This document shows, in pieces, positions 1 through 28,699 of a stretch of DNA of 28,699 nucleotides. The stretch is from a virus, in the IMG/VR virus record IMGVR_UViG_3300034103_001973, positions 1 to 28,699 of that record. The stretch is one strand, 5' to 3'. Made by a program: the position numbers and the translations under genes. The notes under the pieces were generated by a model, which was not told where the DNA came from, searched no databases, and saw nothing but the letters and a program-made list of their open reading frames with translations. Numbering within the stretch: the stretch's first letter is position 1; the number at the start of each line of letters is the position of its first letter.

Positions 1-127
1 GTTGTGGGGGAGGGTCAGGCAGCGAGGACGCGGCGGTGGCAGCGGCGGAGGCAGCTATCGACCTCGCGGCGGGCGCGCACGATAACAACGACGTCGAGCT
101 CGTCGGGCTCGTCGAGAGGAATGCCGC
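1..127. repeat. Direct terminal repeat, left copy (contig overlap)
   Basis: These 127 bases are identical to 28573-28699. The repeat lies inside a small minus-strand gene (15-236), so it does not look like a dedicated packaging end. An exact overlap of 127 is what a de Bruijn assembler run with k=127 leaves on a circular or circularly permuted molecule. I read it as proof of closure rather than as a biological terminal repeat. Confidence 0.95.
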
Positions 128-236
128 CAGCGGCAACGGCGGCGGCGTGGGCCTTGACGGTGAGGTCGTTGAAACCGAAATCGGCAACGGCGGCGGCGAT
201 GGCGGCAATCTCACGGTAGGCGGCGACGAAGTCCAT
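15..236 (-). CDS. Small unknown early protein, 73 aa (spans contig join)
   Basis: Not recognised. The protein is Ala- and Val-rich, with a helical N-terminal half (MDFVAAYREIAAIAAAV) and a Cys/Arg-rich tail (SCLRRCHRR). The start at 236 has a good ribosome binding site (GGAGAGA, four bases before ATG) and lies about 46 bases downstream of a minus-strand promoter candidate at 282-309. It is therefore probably the first gene of the early unit that continues through the contig join to 28519, 28266 and beyond. The coding direction is well supported by the promoter, the binding site and the orientation of its neighbours. Confidence 0.7.
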   Translation of the reverse strand: MDFVAAYREIAAIAAAVADFGFNDLTVKAHAAAVAAGGIPLDEPDELDVVVIVRARREVDSCLRRCHRRVLAA

Positions 237-281
237 TTTATCTCTCCCGTTTGCGTTGCCGGTTATCGGCCCCGTGCAAGC

Positions 282-309
282 AGTCTACACGCCGCACAAA
301 ACATGTCAA
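282..309 (-). promoter_or_regulatory. Sigma-70-like promoter for the early minus-strand unit
   Basis: On the minus strand a perfect -35 TTGACA (304-309) is followed, after 16 bases, by a -10 candidate TAGACT (282-287, four of six consensus positions). A run of seven A on the minus strand (324-330) lies upstream of the -35 and could act as an UP element. Transcription would start near 275 and enter the gene at 236. The -35 sequence and 16-base spacer match the promoter at 6566-6593. Confidence 0.6.
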
Positions 310-423
310 GCACAGAGTGCCGATTTTTTTGACCGCAATTTTCTCCTGATGGTGCGGCACTATGCCACCGGGTCGGTGGACAGACTCGGACACGGCGGTT
401 TTCTGGAGTGCGCCCTGTTTTTT

Positions 424-447
424 ACGGCTTTCCAGAGCCGTTTTTTT
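424..447 (+). terminator. Plus-strand intrinsic terminator
   Basis: A six-base-pair stem (ACGGCT at 424-429, AGCCGT at 436-441, loop 430-435) is followed on the plus strand by a run of seven T (441-447). No plus-strand gene precedes it, and both flanking genes are on the minus strand. It may end an unannotated plus-strand RNA, or stop antisense transcription in the origin region. Confidence 0.5.
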
Positions 448-488
448 CCTGTTTCTTGTCCCTTGGACGGACTTTTGCGAGAAAACAG

Positions 489-505
489 CCCTCGAAAAAC
501 GAGGG
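489..505 (-). terminator. Hairpin with T-rich tail downstream of the primase gene
   Basis: CCCTCG (489-494) pairs with CGAGGG (500-505) across a five-base A/T loop. On the minus strand the stem is followed by CTGTTTTC. It lies downstream of the primase-helicase stop and could end that transcript. The tail is imperfect, so a protein-binding or origin role is equally possible. Confidence 0.35.
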
Positions 506-610
506 TCCGCAGTTGAGTTGCAGGCCCTGTAATTGCGCCGAAACCCGCAAAAGCGCGTCCAGTCCGTCCAACCCCAAAATAACGGCTTCACAAAGCCCTT
601 AAAACGAGGA

Positions 611-631
611 CGGACCCGAAAAACGGGTCCG
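611..631 (-). terminator. Perfect 8-bp hairpin just after the primase stop
   Basis: CGGACCCG (611-618) pairs with CGGGTCCG (624-631) around an AAAAA loop (619-623). On the minus strand, TCCTCGTTTT follows. The position, 36 bases beyond the stop at 667, suits a terminator, but the T tract starts several bases past the stem. The same pentaloop occurs in the hairpin at 489-505. Confidence 0.35.
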
Positions 632-666
632 CCCTGGTCCGCCCCTCCGACCCTCCCCCCCATCGG

Positions 667-2994
667 CTAAGCCCATGGATTATCAGACTTCTCGTTTTCG
701 TCGTCCTCCTCGGGGGATGCCGACGCCGACTGCGAGCGCAGCTGCAGCCCCTGATAGCGCCGCTCGCCGCTCACCTTCACCGAGCCGTATCCGCGGGCCT
801 TGACTTCTACGCCGAATGCGTTTTGTGCCCCGGGCGCCTCCCCTCGGTCCTCGCACCAGGCGCGGAAGGCCTTCCACAGGACGCCGGCCGAGATTCGCGA
901 CATCGGGGCCCGCTCGCAGCGCTCCTCGAGGAACTGGCCGACGCGGTCAGACTCCTCGCGATACTCGGCGGTGGCCTCGAGGACCTCGGCCGGGGCAACG
1001 AGCCCCAGGCGCTGCCAGTCGAGGGACCAGCGCACGATGCGGGCGAGGATTCCGGGGAGCTCGCGCAGCAGCCTCTCCTTCAGGGTGAGGTCCTCGCGGC
1101 CCACGAACGAGACCCCGAACGGAACGACGCGCATGCGAGCCCACAGCGCCGGGTCGCCACCTCTCACCCGGGGCTTGTAGTTCGTTTGCAAAAACAGCTT
1201 CTGCGTCGGGGCGAACGAGAAAAACTCTCCGCCCATGTAGCGGGCCCGGATGGAGTCCCCGCCAGTCAATTTTTTCAGCATGCCTTCGTTCAGCTTGTCC
1301 GACGGCCGGAGCTCGGCGGCAACGCCGAACCGGACCCCGAGGAGCTGGGCGAACATGTTGGGGTGCGGGTCGTTGCGGCTCTCGAGGATGACCTCGTTCG
1401 GCAGCGCCGTCGCATAGGGGCCGAGTGCAGCGAAGGCGACCTCGACGAGGGTCCCCTTGCCGTTGCGGCCGGTCTGCCCCCAGAGCACGGGGAAAACGTG
1501 CTCGCGGATGACGCCGGTCGCGGCGTAACCGATGCAGCGCCCGAGATACTCTCGCGTCTCGACGTCGGGGAGCACCTGGGCGAGGAAGGCGTCGAAAACC
1601 GGACACGTCGCCGACGGGTCATAGGCGACCGGGATGATGCGTGTGCAGAGGTCCTCGCGCCGATGCGGGCGAAGGGCGCCGGTACGGAGGTCAACGGTCC
1701 CGTTCAGGCAGTTGAGCGCCCATGGGTCGGCGTCGAGTGCCGCGGCGGTCACACACATACCAGGCTCACTGGCGGCGAGAGTGAGCATCGCGGCGCGACG
1801 AGAGGCGGACTCGCTCTTGTCGGCGTGGCGGCGAAGGCTCACCCGGCGCACGTCATCGGGCTCGGTGACGCTGTCGAGCTGCCACGAACGTGCGACAGAT
1901 TTGGTCGCATTCAACGCGGCCGCATCCCCACCACGCTCCCAGTGCGTCCCCTCGAAGTGCAGCCAGACGCCCTCGTCGACGAGGAACCGGAAGTCTTTCC
2001 CGTGCATCCTGACGAAGCGCTCAGCGTTGCCCGAGTCGGTGAGATACTCGACAACACCCTCGGGAGCAGGCGGGGCGGCCTCGACGACCTTGGCGACGAG
2101 GGCCTTTCGCGCGTCGAGGATGAGGCCCTGCAGCCCCTCGCGCGTCCCCCCGGCGGCGATCCAGTCGGCGGCATCGGCCCCTTTCTGGTTGAGCTGGGCG
2201 TCGACAACGACGACGGATGCAGCGACACCCTGCAGTACGCTGGCAACCTTTGCCATCGCGGCGCGGCCGACGTCGTCGTTATCCGGCCACAGTGCGAGGT
2301 GCGCCCCACGAAAATGCTCGGCGAAGGCGGGCGTCCACGTCGTCCGCTCCTCCCCACCGACGGCGCCCGTCCCTCCTGCCCAGGTTGTCGCAACGACGCC
2401 CAAGGCGACAACCGCGTCGGCGGCCTTCTCCCCCTCGACGATGACAATGGTCGCGCCGGACCCTCGAGCGGCGATGAGCTGGGGGAGGCGATAGGGCAGC
2501 TGCACTGGGGCCTTCCCGCCCATGCCGTCGGCGAGGTGCTGCGAATAGGACTTGCGCTTGCCGTTGGACTTCCCGTCGCGTCCCCGGCCGGGCTCCCAGC
2601 GCTTCACCGAGTAGGCCCGGGCCCCATCGGCGTCGAGGTAGTGCCACTCGGCGACGACGCGCGGAGACTCTGCGACGGCCTCGACGAGCGGGACACCGGT
2701 CATCCTCGACAGCTCCTGAATGGCCTCGAGGAAGCCCACGCCGCGCTGGCGCTCCACCATCGTCAGCGCATCGCCACCGGCGCCACAAGCGCGACAGATG
2801 TACAACCCCTTGGCGTCGTCGATGTCGAGGCTCGGGTTCGTGTCCTGATGGAAGGGGCAGACGGCGCTGAAGTGCGGGCCTTGCTCATGCTTGACGCGCT
2901 GGCAGAAGAGTCGCGCAACGTTGGCCATCGACGACGCAGCCTTGACGTCGTCGATGCTCTGTGTGGTGTACTTCACTGGTCGGCCTCGGGTCAT
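667..2994 (-). CDS. P4-type primase-helicase, 775 aa
   Basis: Replication initiator that unwinds DNA and lays primers for host DNA polymerase. The N-terminus has a CHC2 zinc finger (C46, H49, C67, C70). A TOPRIM primase fold follows, with VEGEKAADAV near 186-195 and the acidic cluster PDNDD at 237-241. The C-terminal half is a superfamily 3 helicase: Walker A GQTGRNGKGT (506-515), an acidic Walker B region near FGVAAELRP (556-564) and the motif C asparagine in QTNYKP (603-608). This order is that of P4 alpha-like and D5-like proteins, and the length is typical. The ATG at 2994 has no clear ribosome binding site, and a hairpin lies upstream at 3071-3090, so translation may be controlled. No polymerase gene is present, which fits reliance on the host enzyme. 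Confidence 0.93.
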   Translation of the reverse strand: MTRGRPVKYTTQSIDDVKAASSMANVARLFCQRVKHEQGPHFSAVCPFHQDTNPSLDIDDAKGLYICRACGAGGDALTMVERQRGVGFLEAIQELSRMTGVPLVEAVAESPRVVAEWHYLDADGARAYSVKRWEPGRGRDGKSNGKRKSYSQHLADGMGGKAPVQLPYRLPQLIAARGSGATIVIVEGEKAADAVVALGVVATTWAGGTGAVGGEERTTWTPAFAEHFRGAHLALWPDNDDVGRAAMAKVASVLQGVAASVVVVDAQLNQKGADAADWIAAGGTREGLQGLILDARKALVAKVVEAAPPAPEGVVEYLTDSGNAERFVRMHGKDFRFLVDEGVWLHFEGTHWERGGDAAALNATKSVARSWQLDSVTEPDDVRRVSLRRHADKSESASRRAAMLTLAASEPGMCVTAAALDADPWALNCLNGTVDLRTGALRPHRREDLCTRIIPVAYDPSATCPVFDAFLAQVLPDVETREYLGRCIGYAATGVIREHVFPVLWGQTGRNGKGTLVEVAFAALGPYATALPNEVILESRNDPHPNMFAQLLGVRFGVAAELRPSDKLNEGMLKKLTGGDSIRARYMGGEFFSFAPTQKLFLQTNYKPRVRGGDPALWARMRVVPFGVSFVGREDLTLKERLLRELPGILARIVRWSLDWQRLGLVAPAEVLEATAEYREESDRVGQFLEERCERAPMSRISAGVLWKAFRAWCEDRGEAPGAQNAFGVEVKARGYGSVKVSGERRYQGLQLRSQSASASPEEDDENEKSDNPWA

Positions 2995-3070
2995 GTGCGC
3001 GCGCGGTCGTGGTCGCTTGCGCGGTCTGGTGGTTCTCGCGGGGGGGCTGACAAATGCCCGAGAAACAACC

Positions 3071-3090
3071 GGGCGGCAATCAGGCCGCCC
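3071..3090 (-). terminator. Hairpin between small gene and primase; terminator or attenuator
   Basis: A perfect seven-base-pair stem, GGGCGGC (3071-3077) with GCCGCCC (3084-3090), has a six-base loop. On the minus strand it is followed by GGTTGTTTCTC, a weak T-rich tail. It lies in the 124-base gap before the primase start and could reduce read-through into the primase gene. Confidence 0.4.
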
Positions 3091-3118
3091 AGTTGTCGCC
3101 CTGTGGCGTTGCGTTGCG

Positions 3119-3307
3119 CTATTCGCGCTCGGTGTCGGATGGTGCTCCGTCGCGGCGTCGGCGTCGCGACGGATACCGTCTGTGCGGTTTTTCCAGCGGC
3201 ATCGTCACGGCCGGGAGGAGCTCCTCGTCCAGGCAGCGCACGGGGAGCTGCGGGCGTGGTCGCCCAGCGTCATCCCATACGACGACCCATGCTCTCGGGG
3301 CGCTCAT
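3119..3307 (-). CDS. Small basic protein, 62 aa, unknown
   Basis: Not recognised. The start at 3307 overlaps the stop of the upstream gene as ATGA, and GGGGTGA precedes it as a binding site. The protein begins hydrophobic (WVVVWDD) and ends with a strongly basic run (SRRRRRDG), which could contact nucleic acid. It is the last gene before the primase gap. Support is the translational coupling and the operon position. The sequence itself shows no known domain. Confidence 0.5.
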   Translation of the reverse strand: MSAPRAWVVVWDDAGRPRPQLPVRCLDEELLPAVTMPLEKPHRRYPSRRRRRDGAPSDTERE

Positions 3308-3564
3308 GAGTCACCCCGCGGCGCTTCCCCGTGAATCATGTGGTAGAGGTCGGCGGCGGCAACGTCGAGGTCAGCGCGGTTCATGAGAGCGAAAAGCCTC
3401 CTTCCGTCGACGATGACCTCGAGCCACCATCGCCCGCGCTCGTTGACGACTGAGCGGGCGGTCAGGATGCTGGGTCGACGTTTTGCGCGGAGCTCATGGG
3501 CATTCAGGCCGACGACAAGGGCATCGGGAAGCACTCCACCACCGAAGGTGAGCTGCTCAGACAT
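3304..3564 (-). CDS. Small unknown protein, 86 aa
   Basis: Not recognised. The chosen start (MSEQLTF, 3564) overlaps the end of the upstream gene by eight bases. The centre looks like a compact strand-rich domain (SVVNERGRWWLEVIVDGRRLFALM), followed by a helical end (NRADLDVAAADLYHMIHG). It sits between the recombination pair and the primase in an uninterrupted coupled series, so a DNA-metabolism or regulatory role is likely but unproven. Confidence 0.6.
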   Translation of the reverse strand: MSEQLTFGGGVLPDALVVGLNAHELRAKRRPSILTARSVVNERGRWWLEVIVDGRRLFALMNRADLDVAAADLYHMIHGEAPRGDS

Positions 3565-4195
3565 CGCCCACCTCTTTCGTGCGGCTGGCGACAACGGCGG
3601 CAACGTGCGCGGCGGCGTCGGGGATGACGGATGAGATGCGCGCCACCATGTCCGCGTGTTTGGCCACGGCGGCGTCGACGTCCTCGGCGTTTGCGATGGC
3701 GGCGAGGATGACATCCAGCGTTGCCCTCGCCTTCGCCTGCTTCTCTTCTGCCGTCGCCTCCTTCTTCGCCTTCACCGGGGCGGCGGCGATGACGAGCGGC
3801 TGCACCACATAGGGCTTCCGCGATGCCTTCGATGCGGTGAGCGAGAGCGTCACGGGGCGCACGAGCTCGCTCATGTGGCTGATGCGGATTCCGCCGACGG
3901 CGGCCCCGCCGAACACGACGCTTTCGTCGCGGAAGAGCGTCATCGAGCGGCCGACGTAGGCGCCACCGTCGCGGCCCCAGACGTGGACGAGGACGCGGCG
4001 CATGGACTTGCAGGGGAGGTAGGGCTTCCCGTTGTCGCCCTCGAAGTGGATGGCGACGGGCTGGTCGCCCTGCCCCGTCGACGCGCGCGCCTTGACGGCG
4101 GTGACGACGACGGTGCGAGGGCCGACGATGAGGTCGTCGGCGTTGATCTGGTCTGATTTGGGGGCGATGGTTGCGCCGAGGTCTACGGTGGTCAT
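3557..4195 (-). CDS. Conserved recombination-module protein, 212 aa; candidate ssDNA annealing/binding protein
   Basis: It lies directly downstream of the YqaJ-type exonuclease, where single-strand annealing partners normally sit. Residues 1-115 form a beta-rich domain with DDLIVGPRTVVVTAVKAR, PVAIHFEGDNGKPYLPCKSM, VWGRDGGAYVGRSMTLFRD and GGIRISHMSEL. I recall this block arrangement from uncharacterised proteins next to phage exonucleases. The C-terminal part is a Lys/Ala-rich helical tail (about residues 137-212) starting with KAKKEATAEEKQAK. It lacks motifs I would assign to RecT, Erf or Rad52-type proteins. A single-strand binding or annealing role is inferred from position. The start at 4195 has GGAGAACGAACC upstream. 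Confidence 0.6.
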   Translation of the reverse strand: MTTVDLGATIAPKSDQINADDLIVGPRTVVVTAVKARASTGQGDQPVAIHFEGDNGKPYLPCKSMRRVLVHVWGRDGGAYVGRSMTLFRDESVVFGGAAVGGIRISHMSELVRPVTLSLTASKASRKPYVVQPLVIAAAPVKAKKEATAEEKQAKARATLDVILAAIANAEDVDAAVAKHADMVARISSVIPDAAAHVAAVVASRTKEVGDV

Positions 4196-4200
4196 GGTTC

Positions 4201-4246
4201 GTTCTCCTGGTCGTGGTGGTCGTGGTGGTCGTGGTTGTCGTGGTGG
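4201..4246. repeat. Imperfect GTGGTCGTG tandem repeat
   Basis: Between exonuclease and partner gene lies a short simple repeat built on GTGGTC/GTCGTGGT, about five copies on the plus strand. On the minus strand it reads as CCACGAC units directly upstream of the ribosome binding site of the gene at 4195. It could be slippage-prone and could tune translation of that gene. No function is demonstrated. Confidence 0.6.
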
Positions 4247-4930
4247 TCAGAACACGATGGTGTCGTCGCGGCGTTCGGTGGGGATGAGTCGATAGTCGGG
4301 GTCGCTCATGCGTTCGACGATTTTCGCATACTCCTCTTCCAGTCGTTCGTGGAACTTTGCCGCGGCGGCGAGGATGGCGGCCTGTACCTCCTCGTCGGGG
4401 AAAACGCGCTTCGTGAACATCGGGAGCCCGGCGGAGAAGCTCACGAAGTCGCACCACTTGCGCTCACTGACGAGGAGCCCGGTCTGCACTTGCAGCACGA
4501 AATCCTCGGGCATTTGCGCGGCGAGGATGGTGCGCACCTGCTCGCGCTGGATGCGAGATTTGACCTCGACGAATCCGTTGTCGCCGACGAGCAAGTCGGG
4601 CGAGAAACCGAGCATGAATCCCCATTTGTCGTTCGTAACGAACCCGACGCGGTGTCCGGCCTCGTAGGCGTCTTCGTATATGCTCAAGGCCTCCTCTTCG
4701 TCGGCCTGACCGCGCAGCATATGCTCCCCGACGTAGGTCGGCTCTACGAACTGCGTCACCCGCTGCGCGAGCAGCTCATACAGGTGTGCGCGGGACTTGT
4801 CGTTGTCGGCGGCCTTGAGCTTCGCCGGGGTGACGATGCGATGCATCTCGCTCGCCGTCAGCAGCCCACAACGAGCCTGCAGCCACTCGGGCGAGCCCTG
4901 AATCAATTCCTTGTAAATGGTCAGGGTCAT
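4247..4930 (-). CDS. YqaJ-type viral recombinase / 5'-3' exonuclease, 227 aa
   Basis: Lambda-exonuclease-like nuclease that resects double-stranded ends to give single-stranded DNA for annealing recombination. Family signatures in order: QGSPEWLQARCGLLTASE (11-28, the substrate-binding start), an acidic helix around EEEAL (78-82), the catalytic core GFSPDLLVGDNGFVEVKS (109-bridge with D112, E122 and K124), then QVQTGLLVSE (147-156). The length of 227 aa is usual for the family. The start overlaps the upstream stop as ATGA, so it is translationally coupled to the 95-aa gene. The partner protein follows downstream. Confidence 0.92.
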   Translation of the reverse strand: MTLTIYKELIQGSPEWLQARCGLLTASEMHRIVTPAKLKAADNDKSRAHLYELLAQRVTQFVEPTYVGEHMLRGQADEEEALSIYEDAYEAGHRVGFVTNDKWGFMLGFSPDLLVGDNGFVEVKSRIQREQVRTILAAQMPEDFVLQVQTGLLVSERKWCDFVSFSAGLPMFTKRVFPDEEVQAAILAAAAKFHERLEEEYAKIVERMSDPDYRLIPTERRDDTIVF

Positions 4931-5214
4931 GGTGCGTCCTTCTTTGCGATGGCGGTCAGGGCGATGGCGATGGCCTCGAGGGCCTTGACTCGGCGAGCCT
5001 GCAGCTTCTCTGCCTCGGTCTCCTTCGAGGGTGGCGGCAGCCTGCGTATGTAGTGCTGATGCTGCAGCTCCTGCGCGGCAGCCTCCTTCCCGACTGCGTC
5101 GATGACGTCACACAGGCTCTCAACGACGTCGTGAGCGACAGTCTCGAATTCGAGGCGGTCGAGCATCGTCGCCCTCGTCAGCGCTGCGTGGGCACTCCGG
5201 CGGTCGAAGCTCAT
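4927..5214 (-). CDS. Unknown helical protein, 95 aa
   Basis: Not recognised. It is largely helical and charged, with a C-terminal coiled-coil-like segment (KETEAEKLQARRVKALEAI). The start at 5214 overlaps the upstream stop as ATGA and has GGGGTGGAG as a ribosome binding site. The stop overlaps the exonuclease start in the same way. Tight coupling to the exonuclease suggests an accessory role in recombination, but nothing in the sequence proves this. Confidence 0.65.
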   Translation of the reverse strand: MSFDRRSAHAALTRATMLDRLEFETVAHDVVESLCDVIDAVGKEAAAQELQHQHYIRRLPPPSKETEAEKLQARRVKALEAIAIALTAIAKKDAP

Positions 5215-5456
5215 GCTCCACCCCCTACCGTGTCGGCAGTGGATTCAACGCGGTTTTTTTTGGCGTTCCCGTGCTGCCGTTTTCCTCGCCAAGCGCGCAT
5301 CTCGGTGACGTTGACGAGGTAATACAACACCCTCCCGTTTGGCGCCCGTGTCGCGTCGCTCGGTGCACCGTGGTTGCGACACCATTCGCGCATGGCGTCA
5401 GCGCTGACCCCGAGAAGCTGCGCTGCGCTTTGCAGTGTTACGTTTCGTTTTGGCAT
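5211..5456 (-). CDS. Winged-HTH, excisionase/Nu1-like DNA-binding protein, 81 aa
   Basis: Small DNA-binding protein. Residues 7-27 (TLQSAAQLLGVSADAMREW) form a helix-turn-helix of the MerR/excisionase/Nu1 kind. A beta wing (GRVLYYLVNVTEM) and a basic tail follow. The start MPKRNV at 5456 was chosen because AAAGGAACC precedes it; a longer reading upstream exists but has no domain. Likely a regulator of the early or replication unit. No integrase is present, so true excisionase function is unlikely. The C-terminal codons include an eight-A run (lysines 66-67 region). Confidence 0.7.
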   Translation of the reverse strand: MPKRNVTLQSAAQLLGVSADAMREWCRNHGAPSDATRAPNGRVLYYLVNVTEMRAWRGKRQHGNAKKNRVESTADTVGGGA

Positions 5457-5621
5457 GGTTCCTTTCGTGGCATCCATCATCAGGACGACCCACCGGGTCG
5501 GTGTGCCTGGTCGTCGACGAAGCAGGCGCCCAGACCTGCTCCGTTTCGGTTGTTGCCCCATCGACCCCATGCCGACGGGCAACCGATTTGTTTCGCCTCT
5601 TGCCGACACTATCGAGGCGCG

Positions 5622-6191
5622 CTAGACAACGCGCACGATGGGCCCTGACAAGGCAAGCGGGCCCCCGGCATGGTGTCGGGGGTTTGTTTTTTTTGCGCCT
5701 GCACCAGCTCGTCGGTGTGCGACCCAAGTGCGCAGGCCGTCCTCAGAAAGGTTATCAGCGCCCTCTTGCAGTATGCGCCTGATTTCGGCCTCGATGCGCG
5801 CAGCGCACATCTCAGGCGTCACCTCGACGCCGTTCACGGTCGCACCGTCGCCGACAAATTCGGCCGCGTCGACGACGGCGCCGAGCCCCGCAAGCATGTC
5901 GTGCCGTCTCATCTCGACGCGGTGCCGCGCTGCGATAAGCGCCTCGTGCCAGGCCTCGGCCTCGGCGTCGTGCGGCATGACAGTGCAGCCGTCGAGCAGA
6001 GCCAAGGCGGCCGCAGCGGCGAGTCCAACAGGCGGACACTGTAGATACAGGCGGCATCGGTCGATTGCTCTGACAGCGCCGGCCGAGGTCGACCATGTCG
6101 TCGCCGACCACCCAGCCGCAGCCACCGATGGGATCGACCGGTCAATCTGCAGCAGCCCGCGGCGGCTGCGAATCGAGTAAAGCGGCTTCAT
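5622..6191 (-). CDS. Unknown protein, 189 aa
   Basis: Not recognised. The start MKPLYSIRS at 6191 has GGGGGAACCG upstream and overlaps the stop of a 42-aa gene as ATGA. The central part looks helical (EAEAWHEALIAARHRVEMRR), and the following region (EMCAARIEAEIRRILQEG) is amphipathic. The C-terminus is basic and low in complexity, and its codons overlap a plus-strand terminator (5662-5694). It lies in the early unit behind the promoter at 6566-6593. The last 30 residues are the least certain part. Confidence 0.6.
   Translation of the reverse strand: MKPLYSIRSRRGLLQIDRSIPSVAAAGWSATTWSTSAGAVRAIDRCRLYLQCPPVGLAAAAALALLDGCTVMPHDAEAEAWHEALIAARHRVEMRRHDMLAGLGAVVDAAEFVGDGATVNGVEVTPEMCAARIEAEIRRILQEGADNLSEDGLRTWVAHRRAGAGAKKTNPRHHAGGPLALSGPIVRVV
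5662..5694 (+). terminator. Strong plus-strand terminator inside a minus-strand gene
   Basis: CCCCCGGCA (5662-5670) pairs with TGTCGGGGG (5674-5682), with one G-T pair and a three-base loop. TTTGTTTTTTTT (5683-5694) follows on the plus strand. It fits every feature of an intrinsic terminator, yet no plus-strand gene leads into it. It overlaps the 3' end of the 189-aa minus-strand gene. Confidence 0.65.
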
Positions 6192-6316
6192 CGGTTCCCC
6201 CGCAGCGTGAGGCAGCATGCAACGGCCGCGGCGAAGTGCACCGCGACGACGACGACAGCCCCACCGACGGAGACGGTCCATCCATTGCGCCCGTGGCGCG
6301 TCATGGTGGCGGTCAT
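6188..6316 (-). CDS. Hidden small membrane protein, 42 aa
   Basis: Short gene read directly from the sequence. It starts at 6316 overlapping the stop of the 69-aa gene (ATGA) and stops at 6188 overlapping the start of the 189-aa gene (ATGA). The translation has a basic N-terminus (MTATMTRHGRNG), one hydrophobic segment (VGGAVVVVAVHFAAAVACCL) and a basic end. Topology would be a single transmembrane helix in the inner membrane. Double overlap with both neighbours makes it more likely real than chance. Function unknown. Confidence 0.6.
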   Translation of the reverse strand: MTATMTRHGRNGWTVSVGGAVVVVAVHFAAAVACCLTLRGNR

Positions 6317-6522
6317 GCGTCCGCCAGGTAGTCGGCAATCTCGTCCGCAAAGTCGGACTCAAATGCGTCCCGGACAGTGCGATGGTCGCGAATCCAGTCG
6401 ACGAGCTCGGTCAGCGTCAAGCTGTCGAGGACGGCATCGAGGGCGCTTTCCGCGTCGTCGAGGCCGCGACGTGCAGCGGGGTCGGGAAGCAGTGCGTCAA
6501 AGTCGGGCAGGTCGTGTTTCAT
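6313..6522 (-). CDS. Small acidic protein, 69 aa
   Basis: Not recognised. Strongly acidic and helical (MKHDLPDFDALLPDPAARR, then TELVDWIRDHRTVRDAF and DFADEIADYLADA). It is the first gene behind the promoter at 6566-6593, about 37 bases from the predicted transcription start. The ribosome binding site is weak (GAGCGACCC). Small acidic first genes of phage early units are often host-takeover proteins or DNA mimics. That is only an analogy here. Confidence 0.6.
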   Translation of the reverse strand: MKHDLPDFDALLPDPAARRGLDDAESALDAVLDSLTLTELVDWIRDHRTVRDAFESDFADEIADYLADA

Positions 6523-6565
6523 GGGTCGCTCGCTGTTGTGACGGCGGTTCGTGCGCCGTGGGGTG

Positions 6566-6593
6566 ATTTTAAACGGCGCAGAGACTTTGTCAA
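6566..6593 (-). promoter_or_regulatory. Strong sigma-70 promoter for the replication/recombination unit
   Basis: The minus strand has a perfect -35 TTGACA (6588-6593), a 16-base spacer and TAAAAT as -10 (6566-6571, five of six). An A/T-rich block AAATATTT (6603-6610) lies just upstream. Transcription would begin near 6559 and read 6522 downwards. It follows the terminator of the upstream structural unit, so this is a separate transcription unit. Confidence 0.75.
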
Positions 6594-6618
6594 GCGCAGG
6601 GAAAATATTTCTTCCGGT

Positions 6619-6632
6619 GGCGTTGCAACGCC
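6619..6632. promoter_or_regulatory. 14-bp perfect palindrome, operator candidate
   Basis: GGCGTTGCAACGCC is a perfect inverted repeat lying about 26 bases upstream of the -35 box of the promoter at 6566-6593. Half-sites GGCGTTGC or GCGTTGC also occur in the other two non-coding gaps (3105-3117 and 253-259). A small HTH protein of this phage could bind it. In GC-rich DNA such half-sites can also arise by chance. Confidence 0.35.
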
Positions 6633-6685
6633 AAATCACGCGAGTGCGTCGCAGGTTCACAGGGCGGGAAGAGCAGGGGCCCCGA

Positions 6686-6714
6686 CAAAAACAAACGCCA
6701 CCCCGAGGGTGGCG
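6686..6714 (-). terminator. Intrinsic terminator of the minus-strand structural unit
   Basis: CGCCACCC (6696-6703) pairs perfectly with GGGTGGCG (6707-6714) around a three-base loop. On the minus strand TTTGTTTTTG follows (6686-6695). It lies about 70 bases past the stop of the 607-aa internal protein and separates the structural unit from the early promoter. Confidence 0.8.
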
Positions 6715-6784
6715 CCTGCCGAAAACCAGACCTGACCGAGGGCCACGACGCCCATGCCGACGGTAGCGAGCGACCCTGACGTCG

Positions 6785-8608
6785 TCAACGCAGTTCGTCG
6801 AGAGCCAGACTGCGCTGGTCAATCCCGAGGATGCTCGCGATTTCCGACTCGGGCACCCCGCGACGACGGAGGTCCGCCGCGAGAGCTCTGTCTTCGTCGG
6901 CGAGGCTGGGCGTCGACGGATCTGCGCGCATCGACGGTTCTCCGCTCCCCATCACAGCAGCGTCAAATGCGCCCGCGGCCCGAGCTGGGCGGGCTGTCGG
7001 CGGTGCCTCGGTGAGGGTGCGCAGGCGCTCAGCCGCTCGGCCTGCGGCCTCCTTCCCCGTCGCACGGGTTTGAGCGCCTCGGGCTGACAGCGCCTTGAAG
7101 CCGCCCACAGTGGCGGCGGCGACGGGGGCCGCAGGTATCCCCAAGGCACCGGCGGCATCGGCACCGGCCTGGCCGACGACACCCTCGCGGAGCCCGAACA
7201 GTCGACCCCCAGCGGCCCGCCCGAGGCTCTCGGCGGTCTGGTCCTCGACGAGGCGGGCCACCTGCTCCGCCTTCCGCAGCTCCTGATAGAGGTCCTTCGC
7301 GCCAGCCGGCCCGGGGCTGCCCCGCAGGCGGGTGACCATGGTCGACACCTCCGACGGCGGGACGCCGACGAGGGCCCCCTCGACGGCGTCGTCGGCAGTG
7401 TCGCGCAGCGAGCGGATGTATTCCTGGCGCGCGAGGACCTGTGCGGGGCTGTCTCCCCACTTCCCAGCAACCTTCCCGGCAACGTTGGCCTTTCGCTGCA
7501 CCTGCTCGAGGGTGTAGACGACGTCGCTCGCGTCGAGCTCGTCGGCCTGGGCGAGCATCGTCTCGACCACCGGGCGGTATTCATCCGAATCGGCGAGCAG
7601 TGTGCGGGCTCGCTGGCGGACTCTTTCGGCGAGCTGTTGCGACGACACCGAAGCGCCTGCGGCGTCGGCCTGTTCGAGGAGCATGCGCTTCGCCTCGCTG
7701 ATGGCCTCGCGGGACTTTGTCGCGGCCTCGTTCAGCGCCGTCGTCGTCGACGCTTTCGGCGCCATCCCATACTCCCGCATGATGCGCGCTGCCTCGGGCA
7801 CCCCTCCCTTGACCGGCGGGGTGCCGCTCACCTTCCCCTCGACGAGGCGCTGAATCTTCAGGCCTTCAATGTTCGCGCCGGTGGCACCCTTCGACGTCGC
7901 GAGGCGGGCGATGTCCTTGCCTTTTGCCGCCTCCTCGAGGGGCTTGGCGATGGCCCCTGCAACGGCCGGGGCGACGGCTCGAGCGGCCTGCAGCGCAGCA
8001 GGCGCGGCCCCGCCGGTGAGCAAGCCCATGAGGCCCCCCTTCGTCATCTCGCCGACGATTTCCTGCGGCTCGAGGGTCTTCGCTTCGCCTGCACCAGTCG
8101 CCACGCCGGTGAGCCCGCCGATGGCCCCACCCTGCAGCACGGCGCGACCGAGGTTCGGGGCCTGGGCGGCTCCTCCGACGGGGACGAGCAGGGCCGAGAG
8201 CACCTGACCGGCGCCGGTCTTCAGGGGCTCGGCGGCGCGGCTCTCCTCGAGGCGTTTGCGTTCCTCGTCGCGGGCCTCGCGGTAGGCGCGGCGGGCGCCC
8301 TCGAGGACGCCCTCGTCGCCACCATTGAAGCCGGTCAGCGCGTCGCGGGCCCGCCCGTAGACGTTGCCCAGGGCGCCGGCAGCGCCGGCGAGCTCGTCGC
8401 CGAACGAGAAGGTCAGGCCCTGCTTTGCGCCGGTGGCGAAGGAGCGTTCATAGGCGGGGCGGGCCTCGATGCGGCGCCGAAGCTCCTCATCACGGCCGAC
8501 CTTGCCCGCGTCGGAGATTGGAGCTGTCGGCACAGCGGCGGCAATTTTTGCCCGGCGGCGGCGCTCCTCTTCGATTTGAATCATCTCGAGCTCGTCGTCG
8601 GGGTTCAT
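6785..8608 (-). CDS. Internal virion / DNA-ejection protein candidate, 607 aa
   Basis: Long Ala/Gly-rich protein in the position of podovirus ejection proteins, last in the scaffold-capsid-adaptor unit. Residues 1-60 are charged and helical. Then comes a conserved-looking block with FSFGDELAGAAGALGNVYGRA and a charged helix (ARRAYREARDEERKRLEESR). Residues 140-230 are Gly/Ala-rich and hydrophobic and could insert into a membrane. The rest is alpha-helical with coiled-coil tendency. Its end (LADEDRALAADLRRRGVPES) resembles a small helical binding motif. No lytic transglycosylase motif was found. The start overlaps the stop of the 418-aa gene as ATGA. Function is inferred from composition and order. 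Confidence 0.65.
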   Translation of the reverse strand: MNPDDELEMIQIEEERRRRAKIAAAVPTAPISDAGKVGRDEELRRRIEARPAYERSFATGAKQGLTFSFGDELAGAAGALGNVYGRARDALTGFNGGDEGVLEGARRAYREARDEERKRLEESRAAEPLKTGAGQVLSALLVPVGGAAQAPNLGRAVLQGGAIGGLTGVATGAGEAKTLEPQEIVGEMTKGGLMGLLTGGAAPAALQAARAVAPAVAGAIAKPLEEAAKGKDIARLATSKGATGANIEGLKIQRLVEGKVSGTPPVKGGVPEAARIMREYGMAPKASTTTALNEAATKSREAISEAKRMLLEQADAAGASVSSQQLAERVRQRARTLLADSDEYRPVVETMLAQADELDASDVVYTLEQVQRKANVAGKVAGKWGDSPAQVLARQEYIRSLRDTADDAVEGALVGVPPSEVSTMVTRLRGSPGPAGAKDLYQELRKAEQVARLVEDQTAESLGRAAGGRLFGLREGVVGQAGADAAGALGIPAAPVAAATVGGFKALSARGAQTRATGKEAAGRAAERLRTLTEAPPTARPARAAGAFDAAVMGSGEPSMRADPSTPSLADEDRALAADLRRRGVPESEIASILGIDQRSLALDELR

Positions 8609-9861
8609 TGATTCCTGCCTTTCAGTGCAGCCTTGTACGCAGCCAGTTCATCGTCGGTCATCTCGGCGATGGGTTTGGTTCGCATCGGCGGCGCTGCGGC
8701 CTCGGGGGCAGGCGCAGCGGCCCAGTTGCCAAGCACGTCGACGGGACGGAACCCGGAAGACGTCGCAAGATCCCCGTAAACCTTGGCCACAACCTCGGCG
8801 CGGCGGCGATTGTTGTCGCGGAAGACTTTGGCCTGCCGGGCAAGGTCAAGGCGCTGTTCAGGTGAGAGGATTTGGCCGCTGACGACGTTGCCGATGGCGG
8901 TGACGATTCGCCCCTCGGCGCCTTGCGCGCGCGCGGTGGCGGCGAACTCCTCCTGCTTGACTGCGGTGCCCGGGTCCATGACTTTCATGAACGAGAACAC
9001 GAGGGCAAGGTCCCCGCCGGCGCTCGCGGGGTTGGTAGCGAGGGCGTTGAGGTTTTCATATTCGGCGGCCGACGCTGATGCCTTTTCGACCTCGGGGCGC
9101 GTGATGAACTCTTTCCGTAGCGTGCTTGATTCCAGGGTGCTCCGTCGAGACTGTGCCTCGGGAGTCCCTGCGAGCTCGCGCTCCCTCGCCTTGGCCCGAG
9201 CCTCGTCCAGGCGCAGGCGCTGCAGCTCCGCTGACGACCCACTACCACCGAGGGGGGCGGCGGCCTTGCGCTCGGCGAGCTTGGCGGCGGCCTCACCCTC
9301 GCGGGCCTTCGCGGCGAGCGCTGCAGTTTCATCGACGGCGGTATCGCGGGCGCTGAGAACGGTCCGCCAGTCGGACGCCGGCAGACCCCGGGCAACGGCG
9401 ACGCGCTCGAGCTCGGCCTGTGAAACACCACCAGGGCGAGAGATGAGGCTTTCGGTGTCGGCTGCCGCGCTGGCGATGTTCGTTGCGCGGGCCTCGGCGT
9501 TCGCCTTCGCCGTGTCGGCGGCGGTTTTCGCAGCGGCGGCCTCGACGCGCCTGCGCTCGGTTTCGACGCGCCTGCGCTCGGTCTCGGCTGCGACGGCGTC
9601 TCTCGCCTTGCGGGCCTCGATGGCGGCAGCGTCGCGGGCCTTGCGGGCCTCGACGTCGGCGGCGAACTTGCGCTCGGCGAGGTCGGCCTCGGCCACCCTC
9701 CCCGCAATTCCGGCGCCGGTCTCGATGAGGGAGGGCAACAGCGACGCCAGTGCCGCCGACCGGGCAGCGTCGCGGCCGGCGCGGATGCGCTCTTGTTCGA
9801 GCTGCAGGGGGACGAGGCCGGCGGCAGCGAGAATTTCAGCGGTTCGAGATGCGCGGGACAT
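8605..9861 (-). CDS. Internal virion protein candidate, 418 aa, coiled-coil
   Basis: Largely alpha-helical. Residues 60-130 are a repeat-built coiled coil: an 11-residue unit EARKARDAAAI occurs in tandem, followed by a seven-residue unit ETERRRV twice. The C-terminal third carries GDLALVFSFMKVMDPGTAVK, QEEFAATARAQG and SPEQRLDLARQAKVF, a block I know from podovirus internal or ejection proteins. It starts three bases after the adaptor candidate stop (GAGGGGTGA as binding site) and is coupled to the 607-aa gene. It probably forms part of the inner core or ejectosome; this is inference from block pattern and order. Confidence 0.65.
   Translation of the reverse strand: MSRASRTAEILAAAGLVPLQLEQERIRAGRDAARSAALASLLPSLIETGAGIAGRVAEADLAERKFAADVEARKARDAAAIEARKARDAVAAETERRRVETERRRVEAAAAKTAADTAKANAEARATNIASAAADTESLISRPGGVSQAELERVAVARGLPASDWRTVLSARDTAVDETAALAAKAREGEAAAKLAERKAAAPLGGSGSSAELQRLRLDEARAKARERELAGTPEAQSRRSTLESSTLRKEFITRPEVEKASASAAEYENLNALATNPASAGGDLALVFSFMKVMDPGTAVKQEEFAATARAQGAEGRIVTAIGNVVSGQILSPEQRLDLARQAKVFRDNNRRRAEVVAKVYGDLATSSGFRPVDVLGNWAAAPAPEAAAPPMRTKPIAEMTDDELAAYKAALKGRNQ
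9542..9583. repeat. 21-bp tandem repeat, two copies, within the 418-aa gene
   Basis: The unit beginning TCGACGCGCCTGCGCTCGGT occurs at 9542-9562 and again at 9563-9583 with one change. It encodes the heptad ETERRRV twice. A second coding repeat of 33 bases (shared core GCCTTGCGGGCCTCGA at 9605 and 9638) lies just beyond. Both keep frame and extend the coiled coil. Confidence 0.85.
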
Positions 9862-9864
9862 GTG

Positions 9865-10506
9865 TCACCCCTCAACAAGTTGAATTTGATCGTGCGCGGT
9901 GCGGCGCCAGTAGATTCCCGCATCACGAGCCCCGCCGGGCGTCAGCGGTGTCGCCGACCAAGCGGGCAGGTTGATTGTCGACGTGCAGCTCGCCAGCAGC
10001 TCGGCGCGACGGCGCTCCATCGAGGCGAGCGGTGGTTCTCCGGTCTTCACCCAGCACATCGAGGCGGCAGTGTGACAGAGCAGCTGGTCGAGGGTGGTGA
10101 GCGAAATCGTCGATTGCGACCAGACGAATGGATCACCGGACAGCGCCGGGAATGCTGCGCGCGGAACGTAGGTGATTCGGCATGGCCTCACCCCGACGAC
10201 GTTCGCGAACCCATCGAAGACGCGGCACGGCGGGACCTGCAGCACGCCACTCCCGACGACAATGGCCACGTTCGAAATCTTCAGCGGGGTAATGCTGGCG
10301 AGGTTGATGACACCGGCCGACGTCGAAGAGATGTCGACGGCCTGAAAAAAGATGTTAGCGCCGCTGTCGACGACGCCCTGCCAGACTTCTTCTTGTGCCA
10401 CCTGTAACGCCGTCGTGATTTCGGCATCGGAGATGAGCGGGTTGTTATCCTTGTCGTCGAGCAGAAACCGAACGCGAGTGATGGCCTGGGCGAGCGTGAC
10501 AGTCAT
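9865..10506 (-). CDS. Head-tail adaptor (connector) candidate, 213 aa
   Basis: The start MTVTLAQAI at 10506 overlaps the upstream stop as ATGA. The N-terminal 45 residues (ITRVRFLLDDKDNNPLISD, then AEITTALQVAQEEVW) have the pattern of phage adaptor proteins of the gp6/P22 gp4 kind. These are a helical bundle with an Asn/Asp-rich turn and usually about 150-220 aa long. The middle is beta-rich, and the C-terminal part is helical (CHTAASMCWVKTGEPPLASM). Such proteins close the portal and join it to the tail. Position before the internal proteins fits. Assignment rests on pattern only. Confidence 0.5.
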   Translation of the reverse strand: MTVTLAQAITRVRFLLDDKDNNPLISDAEITTALQVAQEEVWQGVVDSGANIFFQAVDISSTSAGVINLASITPLKISNVAIVVGSGVLQVPPCRVFDGFANVVGVRPCRITYVPRAAFPALSGDPFVWSQSTISLTTLDQLLCHTAASMCWVKTGEPPLASMERRRAELLASCTSTINLPAWSATPLTPGGARDAGIYWRRTAHDQIQLVEG

Positions 10507-10886
10507 CGGCGGCCCCTGATTCGAGGTAGCGACATCGCGGCCGCGAGGAGGTCTCGTCCGTCGACGGTGGCGGCGAGCTTCTTGTTGATCTCGCGTCGGA
10601 AGTCGGCGCGGTGGTCGTCGAGGGACAGCTCTCGGCGCATCTCCTCGCGGAGGCGATGCCTCTCGGCCTTCTCGAGGACGTGCCACGCTTCCCATTGTCG
10701 TTTACCGTGCAGCCCATCGAAGACGCCGGCCCCATCGCGCAGCAGTCCGACAACCATCGGCGTCCCGCTGGCCTCGTGCTCGATTGAGCACAGCGGCACC
10801 CCACCGCCGGGCGAGCGCGACACGAGCACCCGGCCGAAAGGTGTGTGCTGCAGGTCCGGGTCGGCGTTGATGGCGGCGAGGTCCAT
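10503..10886 (-). CDS. Unknown virion-unit protein, 127 aa
   Basis: Not recognised. Residues 1-70 look beta-rich (FGRVLVSRSPGGGVPLCS, GTPMVVGLLRDGAGVFDGL), and the rest is a long charged helix (EKAERHRLREEMRRELSLDD). It starts at 10886, sharing one base with the stop of the upstream holin-type gene (TGATG), and ends overlapping the adaptor candidate start. Its position between membrane proteins and adaptor suggests a minor head or tail-completion protein. Confidence 0.55.
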   Translation of the reverse strand: MDLAAINADPDLQHTPFGRVLVSRSPGGGVPLCSIEHEASGTPMVVGLLRDGAGVFDGLHGKRQWEAWHVLEKAERHRLREEMRRELSLDDHRADFRREINKKLAATVDGRDLLAAAMSLPRIRGRR

Positions 10887-11227
10887 CAGCGCACCCCAGC
10901 CGAAGGAGGGGCGGACTTCGTGACGACAGCCTTCGCGACGGCCTTCACCTTCGAGGCGTTCTTTTCACCGACGCTGCCCAGCTCGCGGACCACCATCTCG
11001 GACACCTCGAGGATGCGGTCGTCGATGTCGGTGGGAGTCGCAAGGATGAAGGGGCCAAGGGCGTCGTTCGCTCCCTTGACGGCGGCGACGATTTGACGAC
11101 GACGAGCCTCGTCCATGTGTGCGGCCCACAGGGGAATCACGAGGGGGCCAGCAATGAGGGCAAGCCCGCAAGCAGTGACAAGAGCCGCGAGAATGACGGG
11201 GATTGTGGCGAGAATGGCGGGGGGCAT
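10886..11227 (-). CDS. Small membrane protein, holin candidate, 113 aa
   Basis: The start MPPAILATI at 11227 is internal to a longer open frame. Upstream codons in that frame are low-complexity Ser/Pro/Arg, so they were excluded. Residues 1-35 are strongly hydrophobic (LAALVTACGLALIAGPLVIP) and form one long or two short membrane helices. The remainder is a soluble helical tail (VSEMVVRELGSVGEKNASK). This shape is seen in LL-H-type phage holins, which open the inner membrane to release endolysin. The endolysin gene lies far away on the other strand. The upstream gene is also a membrane protein, and the two may form a pair. Confidence 0.5.
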   Translation of the reverse strand: MPPAILATIPVILAALVTACGLALIAGPLVIPLWAAHMDEARRRQIVAAVKGANDALGPFILATPTDIDDRILEVSEMVVRELGSVGEKNASKVKAVAKAVVTKSAPPSAGVR

Positions 11228-11240
11228 GGTGTGCTGCCTT

Positions 11241-11531
11241 TCAGCGGGGGCGGTTGCGGGTGTTGGCCTCATCGATGCGGACCACGTCGGCGCGGAGGGC
11301 GTCGAGCTTGGCGCCGATGCTCCCCAGCTGCGTGAGCACCTGTGAGCGCTCGGCGCTGGCGGCCTCGAGCACGGTGACCTTCTCGGTGAGGATGAGGGTG
11401 CTGTCTCGCACGGCGGTGATGCTGTGAGCGACGGCGAGGCCCCCGGAGACCATGACGGTCCCAATGATTGCGACGAGCCACATGGGGACGGTGACACCGT
11501 TCGCGACGAGGTGAGTGGCCTGATGGCTCAT
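11241..11531 (-). CDS. Small membrane protein with coiled-coil tail, 96 aa
   Basis: The start MSHQATHL at 11531 has GGGGAACC upstream. One transmembrane helix lies at about residues 16-37 (PMWLVAIIGTVMVSGGLAVA). It is followed by a coiled-coil-like tail (VTVLEAASAERSQVLTQL, then GSIGAKLDALRADVV). It is the first gene after the capsid terminator. It may be a holin, antiholin or membrane-anchored spacer protein. The composition alone cannot decide. Confidence 0.55.
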   Translation of the reverse strand: MSHQATHLVANGVTVPMWLVAIIGTVMVSGGLAVAHSITAVRDSTLILTEKVTVLEAASAERSQVLTQLGSIGAKLDALRADVVRIDEANTRNRPR

Positions 11532-11540
11532 TGGTTCCCC

Positions 11541-11579
11541 AAGGAAGAAACCCAGCCCCGTCATCGACGGGGCTGGGTT
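11541..11579 (-). terminator. Intrinsic terminator after the major capsid gene
   Basis: AACCCAGCCCCGTC (11549-11562) pairs perfectly with GACGGGGCTGGGTT (11566-11579) around a three-base loop, and T-rich TCTTCCTT follows on the minus strand. It lies seven bases past the capsid stop. Partial termination here would make scaffold and capsid messages more abundant than those of the downstream minor proteins. Confidence 0.75.
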
Positions 11580-11585
11580 GATTAC

Positions 11586-12920
11586 TCAGAGACCGGTGAG
11601 GCCCGTCATCACGCCGATAGCGCCACGCTTGGCGCAGTACAGCTGATAGGACCCGGTGAAGTCAGCATCCATCGACAGGGTCGCGCGGTTCGTCACGACG
11701 ACACCACCCAGCTCGGTGAGCTCCTCGGGCGCCATCTCGGCCCAGACACCCAGCTTCGCGTGGTCCCTGTTGTGGAACACCACGATGGTCTGCGGGCAGT
11801 TGGGGTCGATGAGCACCGGGCGACCGGCGAGGTCGAGACCCGAGCTGCGCACGTCGCCGTACTTGTCCGCGCGCGCGCCGAGGGGCTGCGGGCGCTGAGC
11901 CGTCGGCTGGATTGTCATGCCGAAGACGGCGCCCATGGCACCAGCCTGGATGCGGTGAGCGGCGGCGACCTGCGGGCTCATCAGTGCATCGGTGAACTGC
12001 TCACCGGAGTACTGCGTGATTCGCGCATCGAACTGAAGCGCCGCTTCGTGCGAGTAGGCCGCGCCCAGGGCGATGGTCTGACCGACCCAGCCCGGGAGCG
12101 AGGCGGGGGCGATGCCGCCGAACGACGACGACGCGCCGCTTCCGGCGATGTCGTCGAAGGAGTTCAGGCGCTTGCCCGCGATGGGCGTCGCGTTGCCACC
12201 GAAGCCCGGGAACGTACCGCGCAGGGCGAAGATGTCGGCGACGTCGACGGCGGTGACACCGAGAGCGGTGACAGAGCCGGTGGCCGGGTTCACGACGTCG
12301 TTGATGAACGTCACGTTACCCGCGACGTTCGCCGAGTTGGCGCCGATGACGGCGGCGACCTTGTTCAAACACCGGACGGTGTAGGAGAGGGCCGCCGAGG
12401 TGTCGACGAAGTTGTACGACGCGCCGGGGATGAACAGGCTCACGTCGAGGAACGGGATCGTGACCGTCGAATCCGCGGCGGTGCCCGACCAGGTGGCGGC
12501 GGCCTGCGGGACCACCTGACCGGCATACAGACCGCGGCCGATGTGGCGCGCGACTGACTTCGCCGAGGTGTCGAGCTTGGCGTCGAGCATCTTCGTGAGC
12601 TCTTTGTCGGCGAGCTTGGCCAAGGCTGCCTGCTTGCCCAGGCTCACGCGCGTGGTGACCATGGTGGGCACGAACCGCGCCTTCACGGGGGTCGTGGTCT
12701 GGCCGTTGGGCCGGGTGTCGAAGTCGAGGGCGTAGGTGGTCGCGGGCGACTCACCGACGTCGGCGGTGACGACGAGCTCCTCGCCGTCCTGCTCGACCTT
12801 CTCAAGGACGCCGCTTCCCACGAGGGGAGACATGTTGTTGATGGTGGTGACGAAGCGCTCAGGGCCGAACTCGGCGATGATGCCGCTGATGCTGTTGATT
12901 GTGACGTTTGGGAGAGCCAT
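11586..12920 (-). CDS. Major capsid protein, 444 aa
   Basis: Forms the icosahedral head shell. It follows the scaffold gene by 34 bases, as in most podoviruses. The N-terminus (MALPNVTINSISGIIAEFG, then a helix and basic strand) and the central MLDAKLDTSAKSVARHIGRG region have the look of an HK97-fold capsid of the P22-like type. An inserted Gly/Ala-rich stretch (about residues 150-260) would be the surface domain. The C-terminus ends with a strand-rich region (QLYCAKRGAIGVMTGL). The start is preceded by GAGGTTCGAAG. Length and neighbours support the call; no single motif is diagnostic. Confidence 0.85.
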   Translation of the reverse strand: MALPNVTINSISGIIAEFGPERFVTTINNMSPLVGSGVLEKVEQDGEELVVTADVGESPATTYALDFDTRPNGQTTTPVKARFVPTMVTTRVSLGKQAALAKLADKELTKMLDAKLDTSAKSVARHIGRGLYAGQVVPQAAATWSGTAADSTVTIPFLDVSLFIPGASYNFVDTSAALSYTVRCLNKVAAVIGANSANVAGNVTFINDVVNPATGSVTALGVTAVDVADIFALRGTFPGFGGNATPIAGKRLNSFDDIAGSGASSSFGGIAPASLPGWVGQTIALGAAYSHEAALQFDARITQYSGEQFTDALMSPQVAAAHRIQAGAMGAVFGMTIQPTAQRPQPLGARADKYGDVRSSGLDLAGRPVLIDPNCPQTIVVFHNRDHAKLGVWAEMAPEELTELGGVVVTNRATLSMDADFTGSYQLYCAKRGAIGVMTGLTGL

Positions 12921-12954
12921 TGTCTTCGAACCTCAGTGAGTTGGTGTTTCGTCG

Positions 12955-13857
12955 TCAGGACTGACGACGAGCGTCAAGGAAATCGAGCATCCCCTTGGCG
13001 TTGTTTGCGAACCGGCCGGTTGCGCCGGCCCCGCCCGGAGCCCGTGCCCCAACGGGGACGTTGGCGACGGCAGGGGCTGATTGACGAGGGGCGTAGCCAA
13101 GAGCCTCGAGGCGCTTGACCTCCCTCTCGTGAATCATTCGCGCGGCCTCGCTGGCGCTGAGGTCATGCCGCGACTTCATGGCGGCGATGACGTCGGCGCG
13201 GTTGGCGAGGCGGTGCGTGGCCAGCGCGCTCTCGATTTGCGTCGAGAGCCGCGCCTTGATTTGCTCGCGCTCGGCCTCGAGCACGAAATTCCGCTGCATC
13301 TCGCGCAGCTTCGCTTCGTGCTCGAGGGCCAGCGCGTCGGCGCGCTCTTTGGCTCGCTGTGACAGCCTGACGTCAGCAAGCTCCTCGTCACGGGGGTCGT
13401 ACTGCACACCCTCGCGCAGCTGCTGTCGGAGGCGGTCATTCTCCTCCTGCAGGAGCTGCGCAGCTGTGCTGTAGCGCTGATTCTCGTGAGCGAGACGAGC
13501 CGCTTCTTCTCGTGCTGATTTCACGTTGTCGCTTAGTTTGCCGATGCGCGCCTTGAAGGCCGCCATGGGGACCACGTCGGCCTGCTTGCGCTCGTCTGGT
13601 GCGTCGACGGCGTCGGGGCTGTCGGTCGCATCCTTGCCCGGTGACGAGCCCGGTGAGTCACCCAGTGAGTCAGGCTGCCCGGCGGGTGAGCTCGGGGCCT
13701 GGGGATCTGCAGCGGCTGCAGCTGCGCGCTTGGCGGCGATGATGGCCATCATGCGCGACTGTGTGGATGCCGGGGCCTGAGGGGCTCCGGGGTCGGTGGG
13801 CGAGGCCGAGGGGGCGCCCGAGTCAGCCGATGGTGCGGCAGTGGTGGTGGTGGTCAT
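12955..13857 (-). CDS. Capsid scaffold protein, 300 aa
   Basis: Internal scaffold that guides capsid assembly and is then released or cleaved. Residues 1-90 are low-complexity Ala/Ser/Pro/Thr. Residues 95-225 are a long coiled coil (SAREEAARLAHENQRYSTAA, then EENDRLRQQLREG). The last 25 residues form a basic helix-like tail (FANNAKGMLDFLDARRQS) such as contacts capsid subunits. It lies directly upstream of the major capsid gene, as usual. The ATG at 13857 lacks a clear ribosome binding site, and the divergent promoter region begins immediately upstream. Confidence 0.8.
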   Translation of the reverse strand: MTTTTTAAPSADSGAPSASPTDPGAPQAPASTQSRMMAIIAAKRAAAAAADPQAPSSPAGQPDSLGDSPGSSPGKDATDSPDAVDAPDERKQADVVPMAAFKARIGKLSDNVKSAREEAARLAHENQRYSTAAQLLQEENDRLRQQLREGVQYDPRDEELADVRLSQRAKERADALALEHEAKLREMQRNFVLEAEREQIKARLSTQIESALATHRLANRADVIAAMKSRHDLSASEAARMIHEREVKRLEALGYAPRQSAPAVANVPVGARAPGGAGATGRFANNAKGMLDFLDARRQS

Positions 13858-13879
13858 GTTACATAGCTAGCACTATAAC
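13851..13879 (+). promoter_or_regulatory. Divergent promoter region; plus-strand promoter candidate
   Basis: Only 58 bases separate the minus-strand scaffold start from the plus-strand start at 13916. On the plus strand TGGTCA (13851-13856, four of six) and TATAAC (13874-13879, five of six) are 17 bases apart. The opposite strand has TATAGT at 13872-13877, overlapping the first box. The two late units may therefore share or compete for this site. The minus-strand -35 is poor. Confidence 0.45.
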
Positions 13880-13915
13880 CGAATCTGTGCAACGCTACCG
13901 CATCAGGAGGCCACA

Positions 13916-14275
13916 ATGGCGCGAAGATTGACCCCCGAGGATTTGGCGTTGACGTCGGCGGAGAAACGTGCCGCGCAGGTGCAGGCCGAGGGCGGCGCCG
14001 GCAATCGAGCCATCGGCGGGACCATTGGAAGTCTCGCCGGGGCTGGTCTCGGGGCCCTTGGGTTCCTCGGTGGGCCTGCTCTCGGTGCAGCAACGCTCGG
14101 CCTTGGGTCATCCATCGGCGGGGCTCTCGGTGGCATGGCTGCTGATGCGTTGTCCGAAGACGAACTGATGTCGGCCGATGACACCCTCGCCGCGGGCGAG
14201 ATGGAACGTCAAAAGAAGCTCGCGCGCTACAAGCTGCGACAGGATGCGCTGAACGCGCTGATGAGCGAGGACTGA
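13916..14275 (+). CDS. Gly-rich hydrophobic protein preceding portal, 119 aa
   Basis: Not recognised. Residues 27-79 are a Gly/Ala-rich hydrophobic stretch (GGTIGSLAGAGLGALGFLGG and GLGSSIGGALGGMAADAL) like a glycine zipper, flanked by charged helices. Such a segment could insert into a membrane, so a small ejection or pilot protein is one possibility. It has a very strong ribosome binding site (AGGAGG) and is the first gene of the late plus-strand unit. It ends one base before the portal start. Confidence 0.6.
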   Translation: MARRLTPEDLALTSAEKRAAQVQAEGGAGNRAIGGTIGSLAGAGLGALGFLGGPALGAATLGLGSSIGGALGGMAADALSEDELMSADDTLAAGEMERQKKLARYKLRQDALNALMSED

Positions 14276-14276
14276 G

Positions 14277-16055
14277 ATGGCCGACCTCCCGCTGACGTCG
14301 TCGATTCTCGAAGATTTCATGAAGCACAAGCGCCAGGGGGAACGCATCGCGCTCCCCTATCGGCAGCTCGGTGAGCTGTGCGAGATGTTCGTCGGCGGGC
14401 GTCAATGGGGCGTCTACAGCGGGCAGCGTCGACAGGTGATGAAAGACGCTTGGTTCGACGACGAGAGCGTACCCCGTTCGTACATCAACGTGTGCCAAGG
14501 GCTCATGACGACGTTCGCGGCCCTGCTCAACAAGGACCGCCGCAGCGCTCTCGCAACGGCGTCGACACCCGACGACCCCGAGGACATCTACAACACCGAA
14601 ATCACGAACCGCGTCATCGACTACATCGCCCAGGAGCAGAAGACGGCGAGCAAAATTCATCAAGCCGTACAGTATGCTTTTCAGGATGGGACGGCCGGGG
14701 TCAAGGTGTGGCCGGACGAAGTGCGCGGTGAGGTGCGCTGGGCTCGTCTCACCATCCACGATTACTGGATTGACCCCGTCGAGGACTGGCACGATGCGAA
14801 GTGGGTCATCTTCGAGAACCACTACGGCGAGGATGAAGTCGCGGCGCTGTGGGAGGCCGGTGGTCTTTCCGGTGTCCCTCCCGAGGAGCAGGAGTACGTC
14901 AACGCGGCCGGTGAGACCGTTTGTGGCGTCGTCGGGTATGAGTACTGGGTGCGCCCGTCGAGGAAGTTTCCTGACGGCGTGTTCGCCGTCATCATCGGCA
15001 CCGAAGTGGTAGTGCGCAAGGCCTACCCGCTCATCATCAACACCGAGGGAGACCGCAAGGAATCGCTCCTGCCGTTGGCGCTGATGAAGGTCCGATTTCG
15101 GCGGGACAGTGCCTACGGCATCACGCCGCTCGCTGACGTCATCAACCTTCAGCGGCTGCTCAACGAAACGCATGCGCGGACCATCAAGGTGATGAGGCTC
15201 GTCACGAACCCACAGATTGCGATGCCGAAGACCCTCGCCGACAGCATCGACATCACGAGAACGAACACCATCGACTATGATCCGAAGATGGACGACGCAC
15301 GGTCCAAAATCTTCGCCGTTGAGCTGGGCGCGGTCGGCCTCGACCTGTACAAGCTGCGCGACGACGCCAAAGCCTTCATGTTCGAGGTGGTCGGCCTGAA
15401 CGAGGTGACGTCGGGCGGCGCGGCCCCGACGCTGAGCGGGCGAGCCATCGAGGCGTATTACGAGCTCGACAGCCAGAAGAACAGCGACGCGCTCAAGTCG
15501 CTCGAGGACATGGTCCTCGATGCGTGGCGCTTGTGTCTGGCCATCATTCAGCTGTACTACCCGACTCCTCGTGTGGCAGAAATCACGCGCATGGATGCCG
15601 CGGACATCTTCACGTTCGTCGGCGCCGACGTGCAGGGAAAAAACATCAGGCTCGAGTCAGCGAGCGAGCTCGAACGCCGCACCGACGTGCGCGTCGGGAA
15701 AGCTATCGAGAGCGCCCAGGCCGGAGTCGGTGGCGCCGAGGACGTCGCTGCAGCTCAGAAGACCGCACCGAACGCCGTGGCGAAGCAGGCTGCAGACCTC
15801 GCGGTGAAAACCTACCTCGCGGCGGGCGACGTCGACATCAACGTCAACGACTACAGCATTCCGGCTTTGCGTGAGAGCATCGCACGGGCGAAGTCGCGGG
15901 CCATCGCGCAGGGCCGGAAGTCCGACTTTGTTGATCTCGTGCTCCTCGAGAAGCTCATCACCGACCAAATCGAGGGGACCGAGCCCGACACGGGCGACGC
16001 GGCCCCGACGACGGCCGAAGACCAGCAACAACCAGCATCGCCCGAAGGGGCCTGA
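14277..16055 (+). CDS. Portal protein, 592 aa
   Basis: Dodecameric channel at one capsid vertex through which DNA is packaged and ejected. The N-terminal third (FMKHKRQGERIALPYRQLGE, QWGVYSGQRRQVMKDAW, VPRSYINVCQGLMTTFAALL) and the region WIDPVEDWHDAKWVIFE are typical of podovirus portals. So are the NLQRLLNETHARTIKVMRLV helix and the TSGGAAPTLSGRAIEAYYEL loop. The C-terminal part is helical and ends acidic and Gln/Pro-rich. Length is in the usual range for P22-like portals (500-725 aa). It lies at the start of the plus-strand unit, divergent from scaffold and capsid. Confidence 0.88.
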   Translation: MADLPLTSSILEDFMKHKRQGERIALPYRQLGELCEMFVGGRQWGVYSGQRRQVMKDAWFDDESVPRSYINVCQGLMTTFAALLNKDRRSALATASTPDDPEDIYNTEITNRVIDYIAQEQKTASKIHQAVQYAFQDGTAGVKVWPDEVRGEVRWARLTIHDYWIDPVEDWHDAKWVIFENHYGEDEVAALWEAGGLSGVPPEEQEYVNAAGETVCGVVGYEYWVRPSRKFPDGVFAVIIGTEVVVRKAYPLIINTEGDRKESLLPLALMKVRFRRDSAYGITPLADVINLQRLLNETHARTIKVMRLVTNPQIAMPKTLADSIDITRTNTIDYDPKMDDARSKIFAVELGAVGLDLYKLRDDAKAFMFEVVGLNEVTSGGAAPTLSGRAIEAYYELDSQKNSDALKSLEDMVLDAWRLCLAIIQLYYPTPRVAEITRMDAADIFTFVGADVQGKNIRLESASELERRTDVRVGKAIESAQAGVGGAEDVAAAQKTAPNAVAKQAADLAVKTYLAAGDVDINVNDYSIPALRESIARAKSRAIAQGRKSDFVDLVLLEKLITDQIEGTEPDTGDAAPTTAEDQQQPASPEGA

Positions 16056-16067
16056 AGGAGTATCACC

Positions 16068-16442
16068 ATGGCAACGTCTCTCGTCGAGCGCGCAGGGTTT
16101 GGGATTGTCATCAACGGACAAGCCGTCCACGACGGCAGCGCCGTCCTCGGTGTGACCCCGGTCAAAGTCACGCTCCCCGACGTCAACCTGAACGGTGGCA
16201 TCACCGGTTTCATCCGCATTCGCGTCGTCAACCCGAACGCCGCGGGCGTGATTCTCGCGACGGAAGCCATCGGCCGCGGCGCACCAGCCCCGACGTTTGA
16301 TGCGACCTTCAGCGCCGCAGGCGGGCGTCATGTGCTGCCGGGGCAAGTCGACGAATTCATTATCCCCTCGGTGTGCGATTTGTACATCGTCGCGAGCGCG
16401 GCGGCGTCTTCGTGGTCTGTGCACTCGATGCACGTTCACTGA
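16068..16442 (+). CDS. Small beta-rich virion protein candidate, 124 aa
   Basis: Not recognised. It is almost entirely beta-strand in character (FGIVINGQAVHDGSAVLGVT, TGFIRIRVVNPNAAGVIL, EFIIPSVCDLYIVASAAAS), without charged helices. That is usual for head-decoration or tail-sheath-like small sandwich proteins. The start has GAAGGAG upstream, 12 bases after the portal stop. Abundance and location cannot be judged from sequence. Confidence 0.6.
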   Translation: MATSLVERAGFGIVINGQAVHDGSAVLGVTPVKVTLPDVNLNGGITGFIRIRVVNPNAAGVILATEAIGRGAPAPTFDATFSAAGGRHVLPGQVDEFIIPSVCDLYIVASAAASSWSVHSMHVH

Positions 16443-16484
16443 GCCTAACGGCGTCAACCCCCATCAGCAGCCGGAGCCCATCAC

Positions 16485-17369
16485 ATGCCCATCCCTCGCC
16501 CTGACATCCGACGACCGACAGCCCCGCAAAACCTGCGACCGATGGACGACCTCGACGAGCTGGCTGCGTCGCGCGCGAAGGTCGAAACTGACATGGCGAA
16601 CCGCCCCCCTCCACCACGGGCGAGGAAGCCCATCGCTGACGTCGTCACCGAGCGCGATAGGCAACGCCAAAAAGCGTACGAAGATGAGCAGGCCGCGCAG
16701 GCCGCATCGGCGGGGCAGACCCAGGAGCCATACCAGGCCGAGGACGCCAACGCCGAGCGCGACAAGCGGGTGGAGGCGGAATATGACCGGCGAGAGCAGG
16801 CCGGGGACGAGCTCGACGAGCTCGCTCGCGAGCGACAAGCCGCCGAGGCGGAAATCGACGCGCAGAATGCACGGGCGGCGCTGAACCAGCGCTCTCGCGC
16901 GGGCCTCGGTGGTCTCGGGCTGTCCGGCGCTGCGTCGGCGGCCGAGGGTGACCTTGCGCGGCAACAGGCGCGGACCAAGGTTCTCACGATGCAGGAGTTC
17001 GACCAGGCTGCCGAGGATGCCAAGTTCACCGACCTCCAGCGGCAAGCGGCGCTCGCCGACCTCGAGGACGCATTCGACGCAGACATCAACGGCGACGGTC
17101 GCATCGGTGGATTCACCAATGCGAAGGGCGAAACCGAGGGCGGCACCGTGGCGCGGGCTGCCAACCAGTCTGATGCTGAATATGTCGCTGCACAATTGCA
17201 GGACAAGGCGTCGCAAGAGGCCAAGCGTTACCCGGATGCTGAGGTGCGTGAGACCTCAGTTTCTGAGGCGTACAACCAACACGGGCGACCCGTAGCAGGC
17301 GACGAGGTGTTCCTGTACTTCAAGGACTTCGACACTGGTGTGGTGTTCAAGGTCCGGCGGAAGGACTGA
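16485..17369 (+). CDS. Charged structural protein with a calcium-loop motif, 294 aa
   Basis: Not recognised. Residues 20-170 are Ala/Glu/Arg-rich and probably helical or disordered (ERDKRVEAEYDRREQAG, DELARERQAAEAEIDAQ). Near residues 200-207 is D-I-N-G-D-G-R-I, the consensus of an EF-hand or dockerin calcium loop (D200, N202, D204, G205, I207). It lacks the usual acidic residue at loop position 12. A globular C-terminal domain follows (GDEVFLYFKDFDTGVVFKV). It may be an internal or tail-associated virion protein. Confidence 0.6.
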   Translation: MPIPRPDIRRPTAPQNLRPMDDLDELAASRAKVETDMANRPPPPRARKPIADVVTERDRQRQKAYEDEQAAQAASAGQTQEPYQAEDANAERDKRVEAEYDRREQAGDELDELARERQAAEAEIDAQNARAALNQRSRAGLGGLGLSGAASAAEGDLARQQARTKVLTMQEFDQAAEDAKFTDLQRQAALADLEDAFDADINGDGRIGGFTNAKGETEGGTVARAANQSDAEYVAAQLQDKASQEAKRYPDAEVRETSVSEAYNQHGRPVAGDEVFLYFKDFDTGVVFKVRRKD

Positions 17370-17371
17370 CC

Positions 17372-17596
17372 ATGCGCATCAACCGCGCCACCATTCGCCG
17401 TCAGCTCGCCGGGGAGCCGCCCGAGGAGCTCGGGTCACCCGAGGCCCGGGGGGCCGCCCTCGAGGAGCTGGAGAACGGCGCGATTCCCGCGGGCCCGGGG
17501 CTTCCGCCGAACGAAGCACGAGCAATACAGGGCCGCTCGTCACCGCTCTCGCAGCAGGCTCGGACGGGGCGGGCAAGCCTGCTCGGTGACCGCTGA
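17372..17596 (+). CDS. Small unknown protein, 74 aa
   Basis: Not recognised. Gly/Pro/Ala-rich and probably poorly structured (EEELGSPEAR-like acidic centre, then a Gln/Arg/Ser end). AAGGACTGACC precedes ATG, two bases after the upstream stop. Its own stop shares a base with the next start (TGATG). The coupling supports translation. It may be a linker or capsid-associated peptide. Confidence 0.5.
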   Translation: MRINRATIRRQLAGEPPEELGSPEARGAALEELENGAIPAGPGLPPNEARAIQGRSSPLSQQARTGRASLLGDR

Positions 17597-18732
17597 TGGC
17601 GATGATGCGCGCCTTCGACGCAAACGCGACGCGCTCGGTCCGACGGGCGACCATCGTCTACAGCGTCGACGACATTCGCCGGAACATCACGCTGCGACTG
17701 AAGGACGGGTTGCCATGCGTCCTCGAGCTGGGCGGCGACATCCCCGTCACGGCGGGGTTCACCCTGCCCGGCGGGCTGACGTCCTTCTCGTTGGACGGCG
17801 CGCAACGCTTCAAGTTCATCGTTTCGGGCTCGCTGTCCTACCTGTTTCGAATCAACGGGGCAGAGCAAAGCAACGGATTCCCCGCGCTGTTCTCAAATTT
17901 GTCGGTTCTGCTGACGGCCGGGTCAACGCTGGCCGCAGTGTTTTTGGTGAATCAAATCCCGCTTGCGTCCATCACCGAGAAAAACACTTCGACGACCGTC
18001 CGCAATGTCCTCGTCGATGGGCTACAGGGTGGGCTGTGTAAGGTGGGAGCGCTCTTCGCGTTGCCACCAGTCACCGCGCTGTTTCAGTACGGGATTGTCA
18101 TCGCTGAAACTCTTCTGCTCACGGGCGTCTCAACGCTCATGCTTTGCGCTGATTCGTCGTCAAGGTGGATCAATAGCAGCGTGTCAAATGCCATGCTTGG
18201 CACGGCGTTCCAGTCGGTGACCAGCACCATCGCGAGCAGTCCAGGCGCATTCATCAACTGCAGGTTCGACAACTTCAATGGAAAGTTCTCGGTCAACACA
18301 ACTGGGTCACTCTCGAACACCTGGGTGAACATCAGCTCGTTCGCATCGCCAGCGACATTCGTCACCGACGGGTTCGCTCCGCAAACACTGATGCGCATTA
18401 GCGGACTGACGAAGACGCTGTTCCCCAACGACGTCGACCTCGACAACATCTCGGGCGGCGGTGGCGGTGGCGCAGCGCCGACGGCTGCGACCATCACCGT
18501 GCCGTTCGGACTGCAAGAGCAGACGGTGAGCGTCGTCGACGCTTTGGCCACGGTGTCGAGTAAGGTCATGGTGGTCTGGGGCAACACGGTGAACACCGAC
18601 GAGAACCAGCCATCGTCGAGCAACGTCACATTTTCCGCCGTCGCCGCGTCGGGTTCGATTTCGGTCACGGTCAGCGACAACGGCGCCGGACGGGTCGGCG
18701 GCGTGTATAAGATTCTCTACATCCTCGGGTGA
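17596..18732 (+). CDS. Tail spike/fibre-like protein, receptor-binding candidate, 378 aa
   Basis: N-terminal region (IVYSVDDIRRNITLRLKDG, CVLELGGDIPVTAGFTLPGG) resembles the first turns of a pectin-lyase-like parallel beta-helix. Irregular beta strands rich in Ser/Thr/Asn follow, with almost no Lys or Glu from residue 100 to 280. A hexaglycine (287-292) then joins a compact C-terminal domain that ends in VSDNGAGRVGGVYKILYILG. This layout fits a trimeric spike or fibre with a separate receptor-binding tip. It lies first in a run of five beta-rich tail proteins. No catalytic motif was recognised. Confidence 0.55.
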   Translation: MAMMRAFDANATRSVRRATIVYSVDDIRRNITLRLKDGLPCVLELGGDIPVTAGFTLPGGLTSFSLDGAQRFKFIVSGSLSYLFRINGAEQSNGFPALFSNLSVLLTAGSTLAAVFLVNQIPLASITEKNTSTTVRNVLVDGLQGGLCKVGALFALPPVTALFQYGIVIAETLLLTGVSTLMLCADSSSRWINSSVSNAMLGTAFQSVTSTIASSPGAFINCRFDNFNGKFSVNTTGSLSNTWVNISSFASPATFVTDGFAPQTLMRISGLTKTLFPNDVDLDNISGGGGGGAAPTAATITVPFGLQEQTVSVVDALATVSSKVMVVWGNTVNTDENQPSSSNVTFSAVAASGSISVTVSDNGAGRVGGVYKILYILG

Positions 18733-18735
18733 CTC

Positions 18736-19506
18736 ATGACGCAGCTTTTCGACATTCGCGGAAATCCTTTCAGGGGTGCGCTCGACGCAATCGTCGGCGA
18801 GACAATCACCGACACTCGGCCGCCGACAGTTTCGCTCGCGGCGCTGAACGCGACGACGCAGATAGACCTGAACGGCGCGTGTTCGGTGCTCCTCGACCTT
18901 CGAAGCGCTGCCTTCACCGGCACCGTCGTCTTTGAAACGACCGTCGACGGAACAAACTGGATCGCGATAACCGGACTCAGCGGCGTGACCCCGGTCGCCT
19001 CCGTCGTCGGCGCCGGTGTCGTCCTCTCGCTGGTTGACCTGAACGTCTCCGGAGCTCGCTCCTTTCGCGTTCGCGTCTCGGCCTACACATCGGGGACGCT
19101 GAACGTCTCGGGCCGCGCCACATTCGCGGAGTACTCTGTCATTACGCAGCCTGTGCCCGCGACGCTCGCCGTCACGGCGACGGCTGCCGTGAATACCGCC
19201 GTGACGTTGACGCTCCCCGCAGCGCCGTCGTTTTTCCACTACATCACCCGGATTCAGATCAAGCGCTTCTTCGTGACCGCAGGCCTTGCGGGTACGACGC
19301 CGACGCTTGTGACGACGACGAACATACCCGGCACCCCGGCCTTCTCGTTCGGCACATCTGGCGCCATCGGGACCACGCTCGAGGAGGTCATCTCGCCTGC
19401 ACTGCCTATCAGGTCGACGACGGTGAACACTGCGACAACCATCGTCTGCCCGGCGAGCACAGACACAATCTGGCGTGTCAACGTCATGTACGCGCTGGGG
19501 ATCTAA
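18736..19506 (+). CDS. Beta-sandwich tail/virion protein, 256 aa
   Basis: Two beta-rich halves. Residues 30-135 have the strand pattern of small phage sandwich domains (CSVLLDLRSAAFTGTVVFE, TTVDGTNWIAITGL, ARSFRVRVSAYTSGTLNVSG). Residues 140-256 form a second such unit ending IWRVNVMYALGI. The first half resembles domains found in many phage virion proteins that bind sugars or pack against neighbours. It starts three bases after the spike-like gene. The exact role is unknown. Confidence 0.6.
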   Translation: MTQLFDIRGNPFRGALDAIVGETITDTRPPTVSLAALNATTQIDLNGACSVLLDLRSAAFTGTVVFETTVDGTNWIAITGLSGVTPVASVVGAGVVLSLVDLNVSGARSFRVRVSAYTSGTLNVSGRATFAEYSVITQPVPATLAVTATAAVNTAVTLTLPAAPSFFHYITRIQIKRFFVTAGLAGTTPTLVTTTNIPGTPAFSFGTSGAIGTTLEEVISPALPIRSTTVNTATTIVCPASTDTIWRVNVMYALGI

Positions 19507-19507
19507 C

Positions 19508-19768
19508 ATGGCGCTCATCAATGCACCGACGCCGGGACGAATCGTCCACTACACCGACAGCGACGGGGCCGTGTGGCCTGCCGTTGTCGTCGTGGTGCGG
19601 GACCTCGATGACGTCGACCTCGCCGTCTACGTCTCTCGCAGCACAACCGACGTCATCGGGGCGCGCTATCAGGCTCATGGGGAGCGCGGCAGCTGGAGAT
19701 GGCCTCCCAAATCAGAAGCCCTGCTCGACGTCGACGACGCGACCGGGTTAGTGGTGGGGGCAGTATGA
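19508..19768 (+). CDS. Small conserved-looking phage protein, 86 aa
   Basis: The start MALINAPTPGRIV at 19508 follows the upstream stop by one base. The pattern PGRIVHYTDSDGAVWPAVVV, later AVYVSRS, and GSWRWPPK near the end recalls small proteins scattered through phage tail clusters, probably a single SH3-like barrel. The stop overlaps the next start as ATGA. Function unknown. Confidence 0.6.
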   Translation: MALINAPTPGRIVHYTDSDGAVWPAVVVVVRDLDDVDLAVYVSRSTTDVIGARYQAHGERGSWRWPPKSEALLDVDDATGLVVGAV

Positions 19769-21225
19769 GCACAATCAGCCTGAGAAGTTTTGAGCGGCAC
19801 AACATCATCGCCGAGTCAGGGCGGCTGTCGACGCGGCGGGGCTTCGTTGTCTCGCTGGCTGCGACGTCGCTGGGGCTCACGAATAACGTGTTTGTGGGCG
19901 GGTTTTCGGTTCTCGTCCCGTCGTCGTCGGAGACAGAGCACTACCTGTTTCTGCAGGACACCACCACCGGTGTCGTGACGATGATTGTCACCAACGAGGA
20001 GTGGATCGAGCGCTACAGGCTCGGGCTCGGGGTGCACCCATCGTCGCCGGTGTTCTCTCACGCCCTGGTGAACAACCAGCTGATGATAAACGCGCCATCG
20101 ATGTCGGGCCCGTTGTACGGACTGCCCGGCGGCGGGGTGATGCCGGCTGTTGCGACGGCGTCGGAGAACCCAGACACGACGGCCATCGATGTGCCATCGG
20201 GCCACATCTGTTCGTTCGGTGACCGGATGCCAGTCGCGCAGGGGTCGGTGGTCCTCTTCAACGACCCGGGCCTCGACCCTCGCACGTACACCGGGCAGAA
20301 TGTCATCGCCCTTCCGGCGACGATTCACGCCATCACTCAGGGCCCCGATGGTGCCCTGTGGATGCTGACCCCGGCCGGGGCCTACTCCATGGCTGCCGAC
20401 GCCCTCGGGCAGGGGCAGAGCGTCGCTGGATTCATCTCGCTCATCCCACAAGTGCTCACTTCTCGCCCTGGTGGTGCATGCTCGACGCCGTATGGGGTTG
20501 TCGCTCTGACCACCGACGGCGTTGCCGTGCTCAACGGTGGGAGCTCGCGAGAGCTCGCGTTCTCGACCTACCAGGGGCGGAGGAAGCTGACGCGCCCCAT
20601 CGACGTCCTCGATGTGCGCCAGTTCGGCCGGGTCTATCCAACGTCGTTCGGCGTCCTCGTCGGATTCGGGACTGACCGTGACTACGCCGTCGCCGTCGAC
20701 CTCGGGGAGGGGACGACGTCCTTCTGGTACACCGGCGCAGCGTCGACGCCGCTCAACGTCGTCGGTGTGCTGCGAACGCGCGACGGCGAGGACCTCGTCA
20801 TCGACCGAAGCGGTGTCTACGCCCTCCACACGAAGGGCCTGAGGGACTTCTCCGACAGTGCTGCAAACGATGTGTCCGGGGCGCTCTGTGGGCGAGTGCA
20901 GTCCGGCCCGCGGGACAACCCGCTCATCCGCCGCGTGACCCTCTCGGCCGCGAACGGCGGGGCACCTGTGAGCGTCTGCGGCAACGGGGTGGTCGACACC
21001 GGCAAGAGCACGACGGTGAACGGCGACACCGTCATCGGCACAGACCTATGGGGAACGCCAAACTGGGCATCCCTCACAGCTCGCAGTGTGCGAGGGTCGC
21101 TCAACGTGCGCGCGACCGAGCTCGACCTCGAAGTTACGATGGGTGGGATGGGTCGCATCCTCCTCGAGTCGGTCGACATCGAGGCGGGCGGGACCTGGAC
21201 CAACAAAAAGGAGACGCAGACCTGA
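19765..21225 (+). CDS. Tail hub / DNA-stabilisation candidate (beta-propeller-like), 486 aa
   Basis: Long beta-rich protein starting MSTISLRSFERHN at 19765, overlapping the upstream stop as ATGA. Repeated blade-like segments follow: SHALVNNQLMINAPSMSGPL, HAITQGPDGALWMLTPAGAY, TPYGVVALTTDGVAVLNGGS and VVGVLRTRDGEDLVIDRSGV. They suggest a propeller of about 40-50-residue blades. Length and fold type match P22 gp10-like proteins, which seal the tail after packaging. The C-terminal region (about 390-486) is a separate beta sandwich. Assignment is from repeat pattern and length, not a diagnostic motif. Confidence 0.5.
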   Translation: MSTISLRSFERHNIIAESGRLSTRRGFVVSLAATSLGLTNNVFVGGFSVLVPSSSETEHYLFLQDTTTGVVTMIVTNEEWIERYRLGLGVHPSSPVFSHALVNNQLMINAPSMSGPLYGLPGGGVMPAVATASENPDTTAIDVPSGHICSFGDRMPVAQGSVVLFNDPGLDPRTYTGQNVIALPATIHAITQGPDGALWMLTPAGAYSMAADALGQGQSVAGFISLIPQVLTSRPGGACSTPYGVVALTTDGVAVLNGGSSRELAFSTYQGRRKLTRPIDVLDVRQFGRVYPTSFGVLVGFGTDRDYAVAVDLGEGTTSFWYTGAASTPLNVVGVLRTRDGEDLVIDRSGVYALHTKGLRDFSDSAANDVSGALCGRVQSGPRDNPLIRRVTLSAANGGAPVSVCGNGVVDTGKSTTVNGDTVIGTDLWGTPNWASLTARSVRGSLNVRATELDLEVTMGGMGRILLESVDIEAGGTWTNKKETQT

Positions 21226-21749
21226 TGCCCATCACAAACGGCTCAACCATCCTCGCGGCCGACCTCAACGCGCTCACGACGACCTCGCTGGGGCTCATTC
21301 AGGCCGACAACGCGCGGCTGCCCGGCTATGCGCCCATCGTCTTCACGTTTCAGGGGCTGGTTGCGTCGGCGCCGGCAGCACAGCGGCGGGCCCGGTTCGT
21401 GGCTCCGGTCAACCTCCTCGTCGACACGCTGGCGGTCATGACGACGCCGGCCAACAGCGCGGCGGCAACCATCACCGCCACCGTTTCGGCGGGTGGGATT
21501 CTCGATGACTGGTCGATGACCCGAACCGGAACGCTCGACACCATCGGCAAAAAGCAAACGCGGTTGCTCTATGATGGGACGATGAATGCCAAGCCGGGGC
21601 TGAATCAGGCGACGACGTCGCGCGTGGTTCGGCTCCTTCCGAAGGGGTCCATCGTTGACGTCGAGGTCGAGACGACCAACACCTTGACGACGATGGTGGC
21701 AACCATTGTCATTTGCTCTCGCTGCTATCTCGCCCGGGGTGTCGCGTGA
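21225..21749 (+). CDS. Tail protein with jelly-roll-like domain, 174 aa
   Basis: The start MPITNGSTILAADLNAL shares one base with the previous stop (TGATG). A short N-terminal piece (GSTILAADLN) matches the start of the next protein (GDALSPTDLN). A beta-sandwich domain of about 125 residues follows, ending MVATIVICSR. This domain looks related to both halves of the next gene, suggesting duplication. Probably a minor tail or fibre protein. Confidence 0.6.
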   Translation: MPITNGSTILAADLNALTTTSLGLIQADNARLPGYAPIVFTFQGLVASAPAAQRRARFVAPVNLLVDTLAVMTTPANSAAATITATVSAGGILDDWSMTRTGTLDTIGKKQTRLLYDGTMNAKPGLNQATTSRVVRLLPKGSIVDVEVETTNTLTTMVATIVICSRCYLARGVA

Positions 21750-22771
21750 AGGTCATCAGCTCACAGCAAGCAGTCCGGTTCACGACGGGCGACGCACTCT
21801 CACCCACAGACCTCAATGACGTCTTCCTTTACGCCAAGGACGCTCTGGCCGACGTTTCTGAAAAGCGGTTCGCGACGGCCGCCATCCTGTTTTCGTTCGT
21901 GAGGGAGCTCGGGGCCGGGATCAACAACACCATGGCCATCGGCGTGAGAACCCAGCGGTTCACCTGTCCCGTCGCATGCACTGTTGTTCGCGCCTTCCTC
22001 GACGGCAACGTCACTGCAGCTTCAGACATGACCATCACACTTCAGCGCGCTGTCACCGCCGTCGTTCCGACGGGGGCGACGACGCCATACCTGAACGTGG
22101 CGGCCGGTGCGACAACAGCCGCCGACGTCAGCGACACCAACACGCAAAGCGTGTCGCTCGAGGCTGGGGTCAGCTATGACCTCATCATCGGGGGCCCGTC
22201 CTTCACAACTGAGCGATGCAACGTCGTCCTGCACATTCAAGTTGATCGATGGCGGGCGGGCGGCCTCCTGAATGTGCCTGATTTCGCATTTGCGGACTTC
22301 ACCGACGGGCTCGCTGATGCGGCGCTGGTTGGCCCTGCGACGGGCGGGGCGCAGTTCAATCTCGCCGCAGCCGCTGCAGGCCTCGCCGCAGGCCGTGGCA
22401 TGTCGCCGACCATGGTCACGTTTACCAGATTCGATAACACAGCGGTACCGGCCGACCTGCTGTGCGTGTTGCCTGTGCCTGCGGCCGCGCGGTGCGCGTC
22501 TCGCATCGTGCGCGCTTATCTCACGTCGTCGGCGTCGTCGCTGGCCGGACTGATTGTCACGGCGGTCTTGAAAAACGCGGCAGGCACAACAATCGCAACG
22601 CTGACGAACAATCACACGACGGACCTCATCATGACTTCCGACAGTGGTGCGCTGGCCGTGACCCTCAATGGCGGGGTGGAGCTCGTCGCCGAAGACTTCA
22701 CAGTGCAATTCTCAGCATCTTCAGCGACCAAAGCCGACCGCGCATCGCTTCTTCTCTGGTTTGAATGGTGA
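21746..22771 (+). CDS. Tail protein with two jelly-roll-like domains, 341 aa
   Basis: GTG start at 21746, overlapping the upstream stop as GTGA. An upstream ATG in the same frame would run into the previous gene and adds only low-complexity residues. The N-terminus (GDALSPTDLNDVFLYAKDAL) parallels the preceding protein. Domain one (about 35-170) and domain two (about 205-341) share a strand plan: CTVVRAFLDGNVTAASDMTI versus ASRIVRAYLTSSASSLAGLI. Each ends in a closing strand (NVVLHIQVDRW; RASLLLWFEW). This fits a tail fibre or appendage built from repeated sandwich modules. Confidence 0.6.
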   Translation: MKVISSQQAVRFTTGDALSPTDLNDVFLYAKDALADVSEKRFATAAILFSFVRELGAGINNTMAIGVRTQRFTCPVACTVVRAFLDGNVTAASDMTITLQRAVTAVVPTGATTPYLNVAAGATTAADVSDTNTQSVSLEAGVSYDLIIGGPSFTTERCNVVLHIQVDRWRAGGLLNVPDFAFADFTDGLADAALVGPATGGAQFNLAAAAAGLAAGRGMSPTMVTFTRFDNTAVPADLLCVLPVPAAARCASRIVRAYLTSSASSLAGLIVTAVLKNAAGTTIATLTNNHTTDLIMTSDSGALAVTLNGGVELVAEDFTVQFSASSATKADRASLLLWFEW

Positions 22772-22775
22772 AGGC

Positions 22776-23231
22776 ATGAAGAGCGTCATCGACATCGCCC
22801 GAACACAGCTCGGTGTGAGCGAGAAGACCGGCAAGAACGACGGGATTCCCGCCCAGCGCTACATGAGGGGCGACGCCCTCGCATGGTGCGCCGGGTTCGT
22901 GCTCTGGTGTATCCACCAGTCTGACAGCCGTTGGCGCCATGCCTTCGAAGCGCAGCACTACAAGTGCCGCAGGGTGTCTGGGTTCGTTGACGTCGCCCGA
23001 GAGAACGGGGTGCTTCGACTCCGCGAGGGCTACAACCCGCAGCCTGGTGATGTCATCTTCTTCACGAACGCAACGAGCGACGTCGGTATCGCCGGGAACC
23101 ATTGCGGTGTCGTCGAGGAAGTCGTCGAGGGTCGCGTTCGCACCATCGAGGGAAACACGTCGAACAAAGTGGCTCGCCGTGATTACGCTGTCGACGACAA
23201 GCGCATCCTCGGGTATGCGAGTCTTTCATGA
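22776..23231 (+). CDS. Endolysin, CHAP-type peptidoglycan amidase/peptidase, 151 aa
   Basis: Cell-wall hydrolase for host lysis. The start at 22776 has GGTGAAGG upstream; a longer reading from 22668 overlaps the previous gene and has no domain. Catalytic signature of a CHAP/NlpC-type cysteine peptidase: AWCAGFVLWC (Cys38), PGDVIFF (90-96), NHCGVVEEVVEGRV (His109), TIEGNTS (Glu125, Asn127). The length equals a single catalytic domain with no separate wall-binding domain. No signal peptide is seen, so release needs a holin. The holin candidates lie on the other strand. Confidence 0.88.
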   Translation: MKSVIDIARTQLGVSEKTGKNDGIPAQRYMRGDALAWCAGFVLWCIHQSDSRWRHAFEAQHYKCRRVSGFVDVARENGVLRLREGYNPQPGDVIFFTNATSDVGIAGNHCGVVEEVVEGRVRTIEGNTSNKVARRDYAVDDKRILGYASLS

Positions 23232-23245
23232 ACACGAAGGAAACC

Positions 23246-23563
23246 ATGACCAAGAAACCAGACGCACCGACATCGGCAGCCGTGCCGAAGTCGCCCAGGC
23301 ATCGACACCCGGCGAACGTGCGGGGGTGGTACGCGCCCGCGAGATTTCTCCCGAACCTCTTCGTCCCGCTCGCGGTGCTGCAGCATCTTTCCGTCATCGC
23401 TGACGAGAACGGGGTCGCGTCACTCACCGAGGCGAAGGCCGAAATCAACCAGGAAATCCTCTTCGCCTACCTGCGGATGCTCACTCTGATGGGCCACATC
23501 GACGTGGACGGCGAGCGCATCCTCATCAAGTCTACCCCACCCACGAAGGACAGCAGCCAATGA
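23246..23563 (+). CDS. Small winged-helix-like protein, 105 aa
   Basis: Not recognised. The start MTKKPDAP at 23246 has GAAGGAAACC upstream. An alternative ATG at 23228 overlaps the endolysin stop (ATGA) and would add six residues. After a basic Pro-rich start, residues 28-95 (FVPLAVLQHLSVIADENGVA, SLTEAKAEINQEILFAYL, MLTLMGHIDVDGERILIKS) look like a winged-helix domain ending in a two-strand wing. It may bind DNA or terminase parts. It lies between lysis and packaging genes. Confidence 0.55.
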   Translation: MTKKPDAPTSAAVPKSPRHRHPANVRGWYAPARFLPNLFVPLAVLQHLSVIADENGVASLTEAKAEINQEILFAYLRMLTLMGHIDVDGERILIKSTPPTKDSSQ

Positions 23564-24042
23564 CCGACATCGCCCAGAAGTTCACCATCGTCGACAAGCG
23601 GATTGCCGATGATGCTTCCATCGCCGAACCCGTCATGGACGGCGTCACCCCGAAGGCCGAGGACGGGACGGTCAGCCTGCACGAGCTCTACTCCGGGGGG
23701 CTTCCCGTCGGCGCCTTCGCCGATGTCGCGCCGAACACAGCGCTCCTGCTCCCCCTGCGTCGCCCTGCCCGGTCGTCCGGCGGCATCGTCACTGCCGTCG
23801 ACGAGGTGAAGGGCACCCTCGGGACGGCCTGCATCGCCTACGTCGTCGCTGGGGTCGGGACCATCCAGCCCGCGGCCGACCAACACCCGGCGACGTGGAC
23901 GGCCGTCGAGCCCGGGGACGTGGTCGTTGTGCGTAACGCGATGCTCGAGCCCCTGCATCCCGACCTCGAGCCGCTGTCGATTCACCGGCGGCACATCCTC
24001 GCCGTGATTCGCCTGCGCGACGAGCTGGTCAGCGGGGGGTGA
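23560..24042 (+). CDS. GroES-like co-chaperonin candidate, 160 aa
   Basis: The protein resembles bacterial GroES in order and spacing: NTALLLPLRRPARSSGGIV (near 59-77, the beta-strand and mobile-loop region), EVKGTLGTACIAYVVAGVG (82-100, dome side), VEPGDVVVVRN (116-126), then a C-terminal HILAVIRL (145-152), which matches the GroES ending DILAIV. An N-terminal extension of about 55 residues is extra. Phage T4 Gp31 is a known co-chaperonin that replaces GroES to fold the capsid protein. It starts ATGA-coupled to the upstream gene and ends one base before the terminase small-subunit candidate. Confidence 0.6.
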   Translation: MTDIAQKFTIVDKRIADDASIAEPVMDGVTPKAEDGTVSLHELYSGGLPVGAFADVAPNTALLLPLRRPARSSGGIVTAVDEVKGTLGTACIAYVVAGVGTIQPAADQHPATWTAVEPGDVVVVRNAMLEPLHPDLEPLSIHRRHILAVIRLRDELVSGG

Positions 24043-24043
24043 G

Positions 24044-24439
24044 ATGACGACGTCGAAACGGCGGGACATCTTCGACACCGGGGCACCCTCGAGGGCGCCA
24101 GTCGACAAGAGCGCGGCGGACATCCCCGCCGATGCTTGGGTCCCGCGCGTTCCCGTCGTCGATGGGGTCGCACTGACGTTCGACGAAGCCGCTGACGAAA
24201 TCCAGCGGGTGACGTCGGTCAATGCGGCCCGCTACATCCACGAGCTCGAGATGCTCGCCGTCGCGTGGCGCGCCGATGTGACGCTCTCGGGAACGTCGGC
24301 GAAAGCGGCGATGCACCTGCTCAGCCTCGCTGCAGGCGCGCCCGAGAAGCGCAACAAACCCGCGCCGAAGGTGTCCAGGCGCGTCGATGAGCTGCGGGCC
24401 TTGCTGACGGGCGAGGACGAGGGCGAGGGCGAGGCGTGA
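24044..24439 (+). CDS. Terminase small subunit candidate, 131 aa
   Basis: Placed directly upstream of and overlapping the large terminase (GTGA), where the DNA-recognition subunit usually lies. It is helical after a short disordered start (TFDEAADEIQRVTSVNAARY, IHELEMLAVAWRADVTLSG, KAAMHLLSLAAGAPEK), with a basic then acidic C-terminus. I do not see a standard HTH of the family, so the call rests mainly on position. Confidence 0.5.
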   Translation: MTTSKRRDIFDTGAPSRAPVDKSAADIPADAWVPRVPVVDGVALTFDEAADEIQRVTSVNAARYIHELEMLAVAWRADVTLSGTSAKAAMHLLSLAAGAPEKRNKPAPKVSRRVDELRALLTGEDEGEGEA

Positions 24440-25968
24440 AGCGGCCCATCCTCGACCGGGCCCGGCGATTGTCGGGCCTGCTGATGATTCTGAATCAGGA
24501 GCAGCAGGGGGCCATCTCTCGCTGGCGCATCACCGACGCCCAGCTCGAGGTGCTCGAGGCCATCCTCGAGCACGAGCGCACCATCGTGCTGAAGGGCCGG
24601 CAGATGGGCGTGTCGACGGTGAGCCTGCTCGCCGTCCTCGTCTTTGCCATCGCGAACCCGGGCGTACCCTGCGCAATCGTCGCCGACACCCGGGACAAGG
24701 CCCAGGGGCTGCTTGCTCGCCTCGCCGGATGGTGCGACCAGCTGGGCATCGAGGTCGGGGCGCGCAACAAAGGCAGCGTCGAGCTCGCGAACGCGGGCGC
24801 CGATGGGGTCTGTACCGTCATCGATGCGCTCTCGGCCGTCTCTCGCGCCGAGGGTGGCGAGTCGCGCGTCGGTCGCTCGAAGAGCTACGGGTTCATCCAC
24901 GCCAGCGAGCTCGCCTTCTGGCTTTCGGATTCTGCGGTGTTTCGCGGGCTGACGTCGACGGCGTTGCCCGGGGCCCGCATCGTCATCGAGAGCACGGCCA
25001 GCGCGGCCGACAACCTCTTTCGCACCCTGTGGCACGGGGAGGACGAGGGCAGCGCCGACGAATGGCATCGGGTCTTTCTGCCCATTGAGCGACACCCGGT
25101 CTACCAGCGCCATCCAGCCAGCATCGACGAGGACACCTGGTTGACGCTATCGGGGACTCGGTACGGGTTCACCTCGAGGGCGACGGCGGCCTGGTGGTGG
25201 CATCGGATGCGGGTCGACTTTGCTGGCGACGAGGATGGGGCCATGCGGGAGTTTCCCCAGCTCCCCGAGCACTGCTTCAGCTTCGCCCGCGGGAGATGGA
25301 TTCTCCGCTTCACCGACGCCGTCGTCGTCGCCGATGGCAAGTGGGACGGGAAAGCGAAGCGCTTCGACGGATGGCATCGATACCGCGACCGGATGCCTGA
25401 TGAGCCCGTCGTTTTCGGCGTCGACGTCGCGGCCGGTGGCGGCGGGGACTCGTCGGCCGTCGTCGTGTTGTCGCTGCTGACGGGTACCATCCTCGCGACG
25501 TGGGTGAGCAACAGCACGTCGCTGCCTGACTTGGTCGAGCTCGTCAAGGAAACGGCCGAGCGCTTCGTCCCCCAGACCATCGTTGTCGAGAGCAACGGGG
25601 TCGGCGTCGGCGTCTATGAGACGCTGAAGCAGTTCTCGCGATGGCACGTCACCGAGCAACGCTCGGGCGAGGAGAAGCACTTTCGGCTGCAGCGGCTGAA
25701 GCTCGCCATCGAGCAGGGCGTCGTCCCCATCGGGCCCGAGCTCGTCGCCGAGGTGAAGTCGTCGAACATCCAGCCACCGACGGGGCCGAAGGGTCGACCG
25801 TCCTACGAAGGCCTCGACGACTGCCTCAACGCGCTATCTTTCGCGCGCGAGTTCTACCTCGACGCGCTGCCGTCGACCGTCGCCGTCAACGTCGTCGAGA
25901 ACATCGACCACTCGGTGACGTTCCACAGCTCGAAGGCGCTTCGGCGGAACATGCGCGAGCGATACTGA
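24436..25968 (+). CDS. Terminase large subunit, 510 aa
   Basis: Packaging motor and nuclease that cuts concatemers and pumps DNA into the head. GTG start, overlapping the upstream stop by four bases. ATPase: Walker A-like KGRQMGVST (53-61), Walker B-like YGFIHASEL (151-159, Glu158), coupling motif IESTA (184-188). Nuclease (RNase H-like): VFGVDVAAGGGGDSS (Asp330), TIVVESNGVG (Glu385), EGLDDCLNALSFA (Asp461/Asp462). The length is typical. It is the last plus-strand gene; a minus-strand terminator follows at 25973-26011. Confidence 0.93.
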   Translation: MKRPILDRARRLSGLLMILNQEQQGAISRWRITDAQLEVLEAILEHERTIVLKGRQMGVSTVSLLAVLVFAIANPGVPCAIVADTRDKAQGLLARLAGWCDQLGIEVGARNKGSVELANAGADGVCTVIDALSAVSRAEGGESRVGRSKSYGFIHASELAFWLSDSAVFRGLTSTALPGARIVIESTASAADNLFRTLWHGEDEGSADEWHRVFLPIERHPVYQRHPASIDEDTWLTLSGTRYGFTSRATAAWWWHRMRVDFAGDEDGAMREFPQLPEHCFSFARGRWILRFTDAVVVADGKWDGKAKRFDGWHRYRDRMPDEPVVFGVDVAAGGGGDSSAVVVLSLLTGTILATWVSNSTSLPDLVELVKETAERFVPQTIVVESNGVGVGVYETLKQFSRWHVTEQRSGEEKHFRLQRLKLAIEQGVVPIGPELVAEVKSSNIQPPTGPKGRPSYEGLDDCLNALSFAREFYLDALPSTVAVNVVENIDHSVTFHSSKALRRNMRERY

Positions 25969-25972
25969 CGCG

Positions 25973-26011
25973 AAAAAAAGACCCCGCCGATGCAGAATCG
26001 CACCGACGGGG
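25973..26011 (-). terminator. Intrinsic terminator at the convergence point
   Basis: CCCCGCCGATGC (25982-25993) pairs with GCACCGACGGGG (26000-26011), 12 base pairs with two G-T pairs, loop of six. On the minus strand seven T follow (25973-25979). It ends the early minus-strand unit just before the end of the terminase gene. On the plus strand the same stem lacks a T tail, so terminase transcripts may need another stop. Confidence 0.8.
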
Positions 26012-26053
26012 CCCGCCGCGCTGTTGCTACGCACAACGATGATGCCGCTAGCG

Positions 26054-26698
26054 TCACCCGAGGTCAACGGGCCCAACGTCACCGACGTCGCCGGGGACGG
26101 CGTCCCAGGCGGCGAGGGCGTCGGCCAACGGGCCATCGGCGACATTCCTCGCCGCGGCGACAACCGCTATCGCCAGTCGAAGCCTCTGGGCCTGCGCCGC
26201 TACCTGCACCCCGAGGGCCCACTCACGGGCCTCGGCCTGGGCGAGGGCCTCGGCCTGCGGGTCAATCCGGTCGACGGGCAGGACCTCGATGACCACCGTC
26301 GGGCGGGTGTCGCGGTCGGGGCTTGCCCTGCTCTTGCCCGGCTTTTTCGACGCGCCAATCGACACGGCGGGCTCCTGCCGGTAGACCCAGTGCAGTCGGT
26401 CGGAGGCGTCGTCGACCCCCAAAAACTGCGCGATGGCATCGCGCACTGCCTTGCAGCTCGCCGACAAATTGTCGCTGTCGAGGGGCGTCACCTGATAGGG
26501 GCGCACGAGGGTGATGCGGGCCCCGAGCTCAGGGCGGCGAAGCGACACCGAGTCACCTCGCCAGTCACCGGTGGCGAGGGCGACGAGGGTGGCCGCGCGC
26601 TCGGCGGCAACCCGGATTGCGCGGACACGGTGATGCTCGCGGTTGTTTTGGCCCCGCCCCAGGGCGATGGGGATGCGGGCGGTCAGGGTCTGTGTCAT
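26054..26698 (-). CDS. RusA-like Holliday junction resolvase, 214 aa
   Basis: Would resolve branched DNA made by recombination before packaging. The start MTQTLTARIPIAL at 26698 overlaps the upstream stop as ATGA. Residues 62-97 carry the RusA core: PLDSDNLSASCKAVRDAIAQ (Asp74, Asp76, Asn77, Asp87), then FLGVDDASDRLHW (Asp96/Asp97). RusA itself is about 120 aa; this protein has an Ala-rich C-terminal extension of about 75 residues (ALAQAEAREWALGV...). It is the last gene before the terminator. Confidence 0.72.
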   Translation of the reverse strand: MTQTLTARIPIALGRGQNNREHHRVRAIRVAAERAATLVALATGDWRGDSVSLRRPELGARITLVRPYQVTPLDSDNLSASCKAVRDAIAQFLGVDDASDRLHWVYRQEPAVSIGASKKPGKSRASPDRDTRPTVVIEVLPVDRIDPQAEALAQAEAREWALGVQVAAQAQRLRLAIAVVAAARNVADGPLADALAAWDAVPGDVGDVGPVDLG

Positions 26699-26844
26699 CG
26701 GTCCTCTCGGGTGGTGAAGCTGTCTAGGGCGCGCTGCCGGCGGCGACTGCGCAGGGCGTCGTCGACGGCCTCGATGGCGGCGACGACACCGAGGGTGGCG
26801 GCGATGGCGCCGCACCCCACTGCGGCGATGATGGCGATGGTCAT
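26695..26844 (-). CDS. Hidden small membrane protein, 49 aa
   Basis: Short gene read directly from sequence: start at 26844 overlapping the 57-aa gene stop (ATGA), stop overlapping the RusA-like start. GGAGCC precedes ATG. Residues 2-24 are hydrophobic (IAIIAAVGCGAIAATLGVV), followed by a charged tail (SRRRQRALDSFTTREDR). Single transmembrane helix, N-terminus outside or as a signal anchor. Function unknown. Confidence 0.6.
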   Translation of the reverse strand: MTIAIIAAVGCGAIAATLGVVAAIEAVDDALRSRRRQRALDSFTTREDR

Positions 26845-27014
26845 GGCTCCTGCCCGTCTTCGTACTGCGGCCCAGCAGTACGCGCGGTGAGGCGCACCAG
26901 GCGCTGCACCTCCTCGAGGACTTCGATTGATGCGCGGAGCCCGTCAGGCTGCCCGCCGGCAAACAGGCCGGCGATGCGGTCGAGGGCGTCGCTGTCGGTG
27001 AGATGGCGGGTCAT
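26841..27014 (-). CDS. Small helical protein, 57 aa
   Basis: Not recognised. The start MTRHLTDSDALDRIAG at 27014 overlaps the upstream stop (ATGA). Helical (ASIEVLEEVQRLVRLTAR) with an acidic end. The longer open frame upstream is Arg/Ala low-complexity and was excluded. Part of the coupled early series. Confidence 0.55.
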   Translation of the reverse strand: MTRHLTDSDALDRIAGLFAGGQPDGLRASIEVLEEVQRLVRLTARTAGPQYEDGQEP

Positions 27015-27214
27015 CGGCCCCTCCCACGGCGGGGGACAAGCGCCTTCGCGGGCTTGCGCATGAACGCAGCGATTGCGGCGACCACGCGCTGCTTGCGGGC
27101 GAGCTCGCCCGGCGAGGGCTTGTGCTCGGCGCACTGCTCGCCCTGGTCGCTGGTCAGCGTCACCCCGCACACCGGGCAATCATGCACCCATCGGGGGTCA
27201 TTGTCGTCGGTCAT
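27011..27214 (-). CDS. Small zinc-ribbon protein, 67 aa
   Basis: The start MTDDNDPRWVHDCPVCG at 27214 has AGGAGGAGCC just upstream, the strongest binding site of this unit. A zinc site is formed by C13, C16, C28 and H31 (HDCPVCGVTLTSDQGEQCAEH pattern). A helix and a basic tail (RKPAKALVPRRGRGR) follow. It may bind nucleic acid. It is ATGA-coupled to both neighbours. Confidence 0.65.
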   Translation of the reverse strand: MTDDNDPRWVHDCPVCGVTLTSDQGEQCAEHKPSPGELARKQRVVAAIAAFMRKPAKALVPRRGRGR

Positions 27215-27423
27215 GGCTCCTCCTCCTTGATGTTGCCGGCTTTGTCCGCCCCGACACGCAGGGTGGCGTCCACGATGGCGACGGCGCGGCGGCTTTTCAA
27301 TCCGACCACCGACAGCACCAAGCGGACTCGGTGTGGTCGCTGCGCGGGGACGTCGGCCGGGGTGCGGCATTCGTCGCCGGGGCCGGCGCCGCAGAGCTCG
27401 CAGGGCACATCGATGGCCCACAT
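27211..27423 (-). CDS. Small zinc-finger protein, 70 aa
   Basis: The start at 27423 shares a base with the upstream stop. CELCGAGPGDECRTP (C8, C11, C19) with H31 is the pattern CxxCGAxxGxxCxx...H, a short zinc finger I associate with phage and actinobacterial DNA-binding proteins. A short beta region and acidic end follow. Likely nucleic-acid or protein binding; target unknown. Confidence 0.65.
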   Translation of the reverse strand: MWAIDVPCELCGAGPGDECRTPADVPAQRPHRVRLVLSVVGLKSRRAVAIVDATLRVGADKAGNIKEEEP

Positions 27424-27728
27424 CAGCGGCCTCCCTCGAGCGCGCGCGCATCGTCACTTTCCGCCCACACACTGAGGTCAGCGACAACCTCGCCGACGGT
27501 GCAGCCCCGGCGGTGGGCTTCCCGCATGACTGCGCTGCACACCGTGCGGGAGCGGCCCTGCTTGCGGGACCGTCGACCGTCGACCGGCGACGGCATCCCG
27601 TGAACGAGCCGGGCATAGCTGACGGCTTGCCGGGTGAGGCCGACGTGGCGGGCGAGCTCGGCGTCGGTGCCGGTCCATGCTCGCAGCGTGTCGGCGGTGA
27701 TGATGCCGTTGTAGTCGCGGGTCTTCAT
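27423..27728 (-). CDS. Helix-turn-helix regulator candidate, 101 aa
   Basis: The start MKTRDYNGIITADTL at 27728 (longer upstream reading is Arg/Asn low-complexity). Residues 22-41 (DAELARHVGLTRQAVSYARL) form a Cro/CI-like helix-turn-helix. A basic linker (DGRRSRKQGRS) and a second helical domain (TVCSAVMREAHRRGCTVGE) follow. It is the best regulator candidate in the early unit and could act at its promoter or at the palindrome near 6619. Confidence 0.7.
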   Translation of the reverse strand: MKTRDYNGIITADTLRAWTGTDAELARHVGLTRQAVSYARLVHGMPSPVDGRRSRKQGRSRTVCSAVMREAHRRGCTVGEVVADLSVWAESDDARALEGGR

Positions 27729-27970
27729 TTTTGCTCCATGTCGCCGATAGGCGACAGCAGTCGTTGCGTTGCGTCCTTGATGATTGCGACGGTGTCGCTG
27801 TCGTGGTCGTTGCCGATGACCCTCGCCAGTGCCTCGGCGGCCTCGTTGATTGCGTCGAGGTCGGCCTCGCATCGCCTGAGGGCGCGGGTCAGCCCGGCCA
27901 CCGTGGCTCGCAGCGATGCGAGCGCCTCGTCGTCGACAGCAGGCGAATCAAACAGTCCAGGCTGATCCAT
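27725..27970 (-). CDS. Helical coiled-coil protein, 81 aa
   Basis: Not recognised. The start MDQPGLFDSPAVD at 27970 shares a base with the upstream stop. Nearly all helical with an alternating hydrophobic pattern (ALASLRATVAGLTRALRRCE, DLDAINEAAEALARVI). Its stop overlaps the HTH gene start. It may be an oligomerisation partner of that regulator, from position only. Confidence 0.6.
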   Translation of the reverse strand: MDQPGLFDSPAVDDEALASLRATVAGLTRALRRCEADLDAINEAAEALARVIGNDHDSDTVAIIKDATQRLLSPIGDMEQK

Positions 27971-28266
27971 CAGCCGACTGCGCCAGCGAGGATCCACTCG
28001 GCGACTTGACGGCGGGACCTGCCGCCCTTGCTGCGGAGGGCGATGGCGGCGACGCGGGCGCCTTCGACGTCGCCCGCGTTGATGGCGGCGGTCTCGAAAC
28101 CGTCGACATCGCCAAGGTCGACGATGCTGTAGCCGTTCTCGCCGGCGGCGACGGCGCCGAGGGCACGGGCGTGAGCCATGTTGCCGCTGCTGCCGATGAC
28201 CGAGCGGTCTTCACGGGCGACGACGACGAAGGGCTTAGAAGCGAAGGTGCGGATAACGTTGGTCAT
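27970..28266 (-). CDS. Unknown early protein, 98 aa
   Basis: Not recognised. The start MTNVIRTFASKPFVVV at 28266 has AGGAGAGACACAC upstream. Mixed fold: strands (KPFVVVAREDRSVIGSS, GYSIVDLGDVDGFETAAI) and helices. Ends with a basic helical tail (RSRRQVAEWILAG). The earlier open frame upstream is low-complexity and excluded. Confidence 0.65.
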   Translation of the reverse strand: MTNVIRTFASKPFVVVAREDRSVIGSSGNMAHARALGAVAAGENGYSIVDLGDVDGFETAAINAGDVEGARVAAIALRSKGGRSRRQVAEWILAGAVG

Positions 28267-28294
28267 GTGTGTCTCTCCTGTGGGTGTGTTTGCG

Positions 28295-28519
28295 TCAGAC
28301 GTTGGCGGCCCAACCCTCGGGCGTGTCCCAGCCATTGCCCGATTGCTGAATCTCAGACCCGTCGGCGAACTCCCAGCCGACGACGTTGCCGAGGCGGTCG
28401 CGCGTCGGAGTGCCGATGCGAGCGACCAGGGCATAGCGGTCGACACCGAGTCTGGTCTTTTGGGCGCAGCCGTCGTCGGCGAGAAGGTTGGTGAGGATGC
28501 GGTCGGCGATGGTTTGCAT
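28295..28519 (-). CDS. Unknown early protein, 74 aa
   Basis: Not recognised. The start MQTIADRILTNLLADDG at 28519 has CAGGAGAGACGACA upstream, nearly the same binding site as the next gene. Residues 25-60 look beta-rich (VDRYALVARIGTPTRDRLGN, VVGWEFADGSEIQQS), ending with GWDTPEGWAANV. It follows the gene at 15-236 after the contig join. Confidence 0.65.
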   Translation of the reverse strand: MQTIADRILTNLLADDGCAQKTRLGVDRYALVARIGTPTRDRLGNVVGWEFADGSEIQQSGNGWDTPEGWAANV

Positions 28520-28542
28520 TGTCGTCTCTCCTGACGCCAAAG

Positions 28543-28563
28543 CCCCGGCTTGAGACGGGGCAG
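28543..28563 (-). terminator. Weak hairpin between first and second early genes
   Basis: GCCCCG and CGGGGC (about 28543-28562) form a short stem on the minus strand, followed by TTTGGCG. It would lie just after the end of the gene at 15-236 (joined through the overlap). It may attenuate transcription, but the T run is only three bases. Confidence 0.25.
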
Positions 28564-28572
28564 CGCGTTCGG

Positions 28573-28699
28573 GTTGTGGGGGAGGGTCAGGCAGCGAGGA
28601 CGCGGCGGTGGCAGCGGCGGAGGCAGCTATCGACCTCGCGGCGGGCGCGCACGATAACAACGACGTCGAGCTCGTCGGGCTCGTCGAGAGGAATGCCGC
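28573..28699. repeat. Direct terminal repeat, right copy (contig overlap)
   Basis: Identical to positions 1-127, base for base. It holds the 3' part of the gene at 15-236 read a second time. Removing it gives a 28,572-bp circular sequence. Confidence 0.95.
28587..28699 (-). CDS. Second, partial copy of the 73-aa early gene (cut by contig end)
   Basis: The same reading as 15-127: the C-terminal part ending VDSCLRRCHRRVLAA, with the stop at 28587. It is an artefact of the overlap rather than a second gene. It shows how the gene joins the downstream gene at 28519 in the circular genome. Confidence 0.85.
   Translation of the reverse strand, partial: GIPLDEPDELDVVVIVRARREVDSCLRRCHRRVLAA

Follow-up and report, generated by a model that had tools for sequence, protein, structure and literature searches.

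Genome and gene neighbourhood

The window analysed here comprises positions 1 to 28,699 of IMG/VR record IMGVR_UViG_3300034103_001973 (28,699 nucleotides). Its two ends form an exact 127-bp direct repeat (window 1-127 and 28573-28699) and therefore the window is very probably a complete genome unit of 28,572 bp (~28.57 kb), either terminally redundant or circularly assembled. This agrees with a sequence-only reading made earlier on the same DNA, which had described a 28.6-kb, podovirus-like genome; the latter term fits as well, the portal being of P22 type.

The ORF that is the subject of this study (23560-24042, + strand) sits in a block of lysis and packaging genes, all on the + strand. Upstream lie a CHAP-type endolysin (22776-23231; Pfam PF05257, E 8.7e-11; PHROG endolysin) and a 111-aa protein of unknown function (23228-23563) with no family match. 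Downstream, a 131-aa ORF (24044-24439) without a family match occupies, by position only, the place of a small terminase, and is followed by the terminase large subunit (24436-25968; PF17289, E 4.8e-10; PHROG 2, E 2.8e-28). The ORF had previously been placed next to terminase; it is indeed near the large subunit gene but does not directly adjoin it, as the 131-aa ORF lies in between.

Elsewhere the window holds, despite its very small size, a D5-type primase/helicase with a CHC2 zinc finger and a toprim-like region (667-2994, - strand). A row of 13 Thr codons at ~4196-4260, in an overlapping minus-strand frame (ORF 3504-4457), indicates that a short simple repeat lies between two genes. The likely major head protein is found at 11586-13857 together with what may be a scaffold-like coiled protein, both on the - strand, portal and terminase being on the other. 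The best candidate for a head protein has 444 aa (11586-12920, - strand) and a weak match to PHROG 9953 (E 0.0066).

The ORF and its relatives

The ORF at 23560-24042 has an ATG start, encodes 160 aa and ends in TGA, and its start shares 4 bp with the stop of the preceding ORF. The protein contains the motifs GGIV (residues 74-77, 23779-23790), GDVVVV (residues 119-124) and HILAVI (residues 145-150). Relatives were found in 20 IMG/VR contigs, with ~78-83% identity where the gene is complete; two further contigs carry a homologue that is 48% identical (tblastn) and a third lineage is known from a C-terminal fragment only (L048). Values of dN/dS against the close relatives are 0.15-0.25. The coordinates proposed earlier are exact, and given these relatives and this dN/dS the ORF is a gene under conservation rather than a chance frame. 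At the sensitivity used, relatives were not found in isolated phages, plasmids or species-representative bacterial genomes, and no homologue was found in the more distant terminase relatives that were checked (L103-L109). A degenerate DNA motif for PLRRPxxSxGGIV occurs in 20 stretches among 2.9 million viral contigs, all of them on contigs already recognised as carrying the family.

Across the 11 aligned family members the residues G74, G75, I76 and V77 are invariant (11/11) and the loop is kept as SxGGIV. The strongest conservation lies outside this loop, in the C-terminal segment. A divergent member resides on contig IMGVR_UViG_3300042301_003373 (L047:1-2946), where it keeps its upstream neighbour, an ORF similar to the 111-aa protein (L047:632-937) that adjoins the homologue, but is convergent to the terminase gene. 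An M15-type peptidase-like ORF, recognised by eye only, lies beside terminase on the minus strand (L047:1917-2405) with a RusA-like ORF upstream of it. On account of the convergent orientation and of these two ORFs nearby, we regard the L047 block as rearranged.

Similarity to the Cpn10 family

The earlier reading had proposed a GroES-like protein on the basis of its motifs. Neither the window protein nor any other single family sequence matches Cpn10 in Pfam (PF00166) or NCBIfam, and a PDB sequence search with a single sequence returned nothing meaningful. Hmmscan of the proteins gave weak matches of 6 of the 11 members to PHROG 3188, 'co-chaperonin GroES' (best E 0.036), the only family matched by more than one member; the two matches inspected are both in register. 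A search with PHROG 3188 over the whole records listed nothing.

We therefore compare profiles here, the Cpn10 profile consisting of 80 bacterial and phage sequences that include E. coli GroES, with gp31 left out. The E. coli GroES sequence used is confirmed by its 94-98% matches in enterobacterial genomes. HHalign places residues 61-150 of the family on GroES 10-95, co-linearly and over 83 columns, with a score of 26-28 and P of 4-6e-4; none of 400 column shuffles was as good (0/400). As a control, the other genes of the genome were compared with the same profile and the CHAP endolysin scored 25.9, over only 30 columns around its GDVIFF motif. The raw score is thus insufficient alone, and the protein was therefore tested half by half. 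Residues 53-114 find their match in GroES 10-39 and residues 115-160 in GroES 58-95, the halves being in the correct order and in register, and for each of them 0/150 column shuffles did as well. The first of these matches persists when the GDVVVV segment is masked. No match to the Cpn10 profile was obtained by hhalign for the roof-hairpin region or for the N-terminal extension. Moreover, the divergent member L047 alone aligns to E. coli GroES with Z 7.1, and when a Cpn10 HMM was run over the 2,534 ORFs of the fetched loci the family ranked first after the true Cpn10s, with E 0.056 or worse. The argument rests on profiles and on this divergent member; when the window protein is aligned with one Cpn10 at a time, the result is unconvincing. 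Its best pairwise alignment, to gp31, was out of register and was discarded as spurious.

On this basis the protein can be divided into an N-terminal extension (residues 1-52, 23560-23715), which stands at null level in hhalign and carries conserved FTxxD and ELY motifs in the family alignment, and a Cpn10-like domain of approximately residues 53-153 (23716-24018). The equivalent of the GroES mobile loop, by alignment with Cpn10 rows and by hhalign of the N-terminal half, is residues 67-83 (RRPARSSGGIVTAVDEV, 23758-23808). The C-terminal half of the domain, GDVVVVRN...MLEPLHPDLEPLSIHRRHILAVI (23914-24009), is the part best kept in the divergent homologue, as seen in both the family alignment and hhalign.

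The resemblance to GroES thus goes beyond chance: the co-linear profile match, both halves in register, the PHROG 3188 matches and the invariant GGIV uphold it. We consider Cpn10 homology likely from these comparisons, and since the Cpn10 models of Pfam and NCBIfam do not fire we describe the family as a putative remote homologue. It is improbable that the protein is instead an unrelated small beta-rich phage protein in which GGIV and GDVVVV arose by chance or convergence. The silence of Pfam and NCBIfam would suit such a protein, as would the fact that GDV[IV]-type motifs also turn up in proteins that are not related, among them the CHAP endolysin next door. Against it stand the two halves, each matching on its own and in the right order, the 83 columns aligned over the entire domain, and a PHROG match that came unprompted.

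Predicted structure

AlphaFold run on family members alone gave no usable model (pLDDT 35), which is a further point on the side of a protein unrelated to Cpn10. With 19 bacterial Cpn10 rows added to the alignment, a 115-residue core was modelled with pLDDT 71 and pTM 0.66. The closest PDB matches of this second model are Cpn10 chains (Foldseek E 6e-4; VIA Z 7.8, rmsd 4.5 over 90 residues) and its similarity to T4 gp31 (1g31) has Z 6.0, where, by the tool's own warning, a Z below 8 may reflect a common arrangement. Among viral models the best matches are likewise largely co-chaperonins. Because Cpn10 rows stood in the alignment, this is a threading-type result that resembles Cpn10 moderately and is not independent support for homology. 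In the superposition on GroES and Gp31 suggested earlier, the model is Cpn10-like when Cpn10 rows are supplied, and the family by itself gives no usable model.

The GroEL-contact loop and proposed function

In E. coli GroES the residues that contact GroEL are Ile-Val-Leu (PMC3514286), and an L27A GroES is unable to interact with GroEL (as cited in PMC3514286). Position 27 is Leu or Ile in every one of the 80 Cpn10 sequences in the comparison (80/80), those of phages among them. The mobile loop of the family retains GG and the two hydrophobic residues equivalent to I25 and V26 in 11/11 members, but the hydrophobic third residue of the tripeptide is absent throughout (0/11), the equivalent of Leu27 being Thr in 10 members and Glu in the remaining one. 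In the window protein GGIV is followed by Thr78 (23779-23793), such that Ile-Val-Leu has become Ile-Val-Thr. Judged from the residues, either the changed loop fits the GroEL of the host or the protein has ceased to work with GroEL. A hydrophobic residue at the L27 position is one of the defining features of functional co-chaperonins that were tested, and as it is absent we file the protein as a Cpn10 homologue and not as an established co-chaperonin. Of the 'GroES-like co-chaperonin' proposed earlier, the homology is supported, whereas the function does not follow, in view of the Thr or Glu at this position and of the 52-aa extension. Classical co-chaperonin activity is nonetheless plausible.

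We lean towards a diverged phage Cpn10 that still works as a co-chaperonin with an altered GroEL contact. A phage-encoded Cpn60 (GroEL) was looked for in the genome and not found, and therefore the partner would be the GroEL of the host. Under this hypothesis, the lysis and packaging block would encode a highly diverged phage Cpn10 with a GroES fold whose ring caps host GroEL via the SxGGIV loop; the capped GroEL would then assist the folding of a protein of the phage, much as with T4 gp31. With Thr or Glu in place of Leu27, the contact itself could not be of the classical kind, and the N-terminal extension probably serves as an arm for docking or stabilisation that is specific to the phage. 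We infer the barrel fold, the ring assembly, the binding to GroEL, late expression and any client alike. As for the client, the earlier suggestion that the capsid or a tail protein can fold only in a special chamber is speculative. The 444-aa head-protein candidate is not oversized for an ordinary GroEL-GroES cage and so lends no support to a capsid protein too big for it.

That all 11 members lack a hydrophobic residue at the third contact position may also be read in another way, as the mark of a Cpn10-derived barrel ring which has ceased to serve GroEL and been put to a new use, for instance in assembly or as a part of the virion (head, neck, tail or packaging accessory), the extension being its anchor. 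The conserved N-terminal extension, the placement of the gene in the lysis and packaging block, and a conservation that is strongest outside the loop, in the C-terminal segment, would all be in keeping with such a ring. Yet SxGGIV is kept, where drift would be expected of a loop that no longer binds GroEL, and no virion family was matched. None of the family members matched a PHROG of the head, connector or tail category, a result with which a virion role would still be compatible, and the searches showed no confident assignment to a head-tail or decoration family, the outcome that had been named in advance as evidence against a GroES-like protein. We regard repurposing as a tentative alternative. 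A third role would be that of an inhibitor or decoy which occupies the host chaperonin without supporting folding, given that a loop which keeps GGIV and lacks the third hydrophobic residue might still bind and yet not be fully functional; this would harm the folding of the phage's own proteins and has no positive pointer, and we consider it very improbable.

Comparison with known co-chaperonins

With bacterial GroES/Cpn10 (PF00166) the family shares a co-linear domain, the SxGGIV loop, the GD[IV]V segment and the C-terminal ILA strand. It differs in lying below Pfam detection, in its 52-aa N-terminal extension, in the Thr or Glu at the third contact residue and in a longer, unmatched roof region. 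Very low sequence identity to GroES is also a feature of T4 gp31, a phage-encoded Cpn10-fold protein that stands in for GroES in the folding of gp23 and is 14% identical to it (PMC6318259). Unlike the family, gp31 keeps the hydrophobic tripeptide and is without roof loops (PMC6318259). There is no usable direct sequence match between the two, and the genome described here is about six times smaller.

Further cases are the Shewanella and Vibrio siphoviruses 1/44 and 1.049.O and the Pseudoalteromonas phage B8b, medium-size phages with a Cpn10 gene inside the structural block (PMC4294664). The genomes of the siphoviruses are of 45-50 kb. These Cpn10s, in contrast to the family, are recognised as such by BLAST and lack a long extension, and in 1/44 and 1.049.O the IVL tripeptide is intact. 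GroES is also a core gene of the HTVC023P-type podoviruses, pelagiphages with genomes of ~58.8 kb (PMC9599517). These are podoviruses that bear GroES too, likened here by description, but with larger genomes, and so a podoviral GroES relative is already known; what is new is how small the genome is, together with the divergence of the protein, its extension and the changed tripeptide. Among the matches listed, and leaving fragmentary records aside, the smallest named phage genome with a Cpn10 is 44.7 kb, and the 28.6-kb genome is smaller than those of the complete, named GroES-bearing phages among these matches.

The locus would thus present, within a complete genome of 28.6 kb, a conserved relative of Cpn10 that standard family models overlook and in which a GroEL-contact residue is changed, suggesting that Cpn10 relatives of small phages can escape annotation. 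If the protein is simply a working co-chaperonin, a known kind is extended to a smaller genome. It is also conceivable, though less likely, that a Cpn10-fold protein of a very small podovirus-like phage has abandoned the classical GroEL contact and been rebuilt, with a new N-terminal arm, into an assembly or virion ring. The altered loop makes it possible to ask directly which of its residues are indispensable to a co-chaperonin, or how the lid of a chaperone comes to serve another purpose. Lastly, in the Shewanella and Vibrio siphoviruses the co-chaperonin gene (L054:2492-2797 and L055:2516-2791) lies between the genes for the tail-completion and major tail proteins, a position that suggests a tail client or a structural use there too.
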